Shown piece after piece: positions 1 to 64,000 of a DNA stretch of 64,000 nt. The stretch is from contig NZ_QPER01000002.1 in the NCBI RefSeq assembly GCF_009455635.1, forward strand, positions 1,302,001 to 1,366,000, given 5' to 3'. Origin of the DNA: Paraburkholderia agricolaris (GTDB taxonomy: Bacteria > Pseudomonadota > Gammaproteobacteria > Burkholderiales > Burkholderiaceae). The notes under the pieces are model-generated. The model was given only the letters and a program-made list of their open reading frames with translations, was not told the origin of the DNA and searched no databases. The position numbers were made by a program, and so were the translations under genes. Within the stretch, counting starts at the first letter, position 1; each line of letters opens with the position of its first letter.

Positions 1-19
1 GCGCAACAGGTGGTGACCC

Positions 20-394
20 ATGACTAATGCCGATGCAGCGCGACTTCACTTGACGATCGACGGCCGGCAGGTCGCGGTCGAAGCGGGTACGACCGTGGCC
101 GCGGCGCTTGCGATCGCGGGCGTGGGCGGTACGCGGACGTCGGTTCGCGGTGAGACGCGCGCGGCGCTGTGCGGCATGGGTGTGTGCCAGGAGTGCCGCG
201 TTACGATTGACGGCCGGGCGCATGTGATGGCGTGTCAGACGCTTTGCTGCGAGGGGCAGGTGGTTCGCACAACTGTCGCGGCGAACGTTATAAATGCCAA
301 CGCCAACGCCAACGCCAACGCGGGCACGGGCACTGTCATCGCCACAGCCGCTGCCGCCATCAAGGGCACGGGCACTACCACAGGCACACGATGA
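20..394 (+). CDS. (2Fe-2S)-binding small subunit of an HcnA/LhpF-type amino-acid dehydrogenase
   Basis: A 124-residue protein with a plant-ferredoxin-like [2Fe-2S] domain over about residues 8-85. The cluster cysteines are in the run LCGMGVCQEC (about residues 50-59) and in MACQ (about residue 71). Small proteins of this type pair with FAD subunits in hydrogen cyanide synthase, opine oxidase and D-hydroxyproline dehydrogenase and pass electrons towards the respiratory chain. The next gene codes for such a FAD subunit and overlaps this stop in ATGA, so the two are translationally coupled. An AGGTGG lies just upstream of the start. Oddity: the domain ends near residue 88, and the rest is a low-complexity Asn-Ala, then Gly-Thr tail encoded by an AACGCC-type repeat, which the family lacks. 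The family is fairly sure; the substrate is inferred and unproven. Confidence 0.85.
   Translation: MTNADAARLHLTIDGRQVAVEAGTTVAAALAIAGVGGTRTSVRGETRAALCGMGVCQECRVTIDGRAHVMACQTLCCEGQVVRTTVAANVINANANANANAGTGTVIATAAAAIKGTGTTTGTR
297..336 (+). repeat. AACGCC-type hexanucleotide tandem repeat inside the (2Fe-2S) protein gene
   Basis: About five in-frame copies of a 6-base unit (AACGCC and close variants) encode alternating Asn-Ala, followed by a GGCACGGGCAC-like stretch giving Gly-Thr. The unit is a multiple of three, so slippage would change tail length without shifting the frame. Confidence 0.75.
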
Positions 395-1701
395 AGCAAC
401 ATTTCGATATCGTCGTGGTAGGCGCCGGTCCGGCTGGGCTGAACGCCGCGCAAGCCGCGGGGCGCGCGGGCGCCACGGTCGCACTGCTCGACGACAATCC
501 GCGCGCCGGTGGTCAAATCTGGCGGCAAGGTCCCGGCCATCCGCCGCAAGTGCCGCTGCAAGGCTTCCTTGCCACCTTGAAGATGCAAACCAACGTCACC
601 CTTATGCCGTCGACTCGCGTGATCGCGCCTTTGCGTGCGCGCGGTTTACTGCTCGAATCGGCGGAGCTCGGCGGCGTATCTATCAGCTACGGGCAGTTGA
701 TTCTCGCAACCGGTGCGCGTGAGCGGCTCCTGCCGTTCGCCGGTTGGACGCTACCCGGCGTGACCGGTGCGGGCGCGCTGCAGGCGCTCATTAAAGGTGG
801 CATGCCGGTGCGCGGCGAGCGGATCGTGATTGCCGGCAGCGGTCCGCTGCTGATCGCCGCGCTTGCCACCGCGCGTGCTGCCGGCGCGCAAGTCGTGGCG
901 GTCGTGGAGCAGGCACCGTCGTTCGAGGTTGTCAGCTTCGGAATTTCCTTATTGGCCGAGCCTGCGAAGTTGCGGCAGGCCGTGACCATGACGCGCGGTT
1001 TCGCGGGGGTGCGTTACTGGACCGGCAGCATCGTCCGGCAAGCGCTTGGCGATGGTCGCGTCGAACGCGTGACCATCCAGCGCGGACGCCGGCAACTGAC
1101 ACTCGCTTGCGACCGTATCGCATGCGGCTATGGACTGGTGCCGAATACCACGCTTGCGCAAGCACTCGGCTGTGCGATCAACGAAGCAGGGCAGATCGTG
1201 GTCGACAGTGAGCAGCGGACTTCAGTCGACGGCGTGTTGGCGGCAGGCGAATGCACGGGTGTTGGCGGTGCGGAACTGGCGGGTGTGGAAGGCGAGATCG
1301 CCGGACTCTTCGCGAGCGGCACCCCGGCAAGCGACGCCTCCACAAACCGCAGCTCGGCAAACCCTATCGCACTACATAGCCAACGCGCGCGATGGCAGCG
1401 TTTCGCAACGCGCGTCGAAACAGCCTTCGCGTTACAGGCCGCCGCGCGCACGCCACCCGACGATGCCACGCTGCTCTGCCGTTGCGAAGACGTCAGCGTT
1501 GGCGAAGTGCGCGCCTGGCCGGATTGGCGCGAAGCCAAGCTGCATACCCGCTGCGGAATGGGGGCATGCCAGGGACGCATCTGCGGCGCCGCCGCTGGAC
1601 TGTACTTTGGCTGGCAAGCCGCCGCGCCGCGCCCGCCGTTCAGTCCGGCGCAAATCGGCACCTTGATGGTGGCGGGCGCGGAGGCGCCGCCGACCGAATG
1701 A
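391..1701 (+). CDS. FAD/NAD(P)-binding subunit of an HcnB/LhpE-type amino-acid dehydrogenase
   Basis: A 436-residue flavoprotein subunit. The dinucleotide-binding motif GAGPAGLNAA lies near residue 10, and a second Rossmann motif (GSGPLLIAAL) near residue 150. The C-terminus carries a BFD-like [2Fe-2S] segment: LCRCEDVS, then RCGMGACQGRICG, near residues 365-400. This layout is that of the B subunits of hydrogen cyanide synthase, opine oxidase and D-hydroxyproline dehydrogenase, which oxidise the C-N bond of an amino acid. I start it at 391 rather than at an upstream in-frame codon because this ATG overlaps the upstream stop as ATGA and begins directly with the Rossmann strand. The third, DadA-like subunit is expected just left of the window edge. 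Substrate unknown; D-hydroxyproline or an opine are the best guesses from family and from the AraC regulator downstream. Confidence 0.88.
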   Translation: MKQHFDIVVVGAGPAGLNAAQAAGRAGATVALLDDNPRAGGQIWRQGPGHPPQVPLQGFLATLKMQTNVTLMPSTRVIAPLRARGLLLESAELGGVSISYGQLILATGARERLLPFAGWTLPGVTGAGALQALIKGGMPVRGERIVIAGSGPLLIAALATARAAGAQVVAVVEQAPSFEVVSFGISLLAEPAKLRQAVTMTRGFAGVRYWTGSIVRQALGDGRVERVTIQRGRRQLTLACDRIACGYGLVPNTTLAQALGCAINEAGQIVVDSEQRTSVDGVLAAGECTGVGGAELAGVEGEIAGLFASGTPASDASTNRSSANPIALHSQRARWQRFATRVETAFALQAAARTPPDDATLLCRCEDVSVGEVRAWPDWREAKLHTRCGMGACQGRICGAAAGLYFGWQAAAPRPPFSPAQIGTLMVAGAEAPPTE

Positions 1702-1728
1702 CCCCGGCATCCACCCGGCTGCCGCATA

Positions 1729-1755
1729 TTGTCTCCAGCCGCGTGGTCCTATAAT
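1729..1755 (+). promoter_or_regulatory. Candidate sigma-70 promoter of the AraC-family gene
   Basis: TTGTCT at 1729-1734 and a perfect TATAAT at 1750-1755 are separated by 15 bases, 64 bases before the ATG at 1819. The spacer is short, so only the -10 is convincing. Confidence 0.5.
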
Positions 1756-1818
1756 CGAGCGCAAGCGCGCGCCGGCAACGCACGACCAACACCAAACCGC
1801 ACCGACCACGGAACCCGC

Positions 1819-2589
1819 ATGATGAACACGCTGGCTCATCCGCTCGAACCGGACGACGCAACGCTGTCCGGCATGCTGTCGCATTTCACTTTGCTCGAGC
1901 CGGTGTTCGACGCAATGCCGGACGTCGTGTTCTTCGTCAAGGACGCGCACGCGCGCTATGCGCTCGTCAACCGCACGCTGGCTTCGCGCTGTGGCTTCAA
2001 GGAAAAGGCCGCGTTGCTCGGCAAGACCGCCGAGGACGTTTTCCCGCGCCGCTTTGGCCGCATCTACACGGCCCAGGACAAAGCGATCATCAACGTCGGC
2101 AGCCAGATGATCGATCAACTGGAACTGCATCTGTACCCGGGCCGCCAGCCGGGTTGGTGTCTGACCTGCAAGCAGCCGTTGCGCGATCCCGCGGGCAAGG
2201 TGGTCGGCCTCGCCGGCATTTCCCGCGATCTGAAAGCCGACGAAAGCAGTCACCCCGCTTACAGCCGGCTGGCCGCGGTGGTGCAGTCCATCCAGGAAAA
2301 CTACGTGCAGCCGTTGAATCTGAAACAGCTTGCTGCCATGGCGGATATGTCGGTGGCGCAACTGGAGCGCTACTTTCACAAAGTGTTTCATTTGACGCCG
2401 CGTCAGGTGTTGCTGAAAACGCGACTGGACGCCGCCACCGCGCTGCTGGTTTCGCACGACAAGGTCACCGACGTCGCCGCGCTCTGCGGCTACACCGACC
2501 ACAGCGCCTTTACGCGGCAATTCAAGGCGACCGTCGGCATTACGCCGACCGAGTACCGGATGCTGCTGCACGGAACCTCGCGAAGCTGA
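1819..2589 (+). CDS. AraC-family regulator with N-terminal PAS domain
   Basis: A 256-residue transcription factor. Residues about 20-135 form a PAS-like sensor (FDAMPDVVFFVKDAHARYALVN, here only described in part, then a typical GKTAEDVFP turn). Residues about 150-250 are an AraC double helix-turn-helix: LNLKQLAAMADMSVAQLERYF is followed by the second signature around VTDVAALCGYTDHSAFTRQF. PAS-AraC proteins often sit beside amino-acid dehydrogenase operons such as hydroxyproline catabolism, and this gene directly follows the dehydrogenase subunits, so it probably activates them in response to the substrate. Two adjacent ATGs (1819 and 1822) could be the start; I use the first. The ligand is not known. 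Confidence 0.88.
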   Translation: MMNTLAHPLEPDDATLSGMLSHFTLLEPVFDAMPDVVFFVKDAHARYALVNRTLASRCGFKEKAALLGKTAEDVFPRRFGRIYTAQDKAIINVGSQMIDQLELHLYPGRQPGWCLTCKQPLRDPAGKVVGLAGISRDLKADESSHPAYSRLAAVVQSIQENYVQPLNLKQLAAMADMSVAQLERYFHKVFHLTPRQVLLKTRLDAATALLVSHDKVTDVAALCGYTDHSAFTRQFKATVGITPTEYRMLLHGTSRS

Positions 2590-2601
2590 GCTCCGGCACC
2601 C

Positions 2602-2931
2602 ATGGTTCGTCGCAAGCATCATTACTATGTCTACGTCGTCGCGCTGGACGACACCGTCTGGAACGAGGCGCGCTTTCGCCGCGCGAATCCGGATTACCGG
2701 TTCGACAAGCCTTGCGTGTATGTGGGAATGACGGGACTGGACCCGGATCTGAGATTCGACCGGCACAAAGCCGGCATTCAGGCAAATCGCTATGTGCGCG
2801 ATTACGGCCTGCGCCTCTTGCCCGAGTTGTATGAAGTGTTCAACCCTATGCCTTACCGCGGCGCACAGGATATGGAAGTGGAGTTGGCGATTGGACTACG
2901 CGAGGCGGGGTACGGCGTGTGGCAGGCATAA
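2602..2931 (+). CDS. Small GIY-YIG-like protein
   Basis: A 109-residue protein 12 bases after the AraC gene. It shows the pattern of a minimal GIY-YIG domain: HYYVYVVAL near residues 7-15 stands where the GIY strand sits, VYVGMTG (residues 39-45) where YIG sits, then DRHKAG with Arg54 and His55 where the catalytic Arg helix is expected, and a C-terminal MEVELAIGLREAGYGVW with Glu94 as possible metal ligand. Members of this superfamily cut DNA or act in repair, but such single-domain proteins are mostly uncharacterised. Unlike UvrC-type proteins, a long insert (residues 16-37) separates the two strands. Superfamily assignment is by pattern only and the activity is not established. Confidence 0.6.
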   Translation: MVRRKHHYYVYVVALDDTVWNEARFRRANPDYRFDKPCVYVGMTGLDPDLRFDRHKAGIQANRYVRDYGLRLLPELYEVFNPMPYRGAQDMEVELAIGLREAGYGVWQA

Positions 2932-2949
2932 ACCACGCTTGCTACTGTC

Positions 2950-3210
2950 TTACTTCACACCCAGCCCGCGCAGCACTGCATTGCCTTCAGACGTCAGACG
3001 GATTTGCGAAGCACCGGTGTCGCCGGAGACCGTTTCGATCAGGCCGGCTTCGTGAAGCTGCGGAATTTCGGGCTTCGCGGATGCGTCGATCGGCGCGTGC
3101 AGCAACAGCAGGAGCGTCGCCAGTTCGTGATGGCTCAGCAGGCGGCGCAAAATCGTGGGCCGCTTCGCTGGCGCCGTCGTTTCGTTCGTGTTGTGGTCGG
3201 GCTGGTTCAT
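2950..3210 (-). CDS. Small winged-helix-like hypothetical protein (paralogue of 44780-44983)
   Basis: An 86-residue protein. Residues about 24-35 (LLSHHELATLLL), a central leucine-rich helix and the C-terminal IRLTSEGNAVLRGL resemble a reduced winged-helix domain in which the last strand and helix are conserved. The gene at 44780-44983 has the same LSHHELATL start and a matching LQLTRQGRALLERL end, so the two are paralogues. I start at the ATG at 3210, which has AAGGTG six bases upstream, rather than the GTG three codons earlier. The N-terminus is polar and probably disordered. Function unknown; DNA binding is a guess. Confidence 0.7.
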   Translation of the reverse strand: MNQPDHNTNETTAPAKRPTILRRLLSHHELATLLLLLHAPIDASAKPEIPQLHEAGLIETVSGDTGASQIRLTSEGNAVLRGLGVK

Positions 3211-3366
3211 GGAGCGCACCTTGTGCGGGATAGTGTCGAGTGGATCATGCGGATGAAGTCTTAAACGATTCTTAAGACACCATTGTGATGTAACACCGTG
3301 ACACTATCATTGCGTCGGAACAAGTTACCGATAGTTACACTTGGCCGATTATTACTCAGGCTTACC

Positions 3367-3699
3367 TTAGGGCGCGCAGGTTTTACTCGCCGATTCAAGC
3401 CACAGATTGCTCACGTGGCGCTTGCCCGGGTAGAAGCGATAGGTCGTCGCACCGTTGTCGCTGCGCACCTTGACGATATTCGAATCGCCGAAGTCGAGCA
3501 TCTGGCCTTGCGGGATTTCGGTCGACTTGAACGCGGCGTTGTGGCTGGTCGCCACTTGCGTCAGGCAGGCGACCACGTCGTTGACTGAGCGCTGCGTGAC
3601 AGTGTCGATGACGGGTTCGCCGGCATCCGGATTCTTCTGGAAGTAAGCGCAAGCGCTGAGAAGCAGGGGAACTGAAAGGACTACGGCAAACTTCTTCAT
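3367..3699 (-). CDS. Small outer-membrane lipoprotein, hypothetical
   Basis: A 110-residue protein with a type II signal peptide: MKKFAVVLSVPLLLSACAYF, where LSAC is the lipobox and Cys17 would carry the lipid. The mature part has two further cysteines (in VACLTQV and the C-terminal KTCAP) that could form a disulphide. AGGAGAG lies six bases before the ATG. Similar short lipoproteins are common in Burkholderia without a known role. It lies alone between unrelated genes. Confidence 0.8.
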   Translation of the reverse strand: MKKFAVVLSVPLLLSACAYFQKNPDAGEPVIDTVTQRSVNDVVACLTQVATSHNAAFKSTEIPQGQMLDFGDSNIVKVRSDNGATTYRFYPGKRHVSNLWLESASKTCAP

Positions 3700-3952
3700 A
3701 TCTCTCCTGGCGTTTCATTCGGCCTAAGGCGCGCGCGACACCCGAATGGGGCTGAGGGCGCGGTACCGGGCTGCGGATCAGACGCCATTATATCGGCGCG
3801 GCTAGTTTGCCTGAGCCGAGGGAGCATGGGGTGTGCCCGATTCCCATGAATCCGCATGAATCCGCAGGCGAGGGCGCAATGCCAGGCGCACAGCGCCGCC
3901 CGAAACCCATGCTGCCTGTGGCCGCAGCCCCAGGGGTTCCGACCGCGAACGC

Positions 3953-5836
3953 CTATTTGCGGCGCTGAGCTTGCGCCGCAAGCCGCACGGCCGCGTTGAC
4001 AGCGCCGTAGCCGTCGTAGCCGCCGCGCCGTTCGACCAGTTCCAGGAAAAAGCGCTGATCCAGCTGTTCGGTGTAAGCGTGGAAGAACTCGCCCCCGCGC
4101 TCGTCCCGGTCATACAGGATGTTGTGTGCGCGCAGCGCCTCGAGCGTCTCGTCCGGCAGCGCATAGCGGGCGGCGAGGTCATCGTAGTAATTGCGCGGGA
4201 TGCGCAGCACCGGCAGACCGTCGGCGATGAACTCGGGAATCGCGCTGAAAATGTCGCTGGTGCCGAATGCCACGTGATTCAGGCCCGAGCCGTGGTAGGT
4301 GTGGACGGCTTCGGCCACCGCCGTGTGGTGGTCCACCGACGCGTTCAATATGATGCGCACCGAACCGTCACGACTGCGCAGCGCGCGGCTGCGCACCAGC
4401 CCGTATGGATCGGGCACCAGCACGCCCGGCTCGGCCTGGAAGCCGAACGCGGTTCGCAGAAACAGAACCCACGTATCCAGCGCAGGAGCCGGCACGGACA
4501 GGCACACATGGTCGATGCGCGTGAGCGGTCCCACTTCGGCCGGACCGTTGATGTCGGTGAGGACGAAATCGGCTTCGAACAGGGTGGGTTGGTCCGGCGT
4601 TTCGTCGACGAAATAGTTCAGGCTGCCGTCGGGCCCCTGCACGGCGGGCAGCACGCGTTCGTTTGGGCCGATCTGGCCCGAGAACGGCGCGTAGCCGAAC
4701 CCGGCGGCGCGCTCGAACGCCTGATTGGCATCGTCTACCCGAAATGCCGACGCGCACAGCGACAACCCATGCCGCTGGAAGAAGGCGTTGGCGAATGAAT
4801 CCGGTTCGGCGTTCAGCACGATCGACGCCGCGCCATGCTGAAACAAGCTCACATCTTTCGAACGATGCTGACCGGCCTGGCGAAAGCGCAGCTTGCCGAG
4901 CCAGTCGACGAGATGGGCGCGGGTGGTGTGGTCGACCGCGAACTCGAGAAACTGATAGCCGACGTGGGCAGGCGCGGCGGGCGATTGATAGAGTTCGCCG
5001 GGCGGCTGCCGGTTGGCTTCAAGCAGCGCGCGAGTCTGTTCCTCGAGGAACAGCAGCGAGCGATGGCCATCCGCCGCGGTAATAGCGGTTGGCGCGGCGC
5101 GAAAACCGTCGTTGAAGATTTCGAGCGAAAGCGGCCCGCGGTAGCCGGTTTTCACGACCTGCGCGGTGAACCCTGCCAGATCGAAGTCGCCCTGACCCGG
5201 AAAGCAGCGGTAATGGCGGCTCCATTCGAGCACGTCCATGGCGAGCTTCGGCGCATCCGCGATTTGTACGAAGGCGATGCGATCGCCAGGAATATCGGCG
5301 ATCGCATCCACCGTATCGTTGAGCGACAGCGTGTGAAAGCTGTCGAGCACCAGCCCGAGATTCGGGTGATTCACCGCATTGACGAGCTTCCATGCGTGAC
5401 GGTACGTCTTCACATGCTTGCCCCATGCAAGCGCTTCATAACCGGCGATTACGCCGGCCGCTTCGGCCGCGCGGGCCAGCGCGCCGAGCTGGTCGGTCAT
5501 CAGCGAATCGTCGCCGATGGTGTCGGGCGAGACGTTGCTGCACACCAGAATCCGATCCGTACCCAGTTCATGCATCACGTCGAACTTGCGCTTCGCCCGA
5601 TCCAGATTGCGCGCGAGGCGCTCCGGGCTGACCCCGTCGAAATCGCGGAACGGCTGAAACAGCATGATTTTCAGCCCGAGATCCTCGGCGATGCGCCGTA
5701 CGTCGGCGGGCGAGCCGTCGAAATACAACAGGTCGTTCTCGAAGATTTCTACGCCTTCGAAGCCCGCCGCCTGAATGGCGGTCAGCTTTTCGACGAGAGT
5801 CCCGCTGATCGACACGGTGGCAATCGAACGTTGCAT
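3953..5836 (-). CDS. quiC: 3-dehydroshikimate dehydratase, QuiC type (TIM barrel plus HPPD-like domain)
   Basis: A 627-residue two-domain protein. Residues 1 to about 280 form a xylose-isomerase-like TIM barrel (VSISGTLVEKL, then FEGVEIFEND) typical of bacterial 3-dehydroshikimate dehydratase, which converts 3-dehydroshikimate to protocatechuate. Residues about 290-620 are two vicinal-oxygen-chelate units like 4-hydroxyphenylpyruvate dioxygenase, with metal-ligand-type motifs RIDHVCLSV and SGLNHVAFGT. This fusion is characteristic of QuiC of Pseudomonas and Burkholderia. I start at the ATG at 5836 because AGGAG lies six bases upstream; the in-frame TTG at 5857 has none. It is divergent from aroQ and the shikimate dehydrogenase gene, sharing their promoter region, and supplies the step that links quinate/shikimate to the protocatechuate pathway. 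Confidence 0.9.
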   Translation of the reverse strand: MQRSIATVSISGTLVEKLTAIQAAGFEGVEIFENDLLYFDGSPADVRRIAEDLGLKIMLFQPFRDFDGVSPERLARNLDRAKRKFDVMHELGTDRILVCSNVSPDTIGDDSLMTDQLGALARAAEAAGVIAGYEALAWGKHVKTYRHAWKLVNAVNHPNLGLVLDSFHTLSLNDTVDAIADIPGDRIAFVQIADAPKLAMDVLEWSRHYRCFPGQGDFDLAGFTAQVVKTGYRGPLSLEIFNDGFRAAPTAITAADGHRSLLFLEEQTRALLEANRQPPGELYQSPAAPAHVGYQFLEFAVDHTTRAHLVDWLGKLRFRQAGQHRSKDVSLFQHGAASIVLNAEPDSFANAFFQRHGLSLCASAFRVDDANQAFERAAGFGYAPFSGQIGPNERVLPAVQGPDGSLNYFVDETPDQPTLFEADFVLTDINGPAEVGPLTRIDHVCLSVPAPALDTWVLFLRTAFGFQAEPGVLVPDPYGLVRSRALRSRDGSVRIILNASVDHHTAVAEAVHTYHGSGLNHVAFGTSDIFSAIPEFIADGLPVLRIPRNYYDDLAARYALPDETLEALRAHNILYDRDERGGEFFHAYTEQLDQRFFLELVERRGGYDGYGAVNAAVRLAAQAQRRK

Positions 5837-5943
5837 GAACGGCTCCTGCAAAAGCAATAAACAACGGTTGGGACGGTGCCGGGCGGCCGCTGTGCCGCGT
5901 CCTCATGCCCTGCGGGCCGTCATGTTGCAATGCGAAAAATGGT

Positions 5944-6050
5944 CTAGCTAGTTACCGGCAAGCCGGTTCTCTCAGGTCGCAAGCACCCACAATACTGCAA
6001 TTTTCAGCCAGTTTATACAAACTAACTAGATGGTACAAATTCGTATAAAC
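5944..6050. promoter_or_regulatory. Dyad-rich divergent operator/promoter region of the quinate-shikimate cluster
   Basis: The 318-base gap between quiC and aroQ holds several dyads. ACCGGC-AA-GCCGGT is at 5954-5967. GTTTATAC at 6011-6018 is matched by GTATAAAC at 6043-6050, an 8-base perfect inverted repeat around a 24-base centre. CTAGTTA-like half sites occur near 5945-5954 in one orientation and near 6020-6030 in the other. A TetR protein is encoded at the end of the cluster and is the natural candidate to bind here. The dyads are seen; the binding is inferred. Confidence 0.5.
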
Positions 6051-6154
6051 CCCGAATGACGGCTACAGCCAATGCGCGCACACTGCGCTCACGTTGTAGA
6101 GCCGCGGCGTGTGTCGTGGCCCGCTTTATGCCTTACTTTGCAGGAGTTCCCGTC

Positions 6155-6610
6155 ATGAGTTTTGCATCAGTGCTGGTCCTCAACGGACCGAATCTCAACC
6201 TGCTCGGCACGCGTGAGCCGACCATCTACGGCTCGGAAACGCTCGACGACGTCGCCAGACTTTGCCGTGACGCCGGCGAACGGCTGGATCTGTCGATCGA
6301 CTTCTGCCAATCGAACGCGGAACACCAACTCATTGACTGGCTGCATGCGGCACGTACCAAAGTCGACGGCATCGTAATCAATCCTGCTGCTTATACGCAT
6401 ACCTCGGTGGCGATTGCCGATGCGCTCAGCGCGATCGAAAAACCCGTCATCGAAGTGCATATTTCAAACGTGCATCGTCGCGAAGCATTCCGGCATCACT
6501 CGTATGTGTCGGCGGTGGCCGAGGCGATCATCGTCGGCTGCGGTACGCAGGGGTACGTGCTCGCACTGGAGCGGATGGCAGTCATTTTGAAAAATCGGGC
6601 GGCCAAATGA
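6155..6610 (+). CDS. aroQ: Type II 3-dehydroquinate dehydratase
   Basis: A 151-residue protein of the normal length for type II dehydroquinases. The catalytic signature [17 protein letters not shown] at the N-terminus contains the active-site Tyr, and [17 protein letters not shown] near residue 100 contains the active-site His and substrate-binding loop. It interconverts 3-dehydroquinate and 3-dehydroshikimate. A CAGGAG at 6141-6146 fixes the ATG at 6155 against earlier in-frame codons. Its stop overlaps the next start as ATGA, coupling it to the shikimate dehydrogenase. Placed beside quiC, this copy probably serves catabolism of quinate rather than aromatic biosynthesis, though it could do both. 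Confidence 0.93.
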
Positions 6611-7542
6611 GCACTCACGTGAACCCACAAGCGAACTCACAGGCAAGCGACAAATCGTTTCTCGTTGGTCTGATCGGAGCGGGTATCGGCGGATCGCTCA
6701 GCCCCGCGATGCATGAGGAAGAGGGTAGCAAGCTCGGTCTGCACTATGTGTACCGCCGCATCGATCTGGAAGCGTTGCAGTTGGACCCCGCGGCGCTCCC
6801 CGATTTGCTCGCCGCGGCGGAACGCATGGGCTACAACGGCTTGAATATTACCTACCCGTGCAAGCAGGCGGTTATTCCTTTGCTCGACGAATTGTCCGAC
6901 GACGCGCGCGCACTCGGTGCGGTCAACACGGTTCTGTTCAAGGAGGGCAAACGGATCGGCCATAACACCGATTGGTCCGGTTTCGCCCGTGCGTTTCAAC
7001 GCGGTTTGCCGGACGTGTCGCTTGCCCGCGTCGTGCAACTCGGCGCGGGCGGCGCGGGCGCGGCAGTCGCGCATGCCGCGCTGACGATGGGCGCGCAAAC
7101 GCTCACCTTATTCGATGTGGACGCCGCACGCGCCGCGTCGCTCGCCGAGGAGTTGCAGAAGCGGTTCCCGGCGTCCACCGTCAGCGCCGGCAACTCGCTC
7201 ACGGAATCGCTGCATGAGTCGCTGCATGAATCGCTCGCGGCCGCCAACGGCCTGATTCACGCCACGCCCACCGGCATGGAGAAATTGCCGGGCTTGCCTT
7301 TGCCGGTCGAATTGCTGCATCGCGATTTGTGGGTGGCGGACATCGTCTATTTCCCGATCCGCACCGCGTTGTTGCAGGCGGCGGAAGCGCTCGGCTGCCG
7401 CACGCTGAGCGGCGGCGGCATGGCGGTGTACCAGGCGGTCGACGCGATGCGTATCTTCACGGGGTTGGAGCCCGATGCCGAGCGCGTGTACACGCACTTT
7501 CAGTCCTTGTTGCAACGCCAGGCCAGCAGCAGTAGCACATAA
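6607..7542 (+). CDS. Quinate/shikimate dehydrogenase (AroE superfamily)
   Basis: A 311-residue AroE-family enzyme. The substrate-binding motif [13 protein letters not shown] lies near residues 28-40, the catalytic Lys is in [10 protein letters not shown] (about residue 86), the conserved Asp in HNTDWSGF (about residue 122), and the cofactor Rossmann turn [11 protein letters not shown] near residue 141. It oxidises shikimate or quinate to the 3-dehydro form. The pairing with dehydroquinase, dehydroshikimate dehydratase and a carrier suggests a catabolic, NAD-preferring form like QsuD. Oddity: the segment [11 protein letters not shown] near residue 200 is a short in-frame duplication absent from most relatives. 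Confidence 0.87.
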
Positions 7543-7588
7543 ACCATACATGTCCGGTACGTAATCACACCGAGGAGACAGACACACC

Positions 7589-8962
7589 ATGCCACAACCG
7601 CTTCCATCCACGCCCGCCGACGCGACACGCCAGACGAATGCCGCGGCTGGCACCGTGCGCCGCTCGAAAGCGCGCTACCAGATTCTCTCGTTGCTGGCGA
7701 TCGGCACGATGATCAACTATCTGGACCGCACGGTGCTCGGCATCGCGGCGCCGCAGTTGACGAAGGAGCTCGGTATCAACGCCGCGGTCATGGGGCTGCT
7801 GTTCTCCGTGTTCTCGTGGAGCTATGTGGCTTCGCAGATTCCGGGCGGCCTCTTTCTCGACCGCTTCGGCAGCAAGCTCACGTATTTCCTGTCGATGACG
7901 TTCTGGTCGCTGTGCACGTTGGCGCAAGGGCTGGTGCACGGCATCGGCGCGTTGTTTGCGCTCCGGCTCGGCCTCGGTGTGTCGGAAGCGCCATGCTTTC
8001 CGACCAATAGCCGTGTGGTGGCCACCTGGTTTCCGCAAAGCGAACGCGCGATGGCGACCGGCACCTACACCGTCGGCGAATATATCGGCCTGGCGTTTTT
8101 CAGTCCGTTCCTGTTCATGCTGATGGGGGCGTTCGGCTGGCGCTCGCTGTTCTACGTGGTCGGCGCCGTCGGCATTGTGTTTGGCCTCGTCTGGTGGAAG
8201 TTTTATCGCGAGCCGCACGAGCATCCGTGGATCAATCAGGCGGAGCTCGACTATATCGAAGCAGGCGGCGGTCTGACTCACGGAAAGAAGGACGCCGCTC
8301 CTTCCGGCGCACCGGCTGCGGCAGCAGGAAAGAGCGGCTTCGAATGGCGCACCATCGGACGCCTGCTCAAGCATCGCCAGTTGGCCGGCATCTGCCTCGG
8401 CCAGTTCGCCGGCAACTCGACGCTGGTGTTCTTCCTCACCTGGTTCCCGACGTATCTCGCCACCGAACGCCATATGGGATGGCTGAAGATCGGCTTCTTC
8501 GCGATCATGCCGTTTATTGCGGCGTCGATCGGTGTGATGTTCGGCGGCATTTTCTCCGACTGGCTGCTGCGGCGCGGCAAGTCGGCGAATGTGGCGCGCA
8601 AGCTGCCGATCATTGCCGGCCTGCTGCTCGCGTCGACGATCATTCTCGCCAACTATGTCGAGAGCAATGTGGTGGTGATCGCGATTCTGTCGGTGGCGTT
8701 CTTCGCGCAGGGGATGGCGGCGCTCGGCTGGACGCTGGTGTCGGATATTGCGCCCGAAGGCCTGCTCGGCGTGACGGGCGGTATCTTTAACTTTGCCGCC
8801 AACCTGGCCGGGATCATCACGCCGCTGGTGGTGGGTTTCATCGTCGCGGCAACCGGCTCGTTTGTCGGCGCGCTGGTGTTCATCGGCGCGGTCGCGTTGA
8901 TCGGCGCGCTGTCGTACATCTTTATCGTCGGCGATATCAAGCGGATCGTGCTGGTGGATTGA
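7589..8962 (+). CDS. MFS transporter, anion:cation symporter family (probable quinate/shikimate uptake)
   Basis: A 457-residue inner-membrane carrier with about 12 predicted membrane helices. The NYLDRTVLGIAAP segment after helix 1 and the GLFLDRFGSKLT loop between helices 2 and 3 mark the ACS branch of the major facilitator superfamily, whose members import organic anions such as galactonate, hexuronates and phthalate. GAGGAG lies upstream of the ATG. As the last gene of the aroQ-shikimate dehydrogenase run, followed by a strong terminator, it most likely brings quinate, shikimate or a related acid into the cell. The substrate is an inference from context. Confidence 0.85.
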   Translation: MPQPLPSTPADATRQTNAAAGTVRRSKARYQILSLLAIGTMINYLDRTVLGIAAPQLTKELGINAAVMGLLFSVFSWSYVASQIPGGLFLDRFGSKLTYFLSMTFWSLCTLAQGLVHGIGALFALRLGLGVSEAPCFPTNSRVVATWFPQSERAMATGTYTVGEYIGLAFFSPFLFMLMGAFGWRSLFYVVGAVGIVFGLVWWKFYREPHEHPWINQAELDYIEAGGGLTHGKKDAAPSGAPAAAAGKSGFEWRTIGRLLKHRQLAGICLGQFAGNSTLVFFLTWFPTYLATERHMGWLKIGFFAIMPFIAASIGVMFGGIFSDWLLRRGKSANVARKLPIIAGLLLASTIILANYVESNVVVIAILSVAFFAQGMAALGWTLVSDIAPEGLLGVTGGIFNFAANLAGIITPLVVGFIVAATGSFVGALVFIGAVALIGALSYIFIVGDIKRIVLVD

Positions 8963-8996
8963 GCCGCAGGCCCGATTGAATCGGCTGATGGAATAG

Positions 8997-9038
8997 ACAA
9001 GGGGGACGCGGCGAGGCCGCGTCCCCCTTGTTTCGTTT
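8997..9038 (+). terminator. Rho-independent terminator after the quinate-shikimate operon
   Basis: A perfect 16-base stem (8997-9012 with 9016-9031) with a 3-base GAG loop, rich in G and C, followed by TTTCGTTT. It lies 35 bases after the MFS gene and 18 before the end of the convergent TetR gene, so it may work for both, but the T-rich tail favours the plus strand. Confidence 0.85.
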
Positions 9039-9048
9039 CAGCTGCGCT

Positions 9049-9744
9049 TCAGTCTTCCTTGCGTACGAAACGCAGCACGGCGTCGACGATCATTGCGCGA
9101 TGACGTGCGCGCAGGCGCGGGTGCGACGGATCGCGGCCGAACGCCGTACCGAAGGTATGGCGATTGCCGACGCGGTGAAAGCACAGCGAGCTGATCATCA
9201 GATGCAGGTCGATTGCGTCGACGTCGCTGCGGAACAGTCCTGCCGCGATACCGCGCGAGAGCAGATCTTCGATCGTATGGATGACGGTGACGTTGCGGCC
9301 TTTGAAGCTCTTCACCTGCTCGACGTACTTCGCGCCGTGAATGTTCTCGATCGTCACGAGGCGCACGAAGTCGCGTTGGCGGTCGTGATAGTCGAACGTA
9401 AACTCGACCAGCGCACGCATGCCCTCGATCGGATCGAGTTCGCTGACGTGCAGATCCTGTTCGAGCGCGCGAATGTCGCCGTACACTTTTTCCAGCACCG
9501 CCTGGTACAACCCTTCCTTGCTGCCGAAGTAGTAGTACAGCATGCGCTTGGTGGTGTTCGTGCGCTCCGCGATCGCGTCGACGCGCGCGCCGGTCAATCC
9601 CATCGCGGAGAACTCCTGGGTCGCGACGTCGAGAATGTTGCGCTTCGTCTGTTCGGGATCGTACTTGCGTCGGGCGTCGGCGCGCGGAGCGCCGGACGCG
9701 ATGCCGTTGGTATCAGGCTCGGCGGCCTTGCTTCCCTTTTTCAT
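9049..9744 (-). CDS. TetR-family regulator, probable repressor of the quinate-shikimate genes
   Basis: A 231-residue protein. The TetR DNA-binding domain lies at about residues 30-85: TKRNILDVATQEFS, then GARVDAIAERTNTTKRMLYYYF with the recognition helix, then the usual GSKEGLYQAVLE. The rest is a helical ligand-binding domain. It is convergent with the MFS gene. Related TetR proteins beside quiC/aroQ genes in Burkholderiales and Pseudomonas control those genes in response to aromatic precursors, and dyads suited to a TetR dimer lie at 5944-6050. The N-terminal 25 residues are polar and probably disordered. Confidence 0.85.
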   Translation of the reverse strand: MKKGSKAAEPDTNGIASGAPRADARRKYDPEQTKRNILDVATQEFSAMGLTGARVDAIAERTNTTKRMLYYYFGSKEGLYQAVLEKVYGDIRALEQDLHVSELDPIEGMRALVEFTFDYHDRQRDFVRLVTIENIHGAKYVEQVKSFKGRNVTVIHTIEDLLSRGIAAGLFRSDVDAIDLHLMISSLCFHRVGNRHTFGTAFGRDPSHPRLRARHRAMIVDAVLRFVRKED

Positions 9745-9853
9745 TGTGTATTCGAGCGGCAGTGACGGCGCATTCTAGCATGGCGAAATCCGCCTCTGGA
9801 GCGGGTCCCGGGCATAAGCGGCGGCGTATTGAGTTGCCGCCGGCGTAGAGTCG

Positions 9854-9901
9854 CGGCATCACGGCATCACGGCATCGCGGCATCACGGCATCGCGGCATC
9901 A
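9854..9901. repeat. Six tandem copies of an 8-base unit
   Basis: CGGCATCA/G is repeated six times without a break from 9854 to 9901. The last copy contains the stop codon of the minus-strand oxidoreductase (complement of 9899-9901). The unit is not a multiple of three, so copy-number change would lie just outside the reading frame, or alter its last codons. Confidence 0.9.
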
Positions 9902-11224
9902 CGACGTCGAGCGGGGCGACCGTGTCGAGGGGCGCCGGGCCGCGAGCGCGTCGCGTGTCTGCATGGCGGTATAGGTGAGTTGGGCCGCCGCGAGACCGAG
10001 TGCGCCGTAGGCGGGTGTCAGGCCGAAGGCGGCAAATGCGTCGGGCACCGGCCGTTCGCCGGAAATGGCCGCCGCCAGCAATTCGCCGGACACGGTGGTC
10101 GGCGCCATGCCGTGGCCGCCGAAGCCGACCGCGTGCCAGACGCCGTCCGCGCTGCGGCCGATTTGCGGCATCTTGTGCCGCGCGTAGCTCATCAGGCCGC
10201 CCCAGGCGTACTCGATACGCACGTCGTGCAACTGCGGATAGACCTTCAGCAGATCGCGCCGCAGCAACCGCGCGATGCTGTCGGGGTCGCGCTCGCGCAC
10301 CGAGATGCGGCCACCCCACAGGATGCGGGTGTCGGGCAGCGGGCGGTAATAGTCGAAGGCGAAGCGGGTGTCGTAGACGGCGGCGCGCGTGTCCATCGCC
10401 TCTTTCAGGCGCGCGCCGAGCGGTTCGGTGGCCATCACGTAGGTGGCGATCGGCAGCACCGCGCGCTCGACCCGTGCATAGACGTTGCGCGCATAGCCGC
10501 CGCCGGCCATCACCACGTGACGCGCTTCGAGCACGCCGTGCGGCGTATGCACGACAAAACCGGCGCCTTCACGTTGGGTGCCGCTGTGTTCCAGGCGCAC
10601 CACCGGCGACGTCTCGTGAATCTGCACGCCCGCATTGGCTGCGGCGCAAGCGACGCCGAGCACATATTTCAGCGGATGAAAGTTGAACGCGTTGCGCTCG
10701 AACAGGCCGCCGTGATAGCGGCTCGTCTTCAGTTGTGACGCGAGCGCCGCGGCCGTCACGGGTTCCCACTCGACGCCGAACGAATCGCGCATCAGGCGCC
10801 GCTGCGCGTCGAGTCTTGCCGGTTCGTCGAACCAGTTGGCGAGGATCACGCCGGCATCGGTCACGTCGCAATCGATGCTGTAGCGCTGGATACGCTTCCT
10901 CATCAGATCGACGGCGTCAGTGGTCAGCGTATAGAGTTCGCGCGCGCGGGCCGGCCCGAGGGTTTTCAGCAGAGCCGCGCAATCGAGGCTGTAGCCGCCG
11001 AATACGAAGCCGCCATTGCGGCCGGAGGCGCCGAAACCGACCTGCTCGGCTTCGAGTACGGCGACGTCGGTGATGCCCCGCTCGGCGAGTCCCAACGCGG
11101 TGGACAAACCCGCGAGGCCGCCACCCATGATGCAGACGTCGACGCTGCGCCGGCCGGCGAGCGGCGCGTAAGCGGACGGGCGCCCGGCAGAGCGGGCGAC
11201 GGTGGCTTCATAAAAACTTTGCAT
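9899..11224 (-). CDS. FAD-dependent oxidoreductase, DAO/gamma-glutamylputrescine oxidase type
   Basis: A 441-residue flavoprotein. The FAD-binding motif GGGLAGLSTALGLAERG lies near residue 33, followed by the GASGRNGGFVFGG loop typical of the DAO superfamily (glycine oxidase, PuuB/OrdL-like). The C-terminus keeps the family pattern in GVWHAVGFGGHGMAP. Such enzymes oxidise amines or D-amino acids with release of hydrogen peroxide or transfer to the respiratory chain. I start at the ATG at 11224; a longer reading frame runs into the next gene. It lies 16 bases downstream of the anti-sigma gene on the same strand, so it could be the third gene of that operon. Substrate unknown. Confidence 0.82.
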   Translation of the reverse strand: MQSFYEATVARSAGRPSAYAPLAGRRSVDVCIMGGGLAGLSTALGLAERGITDVAVLEAEQVGFGASGRNGGFVFGGYSLDCAALLKTLGPARARELYTLTTDAVDLMRKRIQRYSIDCDVTDAGVILANWFDEPARLDAQRRLMRDSFGVEWEPVTAAALASQLKTSRYHGGLFERNAFNFHPLKYVLGVACAAANAGVQIHETSPVVRLEHSGTQREGAGFVVHTPHGVLEARHVVMAGGGYARNVYARVERAVLPIATYVMATEPLGARLKEAMDTRAAVYDTRFAFDYYRPLPDTRILWGGRISVRERDPDSIARLLRRDLLKVYPQLHDVRIEYAWGGLMSYARHKMPQIGRSADGVWHAVGFGGHGMAPTTVSGELLAAAISGERPVPDAFAAFGLTPAYGALGLAAAQLTYTAMQTRDALAARRPSTRSPRSTS

Positions 11225-11240
11225 GGAGTCGAAGGCCGGC

Positions 11241-12023
11241 TCAGGACACCGGCAGCAGCTTGCCGCTGAACACCACCGGACCGGTGGGCGCGTTGTGATC
11301 GGGCGAGCCGCCCGGCGCTTCGATCGAGACCGCCAGCGCCGCGTAGCCCTCAGGTTTCTGCTGACCGGCGGTGACCTTGCCATTGGCGCTGTCCGGCAGC
11401 ATGCCGAGCGACACCGGATGGCCGCTGGCCGGAATACCCCACAACTCCATCGCCCGGCCGGCCGGCAAATCGACCTTGGCGAGCGGATGCAGCGTCATGG
11501 TGGCATGAGTTTCGTCCCACGCCACCAGCATGACCGGATGCGTGTCCTTGTCGTTGAGCACCGCGACATGCGAAACGGCGGCCTCCGGTTGTTGCGCGAC
11601 GGTTGGCGTCGTGGAGGTGGTTGCGGCGGACGGCAGCAGCGAGCGCACGGCGACCACGGCCGCGATCACCGCGAAGCCTGTCACACCGATTGCCCAGCCA
11701 CGCCAGAACGCGAGGTTCTCGAAGATGCTGCCGGACGGACGCGCGGGTTTTTCGACCACGGTGCGCGGACGTGCCGCCTCACGTGCCGAGTTCAGGTCGA
11801 GACGCCGTTCAATGGCTTGCCACACGGCGGCCGACGGCATGCGCGGCGCGGCGAGTTCGGCCAGCGGCGAGATGCGGCGCAGCCATTCGTCGACGGCCTG
11901 ACGAATCACTGCGTCGTGGTCCGCGTAGTACTGGAGGCGGCGCCGGGCGCCACCGCGCAGCGTGCCGAGCACATACTCGGCGGCCAGCATGTCGACCAGT
12001 TGGGGGTAGCGATGGAGATTCAT
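11241..12023 (-). CDS. Anti-sigma factor, RskA type
   Basis: A 260-residue membrane protein. Residues 1-80 form the anti-sigma domain (a helical LAAEYVLGTL motif near residue 16); a single membrane helix lies near residues 106-125 (GWAIGVTGFAVIAAVVAV), and the periplasmic part (about 130-260) matches the RskA C-terminal domain (MELWGIPASGHPVSLG). It should hold the ECF sigma factor encoded just upstream at the membrane until a periplasmic signal releases it. Its ATG at 12023 shares one base with the sigma stop codon, showing translational coupling and equal production. There is no HxxxCxxC zinc motif, as usual for this branch. Confidence 0.88.
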   Translation of the reverse strand: MNLHRYPQLVDMLAAEYVLGTLRGGARRRLQYYADHDAVIRQAVDEWLRRISPLAELAAPRMPSAAVWQAIERRLDLNSAREAARPRTVVEKPARPSGSIFENLAFWRGWAIGVTGFAVIAAVVAVRSLLPSAATTSTTPTVAQQPEAAVSHVAVLNDKDTHPVMLVAWDETHATMTLHPLAKVDLPAGRAMELWGIPASGHPVSLGMLPDSANGKVTAGQQKPEGYAALAVSIEAPGGSPDHNAPTGPVVFSGKLLPVS

Positions 12024-12592
12024 CACTGACCTCCCAGACAGGTTTTCAGCTTGGCAAGGCCGCGCCGGATCCAGGATTTGACGGTGCCGAGCGGCACCGT
12101 CAGCACGTCGGCGATCTCGCTATGGCTTTGGTCGCGCAGGTAGGCGAGGGCGACCGCCTGACGCTGCGCCGGCTCAAGCTGCTGCATGCAGCCGGCCAGC
12201 AGACGTGCCTGCAGGCTGACCGCACTCAGTGCTTCGGGATCCGGATCGCCACTCGCCACAAGATCGTCCAACGCGTCGCTCCATTCCGTTTCCTGCGTAT
12301 TGACTCGCCGCAGGTGATCGAGAGCACGGTTCCGGACGATCGCCGACATCCACGTCATTGGCGCGGACAGTGCCCGGCGGTAGTCGCCGGCAAAGCGCCA
12401 GATATTGACGAAGCTGTCCTGCAAGACTTCTTCGGCCCACTCGTGTCTGCTCAATATACGGAGCGCGAGGCCAAACAGTTTCGGGGCGGCGAGATCATAT
12501 AGCTCGCGCAGTGCCACGGCGTCCTGTCTGGCTACGCGTTCGAGCAACTCGGCGAGGGTTTCCGGCGTTAGCTCTCGAGGATTGGCGGTCAT
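12023..12592 (-). CDS. ECF RNA polymerase sigma factor (SigK-like)
   Basis: A 189-residue sigma-70 family protein. Region 2 lies at about residues 25-95 (ALRILSRHEWAEEVLQDSFVNIW; the segment MTWMSAIVRNRALDHLRR is the -10 recognition helix). Region 4 lies at about residues 130-185 (LEPAQRQAVALAYLRDQSHSEIA and then VPLGTVKSWIRRGLAKLK). It is coupled to an RskA-type anti-sigma factor, so it belongs to an ECF group controlled by a single-pass membrane inhibitor. The regulon is unknown; the downstream flavin oxidoreductase may be a target. Such factors often answer oxidative or envelope stress. Confidence 0.9.
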   Translation of the reverse strand: MTANPRELTPETLAELLERVARQDAVALRELYDLAAPKLFGLALRILSRHEWAEEVLQDSFVNIWRFAGDYRRALSAPMTWMSAIVRNRALDHLRRVNTQETEWSDALDDLVASGDPDPEALSAVSLQARLLAGCMQQLEPAQRQAVALAYLRDQSHSEIADVLTVPLGTVKSWIRRGLAKLKTCLGGQ

Positions 12593-12679
12593 GGAAAGTG
12601 GAGTGGTGGGCTTGCGGGCCTATGTTACTCAATTTCCTCCTGGTCTTATATGCGGTTTTTTACCGGTTAGCTGCATCCG

Positions 12680-12718
12680 CCGGGCCGGCGGCAGCGTATA
12701 CGGCCGCCGCCGGCCCGG
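12680..12718 (-). terminator. Strong GC hairpin after the ketodeoxyarabonate dehydratase gene
   Basis: A perfect 13-base stem (12680-12692 with 12706-12718) with a 13-base loop, starting 7 bases past the stop of the minus-strand gene. No T-run follows on the minus strand, so it may stop transcription weakly, depend on Rho, or protect the 3 prime end. Confidence 0.55.
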
Positions 12719-12724
12719 CCGACC

Positions 12725-13657
12725 TTATGCGCCCCAGCGCAACACCAGCGGATCGAGCCGCCGTGCGACCTCCAGCAAGCCTGAACGCGTGGCGGGATGC
12801 ATCGGCGGCAAAGGATGGCGCACCGCGTCCGATCGGATCACGCCGCCTTCTTTCATCAATGCCTTGCACGACGCGAGGCCGCCCTGGCGGTTTTCGTAAT
12901 TGATGAGCGGCAGCCACTGCTGGTAATGCGCGGCGGCGGTTTCGGTGTCGCCGGCCGCATAGGCGTCGATAATCAACCGGATGCCGTCCGGATAGCCGCC
13001 GCCGGTCATCGAACCGGTCGCGCCCGCATCGAGATCGGCCATCAGCGTGATCGCTTCTTCGCCATCCCACGGACCCACCACGGCGTCGCCGCCCAGTTCG
13101 ATCAGCTCGCGCAGTTTGTTCGCTGCCTGCGGCACTTCGATCTTGAAGTACGACACGTTCTGAATTTCACGCGCCATGCGCGCGAGAAACGGCGCGGACA
13201 ACGGCGTGCCGCTGACCGGCGCGTCCTGGATCATGATCGGAATCCCGATTGCATCGGACACCGTGCGATAGAACTCATAGATGCCGCGCTCGCCAATGCG
13301 GATCGTCGCACCGTGATAAGGCGGCATGATCATCACCATCGCGGCGCCCGCGGCCTGCGCGCTGCGGCTGCGTTCAGCGCACAGATGGGAGCTGAAATGC
13401 GTGGTCGTGACGATTACCGGCACGCGGCCGGCGACGTGCTCGAGCACTGCATGCATCAGCGTGTTGCGCTCGTCGTCGGACAGCGCGAACTGCTCGGAGA
13501 AGTTCGCCAGAATGCACAGGCCGTTGGAACCCGCGTCGATCATGAAATCGATGCAGCGTTTCTGGCCTTCCAGGTCGAGCCGGCCGGCTTCGTCGAAGAT
13601 GGTCGGCGCGACGGGGAACACACCGCGCAAAGGAGCTGGGTTGAGTGTCTGGGTCAT
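12725..13657 (-). CDS. L-2-keto-3-deoxyarabonate dehydratase (DapA/NAL family)
   Basis: A 310-residue TIM-barrel aldolase-superfamily enzyme. The segments GVFPVAPTIFDEAGRLDLEG, GLCILANFSEQFALSDDER and EGPWDGEEAIT-like VGPWDGEEAIT match, from memory, the L-KDA dehydratase of Azospirillum (non-phosphorylated L-arabinose pathway), which makes 2-oxoglutarate semialdehyde. The Schiff-base Lys is in VSYFKIEVPQ near residue 170. The start at 13657 is where family similarity begins; the open frame runs further upstream without support. It is divergent from a LysR gene. No other arabinose pathway gene is in the window, so its partners must be elsewhere; a related keto-deoxy acid could also be the substrate. 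Confidence 0.83.
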   Translation of the reverse strand: MTQTLNPAPLRGVFPVAPTIFDEAGRLDLEGQKRCIDFMIDAGSNGLCILANFSEQFALSDDERNTLMHAVLEHVAGRVPVIVTTTHFSSHLCAERSRSAQAAGAAMVMIMPPYHGATIRIGERGIYEFYRTVSDAIGIPIMIQDAPVSGTPLSAPFLARMAREIQNVSYFKIEVPQAANKLRELIELGGDAVVGPWDGEEAITLMADLDAGATGSMTGGGYPDGIRLIIDAYAAGDTETAAAHYQQWLPLINYENRQGGLASCKALMKEGGVIRSDAVRHPLPPMHPATRSGLLEVARRLDPLVLRWGA

Positions 13658-13723
13658 GGTGATGGGCGTCGTGTTGAGGTGCTGACGTGGTCGGGCGTGG
13701 TCAGGTGTGGGGGAATGTCTCCA

Positions 13724-13741
13724 GCGCCGACTATACGGCGC
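13724..13741. promoter_or_regulatory. Candidate LysR operator between dehydratase and regulator genes
   Basis: GCGCCG-ACTATA-CGGCGC is a perfect inverted repeat with 6-base arms and a 6-base AT-rich centre in the 162-base divergent gap, the usual place for a LysR binding site. A TATATT at 13755-13760 may be the -10 for the regulator gene. Confidence 0.45.
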
Positions 13742-13819
13742 AGCACGTGGCGGGTATATTGAATTGTTTCCATCTTGTGATCGCTTTTGCGACTCACCCC
13801 GGCAGGTTCCAGACACGCC

Positions 13820-14803
13820 ATGAAAGACACCCTGAACGTTCTTCTGTCGAGACTGCGCATGAAGCAGTTGCAATTGCTGATCGCGCTCGACGACCACAAG
13901 TCGCTGCACAAAGCGGCCAGTGCGATGTCGATGACGCAATCGGCCGCCAGCAAGGCGTTACAGGAACTGGAGTCGATGCTGGAGGCGCCGCTTTTCGAGC
14001 GCTCGAAGAGCGGCATGATTCCGAACCAGCTCGGCCACTGCGTGATCCGCTACGCGCGGCTTCTTGCGACGGACCTGACCGCGCTGTGCCAGGACGTGGC
14101 GGAGATCCGTTCGGGGCGTGGCGGGCGGCTCGCGATCGGCGCGATCATGGGCGCGATTCCCGGGTGCGTCGTGCCGGCGTTGAACGATTTGCATGCCGGC
14201 CAGCCGGGCCTGTCGATCGAAGTGGTGGAAGACACGAGCGCGCGCATGCTGCTGCAACTCGACGAAGGCCGGCTTGACCTGGTGATCGGCCGGGCAGCGG
14301 TTGCGGCCGATCCGTCGAAATATCACTATCGACCGCTGGCGGACGAACCGTTATCGGTGGTGGTGGGTTACGGGCATGCGCCGCTGCCCAGAAAGGAAGT
14401 GAAGCTGCGTGACCTGGCCGGCCACCGCTGGGTCATGTATCCGTCGCATATGCCGTTGCACGCGTTGCTCGAGCGGGAGATGGATCTGGCTGGGCTCGAT
14501 ATGCCGGACAACCCGATCTCGACTGCCTCCACGTTCGTGACAGTCGCATTACTGCAAAGCAGTGCGGATCTGGTTTCACTCCTGCCCACCGCGATCGCGA
14601 CGTTATTCGTGCAGCAGAAAATGTTGCGCTTCGTGCCGGTCAAACTTAAATCGCCTTCGCAGACGTTCGGGATCGTGACGCGCAAGGGCGGCGTGCTGTC
14701 GCCGCCGGCTGAGCAATTCATCGAGTTATTGCGTGAACGGGCGGTGGGACAGGTGGCGGCGCAGGTGGAGAGTCAGGCGGTGCAGAAGCAGAACACCGCC
14801 TGA
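13820..14803 (+). CDS. LysR-family regulator of the ketodeoxyarabonate dehydratase gene
   Basis: A 327-residue LysR-type protein. The N-terminal helix-turn-helix covers about residues 13-72 (MKQLQLLIALDDHKSLHKAA, then MSMTQSAASKALQELE). Residues about 95-305 form the periplasmic-binding-like effector domain. The starting MKDTLNVLLSRLRMKQL is typical of the GbpR/sugar-responsive branch of the family (galactose-binding regulators), which fits control of a sugar acid gene. It is divergent from the dehydratase gene and probably binds the dyad at 13724-13741. The inducer, perhaps an aldonate or keto-deoxy acid, is not known. Confidence 0.87.
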   Translation: MKDTLNVLLSRLRMKQLQLLIALDDHKSLHKAASAMSMTQSAASKALQELESMLEAPLFERSKSGMIPNQLGHCVIRYARLLATDLTALCQDVAEIRSGRGGRLAIGAIMGAIPGCVVPALNDLHAGQPGLSIEVVEDTSARMLLQLDEGRLDLVIGRAAVAADPSKYHYRPLADEPLSVVVGYGHAPLPRKEVKLRDLAGHRWVMYPSHMPLHALLEREMDLAGLDMPDNPISTASTFVTVALLQSSADLVSLLPTAIATLFVQQKMLRFVPVKLKSPSQTFGIVTRKGGVLSPPAEQFIELLRERAVGQVAAQVESQAVQKQNTA

Positions 14804-14997
14804 AACGGCGGTTTTCGAGTCGCGAAAGACTTTCAATATCTCACGCCCGGCGGCGCTCCGCCATGCCTTGCGGTGGGGTGTTGCGGCGGCGACACTCTCG
14901 GGTAAATCCGAACCGATTGCACGCTCATTTTCCGCGCTACACTTGATCGAAGGTGCGCCAGAATCAATAGCACGGCGCACGCTCGGGGAGAGCAGCC

Positions 14998-17900
14998 ATG
15001 AATCGGCCACTGGTTCGGTTACCGCTTCGCGCGACAGGCACGACGTCTGTCAGGAAGTGGCTCAAATGGGGGCTGGCGGCGGCGTTTTTGCTCGCGCTGG
15101 CTTTGGCGGCCCGCTTTATCCAGGTCGAGATCGAAACGTCCCGACTGCAGGCGCGCTATCTCTCCGAACTCACGCGCGACGTGGGTTTCTCCGTCGACAA
15201 CGGTCCAAGCCATTCCATCCGTTTTCCTCAGGCAGACAAAGGTCCGTACGACACCCGCCTCGGCTACGCGTTGCTGCCGTCGTTCCAGCAGCGATTGCTG
15301 CAACGCGGGTTTGAAATCAGCGCGCAGGCGCGCGATTCCGAACGGATGCTGTCGCTGGCGGATGACGGTCTGTTTATTCCTTACGCCGAAAAAGATCAGG
15401 CGGGGCTGCAACTCTTCGACGGCACCGGCGCGCCGCTCTTTGGCGCACAGTTTCCGGGCCGCGTTTATGACAGCTTCGATTCGATCCCGCCGCTTGTCGT
15501 CAATTCGCTGCTGTTTATCGAAGACCGCTACCTGCTCGATCCGGATCAGCCGAACCGCAATCCGGCGATCGACTGGGGGCGCTTTAGCCGCGCGCTAGTC
15601 GATCAGGGCGCACGCGTGTTCAACCGGCATCAGTCGACGCCGGGCGGCAGCACGCTTGCGACGCAGATAGAGAAGTTCCGTCACTCGGCGGGCGGCCGTA
15701 CGGCAACGCCGCCGGAGAAATTGCGGCAAATCGCGTCGGCCTCGGTGCGCGCCTACCTGAACGGCCCGCAGACCATGCCCGCGCGCCAGCAGATCGTCGT
15801 CCACTATCTCAACTCGGTGCCGCTTGCCGCGCAACCGGGCGTCGGCGAAATCAACGGCATCGGCGACGGCCTGGCCGCCTGGTACGGCCGCGATTTCGAC
15901 GACGTCAACCGTATCCTGAAAGCGCCGTCGACCGAAGCCAACCTTGCCGGGCAGGGCGTCGCGTTTCGCCAGGTACTGTCGCTGATGATCGCGCAGCGCG
16001 CACCGTCGTATTTCCTGCGTCACGGCTATAGCGACCTCGAACATCGGACGGATAGTTATATCCGCCTGCTGGCGAACGGAGGTGTCATTACGCCTGCACT
16101 GCGTGATGCCGCGCTGTCCGCGCAAGTGGCGCTGCGTCACGCACCGGGCACGATGCAGAACGCGGATTCGTTCGTGTCGCGCAAGGCCGTGACGTCGATG
16201 CGCTCGCATCTGCTGGCGGCGCTCGGCATACCGGGTTTCTATGAACTCGACCGGCTCGACTTGCAGGCGACGGGTACGCTCAACAATGCCGTGCAGCAGG
16301 CCGTGAGCGATCGTCTCGCTGCCGCCGCGACGCGCGACGGTGCGAAAGCCGCCGGGATTGTCGGCTTTGAAATGCTGCGCGCCTCCGACGATCCATCGAA
16401 AATCGCCTACAGCTTCACGCTATTCGAACGGCGCGGCGGCGCGAACCTCGTGCGGGTGCAAACCGACAGCGTCAACCAGCCATTCGACATCAACTCGGGC
16501 GCACGGCTGAATCTCGGTTCAACCGCGAAAATGCGCACCGTGGTGACGTATTTGCAAATCGTCTCCGACCTGCATGCGCGTTATGCCCCGCTGAGCATAG
16601 CGGAGCTCAAAGCGGTGAAACCCGATCCGAACGATCAGCTTACGCGCTGGGCGCTCGACTATCTGACGCATACCTCGGACCGCTCGCTGCAAGCCATGCT
16701 CGATGCGGCCGTGGAGCGTAAATACTCCGCGAGTCCGGGCGAAACGTTCTATACGGGCGGCGGCGCGCAGACCTTCAACAACTTCGACTCCGACGACAAC
16801 AGCCGCATTCTCACTGTACACCGGGCCTTCCAGCATTCGGTGAATCTGGTGTTCGTGCGGCTGATGCGCGATATCGTCCACTATGAAATGGTGCAGACCA
16901 CCGGGCCGTCGTCGCAATGGCTGGGCGATCCGGCGACCCGCAAGATGTATCTCACGCGTTTCGCCGATCAGGAAAGCCGCGTGTATATGAATCGTTTCTA
17001 CACGAAATACCACGGCAAAACGCCGGATCAACAACTGGCCTTGCTACTGCTCGGCGTGCGTAAATCGCCGCCCAAAGTGGCGACGGCATTGCGCAGCGTG
17101 GCGCCGGATGAGTCGAATGCGTGGTTCGACGCGAAGATGCGCGCCGCGTTGAAGAACACACCGGCCGCTTCCATACTGGACGATGAGGATCTCGCGAACC
17201 TCTACGAAAAGTATGCGATCGACCGCTTCAATCTGAACGATCGAGGCTACATTTCGAGCGTGCATCCACTGGAATTGTGGACCCTGAACTATCTGCGGGC
17301 CCATCCCGACGCAACGCTCGATCAGATGGAAAACGCGAGTCGGGACGTGCGCCTGTCGACCTATTCGTGGCTCTTCAAGACCCGCTATCACGCCACCCAG
17401 GATCGCCGCATCAAGCGCATGGTCGAACTGCGCGCATACGATGCGATCGGCAAATCGTGGCAGGCGCTCGGCTATCCGTTCGCGACGCTCACGCCGTCCT
17501 ATGCGGCGGCGATTGGCGCATCCGGCGACCGTCCGGCTGCGCTTGCGCAACTGATTGGTGTGATTGCGAACGACGGCAGCAAGGTGCCGACCGAAACCCT
17601 CACGCAACTCGACTTCGCGAAAAACACGCCGTACGAAACGCATTTCCAGCGCGCGGCGGTAGCGCCGCAGCAGCAGTTGTCGCCGGAGATTGCCGGGGTG
17701 GTTAGAGGGCTGTTGCGTGACGTCGTATTGGGCGGTACGGCCAGGCGTCTCGCCCAGGGGATGACGTTCCCCGACGGCCAGACGCTGGAGATTTACGGCA
17801 AGACCGGCACCGGCGATCAGCGTTTCAATGTGTGGGCTAAAGGCGCGCGCCTGATCGAGTCGCGCAAGGTGAACCGCAGCGCAACCTTCGTGTTCGTGAT

Positions 17901-18084
17901 GGGGGACCGCTTCTACGGCACATTGACGGCTTGGGTGCACGAACCGTACGCGGCCCGGTACGACTTCACGAGCGCACTCTCAGTGCAGTTGCTGAAATCG
18001 CTCGCGCCGGTGTTGCAACCGTTGCTCGACAATCCGCCTGCCAGAACCGTATCGATAACGAAGGTGGCCGCACGATCGCAATGA
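14998..18084 (+). CDS. Large bifunctional class A penicillin-binding protein (GT51 plus transpeptidase)
   Basis: A 1028-residue inner-membrane protein with a cytoplasmic Arg-rich start and one membrane helix (about residues 20-42). The GT51 glycosyltransferase region holds the catalytic motif LLFIEDRYLLD (about 172) and GGSTLATQIEK (about 215). The transpeptidase region keeps all three active-site motifs: STAK (about 507, nucleophile Ser), SVN (about 614) and KTG (about 935). It should polymerise and cross-link peptidoglycan in the periplasm. A GGGGAG precedes the ATG. It is longer than typical PBP1 proteins, with a long spacer between the SVN and KTG motifs, and the GT51 part is divergent. 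It stands alone, convergent with the ROK gene, and may be a specialised or stress-related cell wall synthase. Confidence 0.85.
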   Translation: MNRPLVRLPLRATGTTSVRKWLKWGLAAAFLLALALAARFIQVEIETSRLQARYLSELTRDVGFSVDNGPSHSIRFPQADKGPYDTRLGYALLPSFQQRLLQRGFEISAQARDSERMLSLADDGLFIPYAEKDQAGLQLFDGTGAPLFGAQFPGRVYDSFDSIPPLVVNSLLFIEDRYLLDPDQPNRNPAIDWGRFSRALVDQGARVFNRHQSTPGGSTLATQIEKFRHSAGGRTATPPEKLRQIASASVRAYLNGPQTMPARQQIVVHYLNSVPLAAQPGVGEINGIGDGLAAWYGRDFDDVNRILKAPSTEANLAGQGVAFRQVLSLMIAQRAPSYFLRHGYSDLEHRTDSYIRLLANGGVITPALRDAALSAQVALRHAPGTMQNADSFVSRKAVTSMRSHLLAALGIPGFYELDRLDLQATGTLNNAVQQAVSDRLAAAATRDGAKAAGIVGFEMLRASDDPSKIAYSFTLFERRGGANLVRVQTDSVNQPFDINSGARLNLGSTAKMRTVVTYLQIVSDLHARYAPLSIAELKAVKPDPNDQLTRWALDYLTHTSDRSLQAMLDAAVERKYSASPGETFYTGGGAQTFNNFDSDDNSRILTVHRAFQHSVNLVFVRLMRDIVHYEMVQTTGPSSQWLGDPATRKMYLTRFADQESRVYMNRFYTKYHGKTPDQQLALLLLGVRKSPPKVATALRSVAPDESNAWFDAKMRAALKNTPAASILDDEDLANLYEKYAIDRFNLNDRGYISSVHPLELWTLNYLRAHPDATLDQMENASRDVRLSTYSWLFKTRYHATQDRRIKRMVELRAYDAIGKSWQALGYPFATLTPSYAAAIGASGDRPAALAQLIGVIANDGSKVPTETLTQLDFAKNTPYETHFQRAAVAPQQQLSPEIAGVVRGLLRDVVLGGTARRLAQGMTFPDGQTLEIYGKTGTGDQRFNVWAKGARLIESRKVNRSATFVFVMGDRFYGTLTAWVHEPYAARYDFTSALSVQLLKSLAPVLQPLLDNPPARTVSITKVAARSQ

Positions 18085-18094
18085 GCCGCACCGT

Positions 18095-19321
18095 CTAATA
18101 TCCCACCTCCGTCGCCGGCTTGAGAAAAAGCTCGTGAACGGGGGCGAAATGTGCGTACAGCGGCAGAATCGCGCCGCCCATCGCGCGTGCATCGGCGCCG
18201 ATGGTGCCTTCCAGTAGTTGCGGACGCACCATCCCTTCCCATTCAAAGCGATCGAGTACACGCTCGGTCCGGCGGATGATTTCGCGGACCAGTTGACGGT
18301 CGAGCTCGCCGTCGATCACGACCGCTTCCAGGTCGAGCAAGGCGGCTGCATTGGTCAACGCATTGGCGATGGCCGGGCATGCGGTGTCGAGCCATTGTTC
18401 GGTCAATCGCCACAGGTCCGGCGACAGCGCGCGATGGTCATGCGCAGCGGCGGGGGGCGCGCCGGTGTCGCTCAACAACTGTTCCAGAACGAAGCCCGAT
18501 GCAGCGTGCAATAGTTGCCGCGCGGGTTTGCGCGTGCTGCCGTCTCGCAGCGGTATCGAGCCGACGGCACCCGCATTGTCGTGCGGTCCGGCATGCAAAC
18601 GGCCATCGATCACCAGTCCACCGCCGATAAACGTGCCGACGAACAGGTACAGAAAATTGTGAATCCCGCGGCCCTGGCCCATCACGAGTTCGGCCGCACA
18701 GGCGGCAGTGGTGTCTTTGGCGAACTCGACAGGCAGGCCCGTCATGGTCGCGATGCGGCTGCGCAGATCGATTTCATGCCACGCTTCCAGCGCTTCTGGC
18801 GGCGCGCCGAGAAAATCGCGCCAGCCACCTAGCCACAATGGCGCCGCCACACCCACTCCAACCACTTTGTCCGCCTTCGCGCCGAGCGTCTGAGTCACGC
18901 GTGCCAGCCTGCTTTCGAGCGCAGGGAAGAGCGTGCGTGGATCGGGATAGGCATAGTCGAATACATCGCGGCACACGACATGGCCCGCGAAATCCATCGC
19001 CAGCACGTCGAGACTGCGGCGTCCCACCTTGATGCCGATGGTGTACGCGCCGTCGGCACGCAACGCGATCGGCACCGACGGTTGACCGATACGGCCGCGC
19101 ACCCGCGCCTGCTTTTCGAGCAGACCATCGTCGATCAGACGGTCGACGATCATCGACACCGTCTGCATCGACAGGCGGGTGAGACGGCTTACGTCGGCTT
19201 TCGGCAGTGGGCCGTGCAAACGGATCGCCTGCAACACGATTCGCTCGTTGAACTGCCGCATGCCGACCTGATTCGAGCCGACCGTGCGGTCAAGAGGCGA
19301 GCGGGTGCCGGTGGTTTCCAT
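18095..19321 (-). CDS. ROK-family transcriptional regulator of the fructose-type ABC operon
   Basis: A 408-residue protein. An N-terminal winged helix lies at about residues 20-80 (NERIVLQAIRLHGPLPKADV, then SMQTVSMIVDRLIDDGLLE). The rest is a ROK sugar-kinase-like fold with GGGLVIDGRLHAG and GAVGSIP. It lacks the CxCGxxGC zinc motif, having GSIPLRDGSTRK in that place, and its first nucleotide-binding motif reads IGIKVGRRSLDV instead of DxGGT; so it is a regulator without kinase activity. I start at the ATG at 19321 (AGGGG upstream) instead of the earlier TTG. It ends the frcB-frcC-frcA run on the minus strand and probably represses it at the dyad at 22390-22414. Confidence 0.85.
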   Translation of the reverse strand: METTGTRSPLDRTVGSNQVGMRQFNERIVLQAIRLHGPLPKADVSRLTRLSMQTVSMIVDRLIDDGLLEKQARVRGRIGQPSVPIALRADGAYTIGIKVGRRSLDVLAMDFAGHVVCRDVFDYAYPDPRTLFPALESRLARVTQTLGAKADKVVGVGVAAPLWLGGWRDFLGAPPEALEAWHEIDLRSRIATMTGLPVEFAKDTTAACAAELVMGQGRGIHNFLYLFVGTFIGGGLVIDGRLHAGPHDNAGAVGSIPLRDGSTRKPARQLLHAASGFVLEQLLSDTGAPPAAAHDHRALSPDLWRLTEQWLDTACPAIANALTNAAALLDLEAVVIDGELDRQLVREIIRRTERVLDRFEWEGMVRPQLLEGTIGADARAMGGAILPLYAHFAPVHELFLKPATEVGY

Positions 19322-19351
19322 CGTCGGGTGCCCCTCAGCGGGATGCAAACA

Positions 19352-20149
19352 TCATGCAATCGCCTTGACGTCCGCTTCCTTCGCGCCCGTCATGATCGCC
19401 ACGGCCTCCGACATATGGATGTCTTTGGTATTCACGAGCGCCGCGCGCCGGCCGAGCCGCTGGATATGAATGCGGTCCGCGACTTCGAACACGTGTGGCA
19501 TGTTGTGGCTGATCAGGATCACCGGCAGGCCGCGCTCGCGTACGCGGCGGATCAACTCGAGCACCATGTTGCCTTCCTTCACGCCGAGCGCGGCCGTGGG
19601 TTCGTCGAGAATCACCACATGCCGCGCGAACGCCGCGCTGCGCGCGACGGCTACGCCCTGGCGCTGGCCGCCGGATAAGGTTTCGACCGCCTGGCGCATC
19701 GAACGGATGCCGATCTGCAGGCCCTTCATGTGCGCGGTGGCTTCTTCGAGCATACGGCGCTTGTCGATCATCTTGAAGATCGAACCGCGCCAGCCTGGCT
19801 TGACGAGTTCACGGGCGAGAAACAGGTTTTCGGCAATGCTCATGGCGGGCGCTACCGCGAGTTCCTGGTAGACGGTTTCGATGCCTTGAGCGCGGGCGTC
19901 CAGCGGACTGCGGAATTTGACCGGCTTGCCGTCGAGCAGGATTTCGCCTTCGTCGGGAACGGTGGCGCCCGATAGCGCCTTGATCAACGACGACTTGCCC
20001 GCGCCGTTATCGCCGATCACGGCGAGAATCTCGCCGGGCAGCACTTCGAAATCGCAACCGTCGAGCGCGGTGACGTTGCCATAGCGTTTGACAAGTCCGC
20101 GCGCCTGCAGAACGGGCATCAGGGTAGAAGCGGAAGTAGGTGTCGACAT
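19352..20149 (-). CDS. frcA: Fructose-type ABC transporter ATPase
   Basis: A 265-residue single-domain ATPase: Walker A GDNGAGKSS (about residue 44), signature LSGGQRQGV, Walker B VVILDEPTAALGV. A one-domain ATPase in a ribose-type (CUT2) importer is the mark of the FrcBCA fructose system of Sinorhizobium, unlike the two-domain RbsA at 39460. AGGAG lies seven bases before the ATG at 20149, which supports this start over an upstream one. It lies 17 bases after frcC and powers uptake of a sugar, probably fructose or a related ketose. Confidence 0.88.
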   Translation of the reverse strand: MSTPTSASTLMPVLQARGLVKRYGNVTALDGCDFEVLPGEILAVIGDNGAGKSSLIKALSGATVPDEGEILLDGKPVKFRSPLDARAQGIETVYQELAVAPAMSIAENLFLARELVKPGWRGSIFKMIDKRRMLEEATAHMKGLQIGIRSMRQAVETLSGGQRQGVAVARSAAFARHVVILDEPTAALGVKEGNMVLELIRRVRERGLPVILISHNMPHVFEVADRIHIQRLGRRAALVNTKDIHMSEAVAIMTGAKEADVKAIA

Positions 20150-20166
20150 GACGGGCTCCTGAGTGC

Positions 20167-21153
20167 TCAACCGCGACGATGGGAAAGTTTGTCCGCGGCA
20201 ACCGCGAGAATCACCAGCATGCCGGTGATCAACACCTGGTACACCGACGAGACACCGATCAAGGTCAGACCATTACGAAATACGCCCACAATCAGCGCGC
20301 CTAGCAGCGTGCCGGCAATCGAGCCTCGTCCGCCGAACAGACTCGTGCCGCCCAGCACCACGGCGGTAATGCTGTCGAGATTTTCCGTTTGCCCGGCCTG
20401 CGGATCGCCTACGCCGGTGCGCGACACCGACAGCAGCGCGGCGATACCGTAGATGGCGCCGGCCAGCGAATACACGGTAAGCAGAATCTTCTGCGACGAG
20501 AGACCCATCAGGCGTGCGGCTTCGGGGTTATTGCCGAGCGCATACAGATGCCGGCCCGGCACCGTATCGCGCAACACGAACCACGTCGCCAGGTACATCA
20601 ATAGCGTGAGTACCGTGCCGTAGGTCACTTCGGCGGGCCCGAGCTTGAACGTGTTGCCGAGGAACATGATCGCGTCGGGCAGGTTCGACACGCTCTCCGC
20701 GTTCGAATAAATCTGCGTGAGTGCGAACGCGATGTTCAGGGTACCCAGCGTGACAATGAAGGCGGGTAACTTGATCCGCGTGATCAGCACGCCGTTGAGC
20801 GCACCGAATAGCGTGCTCGCGGCGACACCGCACAGAATCGCGAGAACGGGCGGCACGCCGAGCGTGACCGCGAATTTGGTCATGATGATCGAGCCGAACG
20901 CCATCACCATCCCGCACGACAGATCGATGCCGCCGGTCAGCACGATCAGGGTCTGGCCGATCGCGATGACGGCGACCACCATCGTCTGCTGCAGGATCAG
21001 CGAAAGGTTCTGGAACGACAGGAACCGGTTGCTCTGCGAAATGAAGAAGCCGCAAGCCAGCAGAAGCGCGATCAGCGGTCCGATTTCAGCGAGTGACGGC
21101 AAGCGTTCGGCGAACGGGCGCGAGTGCCCGGCGGGCGCGGAGGGAGTCGACAT
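20167..21153 (-). CDS. frcC: Fructose-type ABC transporter permease
   Basis: A 328-residue CUT2 permease with about ten membrane helices. The family signature lies in the conserved stretch AIGQTLIVLTGGIDLSCGMV (about residues 65-84), and near the C-terminus VVLGGTSLFGGRGSIAGTLL. It forms the channel for the sugar released by the binding protein encoded upstream. I start at the ATG at 21153, where similarity begins, as the longer frame reaches back to the hairpin behind frcB. Order frcB-frcC-frcA-ROK on the minus strand suggests one transcript. Confidence 0.88.
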   Translation of the reverse strand: MSTPSAPAGHSRPFAERLPSLAEIGPLIALLLACGFFISQSNRFLSFQNLSLILQQTMVVAVIAIGQTLIVLTGGIDLSCGMVMAFGSIIMTKFAVTLGVPPVLAILCGVAASTLFGALNGVLITRIKLPAFIVTLGTLNIAFALTQIYSNAESVSNLPDAIMFLGNTFKLGPAEVTYGTVLTLLMYLATWFVLRDTVPGRHLYALGNNPEAARLMGLSSQKILLTVYSLAGAIYGIAALLSVSRTGVGDPQAGQTENLDSITAVVLGGTSLFGGRGSIAGTLLGALIVGVFRNGLTLIGVSSVYQVLITGMLVILAVAADKLSHRRG

Positions 21154-21214
21154 GATAGGTGTCCTCAATGCATGAATCTGACGGACTGTGCGATAAGCAC
21201 GGCCGTCATCCGTC

Positions 21215-21238
21215 GGCGGCCCGGGAAAGTGGGCCGCC
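21215..21238 (-). other. Stem-loop between frcB and frcC
   Basis: GGCGGCCC (21215-21222) and GGGCCGCC (21231-21238) form a perfect 8-base stem with an 8-base loop, starting 13 bases after the frcB stop. No T-run follows, so it is more likely an mRNA-stabilising or partial-termination element than a full terminator. Equivalent hairpins follow the other two binding-protein genes in the window. Confidence 0.7.
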
Positions 21239-21250
21239 ATTCAGTGCCTG

Positions 21251-22255
21251 TTACTTGTTGCCCCAGCAGTTGTCGAGGCCGAACTTCGTATCCTTGCTGT
21301 CCACGCCGGACATCGGCTTGTCGGTGATCAGCGTCACGCCCGTGTCCTGATAGCCGGAGACCTTCTTGCCGGTCTTCGCGTACTCGACACCGGCTGTCAC
21401 GCCGAGCGCGGCCATCTTCAACGGATACTGCTGGGAGGTCGCGGCAATCGCGCCGGCCTTCACATTGCGTACACCTTCGCAGCCGCCATCGATGGATACG
21501 ATCATCACGCTCTTGTCTTTGCCCGCGGCTTTGAGCGCGCGATACGCACCTGCGGCGGCCGGTTCGTTGATCGTGTAGACCACGTTGATGTCCGGCGATT
21601 TCTGCAGGCAGTTTTCCATTGCTGTCTGCCCCTTCGCCTGATCGCCGCGGGTGTCCTGGCTGCAGACGATCGACGGATCGCCTTCCTTCACGCCGAAGCC
21701 TTCCAGGAAGCCGTTATGACGCAGCACGCCAACCGATACGCCGGGGGCGAGGTCGAGCGTCGCGATCTTCGCGGGCTTGCCGTTCATGGCCGTTTTCGCG
21801 TACTTGCCGATCAGCACGCCCGCTTTGAAGTTGTCGGTGGCGAAGAGGGCGTCCGTGGCATCTTGCGGATCGGTCGGCGTGTCGAGCGCGATCACCATCA
21901 CACCGGCGGCGCGCGCTTTCCTGATGCTCGGCACGATCGCCTTGGTGTCGCTGGGTGTGATCAGAATCGCCTTCGCGCCGGCCGTCATCATGTTTTCGAT
22001 GGCGGTGACCTGGCTCGCGTTGTCGCCGTCGAACTTGCCGGCGGCGGTGAGCAGCTTGGCGCCGTCTTTCGCGGCAGCCGCTTCGGCACCCTGTTTCATC
22101 TTCACGAAGAACGGATTGGTATCCGTCTTGGTGATGAGACCGACGACAGGCTGATCGGCTGCCTGGCTCGCGCTCGCGCACCAGGCTGCCGATGCAGCGA
22201 CGCATACCGACACGATTTTCCTGGCGACAGGGTGCCTGCGGGAATTCAGATTCAT
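21251..22255 (-). CDS. frcB: Fructose-type ABC transporter periplasmic binding protein
   Basis: A 334-residue exported protein with a Sec signal peptide (basic start, hydrophobic core, [14 protein letters not shown] cleavage region near residue 33). The mature protein starts [18 protein letters not shown] and contains [14 protein letters not shown] and [12 protein letters not shown], close to FrcB of Sinorhizobium meliloti, which binds fructose, mannose and ribose. GGAGGAG stands before the ATG. It is the first gene of the operon, behind the promoter and operator at 22390-22440. Ligand inferred from similarity; a different ketose is possible. Confidence 0.88.
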
Positions 22256-22389
22256 GGGACGCTCCTCCGGTTATTGGCCACGACGTTATGAACTGCGGGC
22301 GGTGGCACGCGCGAACGCTGCGCGCCTGCTACCTGTTTGCAATCCTGTTTGGAACCTGAAGCGATTCAGTGGCAGTCTGAAGTCGGGCG

Positions 22390-22440
22390 ACTAAATCACT
22401 TTAGTTGATTTAGTAAAGCAGGCGCGGCGAGGCTCGTCAA
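22390..22440 (-). promoter_or_regulatory. frc promoter with overlapping 25-base operator
   Basis: On the minus strand a -35 TTGACG (22440-22435) and a -10 TTTACT (22417-22412) are 17 bases apart. ACTAAATCA (22390-22398) and TGATTTAGT (22406-22414) form a perfect 9-base inverted repeat around CTTTAGT, overlapping the -10 and the expected transcription start. This geometry suits a repressor, and the ROK protein at the end of the operon is the obvious candidate. The rest of the 371-base gap up to 22626 shows nothing else clear. Confidence 0.75.
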
Positions 22441-22626
22441 GAAAGCGATCGGATGGGAGATGGGCGCGCGGAAGCGCCCGCCAAGGCGGCGGGGCATACG
22501 TGGTGGGGCTTTGCGGGAGTGATGCAATGCAGGATCAAGCGCCGGGACTTCGGGAAAGTCCTGGCTCGCCTGTAAGTGAACTGAAATACCAAATGATTCT
22601 TTGCAACGGTATTAGCTGCCGTCAAG

Positions 22627-23403
22627 CTATCGGCGCGGCGCGAGCGTTTGACGCTTGGTTTCGAGCTGGGTGACGACACGTTGCAAGACTCGCTCCGCCC
22701 GCCCGGGCGTCTGCACGAACTTGCAGCCGATCACGAAACGCCGGTCGCCCTTCGGCGTGGTCAATTGCCGTGGCGCGACGATTTCCAGATCGAGCTGCAG
22801 CGTGCCGAAGCTGCCGAGTTGCAGCGTGACATCGCGCAATACGGTGCCGCTTTCCAGTGAGCCGAAGCGCTCATCGGCGGTTTTCAACGCTACGCCGCCC
22901 AATGAGAGGTCCTGCAGTTCCAGCCGGAACGAACCGCCATCCACGCAGGGTCCGCTGGCGGTATAAGGATCCAGCACGGGCGTTTGCACGCGGAAGAATT
23001 CGCGGCGTTGAACGTAGTACAGGAGGCTCGGGAAGGATGCCTCGAAAGCCGGGCGCCCTTCGAACATGACCGGATCAGCGTTAAGCGTCGTGAACTCGGT
23101 GCGAATGCCGTCGGGCAAGCTGCGGAAGATCAACTGGCGTGCGGACGCAAGCGCATAGTTGTCCGCCTCCACGCTGCCGGCGTCGAAGATGAAGCGCGCA
23201 TTGCGCGAATCGACTTCGAGCACTTGCGTCACGATCTGGCGACCGTTGAATTCCACCGTCACGAAGTCCTGTCCGGTCATCAGCTTGCGCAGGCAAACCG
23301 CAATTTGCAGGGGATGGTGTTGGGCGAAGGGCGAGTCCGCGTCGGTGGTCTGTCCTGCGACGTCGGCGTCCTGCAGAAGGTCGGCAATCATTTGAGTATC
23401 CAT
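22627..23403 (-). CDS. ycgR: Flagellar brake protein YcgR (PilZ domain, c-di-GMP binding)
   Basis: A 258-residue two-domain protein. Residues about 25-125 form the YcgR N-terminal domain. Residues about 128-245 form a PilZ domain with the c-di-GMP motifs RREFFR (about 132) and DLSLGG (about 170). In enterobacteria YcgR bound to c-di-GMP docks on the flagellar motor and slows it. I start at the ATG at 23403. No flagellar structural gene is next to it, so the gene is an orphan, but the window also has stator-like genes at 47321-48906. Spacing to a clear ribosome site is poor. Confidence 0.88.
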   Translation of the reverse strand: MDTQMIADLLQDADVAGQTTDADSPFAQHHPLQIAVCLRKLMTGQDFVTVEFNGRQIVTQVLEVDSRNARFIFDAGSVEADNYALASARQLIFRSLPDGIRTEFTTLNADPVMFEGRPAFEASFPSLLYYVQRREFFRVQTPVLDPYTASGPCVDGGSFRLELQDLSLGGVALKTADERFGSLESGTVLRDVTLQLGSFGTLQLDLEIVAPRQLTTPKGDRRFVIGCKFVQTPGRAERVLQRVVTQLETKRQTLAPRR

Positions 23404-23645
23404 GCGTGTTATGGCCTTGGCCCGGCCGGTTGGGGGAGCACGGGCGGCATGTGACTCATGCCGGCGCTCGGCCCTTTCCCTGCCTGTTTGCAGGGACCGT
23501 GCCAACTGCATGGATGGACTGATCGAAGCGGTGTTTTTCGCCGCGAAGCCGCTTGATATGGGCGTTTGCGGATGCTGGCCCGGTAGGCGCAGAGGGATGC
23601 AGGCAAGCTTCGCTACGTAACGTCCCTGGCGCTGTTACGGCCACG

Positions 23646-24680
23646 TTACGCCGAACGCGACACGCCAGTCGACGCACGCACGACCAGTTTCGGCGCGGAG
23701 GAAACCCGCATCGGCACGCTTGCCGCGAGTGGACGCTCCGCTTGCCCATACGACGATTCGATCAGCTCGCGCAACAGCGATACCGCGAGACCGGCGACTT
23801 CGACGGTCGGTACGGCGACCGTCGTCAGCGCGGGCCGCGACTCGCGCGCGAGTTGAATATCGGTAATGCCGATCACGGACAGATCGCGCGGCACGTTCAG
23901 GCCGAGATCCGCTGCGGCATGCATTGCACCGAGCGCCGGCAGATCGTTGGTCGCGAAGATCGCGGTGAGCTTCGGATCGGCTTCCAGCAGCTCGCGCGCC
24001 GCGGTGTAGCCGCCTTGTATCGTGTCGGGTGCATGCTTGACCCGGCCCTTGGTTATTCCGGCCTCCCGCAGCGCATCGACAAACCCCTCATAGCGGGCCG
24101 CGTGAATGCCCGACGCCTTACTGCCGACAATCGCGCCGATCCGCCGATGGCCGAGTTCCAGCAGATGCGTGCCGGCCAATTCACCTGCCAGACGAAAATC
24201 GACCGCGACGCACGGCAAACCTGGCGGCTCGTTGGGCCGCTCCCACATGCACAGCACCACGGGCGTGCCGCGCGATTCGGTCGTATGCAGGTCCGTGAAA
24301 TCGAGGTTTGCATTCGTCACGAGCACGCCCTCGGAAAGCGTGCCGGCGATCTGATCGAGGTACGCTCGCCCGATCAGCGGATCTTCGTTGGTATTGCAGA
24401 TAATCACGAAATGTCCGCTGCTGCGCGCCGCATGTTCGACGGCGAGTGCGAACTCCGGATAGAACGGATTGGCAATGCTCGATACCATCAACGCCAGCGT
24501 CGGCGCGCGGCCTTCGGCGAGCGCGCGGGCTGCCAGATGCGGGCGGTAGCCGAGTGCCTCGACGGCTTCCAGCACCCGTTGCCGGGTGTTCGCGCCGACC
24601 CTGCCGCGATTGCGCAACACGTTCGATACCGTGGCAGGCGTGACACCGGCACGGCGTGCGACTTCGCTGAGTGTGGGCAT
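23646..24680 (-). CDS. LacI-family repressor of the galactoside locus
   Basis: A 344-residue LacI-type protein. The N-terminal domain MPTLSEVARRAGVTPATVSN is followed by the hinge helix with YRPHLAARALAEGR; residues about 60-330 form the periplasmic-binding-like sugar sensor. It is divergent from the ABC ATPase and beta-galactosidase genes, and a perfect 16-base palindrome with LacI-type symmetry lies at 24822-24837. It should repress these genes until a galactoside or related sugar binds. I start at the ATG at 24680, where the DNA-binding domain begins. Confidence 0.88.
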   Translation of the reverse strand: MPTLSEVARRAGVTPATVSNVLRNRGRVGANTRQRVLEAVEALGYRPHLAARALAEGRAPTLALMVSSIANPFYPEFALAVEHAARSSGHFVIICNTNEDPLIGRAYLDQIAGTLSEGVLVTNANLDFTDLHTTESRGTPVVLCMWERPNEPPGLPCVAVDFRLAGELAGTHLLELGHRRIGAIVGSKASGIHAARYEGFVDALREAGITKGRVKHAPDTIQGGYTAARELLEADPKLTAIFATNDLPALGAMHAAADLGLNVPRDLSVIGITDIQLARESRPALTTVAVPTVEVAGLAVSLLRELIESSYGQAERPLAASVPMRVSSAPKLVVRASTGVSRSA

Positions 24681-24821
24681 GGTGTTCCAATATATGAGAT
24701 GACTGTCCGACATTTGCATCGCAGCTCAAGGCGCGGCACCATTTGCCGCACAGACAAAACGATATCGGAGACAGGCAGGGCCCCACGATCGAGTCCGATC
24801 GATTTTTTTTTCGGCCTTGCT

Positions 24822-24837
24822 GATTAAGCGCTTAATC
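24822..24837. promoter_or_regulatory. Candidate LacI-family operator
   Basis: GATTAAGCGCTTAATC is a perfect 16-base palindrome with the central CG usual for LacI-family sites. It lies 38 bases before the ABC ATPase start and 142 before the divergent repressor start. A related half site, GATTAAATC, follows at 24852-24860 and may help cooperative binding. Confidence 0.8.
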
Positions 24838-24874
24838 TTCGATGTCGAGCCGATTAAATCACGGAGTTGATGCA

Positions 24875-26032
24875 ATGGCGAGCATTTCGTTGAGAGGCGT
24901 GCAGAAGGCGTATGGCGACGGTGCATTGGTGATTCGCGACGTCGACCTGGAGATCGGCGAGAACGAGTTTTGCGTGTTTCTCGGTCCGTCCGGATGCGGC
25001 AAGTCCACCTTGCTGCGGATGATCGCCGGCCTCGAAGACGTGACCGACGGCGACCTGTCGATCGCCGGGCGCCTCGTCAACGACGTCCCGGCGGCGCAGC
25101 GCGGGGTAGCGATGGTGTTTCAGAGCTACGCGCTGTTTCCGCATATGACCGTGTTCGAGAACATGGCCTTCGGCCTCAAGCTTGCCAAAACCCCGAAAGA
25201 AGAAATCGACCGCAAGGTGCGGGAAGCCGCGCGCATCCTGCAACTGGAGACGCTGCTCGAGCGCCGGCCGAAGGCGCTGTCTGGCGGCCAGCGGCAGCGC
25301 GTGGCGATCGGCCGGGCCATTGTGCGGGAGCCGGGCGTGTTTCTGTTCGACGAACCGCTCTCCAATCTCGACGCGACGCTGCGTGGCCAGACCCGCATCG
25401 AAATCGCGCGGCTGCATAAGCAGTTCGCCAAAGCCAGCGTGGTGTATGTCACGCACGATCAGATCGAGGCCATGACGCTTGCCGACAAGATCGTGTTGCT
25501 GCACGCGGGCAAGGACACCGAGCGCTACGGCAGCATCGCGCAGATCGGCGCGCCGCTCGAGTTGTATCACCGGCCGAGAAGCCGCTTCGTCGCCGGTTTC
25601 ATCGGTTCGCCGCGCATGAATTTCCTGCCGGGGAAGGTGAGCTCGGTCGATCCTCAAGGCGTGATCGTCACGCTCGATCACACAAATGAAAACGTGCGCG
25701 TGCCGGTCAATGGTGATGGGCTCCATGCGTCGCAAGCCGTCACGCTCGGCGTACGCCCGGAACACCTGGAATTCATTGACGCGGCAGGTTCAGAAAACAC
25801 GCAGGACGCCGTGCTGACCCGCACCGTGTCGCTCGTCGAACAGCTCGGCGAGCACAGCTATGTCCACCTCGATCAACCCGGCGGCGCCGCGTTGATCGCC
25901 AAGGCGCCGGGTGACACCCGTCTCGCGCCGGGAGACCGCGCCGGCTTGCGCGTCCCCAGCCGCGCCTGCCATTTGTTTACCGAAGACGGCTTTGCCGCTG
26001 CTTCGCTCGAATCCGTCGAACATTACGCATAG
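24875..26032 (+). CDS. ABC transporter ATPase, MalK/UgpC type (galactoside uptake)
   Basis: A 385-residue ATPase: Walker [10 protein letters not shown] (about residue 39), signature [14 protein letters not shown], Walker [12 protein letters not shown], switch VYVTHDQ, and a C-terminal TOBE/regulatory region (about 240-385). It powers a CUT1-type importer; the matching binding protein and permeases are encoded at 28143-31341. The start at 24875 has ACGGAG nine bases upstream. It is separated from its own permeases by the beta-galactosidase gene, an unusual but known order. It is transcribed from a LacI-controlled promoter. Confidence 0.9.
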
Positions 26033-26043
26033 GGGACATTCGG

Positions 26044-28068
26044 ATGCGCCTTGGAGTCTGTTATTACCCGGAACACTGGCCGGAGTCGATGTGGGAAGAC
26101 GACGCTCGCCGGATGAAAGCACTTGGCATCCAGCAAGTGCGAATCGCCGAATTTGCGTGGAGCCGGATGGAGCCGACGCCCGGCGAATATGACTGGGGCT
26201 GGCTGGATCGCGCGGTCGACGTACTCGGCGCGGCCGGTTTGCAAGTGGTCATGTGCACGCCGACGGCGACGCCGCCCAAGTGGCTGATCGACCGCCATCC
26301 GGACATTTTGCCGATTGGCGCCGATGGCCGTCCGCGCGCGTTCGGCTCACGCCGTCATTACGACTTTTCATCGCCTTCGTATTTCACCGCGTCGCAGCGG
26401 ATCTGCACGGCGGTTGCCGAGCGTTACGGCAAGCATCCGGCCGTTGCGTACTGGCAGACCGATAACGAATTCGGCTGCCATCACACGGTGATCAGTTATT
26501 CGCCGGCGGCCGTGGGGCGCTTTCGCGAGTGGCTCAAGGCGCGCTATCAAACCATCGACGCGCTGAACCGCGCATGGGGTACGGTGTTCTGGAGCATGGA
26601 ATACCGCAGCTTCGACGAAATCGACGCGCCGGTGGCGACCGTGACCGAAGCGCACCCGTCGCACCGGCTCGATTACCGCCGCTTCGCCTCCGACGAAGTG
26701 GCGCGCTACAACCGCATGCAGGTCGAGATCATCCGCGCGCATTCGCCGGGGCGGCCGGTCGCGCACAATTTCATGCAGCTCTTTACCGAGTTCGATCACT
26801 ACAAGGTGGCGGCCGACCTAGATGTGGCGACGTGGGACAGCTATCCACTCGGCGCGCTGGAAGAGCAGTGGTTTGCGCCGGACGTGAAGGCGCGCTGGCT
26901 GCGCACCGGGCACCCTGACTTCGCGTCGTTCAATCATGACGTGTACCGCGGCATGTCGAAGCTGCCGCTGTGGGTCATGGAGCAGCAGCCCGGTCCGGTG
27001 AACTGGGCGCAGTGGAATCCGGCGCCGCTGCCCGGCATGGTGCGGCTGTGGAGTTGGGAGGCGTTCGCGCACGGCGCGGGCTGCGTGTCGTATTTCCGCT
27101 GGCGCCAGGCACCGTTCGCGCAGGAGCAGATGCACGCCGGTCTGAATACGCCCGATAACCGGCTCGACATTGGCGGTAAAGAAGCCGCGCAGGTTGCCGA
27201 CGAGATTCGCGCGGTGCTCGCCGCGAACGCCGACGCCGATGCGGCGATTCGCTCGAAGGTCGCGCTCGTCTACGACTACGAAGCGAAGTGGCTCTTCGAG
27301 ATTCATCCGCAGGGGGCGGATTTCCACTATCCGCGTTTCGCATTCGAGTACTACTCGGCATTGCGCGCGCTCGGATTGGACGTCGATGTCGTGCCGGTCG
27401 ATGCAGCGCTCGACGGCTATCGTCTGATCGTCGTGCCGCCGTTGCCGGTCGTGCCGGCCGATTTCGCCGCGCGGCTGGCGAGTTCGGGCGCGCAAGTCGT
27501 GCTCGGTCCGCGTACCGGTTCGAAGACTCAGGACCTGCAGATTCCGGCCAATCTGCCGCCGGGCGCGCTTGCCTCGGTGCTGCCGCTGCGCGTGTGGCGG
27601 GTCGAATCGATGCGGCCGAATGTGACTGAAGCCGTGCGGCTTGAAGACAGCAGCAACGCGAGCGTGGAAGACGGCGTGGCGCGCCACTGGCGCGATTTCA
27701 TCGAACGCAAAGGCAAAGGCGAAGGCGAAGGCGACGGCGGCAACGATGCAACGGATGCGCTCGACGTACGAGCCCGTTTCGCCGACGGCCATCCCGCTTA
27801 CGTGAAAAGCGGCGTGTTCCATTACCTCGCGAGCCTGTTCGACGATGCGCTCACGGTCCGTCTGTTCGCACGGATTGCGCAGGAGGCCGGCCTCGACCCG
27901 GTCCCGCTCGGCGACAGCGTGCGCTTGAGCCGGCGTGGCGCGCTGACCTACGTGTTGAACTACGGCGACCAGGCGCACACGCTGGCCAATATCGCCGACG
28001 ACGCATTCGTGATCGGTTCACGCACCGTCGAACCGCAGGATGTGGCCGTTTATCGATCAGGGAAATGA
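26044..28068 (+). CDS. Beta-galactosidase, glycoside hydrolase family 42
   Basis: A 674-residue enzyme of normal GH42 length. The N-terminus [20 protein letters not shown] and the TIM barrel contain the catalytic acid/base in [10 protein letters not shown] (Glu about 142) and the nucleophile in [13 protein letters not shown] (Glu about 313). The trimerisation and C-terminal domains follow. It has no signal peptide and so cleaves imported beta-galactosides in the cytoplasm. It follows the ATPase by 11 bases. Oddity: a short Lys-Gly/Glu-Gly repeat near residues 557-567 ([10 protein letters not shown]) is encoded by a purine-rich repeat and is absent from typical relatives, probably a surface loop. 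Confidence 0.92.
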
Positions 28069-28142
28069 TCTGAAGCGCTGAACGAAGGATTCCATGCAGT
28101 AACAACAACGACGCAAAATCACGGAGCAAAGGAGACAGCAAC

Positions 28143-29396
28143 ATGGCACTGAAACCTCGCAAGATTCTGCTGGCACTCGCGCTGGCCGCGGCGGCCGCAG
28201 GGGCCTCCGTCGTCAGCACGGCGCAGGCCGGCACGCTCGCGGTCAACATCGCGTTCAAGGGCGCGAGTCAACGCGCCGTCTGGCAGTCGATCATCGACGA
28301 CTTCAAGAAAACACATCCCGGCACCGACGTGAAGGTGTCGTTCATCGACGAAGAAGCGTACAAGGTCCAGTTGCCCGGTTGGCTCTCCACCGTCGCACCC
28401 GATATCGTCAACTGGCATGACGGCGAACGGATGGCGTATTACGCGCAGCGCGGCCTGTTCGAGGATCTGAGCGGCGACTGGGTGAAGAACGGCTGGAACG
28501 ACATGTATGCATCGACGAAGGAAGCGTCGTCGTATAAGGGCAAGCAGTACGCCGCGCCGACTGTGTATTACTCGTGGGGCATGTTCTATCGCAAGGACCT
28601 GTTCCAGAAGGTCGGCATTGCCGGCGAGCCGAAAACGTGGGACCAGTTTCTCGACGACTGCAAGAAACTGAAAGCGGCAGGCATTACGCCGATTGCCGTG
28701 GCAGGCCGTGATTCATGGACGTTGGCGGGCTGGTTCGATTATCTCGATCTGCGCCTGAACGGCAACGCGTTCCATCAGAAACTGATGGCGGGCGATATCG
28801 CGTACACCGATCCGCGCGTGAAGAAGGTCTACACGACGTGGAAGCAACTGATCGACGCCGGCTATTTCATCGACAACTCGCTCTCTTACGATCTGGACGC
28901 CGTGCAGCCGTTCCTGTTCCAGGGCAAGGCCGCGATGATGCTGATGGGCACGTTCATCACCGGTGGTTTCCCGCCGAGCGTGAAGCCGGAAATGGGTTAC
29001 TTCCAGTTCCCGATCATCGACGCGAACGTGCCGACTGCCGAAGAGGGGCCGGTCGAATCGCTGAATATTCCGTCGAAGGCGAAGAACAAGGCGGATGCGC
29101 GTGCTTTCCTTGCATTCGTCCAGACGCCGGCAAATGGTGCGAAGCTCGCGGAGGGGCTCGGTTCGTTGTCGGCGAACAGCAAGTCGCCTGAACCCGACGA
29201 TCCAATCTCGAAGATCGGCTTCCAGATTCTCGCAAACACGAAGGGCGGCATTGCGCAGTTCTACGATCGCGACATGACGAAGGAAATGGCCGATGAAGGG
29301 ATGAAGGGAATGCAGCAATTCATTTCCGATCCTTCGAAGCTCGACGACATCCTTGCGCAACTCGAGCAGACGCGTAAGCGGATCTACAAGAAGTGA
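28143..29396 (+). CDS. ABC sugar-binding protein (galactoside uptake, CUT1)
   Basis: A 417-residue exported binding protein with a Sec signal (MALKPRKILLALALAAAAAG, cleavage near AQAG about residue 29). The family 1 solute-binding fold is shown by LAVNIAFKGASQRAVWQ, IVNWHDGERMAYYAQRGLFEDL and WGMFYRKDLFQKVGI. It delivers a sugar to the permeases encoded next; the GH42 enzyme points to a beta-galactoside or galacto-oligosaccharide. A strong stem-loop follows its stop at once. The exact ligand is unknown. Confidence 0.88.
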   Translation: MALKPRKILLALALAAAAAGASVVSTAQAGTLAVNIAFKGASQRAVWQSIIDDFKKTHPGTDVKVSFIDEEAYKVQLPGWLSTVAPDIVNWHDGERMAYYAQRGLFEDLSGDWVKNGWNDMYASTKEASSYKGKQYAAPTVYYSWGMFYRKDLFQKVGIAGEPKTWDQFLDDCKKLKAAGITPIAVAGRDSWTLAGWFDYLDLRLNGNAFHQKLMAGDIAYTDPRVKKVYTTWKQLIDAGYFIDNSLSYDLDAVQPFLFQGKAAMMLMGTFITGGFPPSVKPEMGYFQFPIIDANVPTAEEGPVESLNIPSKAKNKADARAFLAFVQTPANGAKLAEGLGSLSANSKSPEPDDPISKIGFQILANTKGGIAQFYDRDMTKEMADEGMKGMQQFISDPSKLDDILAQLEQTRKRIYKK

Positions 29397-29401
29397 GCGG
29401 C

Positions 29402-29431
29402 GGCGGCCCGTTGATGCACGAACGGGCCGCC
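29402..29431 (+). other. Stem-loop after the galactoside binding-protein gene
   Basis: GGCGGCCCGTT (29402-29412) and AACGGGCCGCC (29421-29431) form a perfect 11-base stem with an 8-base loop, only 5 bases after the stop codon. It lacks a T-run and lies inside the operon, so it may stabilise the upstream mRNA or cause partial termination. Confidence 0.8.
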
Positions 29432-29480
29432 TGCCGGAGCGTCAAACTTAAGCGTCAACTCGCTACGTTCGATCGGGAGA

Positions 29481-30479
29481 ATGATCGTGTCGCACTCCGT
29501 CACCCGTCACACTGTTGGCGGTCCTGCCGAACCCGGCGGTCCCGGCTTGCCCGGTGCCGGCATGCCCGCGTCGGGCGGTGCTTCGCGCGGTGGGCCGCCT
29601 CGCGTGGCACGCCGGCGCCGTCCGTCGCCGACCGCGCGCCGGCAGCGGCGCGCCGCTTTTCTGTTTCTCGCGCCGGCCTGCGTGATGGTGGCGATCTACG
29701 TCGTATGGCCGATCATCTCGACCGTGCGCCTGAGTTTTTTCAATTGGGATGGGATGACCGACCCGTCTTTCGTCGGTCTCGCCAACTATATCGAGTTGTT
29801 CCATACGCAGACGTTCTATACGGCGCTGAAGAACAACCTCATCTGGCTACTGCTGTTCCTGCTTGCGCCGCCGATGGGGCTCGCCGTCGCACTTTATCTG
29901 AACCAGGCGGTGGCCGGCATTCGCATCGTCAAATCGCTGTTCTTCGCGCCGTTCGTGTTATCCGGCGTCGTGGTCGGTTTGATCTTCTCGTGGTTCTACG
30001 ATCCGACCTTCGGCCTGCTTGCGATGATTCTCGGGCACGGCGTGCCGGTACTCGGCGACCCGCGTTATGCAACGCTCGGGATCGTGTTCGCGGCGCTGTG
30101 GCCGCAAACCGCGTACTGCATGATTCTTTATCTGACGGGTTTGACCTCGTTGAACGCCGAACAGATCGAGGCCGCGCGCATGGAGGGGGCGCGTGGCTGG
30201 TCGATGCTGTGGCATGTGATCCTGCCGCAATTGCGACCCACCACCTTCATGGCGATCGTCGTCACGGTGATCGGCGCATTGCGCAGCTTTGACCTGATTT
30301 CGGTCATGACCGGTGGCGGACCGTTCGAAAGTTCGACGGTGCTCGCGTACTACATGTACGACCAGGCGATCAAGTACTACCGTATCGGCTATTCCGCGGC
30401 GGTGGCCGTGGTGCTGTTCGCGATCATGCTGGTGTACATCGTTTATCACCTGCGCCGCATGCTGCGCACCGAGCAATAA
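29481..30479 (+). CDS. ABC sugar permease (MalF-like subunit)
   Basis: A 332-residue inner-membrane protein with six or seven membrane helices after an unusual Gly-, Pro- and Arg-rich cytoplasmic start of about 55 residues. The permease EAA loop that contacts the ATPase is EAARMEGARGWSMLWHVILP (about residue 233). With the subunit encoded next it forms the membrane channel of the galactoside importer. The ATG at 29481 is used; later in-frame starts would remove part of the odd N-terminus, so the true start could be further in. Confidence 0.87.
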   Translation: MIVSHSVTRHTVGGPAEPGGPGLPGAGMPASGGASRGGPPRVARRRRPSPTARRQRRAAFLFLAPACVMVAIYVVWPIISTVRLSFFNWDGMTDPSFVGLANYIELFHTQTFYTALKNNLIWLLLFLLAPPMGLAVALYLNQAVAGIRIVKSLFFAPFVLSGVVVGLIFSWFYDPTFGLLAMILGHGVPVLGDPRYATLGIVFAALWPQTAYCMILYLTGLTSLNAEQIEAARMEGARGWSMLWHVILPQLRPTTFMAIVVTVIGALRSFDLISVMTGGGPFESSTVLAYYMYDQAIKYYRIGYSAAVAVVLFAIMLVYIVYHLRRMLRTEQ

Positions 30480-30489
30480 GGAGCCGGTC

Positions 30490-31341
30490 ATGTTTCCGAT
30501 CCCGATCGACAAATGGAAGCCGGTCACGCGCCGTGCGTACAAACTGACCTTGCCGCTCGCGCTGTTGATCTGGCTGCTGCCGATGATCGCGGTGCTCGTG
30601 ACTTCGGTGCGTTCAACCGAGGAACTGAGCGAGGGCAATTATTGGGGCTGGCCGAAGCACTTCGCGATGTTCGACAACTATCGCGAGGCGTTGACGACTT
30701 CCCCGATGCTGCATTACTTCTGGAACAGCGTGCTGATTACGGTGCCGGCCGTGGTGGGGTCGATTGCGCTTGCGGCCATGGCGGGTTTCGCGCTGGCCAT
30801 CTACCGGTTCCGGGGCAACTCCACGCTGTTTGCGACGTTTGTCGCGGGCAACTTTGTGCCGGTTCAGGTGTTGATGATTCCAGTGCGGGACCTGTCGTTG
30901 CAGCTTGGTCTGTTCAACACAGTGAGCGCGCTGATTCTGTTCCATGTATCGTTTCAGACGGGATTTTGCGCGCTGTTTCTGCGCAACTTCATCAAGCAGT
31001 TGCCATTCGAACTGGTTGAGGCGGCGCGCATCGAAGGCGCGAACGAATGGACAGTGTTCTTCAAAATCGTGTTGCCGCTGATCCGTCCCGCGCTTGCCGC
31101 GCTGGCGATTCTTGTATTCACGTTCGTGTGGAATGACTACTTCTGGGCCTTGTGTCTGACGCAAGGTGACGACGCCGCCCCGATTACTGTCGGTGTCGCG
31201 GCGTTGAAGGGGCAGTGGACTACTGCATGGAATCTCGTGTCCGCCGGGTCGATTCTCGCCGCGTTGCCTTCTGTCGCGATGTTCTTCGCAATGCAGAAGC
31301 ATTTCGTGGCCGGTTTGACGTTTGGCGCAACGAAGGGGTGA
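30490..31341 (+). CDS. ABC sugar permease (MalG-like subunit)
   Basis: A 283-residue protein with six membrane helices and the EAA loop EAARIEGA near residue 180. It pairs with the MalF-like subunit encoded 10 bases upstream. AAGGAG lies eight bases before the ATG at 30490; the longer open frame overlaps the previous gene and is rejected. It ends the galactoside operon. The stop lies 6 bases from the end of the convergent TonB-like gene, with no clear terminator between them. Confidence 0.9.
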   Translation: MFPIPIDKWKPVTRRAYKLTLPLALLIWLLPMIAVLVTSVRSTEELSEGNYWGWPKHFAMFDNYREALTTSPMLHYFWNSVLITVPAVVGSIALAAMAGFALAIYRFRGNSTLFATFVAGNFVPVQVLMIPVRDLSLQLGLFNTVSALILFHVSFQTGFCALFLRNFIKQLPFELVEAARIEGANEWTVFFKIVLPLIRPALAALAILVFTFVWNDYFWALCLTQGDDAAPITVGVAALKGQWTTAWNLVSAGSILAALPSVAMFFAMQKHFVAGLTFGATKG

Positions 31342-31347
31342 GCTCCG

Positions 31348-32127
31348 CTAGTTCACGTTGAAATGCACGCGAATGTCTTGCCGGCTTTCGACTGGATGCC
31401 CTGCCTGCATCGCCGGAAAGAAACGCCATTTGCGCAGCGCTTCAAGAAGGAGCTGGTTGAGCCGGGGATTGGGCGTCGGTTTGATGAGCTCCACGTCGAC
31501 CGACCCGTCGGCGTGGATCGCGAAGCGGGCCGTCGCGACGGTTTGATACGCCTGCTCGCGCAAATCGTCGGGGAGTTCCGGCAACGGTTGGGAAATGGAA
31601 TGTGCCGCCGCGTCGCCGGATGATTTGGCGGACGGTATGGCGGACGGTATGGCGGTTGCGCTTTCGTCCGAAGGGACGGCAGCGCGCGCAGGCGGCTCGG
31701 CGGCCGTCTTCGGCTCTTGCATCGCGGGCGTCGGCTGAGCCGGCGGCACGTTTTGCATTGAACGCGCATCCGGCTTCGACGGCACAGGGGGTGGCGTACG
31801 CGAACGCGTTGTGACGTGAGCGTGCGGATCAGCGGCTTGTCGTGGTTTGCTCGGAGCGAGCGCAACGGGTGCAACGGGTGCAACGGGTGCAGCGGGCGCA
31901 GCCGGAGCCACGGAAGGCGTCGTAACCGCAGCTTCCGGCGGATCGAGTTCCATCACTCGCATCTCGAGTGGCTTGTCCTGCACACGCGCAGAGGGCGACG
32001 GACGCAACCAGTGCCCCACCTGAAACAGGAATACGATCCAGACAATTAGCGCGGCCAGTACCGCCAGTGCGAACCGTATTGACGGAGAATCGTCGACAGC
32101 AACGGCAAAGCGCATCCGGTTACTCAC
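31348..32127 (-). CDS. TonB-family energy transducer
   Basis: A 259-residue protein: one membrane helix near residues 17-38 (FALAVLAALIVWIVFLFQV), a long Pro/Ala-rich periplasmic linker (about 60-185), and a C-terminal TonB-like domain (ATARFAIHADGSVDVELIKP, LLLEALRKWRFFPAMQAG). It should carry proton-motive energy from ExbB-ExbD to the TonB-dependent receptor encoded in the same operon. The linker has two sets of short in-frame repeats (PVAPVAPVA and SAIPSAIPSA). The GTG at 32127 overlaps the exbD stop; an ATG at 32115 is an alternative start. Confidence 0.85.
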   Translation of the reverse strand: MSNRMRFAVAVDDSPSIRFALAVLAALIVWIVFLFQVGHWLRPSPSARVQDKPLEMRVMELDPPEAAVTTPSVAPAAPAAPVAPVAPVALAPSKPRQAADPHAHVTTRSRTPPPVPSKPDARSMQNVPPAQPTPAMQEPKTAAEPPARAAVPSDESATAIPSAIPSAKSSGDAAAHSISQPLPELPDDLREQAYQTVATARFAIHADGSVDVELIKPTPNPRLNQLLLEALRKWRFFPAMQAGHPVESRQDIRVHFNVN

Positions 32128-32518
32128 GATGTACGGCGATCAGGAAACGCTCGGCGCCGGCACGGCGTGCGGCCAGCATTGCCTGAACCACCACGCCGTG
32201 GCCGGCTGCGTCGTCAGCGGCAATCACGACATTGCCGTCCGGTTGCAGCAGACGTTTTACCATCGGCTCGATCTGATCGAGATGAACTGACTGATGGTTC
32301 ACAAAGATCGCGTTGCCGCTGTCCACGGAAATCGTAAGCGGTTCATGGGTTGCCATTTGCTGTGCGCGGCCGGCCGGGAGCTTGACCTTGACGGCGTCGA
32401 GCCGTTGCATCGCGAGCGATGCAAGCATGAAGGTCGCCAGCAGAAAGAACATCACATCGATCATCGGAATGATTTCGATGCGGCCGCGCTTGACCGCGTG
32501 CGCACGCTTGAACTTCAC
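32120..32518 (-). CDS. exbD: ExbD-type biopolymer transport protein
   Basis: A 132-residue protein with one membrane helix holding the conserved proton-carrying Asp in IPMIDVMFFLLATFML (about residue 21), then a periplasmic ExbD/TolR domain. It forms the ion-driven motor with ExbB. It overlaps exbB by four bases at its start and the tonB-like gene by eight at its end, so the three are translated as one unit. Confidence 0.9.
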   Translation of the reverse strand: MKFKRAHAVKRGRIEIIPMIDVMFFLLATFMLASLAMQRLDAVKVKLPAGRAQQMATHEPLTISVDSGNAIFVNHQSVHLDQIEPMVKRLLQPDGNVVIAADDAAGHGVVVQAMLAARRAGAERFLIAVHRE

Positions 32519-33174
32519 GGCAGCGCTCCCGCGGGCGTGTCGGCAAGACGGATTTCGCTGAGCCGTGCATTTGCGAGCGACTCGAGTTCGTCCATCAGCC
32601 GTTCGAGCCGGCGCGAGAAATAGTTGAATGCAAAGAGCGCAAACAGGGCAACCACCAGGCCAATCGCGGTCGCCACCAACGACTGTGCCACGCCGCCCGT
32701 CACGCCACCCGGATCGACGAGGCCATCGCCACCGAACAACTGGAACGAATGCATCATGCCGACAATGGTGCCCAGCAGACCCAGCAAAGGCGCTGCCGTC
32801 ACGATGGTTTCCAGCACCCAGAAACCTTTACTCATGTCGCGTTCGATCTGCGAGGCAACCGATTGCGCCTTTGCTTCGCGCAGCCACAGCGGCACGGAAG
32901 GGTCGGGCGCCCACGGCGCGCTCATGCGTCTGAACGCGTTCTGACTGGATGCATCCTTTAATCTGCCGGCCCAATCGAGGGCCGATCCGGGCACCGCGAT
33001 TTCGTGCCTGATGGTGTGCGCGTTACCCTGCGTGCCCGGCAAGCGGCCAAAGCGCAGAAACACATAAGCCCGCTCGAGCGTAATCGCGACCGCCAGAATA
33101 GCGAGTACCGTCAGCGGATAGATGACCCATCCGCCCACGCGTACCGCTGCCAGAACACTTGCCCAATCTTGCAT
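32515..33174 (-). CDS. exbB: ExbB/MotA/TolQ-family proton channel protein
   Basis: A 219-residue inner-membrane protein with three predicted membrane helices: near residues 14-32 (GWVIYPLTVLAILAVAITL), near 125-145 (TIVTAAPLLGLLGTIVGMMHSF) and near 165-190 (VAQSLVATAIGLVVALFALFAF). The second and third are the signature of the family. It follows the receptor gene by 37 bases and works with ExbD and the TonB-like protein to power that receptor. Confidence 0.9.
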   Translation of the reverse strand: MQDWASVLAAVRVGGWVIYPLTVLAILAVAITLERAYVFLRFGRLPGTQGNAHTIRHEIAVPGSALDWAGRLKDASSQNAFRRMSAPWAPDPSVPLWLREAKAQSVASQIERDMSKGFWVLETIVTAAPLLGLLGTIVGMMHSFQLFGGDGLVDPGGVTGGVAQSLVATAIGLVVALFALFAFNYFSRRLERLMDELESLANARLSEIRLADTPAGALP

Positions 33175-33211
33175 GTCCTACCTCTTCTTCGCTCTTGATA
33201 GCCTGGCGGAA

Positions 33212-35557
33212 TCAGAAATTCTTGGTGATGCCGGCGTAGACGGCGAAGTGCGGGCCATACTGCGGCGCACCCACGCCGATACCCGATCCGTCGCGCAACT
33301 CATAGACGCGGTTGAACGCGTTGACGACCATCAGCCGTGCATCGAACTTCCCGACTAGCGGCTGGTTAAAGTGCTGTATCACGCCGAGATTGACCTGCGC
33401 ATAGAGCGGCAGCTTGTCGGTGTTCGCAAAGCCGCTACGCAATCCGCTTCCCACCAGTCCATCGAACGTGAAAGTCGTTCTGCCGAGATCGTAGGTTCCG
33501 CCGAATGATGCGGTAATGCGCTGGTCGTGATCCAGGTAGACCCAGTGATCGTTGATATAGGCGAGTTCCGCCGGGTCGAAATTGAACTGCGCCGAATCGA
33601 TCTGGGTTCCCTGTGCGCGGCTCCACGCGAGATTCACGTAGGCCGATACGTTGTCCTGCTTGTAGTTGGCCGTGAACTCGACCCCATACACGCGACCCTG
33701 CCGGTAGTTGAACGGCGTGAAGATGAGCGCGGAACCGAACTGTCCTTCGTCGAGCAGGTTGGTCGACTTCTTGTAGTAAGCGTCGAGTCCGACCGTAACG
33801 TTCGAGCCGAGGCGCTGGGTCACACCGAGATCGAAATAATGGCTGCGTTCCGGTTGTACCTGACCGTTCTGGCTCGACGGACTCTGATTGGTCGTGCCGT
33901 TAAAGCGACTGATAGTCGAGCCCGACACCAGTTCAAATGCCGGTGGCGTGAAATAGCGCGCATAGCCGGCATGGAGCGTCGTGGCCGGCGTCAGCGCATA
34001 GACGAGGCCGATGCGCGGGCTAAGCTGGCTCGCGCTGACGTACTCGTCCATCTTGTCGTAGCGCAGGCCATAGTTCAGCGTGAGCTTGTCGGTGAGTTTC
34101 CACTCGTCCTGCACGTAGGCGCTGTACAGATAGCCGGTCTTGCTGCTGGAGTCCTTAATATTTAAGGGTTGATCGGATAACTGGTTGCCGCTGCTGTCCG
34201 TCGCGAATACGTTGACGCTGTCGTCGAACACCGCGTGTTCTTGCTGGAAGAAGATACCGGCCCGAACCGTATGCTTGTCGTTCAGCCGCCAGGTCGTGTC
34301 CACCTGCGCGCCGTTGGCCGAATTGCTGTGAAAATCCTGCGACGCCACACCGTTAAAGAGCAGATCGCCAACCGGGTCGGGATTGAACTGGGTTCGCGTG
34401 TAGCGCGTAAAGAGGGCGACCTGATAGTCGAGGGCGCCGCCATTGGTGCCCTGAAGCGCGACCACGGCAAAGTTGTTCAACTCCGATTGCGTTTCGTTCA
34501 ACTGGCTTGAGTTGAAGGTGTTGTTGCCGTTGAGCGTGAAGTTGGTCTGCAAGCCCGGCGTGTTGGGAATCTCGAACTGGTTGCTCGTGGTGCCGAACAT
34601 CACGCTTACGCGCGTGAGCGGATTGATGATGTACGACATGTAGCCGAATGCGTTGCCTTGACGGGTGTGGTCGTGAATCGCATTGGCACTGGAGGTGGGA
34701 TTCTCGATCCCGAGGTTGTTCATGCCGACTGAGCCGCTGAAGTAATAGCTGAACGGCCCCTGGCTGCCGAATACATCCGCGCTGGTCTTGATCGTCTGAT
34801 GGCTGCCGCCGAACACGTCGATGGACCCGCCGTTGCCGGCATCGCCCGACTTCGTGCGGATGTCCACTACACCTGCGGTGCGGTAGCCGTACTGCGCCGG
34901 CAATGCGCCGGTGAGCAGGTTGACCTGGTCGATGATGCGGGTGTCGAGCGACTGGCCGAAACCGCTGATCGGCTCGGGAATGATGATGCCGTTGATGCGG
35001 TATTGCAGGTTCGCGTGGTCTCCGCGCACGTGCAACTGACCATAGGAATCGCTTGCCACGCCGGGCGCCTGCAGCAACACCTGGTTCAACGGCGTGTCTT
35101 GTCCCGCGGGCAGGGCATTGATATCGGCCTGGCTGAAGCGGTACACGCTGCTGCCGGTTTCCGGCAGCAGTCCGTTGCGGGCTCGATCGAGACGCTTTGC
35201 ATTTACCTGAACGTCGAGTGTGTCGCTTTGAGCGAGTTTGATGCTGACCGCGCCTGGCGCCGCCGCGGTTGCGGTTGCGATGCTGCTGCCGCTCGCGAAT
35301 CCCGGTGCCGTGACGACAACCGCATAGATGCCCGGGCTCACGTGAGCGATCGCGAAATGGCCGTCTGCATCCGTTTTTGCTTCGCTGATCGCGGCGCCGC
35401 TTGCATTCTGAACGCTCACCGTGGCGTTCCGGACGGGTTTGCCCGCTGTGTCGGTGACGGCGCCTGTCACCGAAGCTTCGTCGGGCGCGGCATGAGCATG
35501 AGCGGCGATAGCGAACAGCAGCAAGGCTGCGTGAGAGACGCGCGTGCGGTTTTTCAT
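33212..35557 (-). CDS. TonB-dependent receptor with N-terminal carboxypeptidase-regulatory-like domain
   Basis: A 781-residue outer-membrane protein. Residues 1-23 are a signal peptide; about 28-105 an Ig-like carboxypeptidase-regulatory domain (SVTGAVTDTAGKPVRNATV); about 130-235 the plug (RGDHANLQYRINGI); the rest a 22-strand barrel ending in Phe (YAGITKNF). It heads an operon with its own ExbB, ExbD and TonB-like genes. A Zur-like dyad lies on its promoter at 35640-35656, so it may import zinc or a zinc chelate; other ligands such as an oligopeptide or a sugar are possible. Ligand unproven. Confidence 0.88.
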   Translation of the reverse strand: MKNRTRVSHAALLLFAIAAHAHAAPDEASVTGAVTDTAGKPVRNATVSVQNASGAAISEAKTDADGHFAIAHVSPGIYAVVVTAPGFASGSSIATATAAAPGAVSIKLAQSDTLDVQVNAKRLDRARNGLLPETGSSVYRFSQADINALPAGQDTPLNQVLLQAPGVASDSYGQLHVRGDHANLQYRINGIIIPEPISGFGQSLDTRIIDQVNLLTGALPAQYGYRTAGVVDIRTKSGDAGNGGSIDVFGGSHQTIKTSADVFGSQGPFSYYFSGSVGMNNLGIENPTSSANAIHDHTRQGNAFGYMSYIINPLTRVSVMFGTTSNQFEIPNTPGLQTNFTLNGNNTFNSSQLNETQSELNNFAVVALQGTNGGALDYQVALFTRYTRTQFNPDPVGDLLFNGVASQDFHSNSANGAQVDTTWRLNDKHTVRAGIFFQQEHAVFDDSVNVFATDSSGNQLSDQPLNIKDSSSKTGYLYSAYVQDEWKLTDKLTLNYGLRYDKMDEYVSASQLSPRIGLVYALTPATTLHAGYARYFTPPAFELVSGSTISRFNGTTNQSPSSQNGQVQPERSHYFDLGVTQRLGSNVTVGLDAYYKKSTNLLDEGQFGSALIFTPFNYRQGRVYGVEFTANYKQDNVSAYVNLAWSRAQGTQIDSAQFNFDPAELAYINDHWVYLDHDQRITASFGGTYDLGRTTFTFDGLVGSGLRSGFANTDKLPLYAQVNLGVIQHFNQPLVGKFDARLMVVNAFNRVYELRDGSGIGVGAPQYGPHFAVYAGITKNF

Positions 35558-35639
35558 CTTTATTTATTCAGGGTTGAGCGCTGGGTGGATGCGTTTCCGT
35601 CTTGTCGACGTTCTTCTGCTACATCGTTCGACGTGCGGA

Positions 35640-35656
35640 ATGTTATATCATTACAT
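35640..35656. promoter_or_regulatory. Zur-like dyad on the TonB-receptor promoter
   Basis: ATGTTATATCATTACAT is an imperfect 17-base dyad with perfect ATGT/ACAT ends and a GTTAT/ATTAC core, close to the general proteobacterial Zur pattern GTTAT-N3-ATAAC (one mismatch). On the minus strand TATAAC (35647-35642) can be the -10, 85 bases before the start codon, so a bound repressor would cover it. The zinc link is an inference from this pattern alone. Confidence 0.5.
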
Positions 35657-35788
35657 CGATAAACGAAAATAACAACTCGATGAAGGGCGCTGTGAGCGCT
35701 TTGAGGGCGAGAGTGGGTGTTTGACGCGCGAGTGGCGGCCTGGGTCCGGGCCGCCATGGGGTTAGCGCAGGGTGCGCCGCGATGGGGC

Positions 35789-36706
35789 TTACTTGTGCTG
35801 TGCGAGCTCCGGCACCAGCGAATGATGCGCACCGACGCCCGCTGCCACGCCGGCCGCCGAGGCAAACGTCGCGTTGGTCATCTTGTTCGACACGTCGCCT
35901 GCGGCATAGACGCCTTCGACTGTCGTCTGCTTCAGGTCGTCGACCCTGATGACGGGCCCAAGCGGCGCCTCATCGAATGCACAGCCGAGTTGTTCCGCGA
36001 GCGTGCTGTTCATGTGCGTCCTCGGCGCGATGAATAGCGCGTCGATCGCGACAACGCGTCCATCGGCCAATCTGAGCGCCTCGAGGTGCGGAGCCTGACC
36101 TAGCAGTTCGACTACCGGCGAACGCTCGATGCGCACGTTGCGCGCGGCCAGATGAGCGAGTTGTCCTGCGTCGGGCTCGAAGGTGCCCTGAGTGAAATAC
36201 GTTGTCGGGCCCCAGTCGGGAATGAGCAGCGCCTGGTATGCCGACAGCGGATGATTGCCCAGTACGCCGAGACGCCGATCCCGAACCTCGTACCCGTGAC
36301 AGTACGGGCAATGGAGTGCCGTCATGCCCCAACGTTCCTGCAAGCCCGGTATGGCGGGCAGTTCGTCTCGCACGCCGGTCGCGAGAATAAGCCGGGAAGC
36401 CGATTCAATGCGGCCGTCCGAAAGCGCGACGCTGAAGGCGTCGTCGGTCCGTTGCGCGGTGACAGCCTCGCCTTTGACCCACTGAACCGTTGGGTAGGCC
36501 GCAAGCTGCGACCCAGCTTCGCGAATGATCTCGGCGGGCGGTTTGCCATCCTGGCCGAAGAAGCCGTGAGCGTGCGAGGCAAAACGGTTGCGCGGCAAGC
36601 CGGTGTCGATGACAAGCACGTTCCTTCTGGCGCGCGCAAGCTGCATGGCGGCCGACAGGCCCGCGAAGCTCCCGCCCACAACGATCACATCATGCTGGGT
36701 ATGCAT
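35789..36706 (-). CDS. Thioredoxin-reductase-like NAD(P)/FAD oxidoreductase
   Basis: A 305-residue flavoprotein: FAD motif GGSFAGLSAAMQLARA (about residue 12), redox-type CPYCHGYE (about residue 135) and the second FAD motif GVYAAGDVSNK (about 262). It belongs to the class II thioredoxin-reductase-like family. It shares a divergent promoter with an Rrf2 regulator, a recurring pair in proteobacteria that suggests redox or nitrosative control. AGGAG and AAGG stand before the ATG at 36706. The partner protein it reduces is unknown; the CPYC pair may act in a different role than in true thioredoxin reductase. Confidence 0.87.
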   Translation of the reverse strand: MHTQHDVIVVGGSFAGLSAAMQLARARRNVLVIDTGLPRNRFASHAHGFFGQDGKPPAEIIREAGSQLAAYPTVQWVKGEAVTAQRTDDAFSVALSDGRIESASRLILATGVRDELPAIPGLQERWGMTALHCPYCHGYEVRDRRLGVLGNHPLSAYQALLIPDWGPTTYFTQGTFEPDAGQLAHLAARNVRIERSPVVELLGQAPHLEALRLADGRVVAIDALFIAPRTHMNSTLAEQLGCAFDEAPLGPVIRVDDLKQTTVEGVYAAGDVSNKMTNATFASAAGVAAGVGAHHSLVPELAQHK

Positions 36707-36806
36707 ATCCTTTCTCCTGGTTTGTGCCGGCGTCCACACCGATGGGCGATGGTCAAACTGACGCCAACCGCTTCATGGAACATCACGAGTTGCATGATAA
36801 GGTGAT

Positions 36807-36837
36807 GCTATACTTAACGCAACTTCGAATGTTGCGT
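36807..36837. promoter_or_regulatory. Extended -10 and 21-base operator between oxidoreductase and Rrf2 genes
   Basis: TGC-TATACT (36806-36814) is an extended -10 towards the Rrf2 gene. Just after it ACGCAAC (36817-36823) and GTTGCGT (36831-36837) form a perfect 7-base inverted repeat around TTCGAAT, lying over the expected transcription start. It is a likely autoregulatory Rrf2 site; binding is not shown. Confidence 0.65.
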
Positions 36838-36879
36838 GAGTGGGTTCGTCCGCCATGCTTCCTGAACCTGAGGCGATGA

Positions 36880-37365
36880 ATGAGAACGGATAGCCGCCTG
36901 TCGCGAATGCTGCATGCCCTGATTCACATGGACCGGCATGATGGCCCGCTGACGTCTGAAACGATCGCGCAGATGCTGGGCACGAACCCCGTCGTCGTGC
37001 GGCGCATGCTGGCCGGGCTAAGAGATCAGGGGTACGTGCAGTCCGAGAAAGGGCACGGCGGCGGTTGGATCGTGTCGAAAAATCTTGATGAACTGACGTT
37101 GCTGGACGTCTACCGGGCCGTCGGGGAGCCGCCGATTTTTTCCGAATTGTTCACGGAAGACCATCCGGAATGTCTCGTCGAGCAAGCCGTCAACGTCCGT
37201 CTGTCAGAAACGGTTCGAGAGGCAGAAGCTGCGTTGCTTGCGCGGTTCGGCGCAATTACAGTCGGGATGCTGGTACGCGATTTCGACGAACGGTTTGCGC
37301 GCAGCCAGCAGCCGGATTCGACGCGCCGGCCGGCGCGCCGGCCTAACGAAAAATCTCGGCAATGA
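36880..37365 (+). CDS. Rrf2-family transcriptional regulator
   Basis: A 161-residue protein with a winged helix at about residues 8-70 (LTSETIAQMLGTNPVVVRRMLAGL, wing EKGHGGGWIV). It has one cysteine, in HPECLVE near residue 96, not the three needed for the [2Fe-2S] cluster of IscR or NsrR, so a cluster of that type is unlikely; a single-Cys redox switch remains possible. It probably controls itself and the divergent oxidoreductase gene. The last 23 bases overlap the 3 prime end of the convergent LysR gene. Confidence 0.87.
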   Translation: MRTDSRLSRMLHALIHMDRHDGPLTSETIAQMLGTNPVVVRRMLAGLRDQGYVQSEKGHGGGWIVSKNLDELTLLDVYRAVGEPPIFSELFTEDHPECLVEQAVNVRLSETVREAEAALLARFGAITVGMLVRDFDERFARSQQPDSTRRPARRPNEKSRQ

Positions 37366-38215
37366 GGTTGGCCACGGTCCGGATGCGCTCGCTATCGCGC
37401 AAGGCGGGATGCAGCACCATCCACACGTCCTGGTCGAGCGCCTTGATGTGCTTTTCGACGCAGACCAGGTCGCTCGTGGTGTCGCCCGCGAGTTGAGCCA
37501 GCACGCCGAGCCCGGAGCCCCCCAGCACGCCGTCGAATACGCCCATGCCATAGCTGCTGCGCAGCGATGGCGCCGGCGCGCCGGGCAGGCTCTTCAGCCA
37601 TTGCGTGGCGGGATGATCGGGCTGCCGGTCGTCATAACCGACGAGCGATAGCTTGTCCCATTCCTTGCGCACGATCGCCGCCTTGTGGCGCAGATAGTAG
37701 TCGCGCGAACCGTAGAGCCCGAAACGGATCTTGCCGATGCGTCGGACATACAGATCGCCCTCGTCGGGGCATTCGGACCACAGCGCGATGTCCGCTTCGC
37801 GGCGGGCAAGGCTATACGGCCGCCGTGAAGTCAGCACTTCGATGGCGAGGCCGGGCAGCCGGTCCTGGAATGAACCGAGCAGCTTAAGCAAAATGTAAGA
37901 AGGCCATTCGACGGCATTGATTCGCACCGTGCCGTGAGCGGCTGCGCCCCCGGTCACGTCCGCGGCGCGCTCGATCTGGTGGGCGAGATCCTCCATCTGC
38001 TCGGCCCAGGCCAGCACCCGCGCGCCGAAGGCCGTGACCGTGCAGCCCGACGGCACCCGGTCGATGAGCGGCTCGCCCAGCCGCCGTTCAAGCTCGGTCA
38101 GGCGGCGCGACAGGGTCGGCGCACTCAGATCGCATGCCGTAGCGGCGGCTCGCATGGTTCCGCCGCGTGCGATTTCCACCAGAATCCGCAGGTCGTCCCA
38201 GTCTACGTGTTCCAT
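37343..38215 (-). CDS. LysR-family transcriptional regulator
   Basis: A 290-residue LysR protein: helix-turn-helix at about residues 6-65 (VDWDDLRILVEIARGGTMRAA, then LSAPTLSRRLTELERRLG), effector domain at about 92-285. It begins at the ATG at 38215. Its effector part (INAVEWPSYILLK and YVRRIGKIRFGLYGS) resembles the YhjC/DsdC-like regulators with unknown ligands. It is upstream of, and divergent from, the ribose importer genes, which it could regulate, or it could act elsewhere. No clear operator stands out in the 200-base gap. Confidence 0.85.
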   Translation of the reverse strand: MEHVDWDDLRILVEIARGGTMRAAATACDLSAPTLSRRLTELERRLGEPLIDRVPSGCTVTAFGARVLAWAEQMEDLAHQIERAADVTGGAAAHGTVRINAVEWPSYILLKLLGSFQDRLPGLAIEVLTSRRPYSLARREADIALWSECPDEGDLYVRRIGKIRFGLYGSRDYYLRHKAAIVRKEWDKLSLVGYDDRQPDHPATQWLKSLPGAPAPSLRSSYGMGVFDGVLGGSGLGVLAQLAGDTTSDLVCVEKHIKALDQDVWMVLHPALRDSERIRTVANLIAEIFR

Positions 38216-38415
38216 TTTTGTAACGCTAAGTTTTAAAATTGGGCATAGCATAACGTGGATCGCGAGGATAGCATTGGACCTGGCCGTACTCGTCCCAGCA
38301 TCTGGCAAGGAACCCAAGGGTTTCACCGGGGGTGGCGGCAAGTGTGGCGAACCTGCCCATCACGCGACTCAACGGCTATCAGTACGTAGACCGAACGAGC
38401 AAAAAGGAGACATTA

Positions 38416-39381
38416 ATGATTCGTCATTTCCAACCGGCGCGGCGTCGCGCTATCGTAGCCAGCGCGGCTTTCCTCGCCGTATCGATTCTGCCGATGCCCG
38501 CAGCGTTCGCCCAGACCGCCCACAAGCCGAAAGTCGCTCTGGTGATGAAGTCGCTGGCGAACGAGTTTTTCCTGACCATGGAAACCGGCGCGAAGAACTA
38601 TCAGAAGCAGAATCCCACGAAATTCGATCTCGTCACGAACGGCATCAAGGACGAGACGGATACGGCTAACCAGATTCGCATCGTGGAGCAGATGATCGTC
38701 TCGAAGGTCGACGCACTCGTGATCGCCCCGGCCGACTCCAAGGCGCTGGTGCCGGTGCTCAAGAAAGCGGTCGACGCCGGCATCATCGTGGTCAACATCG
38801 ATAACCAGCTGGACCCGGGCGTGCTCAAGTCGAAGGACCTGAACATTCCGTTCGTCGGTCCGGATAACGCGAAGGGCGCGCAGAAGGTGGGCGATTATCT
38901 GGCCAAGCACCTCAAGTCGGGCGACAACGTCGCCATTATTGAAGGCGTGTCGACCACCACCAACGCGCAGCAACGCACGGCCGGCTTCAAGCAGGCCATG
39001 GCAACGGGCGGCATGAAGGTCGTCTCGCTGCAATCGGGCGAATGGGAAATCGACAAGGGCAACGCCGTCGCGAGCCAGATTCTCAATGCCAACCCGGACG
39101 TCAAGGCGCTGCTGTGCGGCAATGACAACATGGCAATCGGCGCGGTCTCGGCGGTGCGCGCGGCAGGCAAGGCCGGCAAGGTGCAGGTGGTGGGCTACGA
39201 CGACATCGACGCGATCAAGCCGATGCTCGCCGACGGCCGCGTTCTCGCCACCGCGAATCAGTATGCCGCCAAGCAGGCCGTATTCGGTATCGATACGGCG
39301 CTCAAGGCGCTCGCCGAGCACAAGAAGCAGTCGGAATTGTCGGGCGTCGTCGAGACGCCTGTCGATCTGGTCACCAAGTAA
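38416..39381 (+). CDS. rbsB: Ribose-type ABC periplasmic binding protein
   Basis: A 321-residue exported protein with a signal peptide (cleavage near AFAQ, about residue 32). The mature start PKVALVMKSLANEFFLTME and the GVDIDA-like VVGYDDIDAIKPMLADGR near residue 265 mark a CUT2 ribose-type binding protein. AAAGGAGA precedes the ATG. The downstream order (two-domain ATPase, permease, ribokinase) makes ribose the likely ligand. A stem-loop follows its stop. Confidence 0.87.
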   Translation: MIRHFQPARRRAIVASAAFLAVSILPMPAAFAQTAHKPKVALVMKSLANEFFLTMETGAKNYQKQNPTKFDLVTNGIKDETDTANQIRIVEQMIVSKVDALVIAPADSKALVPVLKKAVDAGIIVVNIDNQLDPGVLKSKDLNIPFVGPDNAKGAQKVGDYLAKHLKSGDNVAIIEGVSTTTNAQQRTAGFKQAMATGGMKVVSLQSGEWEIDKGNAVASQILNANPDVKALLCGNDNMAIGAVSAVRAAGKAGKVQVVGYDDIDAIKPMLADGRVLATANQYAAKQAVFGIDTALKALAEHKKQSELSGVVETPVDLVTK

Positions 39382-39393
39382 GACTGGCACAAC

Positions 39394-39427
39394 GCGTGGT
39401 CCGGCCCGTACGCATGACGGGCCACGC
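39394..39427 (+). other. Stem-loop between rbsB and rbsA
   Basis: GGCCCGT (39403-39409) and ACGGGCC (39417-39423) pair around a 7-base loop, with an outer GCGT/ACGC pair (39394-39397 with 39424-39427) across a bulge. It starts 13 bases after the rbsB stop and has no T-run directly after it. Confidence 0.65.
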
Positions 39428-39459
39428 TGCCTGATCTTTGTCCCCGCTTTATCGATCTG

Positions 39460-41085
39460 ATGTCTACTCCCATCCTATCCTTGACCGATGTCCCGCCCGT
39501 GCTGAGCGTGCAAGGCATCGGCAAGACCTACGCCGGGCCGGTGCTCGCCGATATCTCGCTGGAACTGCACGCAGGCGAGGTGCTGGCGCTGACCGGCGAG
39601 AACGGCGCGGGCAAGAGCACCTTGTCCAAGATCGTCGGCGGTCTCGTCACGCCGACTACCGGCTCGATGACGCTCGGCGGCGCGGCTTACACGCCGGCCA
39701 GCCGCAAGGACGCCGAGGCGCTCGGCGTGCGCATGGTCATGCAGGAGTTGAACCTGCTGCCGACTCTCTCGGTGGCGGAGAACCTGTTTCTGAACCGCTT
39801 GCCGCAGCGCGGCATATTTGGCCGGATCGACCGTACGAAGCTGCGCGAAGACGCCCGGCACGCGATGGCGCAAGTCGGGCTCGACGCGATCCATCCCGAC
39901 ACGCTGGTGGGCACGCTGGGCATCGGGCATCAGCAGATGGTCGAGATCGCGCGCAATCTGATCGGCGATTGCCGCGTGCTGATTCTCGACGAACCCACCG
40001 CGATGCTGACCGCCCGCGAGGTCGACCTGCTGTTCGAGCAGGTCGAGCGGCTCAAGGCGCGCGGCGTGGCGCTGGTGTATATCTCGCACAGACTGGAAGA
40101 GTTGCGGCGGATCGCGCGCCGCGCTGCGGTGCTTCGCGATGGGCGGCTCGTACATGTCGACGAAATGGCCAATCTCTCGGCCGACCGCCTGGTCACGCTG
40201 ATGGTGGGGCGCGATATCGGCGAGCGGATCGATCTGGGCGAGCGGCGCATTGGCGACGTGGCGCTCAAGGTCACGGGCATGAGCCGCGAACCGGCCGTGC
40301 GCGATGTGTCCTTCGAGGTGAAGGCGGGCGAAATTTTCGGCATCAGCGGTTTGATCGGCGCGGGCCGCACGGAACTGATGCGGCTCATCTACGGAGCCGA
40401 TCGCGCGGATGCCGGCATGGTGTCGATCGCCCATGGCGACGGCCCGCTCGAACCCGTGAAGGTCTCGTCGCCCGCGGACGCCGTGAGGAACGGCATCGCA
40501 CTGATTACCGAGGATCGCAAGGGCGAAGGCCTGCTGCTGACGCAGCCCATTGCCGCCAATATCTCGCTCGGGCATCTGCGCGCGGTGTCGAAGCATGGTG
40601 TGGTGGACGGCCGTCGCGAGGCGGCGTTGGCGCGCAAACAGATCGACGCGATGAGCATCCGCAGCACGGGGCCGTCGCAACCGGTGTCCGAGCTCTCGGG
40701 CGGCAACCAGCAGAAGGTGGTGATCGGACGCTGGCTCGCGCGTGATTGCCAGGTGTTGCTGTTCGACGAGCCCACTCGCGGCATCGACGTCGGCGCCAAG
40801 TTCGATATCTATGCATTGATGGGCGCGCTCGCGCGGGAAGGCCGCGCGCTGGTGGTGGTGTCGAGCGATCTGCGCGAGTTGATGTCGATTTGCGACCGGA
40901 TCGGGGTCATGTCGGCAGGGCGCATGACCGGCCTGTTCGAGCGCGGCAGCTGGACCCAAGACTCGCTGCTGGCTGCGGCGTTCGCAGGCTACACGAATCG
41001 TGACGCGCTGCTGCACGATCCGATCGAACCCGACGCACGGGCGCCCGACACCCCGGCGTCCGACGAAAAATCTGTGGAGTATTGA
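39460..41085 (+). CDS. rbsA: Ribose-type ABC transporter ATPase, two ATPase domains
   Basis: A 541-residue protein with two ABC domains. The first has Walker A GENGAGKST (about residue 46) and VLILDEPTAML; the second has the degenerate P-loop GLIGAGRTELMR (about 300) and LSGGNQQKV, then LLFDEPTRGIDVG. This doubled layout is that of RbsA/XylG-type proteins. It powers import through RbsC. It follows the rbsB stem-loop and precedes rbsC by 3 bases. Confidence 0.9.
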   Translation: MSTPILSLTDVPPVLSVQGIGKTYAGPVLADISLELHAGEVLALTGENGAGKSTLSKIVGGLVTPTTGSMTLGGAAYTPASRKDAEALGVRMVMQELNLLPTLSVAENLFLNRLPQRGIFGRIDRTKLREDARHAMAQVGLDAIHPDTLVGTLGIGHQQMVEIARNLIGDCRVLILDEPTAMLTAREVDLLFEQVERLKARGVALVYISHRLEELRRIARRAAVLRDGRLVHVDEMANLSADRLVTLMVGRDIGERIDLGERRIGDVALKVTGMSREPAVRDVSFEVKAGEIFGISGLIGAGRTELMRLIYGADRADAGMVSIAHGDGPLEPVKVSSPADAVRNGIALITEDRKGEGLLLTQPIAANISLGHLRAVSKHGVVDGRREAALARKQIDAMSIRSTGPSQPVSELSGGNQQKVVIGRWLARDCQVLLFDEPTRGIDVGAKFDIYALMGALAREGRALVVVSSDLRELMSICDRIGVMSAGRMTGLFERGSWTQDSLLAAAFAGYTNRDALLHDPIEPDARAPDTPASDEKSVEY

Positions 41086-41088
41086 AGC

Positions 41089-42090
41089 ATGACCGCACCA
41101 ACCAGCCTGCCTACGTTGCAGAACGAACCGCCCAAAGACGCAAAGCCGATCGGCACGCGGCTGGGATTGTCGAACTACCTCGGCCTGCTCGGCGCCTTGC
41201 TCGGGATGATCGTCCTGTTCTCGCTGCTGAGCTCGCATTTCCTGAGCTACGACACCTTCAGCACGATCGCGAATCAGATTCCCGATCTGGTCGTGATGTC
41301 GGTGGGCATGACCTTCGTGCTGATCATCGCCGGGATCGACCTGTCGGTTGGCTCCGTGCTGGCGCTCGGCGCGGCGCTCACGAGCGTCGCAGCCCTGCAG
41401 TGGCACTGGCCGGCGTTGCCCGCTGCGTTGCTCGGCATGGCGGGCGCGGCCTTGACGGGCTGCGTGACCGGGGCGATCACCGTGGCCTGGCGGATTCCTT
41501 CGTTCATCGTGTCGCTCGGCGTGCTCGAGGCGGCCCGCGGTCTCGCGTATCAACTGACCAACTCCCGCACGGCCTACATCGGCGACGCGTTCGACTTCCT
41601 GTCCAATCCGATTGCGTTCGGTATATCGCCTGCGTTCCTGATTGCGATCGTCGTGATGATCGTTGCGCAGTGGGTGCTGACCCGCACGGTGTTCGGCCGC
41701 TATCTGGTGGGCATTGGCACGAACGAGGAAGCGGTGCGTCTTGCGGGCGTCAATCCGCGGCCCTACAAGATTGCCGTATTTGCACTGATGGGACTGCTAG
41801 CGGGTCTCGCGGCCCTGTTCCAGATTTCGCGGCTCGAGGCCGCGGACCCGAACGCCGGCTCGGGCATCGAGTTGCAGGTGATCGCGGCCGTGGTGATTGG
41901 CGGAACGAGTTTGATGGGCGGGCGCGGCTCGGTGATCAGCACGTTCTTTGGTGTGTTGATCATCTCGGTGCTGGCCGCGGGTCTCGCCCAGATCGGCGCG
42001 ACCGAGCCGACCAAGCGCATTATCACGGGAGCCGTCATTGTGGTGGCTGTCGTGCTGGATACCTATAGAAGCCGGCGTCGCGCCGCATAA
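41089..42090 (+). CDS. rbsC: Ribose-type ABC transporter permease
   Basis: A 333-residue CUT2 permease with about nine membrane helices and the family motif VLIIAGIDLSVGSVLALGAA (about residues 78-97), then VVIGGTSLMGGRGSVISTFF near residue 268. It forms the channel for RbsB-bound sugar. It lies 3 bases after rbsA and 45 before the likely ribokinase start. Confidence 0.9.
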   Translation: MTAPTSLPTLQNEPPKDAKPIGTRLGLSNYLGLLGALLGMIVLFSLLSSHFLSYDTFSTIANQIPDLVVMSVGMTFVLIIAGIDLSVGSVLALGAALTSVAALQWHWPALPAALLGMAGAALTGCVTGAITVAWRIPSFIVSLGVLEAARGLAYQLTNSRTAYIGDAFDFLSNPIAFGISPAFLIAIVVMIVAQWVLTRTVFGRYLVGIGTNEEAVRLAGVNPRPYKIAVFALMGLLAGLAALFQISRLEAADPNAGSGIELQVIAAVVIGGTSLMGGRGSVISTFFGVLIISVLAAGLAQIGATEPTKRIITGAVIVVAVVLDTYRSRRRAA

Positions 42091-42135
42091 TTGACCATTG
42101 GCGACCACGCATGGCGGGTCAGCAGGAGAGTGAAA

Positions 42136-43068
42136 GTGTCGAAAGAAGTGAAGCAGGGCCGCGTACTCGTGGTGGGCAGCATCAATACCGATCTGGTCGC
42201 CCGTGCCCCGCATTTGCCGCGGCCGGGCGAGACGATCGGCGGGCATGAGTTCTCGCAGGTTGCCGGCGGCAAGGGCGGCAACCAGGCGGTGGCGGCCGCC
42301 CGCATCGGCGCGCGCGTGGCGATGATCGGGCGGGTGGGGAAGGATGCGAACGGCGCGCAGCGGGTCCAGGATCTGGAAGCGGAGGGCATCGACTGCGCGG
42401 GTATCGAAGTCGACCCCGCGCAGCCTACCGGCGTGGCGATGGTAACGGTCTCGGACGACGGGCAGAACACGATCGTGGTGGTCGCGGGCAGTAACGGCGA
42501 ACTTACCCCTGAGAGCGTTGCGCGTCAGGAAGCGGCGATCAAGGCCAGCGACGTCGTGGTGTGCCAGCTGGAAACGCCGTGGGATTCCGTCCACGCAGCA
42601 CTTGCGCTGGGCCGGCGGCTGGGCAAGATCACCGTGCTGAACCCGGCGCCGGCAACCGGCCCGCTGCCCGCGGAATGGCTGCCGCTGGTCGACTACCTCG
42701 TGCCGAACGAGGTCGAAGCGGGGATACTCGCCGGCCTGCCGGTCGAATCGCAAAGCGGCGCGCGCCGGGCGGCGCTGGAATTGCAACGCGGCGGCGCCCG
42801 CAATGTGATCGTCACGCTCGGCTCGCAGGGCGCCTACCTGTTGCCTGAGGGCGGCGAAGGCACGCATTTCCCGGCGCCGCAGGTGCGGGCGGTCGACACG
42901 ACCGCGGCCGGCGATACTTTTATCGGTGTCTTTGCCGCGCAACTCGCCGCGCGGCAGCCGCTGGAAGGCGCGATCAGCCTCGCGCAACGCGCGGCTTCGA
43001 TTTCCGTCACGCGCGCCGGCGCGCAGCCGTCGATTCCGACTCGCGCGGAAGTCGACAGCGCAGTGTGA
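42136..43068 (+). CDS. rbsK: Ribokinase
   Basis: A 310-residue PfkB-family kinase. The N-terminal GSINTDLVARAPHLPRPGET and GGKGGNQAVAAAR motifs bind the sugar; the C-terminal DTTAAGDTFIGVF (about residue 255) carries the catalytic Asp and anion hole. It phosphorylates ribose on O5. I prefer the GTG at 42136, with AGGAGA six bases upstream, over the longer open frame from 42091. As the last sugar gene of the rbs operon it feeds ribose into the pentose phosphate pathway. Confidence 0.9.
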   Translation: MSKEVKQGRVLVVGSINTDLVARAPHLPRPGETIGGHEFSQVAGGKGGNQAVAAARIGARVAMIGRVGKDANGAQRVQDLEAEGIDCAGIEVDPAQPTGVAMVTVSDDGQNTIVVVAGSNGELTPESVARQEAAIKASDVVVCQLETPWDSVHAALALGRRLGKITVLNPAPATGPLPAEWLPLVDYLVPNEVEAGILAGLPVESQSGARRAALELQRGGARNVIVTLGSQGAYLLPEGGEGTHFPAPQVRAVDTTAAGDTFIGVFAAQLAARQPLEGAISLAQRAASISVTRAGAQPSIPTRAEVDSAV

Positions 43069-43201
43069 GGCGGATGCCTGTTGTGACATGAGGCAGTTCG
43101 ACCTGCAACTCTGGGTAGCTTGACGTTGAATGACCGGCACCATCTCCGGATGGTGTTCCTTTGGTTTAATCGCGATCTCTACTGGAATCAATGGACGAAA
43201 C

Positions 43202-44305
43202 ATGAAATCACAATATATAGGCATCCTGATGATGTCGCTGGTCATCGCCGCATGCGGCGGCAACGTGACGGCCACCGATCCACTCGCCAACGCGCCGAAG
43301 GTCATCATCGACTCGGACTTCAACACGATGGGCGACGACGGCCAGTTGTTCGCCATGACCACGCAGTTGATGGGGCAGGGCAAGGTCAACCTGCTCGGGT
43401 TGACTGTCGTGACCGGCAACGACTGGTTGCTCCAGGAAGAAGCGGATGCGCTAAAGGCCGTGGAGCGCATGGGCGTGCAGAACGTGGTGGGCGTCTACGG
43501 CGGCGCGGACTATCCGTTGCAATACGACGTGGCGAGCATTCGTGCGCAGCAAGCCGCCAATCCGCAAGGCTATTTCGGCGCGTGGATGCGGCCTGAACCG
43601 ACCCAGCAGTCGCAGCTTGTTGCGCCGCCTGATGGCTTCGCGGTGTCGACGAAACTGCAGGCTCAAAGCGCCGCGGACTTCATGATCCAGACCATCAAGC
43701 GCTATCCGAATCAGGTCACCATTCTCGAGGTGGGGCCGCCCACCAATCTCGCCACGGCGATCATGAAGGCGCCGGAGATCGTGCCGCTGATCAAGCAGAT
43801 TGTGTACATGGGCGGGGCGATGGCGGTGCCGGGCAATGCGAACGCCGTGGGTGAGCTGAACTGGTGGTTCGATCCGCTTGCCGTGCGCACGGTGCTTCAA
43901 ACGACGATTCCGCAGGCCGTCATTCCGCTCGATGTTACGGATACGGTGCCGCTTACGCAGAGCATCTTCGATCAGATCGTCAACAACCCGAACAAGCAGA
44001 CAGCGGTGACGAGAACGTACGGCATTGTCAATGCCGGTTCGTTCGGCGACAACACTCATCTGTTCGACACGCTGACGATCGCGTATTTCATGGATCCGAC
44101 CTATGCCACGCAGACGAAAAGCGCTTACCTGGATATCGATACCACGAACGGCGAGGATCAGGGGCATGTGACGGTCTACCCCGACCAGCCCGCGCCGGGT
44201 GCGTCGCCGAACAAGATCACCTATGTCACGCAGTTCGACAACAATCGGTTTTTCAGCCTTTACGTCGACCTGCTAACGCGTCCGGTGCCGATCACGCTGC
44301 CTTGA
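43202..44305 (+). CDS. Nucleoside hydrolase lipoprotein
   Basis: A 367-residue protein of the inosine/uridine-preferring nucleoside hydrolase family. The calcium-binding Asp cluster is IDSDFNTMGDDGQ (about residues 33-45), a variant of DxDPGxDD; later family motifs are ILEVGPPTNLATA, VYMGGAMAVPG and GELNWWFDPLAVR. It hydrolyses nucleosides to ribose and base. It begins with a lipoprotein signal (MKSQYIGILMMSLVIAACGG, Cys18), so it is exported, unlike most relatives. It follows ribokinase by 133 bases and probably supplies ribose to the Rbs importer. Confidence 0.87.
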   Translation: MKSQYIGILMMSLVIAACGGNVTATDPLANAPKVIIDSDFNTMGDDGQLFAMTTQLMGQGKVNLLGLTVVTGNDWLLQEEADALKAVERMGVQNVVGVYGGADYPLQYDVASIRAQQAANPQGYFGAWMRPEPTQQSQLVAPPDGFAVSTKLQAQSAADFMIQTIKRYPNQVTILEVGPPTNLATAIMKAPEIVPLIKQIVYMGGAMAVPGNANAVGELNWWFDPLAVRTVLQTTIPQAVIPLDVTDTVPLTQSIFDQIVNNPNKQTAVTRTYGIVNAGSFGDNTHLFDTLTIAYFMDPTYATQTKSAYLDIDTTNGEDQGHVTVYPDQPAPGASPNKITYVTQFDNNRFFSLYVDLLTRPVPITLP

Positions 44306-44334
44306 TGGCACGAGGCAGGACGCATCGCTCACAA

Positions 44335-44362
44335 GGGCCGCGGTCTCGGTCAGACCCGGCCC
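44335..44362 (+). terminator. Possible terminator after the nucleoside hydrolase gene
   Basis: GGTCT (44342-44346) pairs with AGACC (44352-44356), and GGGCC (44335-44339) with GGCCC (44358-44362) across small bulges, 30 bases past the stop. No T-run follows. Confidence 0.4.
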
Positions 44363-44779
44363 GGATCGAGCAGATTCGAACCGAAGTCGCGGCACTGCGC
44401 GGCGAGCCGCGCGATCTCGGTATTGAGCGAATGGGGCTGCTCCGCCCGATGCATGGCGACGTATGAGACAGGCGGCAACGCGGGGCGCTTAAGCGGATCC
44501 ATAAAACCGCATGACGTCATGGCCGGCGGCCCACCCGATCCGCCGGTCATGAGGGGCGTGAGGCCTCTACGCAGACCCCAATTACGCGGCGCGCGAAGAA
44601 TGTTGCGCATCTTTACCCGCCCATGCCGCGCATTGCTTGTGCCGCAAGGCGTGGCAGCGGATTACCGCCGACGCTTACAGCGCTGCAGGTAATCCACCGA
44701 AACACAACCGTAGCCGAACTGTAGTGTCACGTGTCTAGGATGTCCCCATCGCCCATGTATCGATCAATGGAGGTGCCGG
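44363..44779. other. Intergenic stretch without a convincing gene
   Basis: This 417-base region has only short open frames with unlikely composition on both strands, including an 86-codon minus-strand one at 44350-44610. It may be the remains of a decayed gene. The start of the next small gene carries a perfect GGAGGT (44768-44773). Confidence 0.5.
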
Positions 44780-44983
44780 ATGCTTAGCCATCACGAACTC
44801 GCGACACTCATGCTGCTTGGCGACACAGACAAGCGGTTGGAAACTATCGATCCAGACGTGCTGGCTTTACGCCGCTACGAACTCGTTGAAATACGGCAGC
44901 GCGATCCGCAAGGATCGACGCTGCAACTCACCCGCCAGGGCCGTGCACTGCTGGAACGGTTGCGTATGGGCGCGGGGGGCTGA
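44780..44983 (+). CDS. Small winged-helix-like hypothetical protein (paralogue of 2950-3210)
   Basis: A 67-residue protein with the same framework as the product at 2950-3210: MLSHHELATLMLL at the start, a central ALRRYELVEIRQ helix and strand, and LQLTRQGRALLERLRMG at the end. A full GGAGGT ribosome site precedes its ATG. The fold looks like a minimal winged helix, but no DNA-binding residues can be named with safety. It lies alone between the ribose genes and a PhnB-type gene. Function unknown. Confidence 0.72.
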   Translation: MLSHHELATLMLLGDTDKRLETIDPDVLALRRYELVEIRQRDPQGSTLQLTRQGRALLERLRMGAGG

Positions 44984-45241
44984 GCGAAGACGGAACATCG
45001 CCCGCGAATGCCGGAGAACCGTGGCGCGGCAGAATGTGCAAATATCCTCAGCGAGACAGCTTGACCATAACGGATAGCAGCTAACATGGACCGCGGGTCG
45101 ACCGGGGTCATACGACATCGGGCAGGCAAAAAAATGGAACTTTTCCGCGCCCGCTGTCGATTTTGATGGTCTTGTTTCGTCGTCTCAGTGGTGGCACGCG
45201 GTTCGCCTCCGCATTTCGTCCATCCTGACAGGAGATTTGCC

Positions 45242-45715
45242 ATGACGATTCAGAAGATCACCCCTTTCCTTTGGTACTCCACGCAAGCTGAAGAGGCCGC
45301 AGCCTTCTATGCGAAGATTTTTCCGGACTCGCGCGTCGTCCGGGTGACGGCGGTGCCGAGTGCCGGCAACACCAAGGTCGTCGAGTTTGTTCTCTTCGGG
45401 CAGCCCTTCATTGCAATGAGCGCCTCGGGACCCGACTCGTTCAACCACGCGATCTCGCTGATGGTGAGCTGTGACGATCAGGCGGAACTTGACCGTTACT
45501 GGAACGCCTTTCTCGAAGATGGCGGTTCGCCTGAGGCCTGCGGCTGGCTGAAAGACCGCTTCGGCGTCTCCTGGCAGCTCACTCCAACCGAGCAGATCAG
45601 CATGATGGCCGACCCCGATCCGGTCAAGGCCACCCGCGTTGCCGAAGCCATGATGAAAATGGTGAAGCTTGACGTCGAGGCGCTGAAAGCCGCCTATCTG
45701 GGGACGGCGAAATAA
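45242..45715 (+). CDS. PhnB-like VOC-family protein
   Basis: A 157-residue protein: ITPFLWYSTQAEEAAAFYAKIF at the start, a central FNHAISLMVSCDDQAELDRYW and the typical GWLKDRFGVSWQLTP end, which together mark the PhnB / 3-demethylubiquinone-9 methyltransferase-like branch of the vicinal oxygen chelate superfamily. These proteins are common and mostly uncharacterised; the name implies no methyltransferase. ACAGGAGA stands upstream of the ATG. It is a stand-alone gene. Confidence 0.87.
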   Translation: MTIQKITPFLWYSTQAEEAAAFYAKIFPDSRVVRVTAVPSAGNTKVVEFVLFGQPFIAMSASGPDSFNHAISLMVSCDDQAELDRYWNAFLEDGGSPEACGWLKDRFGVSWQLTPTEQISMMADPDPVKATRVAEAMMKMVKLDVEALKAAYLGTAK

Positions 45716-45995
45716 CAGAAGACCCTGCTGCAGTTTCACTTTCCGTGTCACCCGGCGGCGCGCAGCGCGAGGGTAGCCGGGTACTGCAGCGCATGCCCAG
45801 CGTAATCGCGCACCGATCGTCGCTGCTTCACCAAACGTTTGCGCCGTTGCAGCTATTTGCCGACGATTTGTCAGGCTAAAGATTTGCGTTTTGCATGTCG
45901 TTATCCTGTCAAACAAGTCAGGGCCATCGTCCATACCCGCGCCTCACGAGAGCGCGGGATGGCCGAGGCAATAGAGCTCTCCGGGGGAACGAAAC

Positions 45996-47240
45996 TTGAA
46001 TCACCAACGATCGCCATGGCCGCGCACAGCGGCGCCAGGTGAGGTCATCTATGCTGAAGGCTTCGCGGGCGACGCCGTCATCTACGTGATCGCAGACGGC
46101 AAAGTCGAAATTTCCACGCAATGCGATGACAAGAAGGTCATCCTCGCCACGCTCGGCAAGGGCGAGTTCTTTGGCGAGGCGTCCTTGTTACCCGCCGAAC
46201 CGCGCGCGCATACCGCGAGAGCCATCAGCTTCTGTCAATTGACCGTGATCGCGGCGGGCGTCGTGGAAGAAGAGCTCGAACGCGTATCGCCGCTGTTGCG
46301 GTATATCGTGCGCACCATGATTCGACGCGTGAAGAAGAAGGACGACGTTCTCGCCACCAATACGCATGCCGATTTTCTTCCGGGGGTGCTCTCGTACGCG
46401 CACGTCCTTTCGCTGATGGCGGGCATCGAGAACACGGACCGCGTGGACGGACGCGCGCGCCGCGCTCAAGGAGAGGAGTGTTCGGTGCCGCTGCCAGAAG
46501 TCATCAAGAAGTGCCATGCGATTGCCGGCCATTCGCGTCCGCATGTGATGGCAATGCTCAAGCGCATGGAAAAACTCAATCTGGTGACGCTCGAACCGGG
46601 CCGCTCCGATCGCTTGAGCACGCTGTCGGCGCGCTATTCCGCGCAGGACGGCGCGGCCGGGCGGCAGCTCGTCACCTTCGATCCCGTGCGGATCACGGAA
46701 CGGGCCCAGCAGGTGGCGGACCACGATCTCGACCTGTCGATCAACAGCGAGCTGGAGCTGATCGAGCTGGCCGACCTCGAAGCCCTGATCGGCGTCGAGA
46801 AGAACCTGATCCTCAACAAGCTCTCGCATGCGGAGATTGCCGAAGACGTCTTCGCGTTTCGCAAGACGCGGGTCCTGAACTACGTCGAGGAAAAGGGCAT
46901 TACGTATTTTTCCCGGCGCAATCCGCAGGGCACGAGCGAGCTGAAGACGCTGGCCGATCTGGAGCTGGTCGACCAGCGCACCCTGTTCGAAGCCGTGAGT
47001 GCGTTCGACACCTATGACCTCGCGAAATTGCTCGCCGCGGTAACCGGCGAGCCGATCTCCGAGCGCCTCTTTTCGGTGATGACCGAGGCGCGAAAGAAGG
47101 AGGTGTCGTGGGTCATGCGCCGTGAAATCAAGATCGATCCGCTCGAGATTGCTGAGATCGAGGAGCGCTTCATCGAGACCGTGCGCTCGCTCAAGTTCTC
47201 GGCCGCTGCTGTAGCGCCGCTTGCCAACGTGAGTGCCTGA
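45996..47240 (+). CDS. Cyclic-nucleotide-binding protein with FliG-like C-terminal domain
   Basis: A 414-residue protein of unusual build. Residues about 12-120 form a CRP-type cyclic-nucleotide-binding domain: GEVIYAEGFAGDAVIYVIADG, then the phosphate-binding cassette GKGEFFGEASLLPAEPR (about 55-70). Residues about 165-205 look like a winged helix (PEVIKKCHAIAGHSRPHVMA). Residues about 340-405 match the FliG C-terminal torque helix region: LLAAVTGEPISERLFSVMTE, RKKEVSWVMRREIK, then EIAEIEERFIETVRSL. The start is a TTG at 45996 with GGGGGA upstream; a stop in frame lies seven codons before, so a longer form is excluded. Genes for MotA- and MotB-like stators follow at once. It may act as a nucleotide-sensing rotor partner. 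FliG match is by eye; where FliG has Asp-Asp this has Arg-Arg. Confidence 0.75.
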   Translation: MNHQRSPWPRTAAPGEVIYAEGFAGDAVIYVIADGKVEISTQCDDKKVILATLGKGEFFGEASLLPAEPRAHTARAISFCQLTVIAAGVVEEELERVSPLLRYIVRTMIRRVKKKDDVLATNTHADFLPGVLSYAHVLSLMAGIENTDRVDGRARRAQGEECSVPLPEVIKKCHAIAGHSRPHVMAMLKRMEKLNLVTLEPGRSDRLSTLSARYSAQDGAAGRQLVTFDPVRITERAQQVADHDLDLSINSELELIELADLEALIGVEKNLILNKLSHAEIAEDVFAFRKTRVLNYVEEKGITYFSRRNPQGTSELKTLADLELVDQRTLFEAVSAFDTYDLAKLLAAVTGEPISERLFSVMTEARKKEVSWVMRREIKIDPLEIAEIEERFIETVRSLKFSAAAVAPLANVSA

Positions 47241-47320
47241 CGCCTGTGTCTGCCAGCGGGACGGCCGGGTGCTTTGCAGGATTGCTGCCCGGATGACCGG
47301 GCAGCCGTTCGAGAGGATGT

Positions 47321-48094
47321 ATGGATCTTTTGACGCTATTTGGCGCCTTGTTTGGCGTAACGGCCATCGTGGCCGGCTTTTCGCTCGAGGGTGGGCATTT
47401 CACTTCGCTGTTTCAGACGGAGGCGTTCGTTATCGTCCTGGGCGGCACGTTCGGCGCGGTGATGATCCAGAACACCTGGGCCAGGTTTTACGACGGCGTC
47501 AAGCAACTGCGGTTCGCCTTTGTGAAGGCGCGCCAGGTCGACCGGAAAAGCCTGGCGGTCCTGCTCGAGTGGGGCGATCAGGCGAAGCTGAACGGCATGC
47601 TTGTGTTCGAGTCGCTCGAGGTGAGCGAGGCCGGTGGCTTCAATCCGTTTGCCAAACGCGGTCTGGAGCTTCTGGCCAACGGCGTGTCGACTGCCGTACT
47701 CGAAGACGCCTTGCAACGGGAGCTGGACGCCTATGAGCGCAACCACATGGCGGCCGCACGCATCTGGCAGCAGGCGGGCGGCTACGCGCCGACGTTCGGC
47801 ATTCTGGGGGCGGTGCTCGGCCTGATTCAGGTCACCGGCCACATGCTCGAACCGGCGCAACTCGGCGAGGGGATTGCCGTCGCGTTCGTGGCCACCTTGT
47901 ACGGTCTCGCGTTGGCGAATCTGGTGTTCCTGCCGTTGTACGGCAAGATCCGGGCGCAGGTGGACAGCGAGTTGCGCTTCCGGCGCTTATACCTCGACGG
48001 CCTGCTCGCAATTTCACGCAAGGAGTCGCCTCATACGATCGAAACCCGGCTGGCGGGCGACATCCGGGAACGGTCGGCCGAGTTGCTGGGTTGA
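47321..48094 (+). CDS. MotA-like stator protein (MotA/TolQ/ExbB family)
   Basis: A 257-residue inner-membrane protein with four predicted helices: near 1-22 (FGALFGVTAIVAGFSL), 28-50 (FQTEAFVIVLGGTFGAVMI), 153-175 (GYAPTFGILGAVLGLIQV) and 188-212 (AVAFVATLYGLALANLVFLP). The cytoplasmic loop between helices 2 and 3 is long, as in MotA. It should form an ion channel with the MotB-like protein. GAGAGG stands before the ATG at 47321. It is closer to MotC/PomA-type stators than to ExbB. It sits with a CNBD-FliG-like gene, not with flagellar genes. Confidence 0.87.
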   Translation: MDLLTLFGALFGVTAIVAGFSLEGGHFTSLFQTEAFVIVLGGTFGAVMIQNTWARFYDGVKQLRFAFVKARQVDRKSLAVLLEWGDQAKLNGMLVFESLEVSEAGGFNPFAKRGLELLANGVSTAVLEDALQRELDAYERNHMAAARIWQQAGGYAPTFGILGAVLGLIQVTGHMLEPAQLGEGIAVAFVATLYGLALANLVFLPLYGKIRAQVDSELRFRRLYLDGLLAISRKESPHTIETRLAGDIRERSAELLG

Positions 48095-48189
48095 TCGTAT
48101 TCGACCGCGATCGCGAAGCCGGCCGTGACCGGTCGGCACCGGCGAGCCGCGCACCTGATTAAACGCATTCGGAAACAGACGTTCCTGGC

Positions 48190-48906
48190 ATGAACACTTC
48201 TTCGGGTAACAAGCGCCTTGTGGCGGACAAAACCGGCTATCGGCACGCTGACGGGAACGGCGACGCGGACGATGAAGTGCAGTCCGGACGCTGGCTGATT
48301 TCCTATGCGGACCTCATCACCACGCTGATGGTGTTGTTCCTGGCGCTGTATGCGTTGCAGTTGGCAAAGAACCGCGAGCTTGAAGTAAAGATGCTGGCGC
48401 AGCGTGCGGTGAAAACGGCAACGGCCGCTCGTGTGGTTCAGGCTCCTCCCGCCGTGCCCGAAGTGCCCGACGCGGCAAGACGGCAACTGCTTGCCTTGCT
48501 CGCGCCGCTTCAGGATAACCGGCAGATTACGATTTCAAATGCTTCGCAGGGCGTGGAGATCGCGATCAACGCGAAGGTGCTCTTCAACTCTGGCGACGCG
48601 CATCTGTTGCCGGAATCCTTCGACGTCTTGAATCGGATCGCCGGGGTCCTGCGCGAGCGCGCGAAGAACAACATCCTCGTCGAAGGGCACACGGACAGTG
48701 TGCCGATCTCGAGCGCGAAGTACGAGTCGAACTGGGAGCTGTCATCGGCGCGGGCCGGCGCCGTTGTTCGATTTTTTGCCGGCCGGGGCATTGAGCCGCA
48801 CAGAATGGCCGCGATCGGCAGGGCGGACAATTTTCCGCTGATCATCGGCGACGATGCGGCGGCGCGCGCCGCGAATCGCCGCGTGACCATTCTCGTGGCG
48901 TATTGA
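48190..48906 (+). CDS. MotB-like stator protein with OmpA-type peptidoglycan-binding domain
   Basis: A 238-residue protein. After a polar N-terminus a single membrane helix (about 35-57, starting ISYADLITTLMVLFLALYAL) carries the conserved proton- or sodium-carrying Asp (about residue 41). Residues about 120-238 form an OmpA/MotB peptidoglycan-binding domain: LFNSGDAHLLPESFDVLNRI, VEGHTDSVPI and NWELSSARA. It anchors the MotA-like channel to the cell wall. A 95-base gap separates it from the MotA-like gene. Together with the first gene of the cluster it suggests a motor unit. Confidence 0.88.
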   Translation: MNTSSGNKRLVADKTGYRHADGNGDADDEVQSGRWLISYADLITTLMVLFLALYALQLAKNRELEVKMLAQRAVKTATAARVVQAPPAVPEVPDAARRQLLALLAPLQDNRQITISNASQGVEIAINAKVLFNSGDAHLLPESFDVLNRIAGVLRERAKNNILVEGHTDSVPISSAKYESNWELSSARAGAVVRFFAGRGIEPHRMAAIGRADNFPLIIGDDAAARAANRRVTILVAY

Positions 48907-49183
48907 GTCGACGGACGGGTGAGCGCATACGTGCTGAAAGCCCGCTTCGAACCCTGCATGGCAAGCCGGTAACCGGCGCAACGAGCGGCACTTGCGCGCG
49001 GCGAAACAGGCTGCGAAGATTGCGTTGAATCGCGCTATCCTCTGATGTATCGCATTGTCCGACGCCTTTCGCCGCGGCGATGATTGCCTTCGGCGTTTCA
49101 GGCAGCGGGCCGACTGTTTCCGATCATGGCCAGATCGGGCTTGAGCGATTGAGTGCGCCGCACCGTATTGACCGGGGAGTTAC

Positions 49184-50077
49184 ATGTTTGCGTCGAGCCC
49201 GTTTGCCGGACTGCTGAACCATGCGAGCCAGTGGCTGCTCGGTTTCGCGCTCGTTCTGTTGACGATGGCCGCGGGGGCGGCGCTGGAGCGGCGCTGGCCG
49301 GCCGAATTGCTGCAATCGCGGGCCGGCAAGCGCTTTAACATCGTCTACGCGGCGCTGTATTCGGCGCTCGCGGAAGCCGTGCGGCCGCTGTTGGCGATGG
49401 TCAGCGTCGCGATCGTCAATGCACTCGGCGGCGGCTGGGTCGTGCTGGCCTCGCGCGGGTGGAGCGCGTTGGCTTCCATCGTGATCGTGCTATTGACGAT
49501 CGATCTGCTCGAATATGGGTTTCACCGCTTGCAGCATGCATGGCCCGTCTTGTGGAAATTGCATTCGCTGCACCACAGCGCCACCGAATTCAATATCACG
49601 GTGACGTTCCGGCATCACTGGTTCGAAGTGCTCATCAAAGGCTGCCTGCTTTATCCGGTGGTGGGTGTGCTGTTCAAGGTCGAGCCGTGGATTGTCGGTG
49701 TGACCTCGATCATTTTCATGTTCGGCAATTACTTCGCGCATATGAACCTGCGCATCGACCTGGGTCGCTTTACGGCGTGGGTCAACAATCCGCAATACCA
49801 CCGCCTGCATCACTCGAACCGTGCCGAACACTTCGACCACAACTTCACGCAGTTGCTGCCGCTGTGGGATCACCTGTTCGGCACGTTGTGGCTGCCCGCG
49901 AAACACGAATGGCCGGCCACCGGGCTCGACGACGGCGCGCAACCGCGCTCGCTGCTCGGCGCGCTGAGCTGGCCGCTGCGCGCGCACGCCGCGCCCGTTC
50001 TAGACCAGCCTCGCGCTGCGCACCGCTTTACCGCCCAGCAGGCAGACGACCATGGTGGCCAGGACGAGCACGCATAA
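49184..50077 (+). CDS. Sterol desaturase / fatty acid hydroxylase family protein
   Basis: A 297-residue membrane protein with about four helices and the di-iron histidine boxes of the family: HRLQH (about residue 114), HSLHHS (about 127), and HRLHHS with HFDHNF (about 207-220). Such enzymes insert oxygen or a double bond into lipid chains. Several bacterial ones hydroxylate carotenoids, hopanoids or ornithine lipids. The substrate here is unknown. The last 78 bases overlap the 3 prime end of the convergent MFS gene; the extra His- and Asp-rich tail (QADDHGGQDEHA) is encoded in that overlap and may be a readthrough extension. Confidence 0.87.
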   Translation: MFASSPFAGLLNHASQWLLGFALVLLTMAAGAALERRWPAELLQSRAGKRFNIVYAALYSALAEAVRPLLAMVSVAIVNALGGGWVVLASRGWSALASIVIVLLTIDLLEYGFHRLQHAWPVLWKLHSLHHSATEFNITVTFRHHWFEVLIKGCLLYPVVGVLFKVEPWIVGVTSIIFMFGNYFAHMNLRIDLGRFTAWVNNPQYHRLHHSNRAEHFDHNFTQLLPLWDHLFGTLWLPAKHEWPATGLDDGAQPRSLLGALSWPLRAHAAPVLDQPRAAHRFTAQQADDHGGQDEHA

Positions 50078-51178
50078 CGCGAGGCGCAAGCCGAACAGGC
50101 CCGCGCCGAGCCCGATCAACGGTGGGCCGACGAGGAAGCCGGCATAGCCCGCCGTGGCCGCCATCGACACACCGATAGCCGGCGTGGCCGTCGAACGGCC
50201 CGCCGCGCTGAAAATGACCGGGACGATATTCGCCAGACCGACGCCGACCATGGCGAAGCCCACGCAGGCCGTGACCACGGTCGGCAGGCTCAACACCAGC
50301 GTGAACCCGGCGACCGCGAGAAGGCCGCCGAAGCCGATCACCTTGCTCGAACCGAAACGGCGCACGGAGACGTCGCCGACGAAACGGCAGGCGGCCATCG
50401 AGAAGGCAAACGCGGAATAGCCGACCGCGGCGACGCTGGCCTCGCCTTTCAAGGCCGAGCGTAAATACACCGCGCTCCAGTCGGCCACCGCGCCTTCCAC
50501 CAGCATGCAAAGAAACGCCAGCAGCGCGAGTTTCATCACGGCGCCCGTGGGCCACGCGAATCCACTGGAGGACGCGGCCACGCGAGGGCCGAGATCGCGC
50601 AATGCGAGCAGCGCGGCGGCCAGAATCAGGGCGGCGATGAACACGTCCGGCAGCATGAGGCCGCCGATCACGCCGACGCCGCCTTTCTGCAGCATGGCGC
50701 CGGTTGCCGCGCCGAGCAGGCCGCCTGCGCTCCACGACGCATGAAACGACGACATGATCGGCGACTTCCATTGCGTTTCGATCGTGCTGGCGTGACCGTT
50801 CATCGAGACGTCGAGCGCGCCGTTCGCCGCGCCGAGCGCAAGCAGCGCGATACACAGTGCCGCCATGTTCGGCGCGAAAGCGGGCAGCGGCAGCGCGACG
50901 ACAAACGCCGCGCCGAGCAACGCGGTAGCCCGGCCGCTGCCGAAGCGCGGCGCCAGCTGTCCGGCGAGCGGCATCGCCACGATGGCCCCCAATGCGAAGG
51001 CGAACAACGCGATGCCCAGCGAAGTGTCGCTGAGCGCCAGGCTTTCCTTGATGCGCGGTACTTCGACCGCCCAGGCGCCGATCCCGAATCCGTTGGCGAG
51101 AAACACGCCGAGGGTGGCCACACGCTCCTTGAGCGGCCGGGTGTCCGGCTGAACGAACGGCTTATTGAGTGTGTTCAT
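50000..51178 (-). CDS. MFS transporter, YbjJ-like
   Basis: A 392-residue inner-membrane protein with about 12 helices. The N-terminal GVFLANGFGIGAWAVEVPRIKESL and the middle GALDVSMNGHASTIETQW match the YbjJ branch of the major facilitator superfamily (no substrate known). It starts 4 bases inside the end of the DeoR gene (ATGA overlap), so both are one transcript and translationally linked. It probably exports or imports a small sugar-like compound sensed by the DeoR protein. Confidence 0.85.
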   Translation of the reverse strand: MNTLNKPFVQPDTRPLKERVATLGVFLANGFGIGAWAVEVPRIKESLALSDTSLGIALFAFALGAIVAMPLAGQLAPRFGSGRATALLGAAFVVALPLPAFAPNMAALCIALLALGAANGALDVSMNGHASTIETQWKSPIMSSFHASWSAGGLLGAATGAMLQKGGVGVIGGLMLPDVFIAALILAAALLALRDLGPRVAASSSGFAWPTGAVMKLALLAFLCMLVEGAVADWSAVYLRSALKGEASVAAVGYSAFAFSMAACRFVGDVSVRRFGSSKVIGFGGLLAVAGFTLVLSLPTVVTACVGFAMVGVGLANIVPVIFSAAGRSTATPAIGVSMAATAGYAGFLVGPPLIGLGAGLFGLRLALCVLVLATMVVCLLGGKAVRSARLV

Positions 51179-51969
51179 GAGTGCGCCACCATGACGTTGT
51201 CGCAGACCGTTTCGAGCAGGGCGCGCCGCTCGGCTGTCACATCCGCTTCGACGAACAGGTAGTCCACGGCGCGCGCCGGCGCCACGAAAAACGGCGCGGC
51301 GGTTATCAGCTTTTCCGATGTCAGGGCAATCGCGACCTGGCTGCTGGCTTTGACCATCGCCCGTTTGAGTTCGGCCTCTTCAGCTTCGCACGCGGCGACC
51401 CCTTCGTCCGGATCGAACGCACAGGTGCCGAGGAAGCATAGGTCGGGCTTGATCTGCTGGATCTGCAGCAAGGCTGTGGCGCCGGTCGAGCCGGCCGCGT
51501 GCGCGGCGATGCGCCCGCCGACCAGAATGATGTCGAAGCCGGGCCGGTTCAGAAGCCGCGCGCACGCCTCCGGCGAATTCGTTACGACGGTGAGATCCGC
51601 GTTGTCAGGCAACGCCGCGGCAATCGCGACATTGGTCGAGCCGGTGTCCAGCAGAATGATCTGTCCGGGCCGCACGATCGATGCAGCGGTGACGGCCAGA
51701 CAGGCCTTGCGGTCCACCGCTTCGTGCATGCGGACTGCAGCGCTTTTGGCGGCGGGCGAGATCAGCAGGGCGCCGCCGTAGACGCGTTTGCAATGACCCT
51801 GGTCGGCCAGTTCGCGCAGGTGACGGCGCACCGTATGTTCGGATGTCTGGAGTTCAGCCGCGAGTTCCGAGGCGAGGACGCGGCCCCGTGCTCGCAGCCG
51901 TTCCAGAATCAGCTGTTCCCGTTCCTCGGGCAGAAGCCCGTCCACCGCGTCTTGCCGCGTTCGTTGCAT
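51175..51969 (-). CDS. DeoR-family transcriptional regulator
   Basis: A 264-residue DeoR/GlpR protein: winged helix at about residues 15-70 (LPEEREQLILERLRARGRVLASELAAEL, given here in part; then TSEHTVRRHLRELADQGH), C-terminal sugar-phosphate sensor domain with LLDTGSTNVAIAAAL and ILVGGRIAAHAAGSTG. I start at the ATG at 51969, the family start; the open frame extends some 200 codons further upstream without support. It precedes the MFS gene and should control it and perhaps itself. Confidence 0.87.
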   Translation of the reverse strand: MQRTRQDAVDGLLPEEREQLILERLRARGRVLASELAAELQTSEHTVRRHLRELADQGHCKRVYGGALLISPAAKSAAVRMHEAVDRKACLAVTAASIVRPGQIILLDTGSTNVAIAAALPDNADLTVVTNSPEACARLLNRPGFDIILVGGRIAAHAAGSTGATALLQIQQIKPDLCFLGTCAFDPDEGVAACEAEEAELKRAMVKASSQVAIALTSEKLITAAPFFVAPARAVDYLFVEADVTAERRALLETVCDNVMVAHS

Positions 51970-52139
51970 GACGTTACCTTGCCCGGTTACGAAACGATCA
52001 TAATCGAGCAAAATATAGCTCAAACGAGCATCATGCGCAACGCCGGAAAACGGGGGCGGGTTGGGCCGCCGGGTGCAGCATGCAGCGTGAGTCCACGCGT
52101 TGCCGGCGGACTGTCGATCCATCGACATTCCGGTCTCTG

Positions 52140-52601
52140 TTACTGGCTCATCGTCCCCGCGCTTTTCACGGCGCAATTGGCGGTGATTTTCTCGCCGTCG
52201 CTGAACGAGAACGTCAACGGGATCGTCGTGCCGACCTTGAGCGGCTGTTTCGGGTGCTCCAGCATCACGTGATAGTTCCCCGGCGCAAAAACGAGCGAGC
52301 CGTGCGCGGGCACGGCCACCTGATCGACCATCGCCATCGACGAGGTGCTGCCCTGGCTTTGCGTTTGATGCAGCATGGCCATGCCGAACGCGTCGGCGCT
52401 GACGCCGACGAGATTGACCGGCTGCTCGCCCGAGTTGCTGGCCTTGAAATAGCCGCCCGACGGCAGATCGCCCGGCAACGCGCGGATCCAGCAGTCCGAT
52501 ATGCTCGCCGCGGTTGAAGCGCTTGCCACGGTGCCCGCGAAGGCCTGCAGGGTTGCTCCGCACAGCAACGCGGCGAGTAGCAGTGGGCGTGATGCTTTCA
52601 T
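52140..52601 (-). CDS. Copper chaperone, PCu(A)C family
   Basis: A 153-residue exported protein (signal peptide to about residue 23, FAG). The mature domain holds the copper motif H(M)xnMxnHxM: MLHQTQSQGSTSSM near 86-99 and YHVMLEHP near 119-126. PCu(A)C proteins bind Cu(I) in the periplasm and can supply cytochrome oxidase or take copper from a receptor. AAGGAG precedes the ATG at 52601. It is the last gene of the copper operon on the minus strand. Confidence 0.9.
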   Translation of the reverse strand: MKASRPLLLAALLCGATLQAFAGTVASASTAASISDCWIRALPGDLPSGGYFKASNSGEQPVNLVGVSADAFGMAMLHQTQSQGSTSSMAMVDQVAVPAHGSLVFAPGNYHVMLEHPKQPLKVGTTIPLTFSFSDGEKITANCAVKSAGTMSQ

Positions 52602-52651
52602 GATGTACTCCTTGATTTTTGACAGCGGGAATGAAGCGTTAAGTGGATTAC

Positions 52652-54175
52652 CTATGCGGCTTGCCGCGTGGCGCGGCCGAAAATCGTGCGGTCCGCGAGC
52701 CACACCGCGAGCAGCGTGAGACCCATCAATGGAAAGACGAGGCCGAGCAGAACGAGGCTGGTTTTCCAGCCGCGCATCGGCGGCGCGGCGCGCTCGCGCG
52801 AGGGTGCGCCGAGCGAGCGCTGGGGGCGCCGTTTCCACCACATCACGCAACCGGTCACGGCCATCCCAGCCAGCCCGAGTGAAATCGCCGCGCAGAGAAT
52901 CTGATTGGCGACACCGAAATAGCGGCCCATATGCAACGACGTGCCGTATGACACGGCCTTCGACACCACGCCGTAATCGCCGTAACGAATGTCTTTCAGC
53001 ACGGCACCGCTGTACTGGTCGATGTAAAGCGTGCGCTCGTCTTTCGGGTCGGCGGGAAAGTACGAGACCGTATAAACGCCCGTTGCGGAGGTGGGCAGCA
53101 CGATGTCGTAGCCGCTCGGGACACCGAGCGATGCAACGAGCGCGACGATGCGCCCGAGGGGCAGCGCCTGCGCCGCGTGCGGGTCGGCGGAGTGCGGGAC
53201 CGGGGTGTTGCCGACGGCCCATGGCGTGAGCGGCAAGGGCAGGTCATCCATCACCATGCCCGGCATCGAATCCATGTTCGCTTCGTGGGCGCTGTGCTCG
53301 TCGTGCTCATCGTGCATATCGTGTTCGTGGGCCGCGGCGTGGGCAGTGTGGACTGCATGGGTGGGTTGCGCTCCGGCGTGGCTATCCGCCGTGCCCGGCA
53401 GTGCGGAACGCAAGGACAGGCCACCCCATGCGCCTGGCGGCGCGCCGAGATTGGCGGCGCTTGCAAGTGCCTTGAACTGCTTACCCCATGAACCCGTCCA
53501 CGGCAGACCGCTCAGCACGAAGACGAGCGCGCCGAGCGCCAGCCAGATACCCATCACGGCGTGCAGGTTCTTCCAGAGCGGGCGCCCTTTTAGCGAGAAA
53601 CGCGGCACCAGTGCCGCGCGCGCGGTGGTTTTCTCGCGCGGCCACCAGAGTGCGACGCCGGTACCGATCATCACCAGCGTCCAGCACGCGGCCAGTTCCA
53701 TCAGCAATTCGCCGGGCTTGCCGAGCAGCAGCTTGCGGTGAAGCATGCGGTCCACCTGCATGAAGCGGTGCTCGATGCTCAGCGTGCCCAATACTTCGCC
53801 GTTGTACGGGTTCAGATAGACACTCTGCTTTTCGCCGTCGGCGAGACGGAAGATGAACTCGGTGCTGCGGTTCGGTGCGTTGGGGATGGGAGCCGTCACC
53901 GCGCGCGCATCGGCCGGCATCGCCGCGCGTGCTTTGGCGAGCAGGACGTCTTCAGTCAGTCTGGGCGTGGCCTGCGGTTCGACGATCAGGCGGTGCGGGT
54001 AAAGCAGCGGCTCGATTTGCGGCTGGAAGCAATACAGCGTGCCGGTGATCGCAAGCACCACCAGAAACGGCATCACAAAGAGACCGGCGTAAAAGTGCCA
54101 GCGCCAGAGTGTCCGGTAACCGGCGTTCGCAGCGCCGGTCGACGAGGTCGTGTGTTGAGCAAGGGTGGTGGACAT
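52652..54175 (-). CDS. PepSY-associated membrane protein with His/Met-rich metal loop
   Basis: A 507-residue inner-membrane protein with four predicted helices and PepSY-type segments. Helix 1 is in WRWHFYAGLFVMPFLVVLAI, the last near SLVLLGLVFPLMGLTLLAVW. Between helices 2/3 and the rest is a loop near residues 280-330 very rich in His, Asp and Met (HEHDMHDEHDEHSAHEANMD), which looks like a copper-binding site. Relatives accompany siderophore or copper receptors and may reduce or pass metal. AGGAGG stands seven bases before the ATG. It lies 50 bases from the chaperone gene. Confidence 0.85.
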   Translation of the reverse strand: MSTTLAQHTTSSTGAANAGYRTLWRWHFYAGLFVMPFLVVLAITGTLYCFQPQIEPLLYPHRLIVEPQATPRLTEDVLLAKARAAMPADARAVTAPIPNAPNRSTEFIFRLADGEKQSVYLNPYNGEVLGTLSIEHRFMQVDRMLHRKLLLGKPGELLMELAACWTLVMIGTGVALWWPREKTTARAALVPRFSLKGRPLWKNLHAVMGIWLALGALVFVLSGLPWTGSWGKQFKALASAANLGAPPGAWGGLSLRSALPGTADSHAGAQPTHAVHTAHAAAHEHDMHDEHDEHSAHEANMDSMPGMVMDDLPLPLTPWAVGNTPVPHSADPHAAQALPLGRIVALVASLGVPSGYDIVLPTSATGVYTVSYFPADPKDERTLYIDQYSGAVLKDIRYGDYGVVSKAVSYGTSLHMGRYFGVANQILCAAISLGLAGMAVTGCVMWWKRRPQRSLGAPSRERAAPPMRGWKTSLVLLGLVFPLMGLTLLAVWLADRTIFGRATRQAA

Positions 54176-54302
54176 TCAATCCTCCTGAAAACAGACAATG
54201 GGTCGATCGGTTTGCGCAGCGACGCATGGGCCGGTTTGCGACTCGCGAGTAGCTCGACCAGGACGACAGCGCGAGGGCAAATGGCCCGGCCACACTGCGT
54301 GG

Positions 54303-56681
54303 TCACATGCGCAGCTTCGCTTCGACGTAGAAAGTGCGGCCCGGATACGGGTGGTAGACGAAATAGCGTTCGTCGAACAGGTTGTCCACGCCGATACCGA
54401 TCTCACTCAGCTTCGTCGGCTTGAACGTCAGCTTCGCGTCGACCACCGTGTACGAACTGGTGCCGCCGAATACATCGGGATTCGTGTCGGTATTGGTGAG
54501 CGTGTTGTACTGACGGCCCGAGTAGCGCGCAGCGAGCGTGAGCGCCGTGCGTTCGTCGATGTGATACGTTGCGGCGAGATTGACGCGCCACAGCGGAATC
54601 CGATAGAAGTACTTGCCGACGCTGGCCGGGTTCTGCGCATTCGCGAGGATCTTCGACTGGGTGTATGCCACGCTTCCCAGCAGATCCAGACCGCGTACGA
54701 ACACATCCTGTCCCACGTAGCTCGTTTCCACGCCACGCGAGCGCACCTTGCCGATGTTCTGGAAGTTCGTCACGTTCGGAATCACGGTCGTATCGGTCTG
54801 GCTGAAGATCGTGTTCTTCACGTCGTCCTGAAACAGCGAGAAGCGGAACACGCCGTTCCAGTGCGCCCATTCAGCGGTCAGCTCTTTCGAGAGATCGTCT
54901 TCGGGTTTCAGGTTCGGATTGTTGTTGACGATCGATGAACCGTTGATTTGCCCCTGGAACATCTCACCCACAGTCGGAAACCGATAGGCGCGGCCGATCG
55001 AAGCGCGCAAGGTGAGATCGTCGGTAACGTCGAACGACAACGAGGCTTTCGGCGAGAAGTGATGCTGGCTCGCGTCGGCGTACGCAATGCTTGCGCCGGG
55101 CAGCGCTTGCGAGCCGCCGTACGCTTGCCAGTCTTCGTACCGTACGCCGTAGACCAGCTTCCAGCGCGGCAGGAAACGCCATGCATCCTGCGCGTACAGC
55201 GCCTGGGTCTGCGTCTTGCCGGTGAATGCATTGGCAAACGAGGTGGCCGATCCATCGCGCCAGTTCAGCGTGTTGTAACTCTCGTTGTCGAGGAAGTAGT
55301 TGTCGTAGTGGTAGCCGAAGCTCAACGCGTGGTTCGTCAACCCCGCTTGCGGCGTGACGGGGGTATAGGTGGTGCGCAGATCGAGCGTTTTCCAGCCGGT
55401 GCCGTCGCCGAAGATCACGGTGCCTGGGCCGTTGCCCGGCGCACCCGAATTCGCGGTGCGCGCCACGCTATTGCCTACGTCGTAGTACGAAGCAACTGCT
55501 TCGCCGTTCCAGCCGGTGGCGTTGCGTGTTTTCAGCGTGAGCCCGTATAGCCAGTTCTCGCTGTGGCCGAGACTCGGTGCGAGCGCGGCCGCCGGAATCG
55601 TGTACTCATAGCCGGCGATCGCGACCTTGCCGCTGTATACGGGGTTGCCGTTCGCGTCGCGCAGGAAAGTCGACGTCGCGCTGTTATAGGTCTGGTGCCA
55701 GTAGCCGAGCGTGAAGGCGCCCTGCAGCGTCGGCGTGAAGTCGTATTGCATCTTCAGCTTGAACTGGTCCTGCACCGTGCGCTCGATCCCTTCGCCGTTC
55801 ACGCCGAGCACCGCGGTCGGCGTATTGGTCTGGTTGTTGTAGAAGTACGCACCGGTCACCGGCGTGTCGCCGGCCTTCGCGGGCGTGCTGGACCTGGCGA
55901 GCGTGGCGAATTGCAGCGGCTGGCTAGTGTTCTCCAGGTGATTCACACCCAGAAAATACGAGAACTTGCCGATCCGGTCGCCGATCGAGGCGCTCGCTTC
56001 GCTGCCGTTGAAATTCTGATTCACGCCGAAAAGGCTGAAATGCTGGGTGAAGGCCTTGACGTCGGCGTTGGCTTCGAACTGCTTTGGCATGCGGGTGCTG
56101 ATGAGCACCGTGGCGCCCAGTGAATTGCCCGGATAGAGCGCGGAGAACGGCCCGTAGAGTACGTCGACCTGCTGGATCTCGTCGGGGAATACCATCGACC
56201 AGCGTGGCGGAAACGAATAACTGTTGCCGAGCAGATTGCTGAGCAGCAGACCGTCCGCGTAGACCAGACCGCGCGCGCTCTGCGAGTTGCTGGTGCCGCG
56301 TACCGCGATGATCGAATTCAGATCGCCGATAAAGCGCTTGCGCACCGCGAGGTTCGGCATGTACTTCAACACGTCTTCGGTGTTGACGACATTCCAGTTG
56401 TCGAACTGCTCGCGCGTCACGGTCTCGACCGAGGCCGGCAGGTTAGGGTCGACGGCGCGTGGTGCGGCAACGGCATTGGCAGTAACGCTGACCGCGGGCA
56501 GGGTGGCGTCGGCGGGGGCGTTCTGCGCGTGAGCCGGGGAGGCGATCAGGACCGGCACGAAGGCGGGCGCCAATACGGGAAAATACGCTGGAAAGTACGA
56601 CAGCGGCCGCCGGCCGGACGGAATGCGCCGCGCACCACGGCGGGCGCGGAAGGGCAGCCTTCGCAGAGCGAAGTTGAACAT
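54303..56681 (-). CDS. TonB-dependent receptor, probable copper receptor
   Basis: A 792-residue outer-membrane protein: basic extended signal peptide (about 1-52, ending AHAQ), plug at about 65-190 (VSVTANAVAAPRAVDPNLPASVETVT, shown in part here), and a barrel ending in RTFYVEAKLRM. Its neighbours, DUF2946, PepSY and PCu(A)C genes in one direction, match known copper-acquisition operons, and related receptors (OprC, NosA type) bind copper. No clear His/Met plug motif can be named here. The ligand is inferred from context. Confidence 0.86.
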   Translation of the reverse strand: MFNFALRRLPFRARRGARRIPSGRRPLSYFPAYFPVLAPAFVPVLIASPAHAQNAPADATLPAVSVTANAVAAPRAVDPNLPASVETVTREQFDNWNVVNTEDVLKYMPNLAVRKRFIGDLNSIIAVRGTSNSQSARGLVYADGLLLSNLLGNSYSFPPRWSMVFPDEIQQVDVLYGPFSALYPGNSLGATVLISTRMPKQFEANADVKAFTQHFSLFGVNQNFNGSEASASIGDRIGKFSYFLGVNHLENTSQPLQFATLARSSTPAKAGDTPVTGAYFYNNQTNTPTAVLGVNGEGIERTVQDQFKLKMQYDFTPTLQGAFTLGYWHQTYNSATSTFLRDANGNPVYSGKVAIAGYEYTIPAAALAPSLGHSENWLYGLTLKTRNATGWNGEAVASYYDVGNSVARTANSGAPGNGPGTVIFGDGTGWKTLDLRTTYTPVTPQAGLTNHALSFGYHYDNYFLDNESYNTLNWRDGSATSFANAFTGKTQTQALYAQDAWRFLPRWKLVYGVRYEDWQAYGGSQALPGASIAYADASQHHFSPKASLSFDVTDDLTLRASIGRAYRFPTVGEMFQGQINGSSIVNNNPNLKPEDDLSKELTAEWAHWNGVFRFSLFQDDVKNTIFSQTDTTVIPNVTNFQNIGKVRSRGVETSYVGQDVFVRGLDLLGSVAYTQSKILANAQNPASVGKYFYRIPLWRVNLAATYHIDERTALTLAARYSGRQYNTLTNTDTNPDVFGGTSSYTVVDAKLTFKPTKLSEIGIGVDNLFDERYFVYHPYPGRTFYVEAKLRM

Positions 56682-56764
56682 GAACGTTTCCTTGATGCAT
56701 TGAACAGGCGATCGCGCGCGCCCTCAACGGGTGCGACAAGATGCGCGACCGGCAACAACGGCGA

Positions 56765-57166
56765 TCAGGAAACGGCGGGTGGATCTCGTGGGCGCCCGGA
56801 CGGGAACGCGCCAAGCGGTGTGAAGCGGGTGGAGAGGGCGGACGGCGCGGTGCCCGCCAGCGCGAGCGCGGCAGGCGGTTCGACGACCGCGATGCCCGGC
56901 AGGGCGACGTGGTGTTCGAGCAGGTGGCAGTAGCCGCATGCGCCGAAGGCGTCTTCGTGGCTGAGATGGACCGGTGCCGGGCTGGTCTGGGTGGACGGGC
57001 TCGCGACGCTCTGGGTGCGCGGCTGGAGCGCCGAACACAGCACGGTGAAAGGATCGTTCGCGCGGTTCGACACCAGCATCTGACTCACGATCGGCGCGAA
57101 CACGACGAGCCACATGGCGATCAGGCCAAGCCATGCGGTCATGCGGTTGCGGGAACGTAGAGTCAT
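56765..57166 (-). CDS. DUF2946 family membrane-associated protein
   Basis: A 133-residue protein with a membrane helix or signal near residues 9-27 (MTAWLGLIAMWLVVFAPIV) and the family motif CGYCHLLEHH near residue 80, a Cys-His cluster suited to metal binding. It starts at the ATG at 57166. It is the first gene of the copper operon, 84 bases before the receptor gene. DUF2946 proteins usually stand beside TonB receptors or PCu(A)C genes and may hold copper at the inner membrane. No role is proven. Confidence 0.85.
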   Translation of the reverse strand: MTLRSRNRMTAWLGLIAMWLVVFAPIVSQMLVSNRANDPFTVLCSALQPRTQSVASPSTQTSPAPVHLSHEDAFGACGYCHLLEHHVALPGIAVVEPPAALALAGTAPSALSTRFTPLGAFPSGRPRDPPAVS

Positions 57167-57394
57167 GATGGTCAACGTAAGGACGCGGGCGATTCTAGCA
57201 TTCCCGCGCATTCTTTTCTCGTCTGATTCCGTTTATAGCGTGGGATTAGAAGCCCGAAACCCGCTCATTTCCGGGCGTTGCCGTCCGGCCGTTTGCCGTA
57301 AGCTGCGTGGTACAGGTTGCGCTTTCCAGGCGGATGCTTCGGGCCGGCCCGAACGCCGCCGACCCGAATCCCGCCAGCCCCACTACGACGACTC

Positions 57395-59569
57395 ATGGCA
57401 TCCACGCAGACATTCACGCCGACGCGGGCATCCCCGATAAGCGACCTCAATCAGCAGGCGGCGTCGCTCTGCTCGGCCGGGCAATTTGCCGAGGCCCTGG
57501 CACTGGTAATGCCGATCCTCGAACCGCATGCCGGCGTAACGGAAGACGTGCGGGCCGACGCGTTGAATATTGCCGGAGCCTGTGCGTATGGGATGGGCAA
57601 TCTGCCGGACGCGGAAAACCATTGGCGCCAATGTCTGCGCGCCAGGCCCGACTACGCCGAGGTGTACAGCAGTCTTGGCATGCTGCTCAAGTCGCTCGGG
57701 CGGCTCTCGGCGGCCAAGGCGGTCTATCGGCAACTGGTCGCGTTGCGGCCCGGCCAGGCCGACGCGCACAATAATCTCGGCACCGTGCTCTACGGGCTGG
57801 GCTATAAGGACGAGGCGGAGGCCTCGTATCGCCAGGCGGTCACGATCCACCCCGGCTATGCCCAGGCCCATTACAACCACGCGATCGTATTGCACGAACT
57901 GCACCGCCTGCATGAAGCCGAAGCCGCCTATCGCCACGCGCTAATCGGGCTGCCCGCGCATGCGGAGGCGTACAACAATCTGGGCAACGTGCTGATGGGC
58001 CTCGGACGTGTCGACGATGCCGATACCGCGTACCGCCAGGCGCTGACCCTCAAGCCCCAGTATCCCGAGGCGCTCAACAATCTCGGCGGCGCACTGAAGG
58101 CCGCGTTGCGCCTGCCCGAAGCCGAACTCGCTTGCCGGCTCGCGCTGGCGATTCGCCCGGATTACCCTGAGGCGCACCTCAACCTCGGCGCGGTGCTGGC
58201 GGATCTCAAGCGTTTGCCCGAGGCTGAGGCGGCCTACCGGCAGGCCATCGCGCATCGCCCGGACTATGCGGAGGCTCACTATAACCTCGGCCTCGCGCTG
58301 TCCAATCTGGAGCGTCTGGCCGAAGCCGAAACGGCCTACCGGGAGGCGATTCGCTGCCGGCCCGAGATCGTCCATGCGCACAACAACCTGGGCTGCGTGC
58401 TGCGTTTGCTCGACCGGTTGCCCGAAGCCATCGAGGCATTCTCGCAAGCACTCGCGCTGCGCCCCGATCTGGCTGAAGCGCACTACAACGTCGGGACCGC
58501 GCTGGCGCAACTCAAGCAGCTACCCGAGGCCGAAGCCGCTTACCTTCGCGCGCTGGCTTTACGCCCCGATTACGGCGACGCCAGATTCGGTCTGGCCGTG
58601 CTGTTGCTCGGCATGGGGCGCTTCGAAGAGGGCTGGCGCCTGTACGAGTGCCGCTACGACCAGCCGGGTTTCGTGCATCACAAGACGCGTTCCATGTTGA
58701 GCTGTCCGCAGTGGCAAGGCGACACGCTGACCGCCAAATCTTTGCTGGTCTGGCAGGAAGACGGGCTCGGCGACATGCTCCAGTTCGGCCGCTATTTCGC
58801 GTTGCTGAAGGCAAAAGGGGCCGCGCATATCGCCTTTGCGTGCGCACCGGCGTTGCACCGGCTGATGGCTGCGGTGGACGGCATCGATGCCGTGCTCGAT
58901 CACGACACGGCACTGGCCCGCGTGGCTGCCTCCACCTACGACTGCTGGACGAGCCTGTTGAGCGCGCCGCTGCATTTGCGTACAACGGTCGATACGATTC
59001 CGCGCGCGCTTCGTCTCGCGGCCGAGCCGTCGCTCGTCGAAAAGTGGCGGCCGATACTCGAGACCATGCCGCCCGGCCGCAAAATCGGCCTGGTCTGGAA
59101 GGGCAACGCGAAACACCACAACGACGCGAACCGTTCGATCCCCACGCTGGCCACGCTCGCACCGCTCTGGAGCGTGCCCGGCATCGGCTTTGTGAGCCTG
59201 CAGAAAGGCCAGGGGGAGGATGACGCGCGCAATCCGCCAGCCGGTCAGCCGCTGCTGGAGCTTGGCTCGGCGGTGAACGATTTCGCGGACACCGCCGCGA
59301 TCATCGAGCAACTCGATCTGGTGATTTGCGTGGATACGTCCACCGCGCATCTGGCCGCGTCGCTGGGCAAACCGTGCTGGGTGATGCTGCCGGAGAAAGA
59401 CATCGACTGGCGCTGGATGCACGGGCGCAGCGATTCACCGTGGTATCCGCACACGCTGCGGCTGTTTCGCCGGGCAGCGGGCGAAGCCTGGTCTGTGACG
59501 GTCGAACGCGTGCGGCAGGCGTGTGTGGAGCGCTTCTGCATCGCGAATACCTCCGGACTCCTTAGCTGA
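57395..59569 (+). CDS. TPR-repeat protein with GT9-like glycosyltransferase C-terminus
   Basis: A 724-residue protein. About ten tetratricopeptide repeats (residues about 15-420), many with the pattern ALRPDYAEAHYNLG, are followed by a glycosyltransferase-like region (about 430-715): GMGRFEEGWRLYECRYDQPGF, LVWQEDGLGDMLQFGRY, IGLVWKGNAKHHND and VDTSTAHLAASLGKPCWVML. The last part resembles family 9 (ADP-heptose) transferases. Such proteins may modify proteins or pili with sugars. No signal peptide, so cytoplasmic. It stands alone; the substrate is unknown. I take the ATG at 57395. Confidence 0.85.
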   Translation: MASTQTFTPTRASPISDLNQQAASLCSAGQFAEALALVMPILEPHAGVTEDVRADALNIAGACAYGMGNLPDAENHWRQCLRARPDYAEVYSSLGMLLKSLGRLSAAKAVYRQLVALRPGQADAHNNLGTVLYGLGYKDEAEASYRQAVTIHPGYAQAHYNHAIVLHELHRLHEAEAAYRHALIGLPAHAEAYNNLGNVLMGLGRVDDADTAYRQALTLKPQYPEALNNLGGALKAALRLPEAELACRLALAIRPDYPEAHLNLGAVLADLKRLPEAEAAYRQAIAHRPDYAEAHYNLGLALSNLERLAEAETAYREAIRCRPEIVHAHNNLGCVLRLLDRLPEAIEAFSQALALRPDLAEAHYNVGTALAQLKQLPEAEAAYLRALALRPDYGDARFGLAVLLLGMGRFEEGWRLYECRYDQPGFVHHKTRSMLSCPQWQGDTLTAKSLLVWQEDGLGDMLQFGRYFALLKAKGAAHIAFACAPALHRLMAAVDGIDAVLDHDTALARVAASTYDCWTSLLSAPLHLRTTVDTIPRALRLAAEPSLVEKWRPILETMPPGRKIGLVWKGNAKHHNDANRSIPTLATLAPLWSVPGIGFVSLQKGQGEDDARNPPAGQPLLELGSAVNDFADTAAIIEQLDLVICVDTSTAHLAASLGKPCWVMLPEKDIDWRWMHGRSDSPWYPHTLRLFRRAAGEAWSVTVERVRQACVERFCIANTSGLLS

Positions 59570-60518
59570 CTCGTTGCGCACGTTTGCGGCCGGATTGCGA
59601 CGCGGTGTGGAACTGGCTCTCGGTTTGCTCGATCGCGTGGCCGAGGAACTGCAGGAACATGCTCATCGCGACGGTCGTGGTCAGGTCCGAGCGTTGATAG
59701 AGGCAACTGAACGACTTCGCGCCGGCATCGGCGAGCGCGGTCCACGCGAGCTTGCGCTGCGCTACATCTTCCGCCACGTTCTCCCCAATCAGGAAACCGA
59801 TGCCGATACCGTCGACGATCAGCCGGCGCACCATCGAAACCGAACTCGTCTCCACCAGCGGGCGTGCCTTGCGTTGCTCGCGGTGATCGATCTGATCCAC
59901 CATGGCCCGCAACTCCGTATCCGGGGTCATCAGAATGAGCGGGTAGTCGAGACAGTCGCGCAACCGGGGCCGCTTGCCGAGCTTCGTGAGCGGATGCCCC
60001 GGCGGCGTGACGAGCCCGAGGTGCTGGGAGAACGCGCGCACTTCCACGACGCCCGGCGGCGGCTTGCGGCGCAAGCCATAGCCGATGTCGGCTTCGCCGG
60101 TCTCCACCCACTTGAGAATGCTTTCGCCATTGCCGGAGCGCACGCTATACGTGACGCCCGGATAGCTTTGCATCGCTGCCTGAATGGTTTCGGGCACGAG
60201 GCGTTCGGCTGTCGACGGCGACACCGCGAGGTTGATATGCCCGCGGCGCAGCGAGCGCAAATCCTCCACCTGGGTCATCGCGTTATCGAAATCGCGCTGG
60301 CCGCGCCGCACCGCAGCAATGATGATCTCGCCCGCCGTGGTGAGTTGCATGCCGCGCGGCAAACGGTCGAACAGCGGCGAGCCAACCTGCTCCTCCAGGT
60401 TGAGGATTTGCTGGTGAACGGCAGCAGCGGTCAGGTGCAGCGAGTCGGCCGCTTTGCGGATCGAGCCACGTCTGACCACTTCGTCGAAACAACGGAATGT
60501 CTGCGATATTGGACGCAT
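59562..60518 (-). CDS. LysR-family regulator of the arylsulfotransferase-like/permease operon
   Basis: A 318-residue LysR protein: winged helix at about residues 4-62 (TFRCFDEVVRRGSIRKAADS, then LTAAAVHQQILNLEEQVG), effector domain at about 92-300. It starts with a TTAT-free short leader at 60518, right beside the dyad at 60526-60546, and is divergent from the arylsulfotransferase-like gene at 60623. It likely controls that operon. The 3 prime end overlaps the TPR gene by 8 bases, tail to tail. The inducer is unknown. Confidence 0.87.
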   Translation of the reverse strand: MRPISQTFRCFDEVVRRGSIRKAADSLHLTAAAVHQQILNLEEQVGSPLFDRLPRGMQLTTAGEIIIAAVRRGQRDFDNAMTQVEDLRSLRRGHINLAVSPSTAERLVPETIQAAMQSYPGVTYSVRSGNGESILKWVETGEADIGYGLRRKPPPGVVEVRAFSQHLGLVTPPGHPLTKLGKRPRLRDCLDYPLILMTPDTELRAMVDQIDHREQRKARPLVETSSVSMVRRLIVDGIGIGFLIGENVAEDVAQRKLAWTALADAGAKSFSCLYQRSDLTTTVAMSMFLQFLGHAIEQTESQFHTASQSGRKRAQRVS

Positions 60519-60525
60519 AAATCAA

Positions 60526-60546
60526 CCGTATAGTTTTTCCATACGG
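60526..60546. promoter_or_regulatory. LysR-type operator dyad
   Basis: CCGTAT (60526-60531) and ATACGG (60541-60546) form a perfect inverted repeat around AGTTTTTCC; a T-N11-A pair (60531 and 60543) fits the LysR box. It lies 8 bases before the LysR start codon and 77 before the divergent gene. Confidence 0.6.
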
Positions 60547-60622
60547 CCCGTAAAGAATAATCAGATTTTATTGACGGAACGGATAGCCTAGATTTCGCTT
60601 CATCATCTTAACGGAGCGAATC

Positions 60623-61738
60623 GTGACCACGACAGTCGATCAAATTACCCAGCGCCGCCGTGGCGTCGGCCTCATCGCCCACGACCCCAGGGTTTCATTC
60701 GGCGGGTATACGCTGATCGCTCCGCAAACGGCGGGCGGCCACGTCTATCTCATCGATATCGAGGGCGCGGTGGTGCACGAGTGGAAGATGCCGGTGCGGG
60801 CCGGCCGCCACGCGGTGATTCTTCCTAACGGCAATCTCGGCTACAACGGCAACCATGCAAAATCGGAAAACCGTTACGCGCCGTGGTCGATGTGGCACGG
60901 CGGCGATTTCTCCGAAGTCACGCCTGAGGGCGAGGTAGTCTGGCATTACGAAGATCCCGCGCATCACCATGACGCGCAGTGGCTCGCCAACGGCAATCTG
61001 CTGTATGCCGCGTGCGCACCGGTGCCGGCGGGGTTTGCCGAGCGCGTGCCGGGCGGCACCGCGCACGGTCCTGAAGAAGTCATGTATGGCGACGTGATTC
61101 GCGAAGTCAATCGCGCGGGTGAACTGGTGTGGGAATGGAAGGCCTGGGAGCACCTGAAGCCCGAAGATTTTCCGATCGCGTCCGGCTTCGGCCGGTATCA
61201 CTGGCCGCTCGTGAACGGGCTCGGCGTGAATGCGAAGGGCGAGGTGCTGATGAGCCTGCGCACCACGTCAGGCATCATCGCCGTCGATCGCAGGAGCGGT
61301 GGGCTCACGCTGCATATTCCGCCGAGCGTGGTGTCGCACCAGCACGCTCCGGTGGCGCTTGCCAACGGCAACATTCTCACGTTCGACAACGGCAATTTCC
61401 GCAGCGGCGCACATGTGGCTTTCTCGCGCGTGCTCGAGATCGATCCGAAGAACAACGAAGTCGTGTGGTCGTACGCCGACGACATGGTGAATGCGTTCTA
61501 CAGCGCGTTCATGGGCAACGCGCAGCGGCTCGCGAACGGCAACACGCACATCACCGAGTCGGCGACGGGCCGCCTCTTCGAAGTGACGCCCGCGGGCGAG
61601 GTGGTGTGGGAGTACGTGATCCCGTGGTTCGGCGAGTACCCGGACGAAGCGGCGCGCAAGACCGGCCCTGGCCAGTTGAACAGCGTCTTCCAGACCTTCC
61701 GCTACAGCCGCGAGCAATTGCCGTGGCTGCGCGCCTGA
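60623..61738 (+). CDS. Arylsulfotransferase-like beta-propeller protein
   Basis: A 371-residue protein with repeated propeller blades, each with a L-x-NGN turn (ILPNGN, LANGNLLYA, LANGNILTF, LANGNTHIT). This and the overall pattern match the arylsulfotransferase (ASST) family, which moves sulfate between phenolic compounds. No signal peptide is seen, whereas classical ASST is periplasmic. Start is GTG at 60623 with GGAG upstream. It is divergent from a LysR gene and 30 bases from an NCS2 permease gene, so it may handle an aromatic or heterocyclic compound. The enzyme activity is not certain. Confidence 0.75.
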   Translation: MTTTVDQITQRRRGVGLIAHDPRVSFGGYTLIAPQTAGGHVYLIDIEGAVVHEWKMPVRAGRHAVILPNGNLGYNGNHAKSENRYAPWSMWHGGDFSEVTPEGEVVWHYEDPAHHHDAQWLANGNLLYAACAPVPAGFAERVPGGTAHGPEEVMYGDVIREVNRAGELVWEWKAWEHLKPEDFPIASGFGRYHWPLVNGLGVNAKGEVLMSLRTTSGIIAVDRRSGGLTLHIPPSVVSHQHAPVALANGNILTFDNGNFRSGAHVAFSRVLEIDPKNNEVVWSYADDMVNAFYSAFMGNAQRLANGNTHITESATGRLFEVTPAGEVVWEYVIPWFGEYPDEAARKTGPGQLNSVFQTFRYSREQLPWLRA

Positions 61739-61768
61739 ACGCCGCGTTTTCGATCCCCCGGGGGTAAC

Positions 61769-63097
61769 GTGAATTCTGACCCAGCCACACACAGCGTCGA
61801 TACGCGCTTGCCCGCATGGCAACTCGTGCTGTTCGGCTTGCAGCATGTCCTGTCGATGGCGGCTTCGCCCGTCACCGCGGTTTTTCTGGTGTCACGGATG
61901 CTGGCGCTTTCACCGGGCATGACCGTGCAACTGATCGGCGCGACTTTCTTTGCCTGCGGTGCCGGCACGCTGCTGCAATCGCTCGGGGCCGGGTCGATCG
62001 GTTCACGGCTGCCCTTCGTGATGGTGCCGGGTGGCGCGCCCGCCATGCTGTTCGCCGTGATCGCCATGCAGACGGACCTGCGCACGGCCGCGGGCGCGGC
62101 GATTCTCACCAGCCTGTTCTACTGGCTCGTGTTGCCGGTATTCGCGCGCTGCCTGCGCTTTTTTCCGCGTGTCGTGGTGGGGACGATGCTGCTGCTCGTC
62201 TCGGTGAGTCTCATCAAGATCTACGCGGGGATTGTCGTCGGCCAAGCGGGAACGCCCGGCTTCGCGCGACCGCAGTCGTTGGGTCTCGCGCTGCTCACGA
62301 TCGTGGCCACGCTGGCCGTGGCGCGTCTGTTCAAGGGCACGGCGGGACGGCTCGCCGTGCTGCTAGGTCTCGCGATCGGTACCTGTGCCGGCTGGGCAGC
62401 CGGACTGATGCCGGCGGGCGGCATGTGGGCCGGTCCAATTTTCACGTTGCCGGTCTTGCTGCCTTTCGGCATGCCGCGCTTCGATGTGCTCGCCGCGCTG
62501 CCAATGCTGATTTTCAGCGTTATTTCGATGGCCGAGGCAACCGGGCAGACGGTGGCCGTCGGCGAGATCACCGGCAAGAAGATCGACATGCGCCGCGACG
62601 TGCCGAGAACGATTCGCGGCGATGCGGTGGCGTCGCTGCTCGGCTCGCTGCTGGGTACCTCGCTCATCATCACGAGCGCGGAGAATATCGGTGTCGTGCA
62701 GACCACCGGCGTGCGCTCGCGCTATGTGACCGCGACGGCCGGTGCGATGCTGATGGTCATCGCGCTGTTTGCGCCGCTCGGACGCTTCGCCTACGCGATT
62801 CCCGCGCCGGTGGTGGGCGGCACGGCACTGATCGTATTCGCGATGATCGGTGTGATGGGCGTGAACCTGCTCGGCAAGGTCGACCTGCATGCACGCGGCA
62901 ATCAGTACACGCTTGCTGCCGCGCTGGTGGTGGGCCTGCTGCCGATTCTTGTTCCCAACGTGTATGCGTCGTTCCCCGGCTATTCGCAGATCATATTGGG
63001 CAACGGCATGGCCGCGGGGACACTCACCGCAATCGTCGTCAATCTGGTGTTTGGCGCATGGCGTGTGAGTCCTGTGGAAAAGGTCCAGGCAATCTGA
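61769..63097 (+). CDS. NCS2-family nucleobase/xanthine permease
   Basis: A 442-residue inner-membrane protein with about 12-14 helices. The family motifs are VLFGLQHVLSMAASPVTAVF near the N-terminus and the conserved MAEATGQTVAVGEITGKKID (about residues 251-270), in which Glu is the transport residue. NCS2 proteins carry uracil, xanthine, urate or related molecules with protons. The GTG at 61769 lies behind a GGGGG ribosome site inside the palindrome CCCCCGGGGG. It shares the LysR-controlled operon. The substrate may be the ligand of the upstream protein. Confidence 0.87.
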   Translation: MNSDPATHSVDTRLPAWQLVLFGLQHVLSMAASPVTAVFLVSRMLALSPGMTVQLIGATFFACGAGTLLQSLGAGSIGSRLPFVMVPGGAPAMLFAVIAMQTDLRTAAGAAILTSLFYWLVLPVFARCLRFFPRVVVGTMLLLVSVSLIKIYAGIVVGQAGTPGFARPQSLGLALLTIVATLAVARLFKGTAGRLAVLLGLAIGTCAGWAAGLMPAGGMWAGPIFTLPVLLPFGMPRFDVLAALPMLIFSVISMAEATGQTVAVGEITGKKIDMRRDVPRTIRGDAVASLLGSLLGTSLIITSAENIGVVQTTGVRSRYVTATAGAMLMVIALFAPLGRFAYAIPAPVVGGTALIVFAMIGVMGVNLLGKVDLHARGNQYTLAAALVVGLLPILVPNVYASFPGYSQIILGNGMAAGTLTAIVVNLVFGAWRVSPVEKVQAI

Positions 63098-63181
63098 TCG
63101 CGGGTTTCAGTTCCTGCTTTGGTTTTTAGCTTTTAACGCAAGCCCTCGCAGTTCTCCCTCAAACGCTTCAATCCTTTTTCC

Positions 63182-64000
63182 ATGAAAACCAATTTCGCTT
63201 TCCGCGCGACGGATGTCGCGTGCATGGCCGCGCTCGTCGTTTCCACCGCGGCCAACGCCCAGAGTAGTGTGACGCTGTATGGAAGTCTCGACGCGGGCCT
63301 TGGCTACGTGAGCAATCTGCACGGCGCTCATGCTTATATCGCCGAGCAGGGCACCTTTCAGGCTGACCGCTTCGGCTTCCAGGGCGTCGAAGATATCGGC
63401 GCGGGCCGTTCGGTGGTATTCAGGCTCGAAAGCGGTTTCGTCACGACAACCGGTGCGTCCGCCAGTAGCAGCACCTTTTTCAATCGTCAGGCCTACGTAG
63501 GGATGTCCGATCCGATGTTCGGCACCGTGACGCTCGGCCGCCAGACCGACTGGAATTTCGATTGGCTCGGCTCGGTGTCGACCGGTCAACTGCTTGGCGA
63601 CTTTTCCGCATTTCACCCCGGCAATCTCGACGGCCTTGGAAGCACCTTGCCGGTACAACTGTCGAGTACGGTGAAATGGAAAAGCGCGAACTACAGCGGA
63701 TTGAGTTTCGGCGCGCTGTACGGTTTTCCCGGCGCTTCGGCCAGCAACACGAATGGGCGGACCATCAGCTTCGGCGCCAACTATACGAATGGGCCGCTCA
63801 AGCTGGTGGCGGTCTACTCCGAATACCGCGATCGTTTGTTGCCGCTCTCAAACGGGCTGGGTCTGACTTCGTTCGAAGGACAAACGCTCGCACCCGGCGC
63901 GAACTTCAACGCGAAACAGGTGCGCGACGCGGGGATCGGCGGCTCGTACCGCTTCGAACGCGTGACGCTGCATGCACTCGCCACGGATGTGAGGATTCAG
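63182..64000 (+). CDS. Gram-negative general porin (partial, cut by window end)
   Basis: The first 273 codons of a Burkholderia-type OmpC-like porin; the frame is open to the last base. Signal peptide MKTNFAFRATDVACMAALVV, cleavage near ANAQ (about residue 27), mature start SSVTLYGSLDAGLGYVSN, then RFGFQGVEDIGAG and TLGRQTDWNFDWL in barrel strands. It forms a trimeric outer-membrane channel. It lies 84 bases after the permease gene, and may supply the same substrate. Length suggests about 100 residues lie beyond the edge. Confidence 0.9.
   Translation, partial: MKTNFAFRATDVACMAALVVSTAANAQSSVTLYGSLDAGLGYVSNLHGAHAYIAEQGTFQADRFGFQGVEDIGAGRSVVFRLESGFVTTTGASASSSTFFNRQAYVGMSDPMFGTVTLGRQTDWNFDWLGSVSTGQLLGDFSAFHPGNLDGLGSTLPVQLSSTVKWKSANYSGLSFGALYGFPGASASNTNGRTISFGANYTNGPLKLVAVYSEYRDRLLPLSNGLGLTSFEGQTLAPGANFNAKQVRDAGIGGSYRFERVTLHALATDVRIQ

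Follow-up and report, generated by a model that had tools for sequence, protein, structure and literature searches.

Many Burkholderia-type bacteria carry a spare stator pair beside a regulator that combines a cyclic-nucleotide-binding (CNB) domain, a winged helix-turn-helix (HTH) and a FliG_C domain. The three genes were found on one strand of the window, the 64,000-nt stretch of DNA that was analysed. We suggest that they form an accessory stator that is coexpressed with the flagellum and has its own regulator, together acting as a load- and messenger-gated motor-gene switch. The probability of this reading was put at roughly 0.4.

Gene 1 and its rotor-like domain

Gene 1 (45996..47240, + strand) has a TTG start and encodes 414 amino acids. 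It was followed by the gene of a MotA-like stator subunit of the MotC type (47321..48094, +) and that of a MotB-like subunit (48190..48906, +), with gaps of 80 nt and 95 nt, respectively. The earlier note had claimed three codirectional genes for CRP-type nucleotide-binding, MotA-like and MotB-like products, and these were found as described, each product having Pfam support. The six genes adjoining the trio had metabolic, transport or regulatory roles, and tblastn of five flagellar FliGs against the whole window gave nothing significant, gene 1 included (best E 0.68). As far as these two comparisons reach, this agreed with the claim that no basal-body genes lay nearby. A chemoreceptor gene was located directly 3' of motB in 19 of the 77 loci compared.

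The gene 1 protein consisted of a CNB domain (residues ~7-120), a CRP-type winged HTH (~120-250), a helical linker part and a FliG_C-like domain (315-404). The CNB domain was matched by Pfam at E 2.3e-18, and structure comparison agreed on the fold. E61 and R70, which we take to be the phosphate-binding Glu and Arg of this domain, were kept in all 41 gene-1 rows. The winged HTH was absent from the earlier note. Its residues R181, H183 and V184 were kept in 30/30 Burkholderiaceae rows, and the recognition helix was near-invariant in this family and not conserved among distant relatives. The presence of the HTH led to a third reading besides the two in the note, namely that of a stator-docked transcription regulator. 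The alignments of gene 1 held 37 (A1), 22 (A2), 21 (A3) and 41 (A4) rows, and two loci with a broken gene 1 (L036 and L082) were excluded from every one of them.

In the flagellar rotor, FliG_C is the domain on which the stators push. The segment resembling it (46938..47207, +) scored 20.7 bits with the Pfam model, below the cut-off of 23.3. However, the cut-off was passed in 4/4 distant relatives and in a number of Burkholderiaceae relatives, and in the whole 8.7-Mb genome FliG_C was matched at E <= 0.001 only by gene 1 and the flagellar FliG. The predicted fold of the C-terminus was that of FliG_C, with 88 residues superposed at 1.4-1.5 Å. Structure prediction against FliG-C had been set beforehand as a test, and the FliG-like C-terminal region claimed in the note was upheld by this match and by the Pfam result in the distant relatives. 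A first model of the whole protein had a mean pLDDT of 54.6 with the CNB part poorly folded; the second reached 72.8 with the CNB domain folded, and residues 250-310 were modelled as helical with low confidence. In the second Foldseek search, no FliG was among the best 50 matches, all of which were taken by CRP-type proteins. A sequence search of the FliG part (alignment A2) against PDB chains also gave no FliG (best E 0.38), whereas the fold search did find it. Pfam matched the N-terminal and middle domains of FliG, which bind FliF and FliM, nowhere in gene 1 at E up to 1; the N-terminus was taken up by the CNB domain. Compared with flagellar FliG, the gene 1 protein has a CNB domain and a winged HTH in front, with no recognisable match to these two domains. 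MgtE_N in place of FliG_C was rejected, as it appeared in a single locus (L118) at E 0.0018 versus 1.8e-9 for FliG_C. The phage-defence profiles of PADLOC gave a weak AbiEi match for gene 1 (0.0056), and CNB-region matches for two distant gene-1 proteins. These results showed the gene 1 product, as judged from sequence and predicted fold, to be a CRP-family protein with a cyclic-nucleotide pocket and a winged HTH that bears a FliG_C domain.

The residues of the torque helix were then compared with those of flagellar FliG. The profile alignment made with hhalign had an E value of 7e-4 with a probability of only 26%, and the torque helix was ungapped. D288 and D289 of FliG were paired with W372 and V373, R281 with A365, and positions 291/292 with R375-R376. 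Fold alignments to Salmonella FliG had end offsets of 83 and 84, within one residue of the profile register. The gene 1 family lacked the D288/D289 pair of flagellar FliG: the D289 column was acidic in 0/41 gene-1 rows and the D288 column in 3/41. Arg occupied the R281 column in 10/41, and the R297 column was Asp in 39/41. R375 and R376 were both Arg in 30/30 Burkholderiaceae rows, and neither Arg occurred in any of 11 distant rows. The note had read Asp-Asp as replaced by Arg-Arg, and this did not hold because the Arg pair is out of register. A stator partner with swapped charges was rejected on the same register and on the distant rows.

A stator pair with changed residues at the predicted rotor contact

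The trio MotA matched Pfam MotA_ExbB (8.3e-26) and MotA_N (1e-8), and it scored 247 bits with the MotC model NF006583 (cut-off 237). It grouped with MotC-type rows in one tree with modest support (87/84), and its position was not resolved in the second tree. The trio MotB matched MotB_plug (7.6e-10) and OmpA (2.1e-15); its best NCBIfam model was MotD, under the cut-off. In addition to the plug segment and the OmpA/peptidoglycan-binding domain, it carried the ion-binding Asp in YADLIT, which lined up with YADFMT in an alignment that included the genome's other two MotBs. These matches showed that the two genes encode a predicted stator of flagellar build, with an ion-binding Asp and a peptidoglycan anchor.

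In E. coli, the contacts named between stator and rotor are R90/D288-D289 and E98/R281 (PMC12505986). The R90 equivalent was Lys in 78/78 Burkholderiaceae trio MotAs and Met, Ile or Leu in 3/3 distant ones. It was Arg in 27/28 other MotA homologues and in both E. coli-type MotAs of the same genome. In the case of E98, Glu was kept in all 81 trio MotAs. Two comparators (L173 and L175) were dropped from residue counts and trees as they were the same genes as distant trio rows; the short L164 was left out of the trees only, and L171 and L174, with long branches, out of the second tree only. The change at R90, together with the loss of D289 in gene 1, showed that the R90-D289 contact is altered on both of its predicted faces within the trios. 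Because R90 was changed, the trio stator may not be tuned to ordinary FliG.

It might be argued that the two partners never touch, so that an ordinary spare stator stands beside an unrelated regulator of its expression, and the FliG_C fold serves dimerisation or another purpose. The evidence for contact between the gene 1 protein and MotA is indeed indirect, from the R90-D289 pair, and one genome (G233) has two more FliG_C proteins apart from its flagellar FliG. However, gene 1 was linked to a stator in each of two lineages, whose stators belong to different subfamilies, and both lineages had lost R90. We regarded the absence of contact as very unlikely.

Distribution and upstream elements

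The trio was present in order and on one strand in 77/77 loci from Burkholderia, Paraburkholderia, Trinickia and Caballeronia; P. xenovorans LB400 is among the carriers (locus L031). In the distant genomes, MotA and MotB genes were located near gene 1 in 3/4 cases, with a stator subfamily that differed from that of the Burkholderiaceae trio. A single clade for the two groups of trio stators was rejected by the tree test (p-AU 7.8e-6). The survey of trio conservation, also set beforehand as a test, thus found the genes kept together in all 77 loci and in three of the four distant genomes. When the flanks of 26 loci were compared, no gene besides the trio was common to all. Flagellar FliG was found in 61 of the 63 trio-carrying genomes. 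Gene 1 and motB were frameshifted in one of the two carriers that lacked it.

At E 1e-10, gene 1 was matched in 37/321 genomes of the class, and among the matches listed the FliG part was covered in its own genome and four others only. Four of 20 regions fetched from class genomes matched the FliG-part profile, and two Pfam-scanned regions without it were CNB-EAL proteins. At the family level, 49/120 genomes gave matches, of which 24 carried gene 1 (23 near full length and a diverged one in G430); the other 25 covered the CNB or CNB/HTH part only.

The trio of Burkholderiaceae was shown to lie downstream of a sigma-28-like sequence. This candidate FliA-type promoter element, TAAAG...GTCGTTA (45877..45903, +), is 119 bp 5' of the start codon and was, like the winged HTH, absent from the earlier note. 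With a search pattern that was written after alignment of the loci, such an element was found within 250 bp upstream in 77/77 loci and elsewhere in those loci only 7 times. It was akin to the sites that precede motA and two flagellin genes in its own genome, and its PWM score of 13.1 bits was the fourth in the window, compared to 13.5-16.0 for those genes. It was also akin to E. coli FliA sites (PMC4183435). Upstream of the promoter element, a palindromic CAAACGTTTGCG box was located at 45832..45843. Its core, CAAACGWTT, was within 300 bp upstream in 61/77 loci, 37-48 bp before the TAAAG element in 50 of these 61, with 111 matches in total over the 77 loci on both strands. Presumably, the CAAACGTTTGCG box is a LacI/GalR-type palindrome. 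The 8.7-Mb genome had 7 occurrences of it, one of them before an RbsB-like gene, and a LacI-family regulator is therefore a likelier binder of the CAAACGTTTG box than the gene 1 protein.

The earlier note had left two options, an accessory flagellar stator clutch or a separate envelope motor. The former gained from the sigma-28-like element in 77/77 loci, flagellar FliG in 61/63 genomes and the chemoreceptor gene in 19/77 loci, and the latter lost on the same evidence. In a separate ion-driven motor of the Zorya kind, the MotA ring of the trio would turn the gene-1 dimer as its rotor, and the dimer would act on DNA or some other target in the cytoplasm, independently of the flagellum. The dedicated rotor-like domain and the altered stator face fit such a motor. 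The stator is predicted to be anchored and ion-competent, and MotB matched the ZorB models of PADLOC at 1.2e-17. However, MotA matched no PADLOC family at E 0.01, ZorA included, and the absence of any further neighbour common to the 26 loci also argued against it. With the promoter element and the co-occurrence with flagella, these points made a separate motor unlikely.

Proposed mechanism and known systems

In the accessory-stator reading, the FliG_C domains of a gene-1 dimer would take the place of the flagellar rotor and dock on the cytoplasmic ring formed by the MotA pentamer of the trio. Docking would be controlled by the CNB domain through its binding of cAMP or a related nucleotide. It could make the regulator responsive to stator state (ion flow, load, availability), and the docked stator would be held off the flagellar rotor. 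The winged HTH might thereby be freed for DNA or kept from it, and this DNA output is the least certain step. A stricter version is that a CRP-family factor docks on its own stator via a rotor domain, that ion flow or load and cyclic nucleotide directly set its DNA-bound state, and that this was built twice with different stator subfamilies. We put it forward only tentatively.

Titles and abstract openings of the literature searched held no description of a CNB-FliG fusion. Compared with CRP/FNR regulators such as Bdellovibrio Bd1971 (cAMP-EAL) and Bd2879, gene 1 adds a C-terminal FliG_C domain and adjoining stator genes. Zorya ZorAB is a phage-defence motor of MotA/MotB-like proteins linked to DNA-acting cytoplasmic proteins. 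The trio shares the ZorB match with it, but it has no ZorA match and has the sigma-28-like element. To our knowledge, YcgR and EpsE differ from gene 1 in fold, target flagellar FliG/MotA and have no rotor domain of their own. FlgZ is of the PilZ type; we know of no FliG_C domain or DNA-binding fold in it, nor of the MotCD-FlgZ-SadC circuit being one gene trio. This surface-sensing circuit of Pseudomonas aeruginosa resembles our trio in having a second, MotC-type stator linked to a second messenger. There, FlgZ with c-di-GMP is reported to take MotCD out of the motor, and MotC to bind and stimulate the cyclase SadC (PMC12288467). FlgZ is described as a c-di-GMP-responsive homologue of YcgR (PMC13432727), and the gene 1 protein belongs instead to the CRP family. 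The YcgR brake and the EpsE clutch are described as soluble proteins that respond to cell state and act on MotA and/or FliG (PMC13432727).

These examples bear on the possibility of a pure clutch or brake. The nucleotide-loaded gene 1 protein would bind the stator by FliG_C and either park it off the rotor or release it to the rotor, the HTH would be a structural remnant, and the output would be swimming or swarming with no transcription. YcgR, EpsE and FlgZ are reported to act in this manner on the motor or stator (PMC13432727, PMC12288467). The sigma-28-like element, the presence with flagella, the chemoreceptor gene in 19 loci and the intact stator are consistent with it, as is the unconserved recognition helix of the distant relatives. 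In Burkholderiaceae, however, this helix hardly varies, a degree of conservation that a dead remnant would not require, and the R90 change suggested a stator that is not tuned to ordinary FliG. A pure clutch or brake was considered a possible but rather doubtful explanation.

In gene 1, FliG_C is joined to a protein of the cyclic-nucleotide-binding and DNA-binding type. The fusion is passed on together with a stator of its own, and the two sides of the contact have changed in matching ways. This makes the trio a testable example in which a stator would have a partner other than the flagellar rotor, and a natural second rotor-stator interface in which it can be tested which charges carry torque. 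It bears on how the cell learns of surface contact and load through its stators. PilZ proteins cover the c-di-GMP route to the motor, and the trio bears on the route of cAMP-type messengers. In this way, one small device may link a second messenger to an ion-driven motor and perhaps also to the control of genes in the cell.

Trio order and conservation

The three genes in one direction claimed by the earlier note were found on the + strand. Gene 1 (45996-47240, 414 residues) encoded a protein with a CNB domain, a CRP-type winged HTH and a FliG_C-like part. It was followed after 80 nt by the MotA-like A subunit gene (47321-48094, 257 residues) and after a further gap of 95 nt by the MotB-like B subunit gene (48190-48906, 238 residues). 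The MotA-like and MotB-like calls also held, as MotA_N and MotA_ExbB domains were present in the A subunit and a plug segment and an OmpA domain in the B subunit. The A subunit was of the MotC type (NF006583, 247 bits against a cut-off of 237). The Asp in YADLIT of the trio MotB aligned with the matching Asp in the two other MotBs of the genome. The genome measured 8.7 Mb in two contigs, and the window lay on the 3.9-Mb contig C2. The six neighbour genes encoded a PfkB kinase, a nucleoside hydrolase, a 3-dmu-9 domain protein, a fatty-acid hydroxylase, an MFS transporter and a DeoR regulator.

In named genomes, gene 1 was located by a scan at 77 loci belonging to the genera Burkholderia, Paraburkholderia, Trinickia and Caballeronia, with identities of 63-98%. 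Whether the trio stays together, a question raised in the earlier note, was answered by the same order on one strand in 77/77 loci. Among the named loci fetched, those of Paraburkholderia fungorum strains had the closest gene 1, at 98% and 94% identity. The motA-motB distance was 1 kb in L042; gene 1 and motB were broken in L036, and gene 1 in L082. Two of the loci (L039 and L080) came from one genome, that of Paraburkholderia franconis CNPSo 3157, which carried two trio copies on separate scaffolds. Gene 1 was patchy overall, because it was present in only 24/120 genomes sampled from the family (4/10 in the genus), two copies in this sample having an internal stop.

When the window and 25 loci were compared with each other, no protein outside the trio was common to all. 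With clusters that we judged to be overlapping frames of the trio set aside, the next largest neighbour cluster covered 4 loci and consisted of chemoreceptors with MCPsignal and HAMP domains. One of these, the dCache-HAMP-MCPsignal gene L052:8862-10808, was located directly after motB. Its homologues lay likewise, on the same strand and within 700 bp, in 18 other loci, giving 19/77, all of the Burkholderia set. The trio of that group therefore has a chemotaxis gene as its neighbour.

Flagellar context and distant relatives

Flagellar FliG was found at full score in 61/63 trio-bearing genomes searched (16 + 47). The exceptions were G326 and G367. G326, a symbiont MAG, had no detectable FliG, and its locus (L036, 6001-8821) carried one frameshift in gene 1 and two in motB, with motA open. 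In this single MAG, trio decay after flagella loss or a sequencing error is possible. In G367, the trio was on a 6-kb contig and the trio gene alone was found in the search, probably because of lack of assembly. The window's own genome held two more MotA/MotB pairs, both of the E. coli MotA type (TIGR03818 above cut-off). One, on contig C1, adjoined flhDC-like genes by our reading of the translations; the second complete pair was at G000:C2:1121549-1122241, and with the trio the genome had three stator pairs. Three FHIPEP (FlhA/SctV-type) genes beyond the best-scoring one (G000:C1:1237015, C1:3334162 and C2:3628430) imply multiple type III export systems or else an additional flagellar set.

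In a survey of 321 genomes of the class, the FliG part was also matched in four others (G232, G116, G233 and G104). Their proteins had 26-31% identity to gene 1, and FliG_C was above cut-off in 4/4. MotA and MotB followed on the same strand within ~1 kb in 3/4 genomes, with a small CNB-protein gene in between at L116; G233 had no MotA/MotB near gene 1 on its 8.8-kb contig. FliG and an FHIPEP protein were present in the own genome and in all four distant ones, the FHIPEP of G233 being a piece only. Beside the distant trio at L117, a class III cyclase-domain protein (L117:7699-9918; PF00211, 1.3e-7) is a possible nucleotide source. Two protein searches gave PF00027 and PF01706 together in 7/17 and 1/3 matches, and two matches were labelled 'Gammaproteobacteria bacterium'. 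G233 also had two further FliG_C proteins besides flagellar FliG (L140:1489-3093, 57.9 bits; L144:1-2841, 75.7 bits with two copies), one adjoining a gene that read as DnaK-like in translation. In G233, this domain seems to have a role beyond the rotor.

The two groups bear on the output of the system. The HTH was near-invariant in Burkholderiaceae, which favours transcription as a possible output. The recognition residues were missing in distant members, and this points to stator availability as what may be controlled.

The stator contact face

Trio MotAs were compared with 28 other MotA homologues from 17/22 genomes searched. In the maximum-likelihood tree, the Burkholderiaceae trio MotAs grouped with MotC-type rows on a long branch with modest support (87/84); a second tree did not recover this placement with support. 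In both trees, the distant trio MotAs belonged to another group, which also held other types and had support of its own (96/81 and 95/87). A single clade of all trio MotAs was rejected (log-likelihood 79.8 lower, p-AU 7.8e-6); this calls for some caution, since the Burkholderiaceae branch is long and the test followed the first tree.

The E. coli stator-FliG contacts are R90/D288-D289 and E98/R281 (PMC12505986). At the R90 position, 27/28 comparators had Arg, as did the two E. coli-type MotAs of the own genome. The position was Lys in 78/78 Burkholderiaceae trio MotAs, a mild change, and Met, Ile and Leu in the three distant ones. The E98 position was Glu in 81/81 trio MotAs and 26/28 comparators. 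Gene-1 proteins were aligned by profile with five flagellar FliGs (E 7e-4, probability 26%), without a gap across the torque helix, and the E. coli numbers were transferred by motif. The D289 column was acidic in 0/41 gene-1 rows and the D288 column in 3/41. The R281 column was Arg in 10/11 distant rows and 0/30 Burkholderiaceae rows, where the residue after it was Arg in 30/30. The R297 column was Asp in 39/41. Both partners of the R90-D289 contact were thus altered, and this was so with two kinds of stator. This two-sided change is the best evidence, although indirect, suggesting that the gene-1 protein and MotA meet here.

Upstream elements and proposed coupling

One block, TAAAG, 13-16 bases and GNCGN[TA]A, was common to all 25 aligned upstream regions. 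This pattern, composed after viewing the alignment, had a site within 250 bp upstream in 77/77 loci and just 7 other sites across them (1,992,038 bp, both strands counted). The block has the form of a sigma-28 promoter, as seen in E. coli FliA sites (PMC4183435), and sites of like form preceded motA and two flagellins of the own genome. With a matrix built from 12 E. coli sites, the window site scored 13.1 bits (fourth in the window), motA 13.5 and the flagellins 13.9 and 16.0. Over the 77 loci, the trio site scored 1.6 to 21.0; it was top-ranked in 35/77 and first or second in 54/77. The pattern had no match within 400 bp at the four distant loci. In addition, a palindromic CAAACGWTT box was present within 300 bp upstream in 61/77 loci. 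This conserved box is a form of the palindrome CAAACGTTTGCG (window 45832-45843), which recurred at six sites elsewhere in the genome, once ahead of an RbsB-like gene. By way of the palindrome, a LacI-family regulator may connect the trio with sugar supply.

Most likely, a gene-1 dimer would dock through FliG_C on its own MotA ring, with docking set by cyclic nucleotide, and docking would tie the stator state to the regulator. Beside transcription and stator availability, rotation of gene 1 itself may be a third candidate for the output. The closest working analogue comes from Pseudomonas aeruginosa: in its MotCD-FlgZ-SadC circuit, a messenger-loaded protein removes a MotC-type stator from the motor, and the stator so removed stimulates a signalling enzyme (PMC12288467). 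In keyword searches of open-access papers, no listed title or abstract start described a CNB-FliG fusion or the trio, most subscription papers and preprints being outside this scope. The parts are of known kinds; to judge from these searches, neither their combination nor the two-sided contact change has been described. The trio may be classed with messenger-controlled accessory stators and would be set apart from FliG and from the ordinary MotC/MotD stator, because tests showed that it lacks residues that define each of them.
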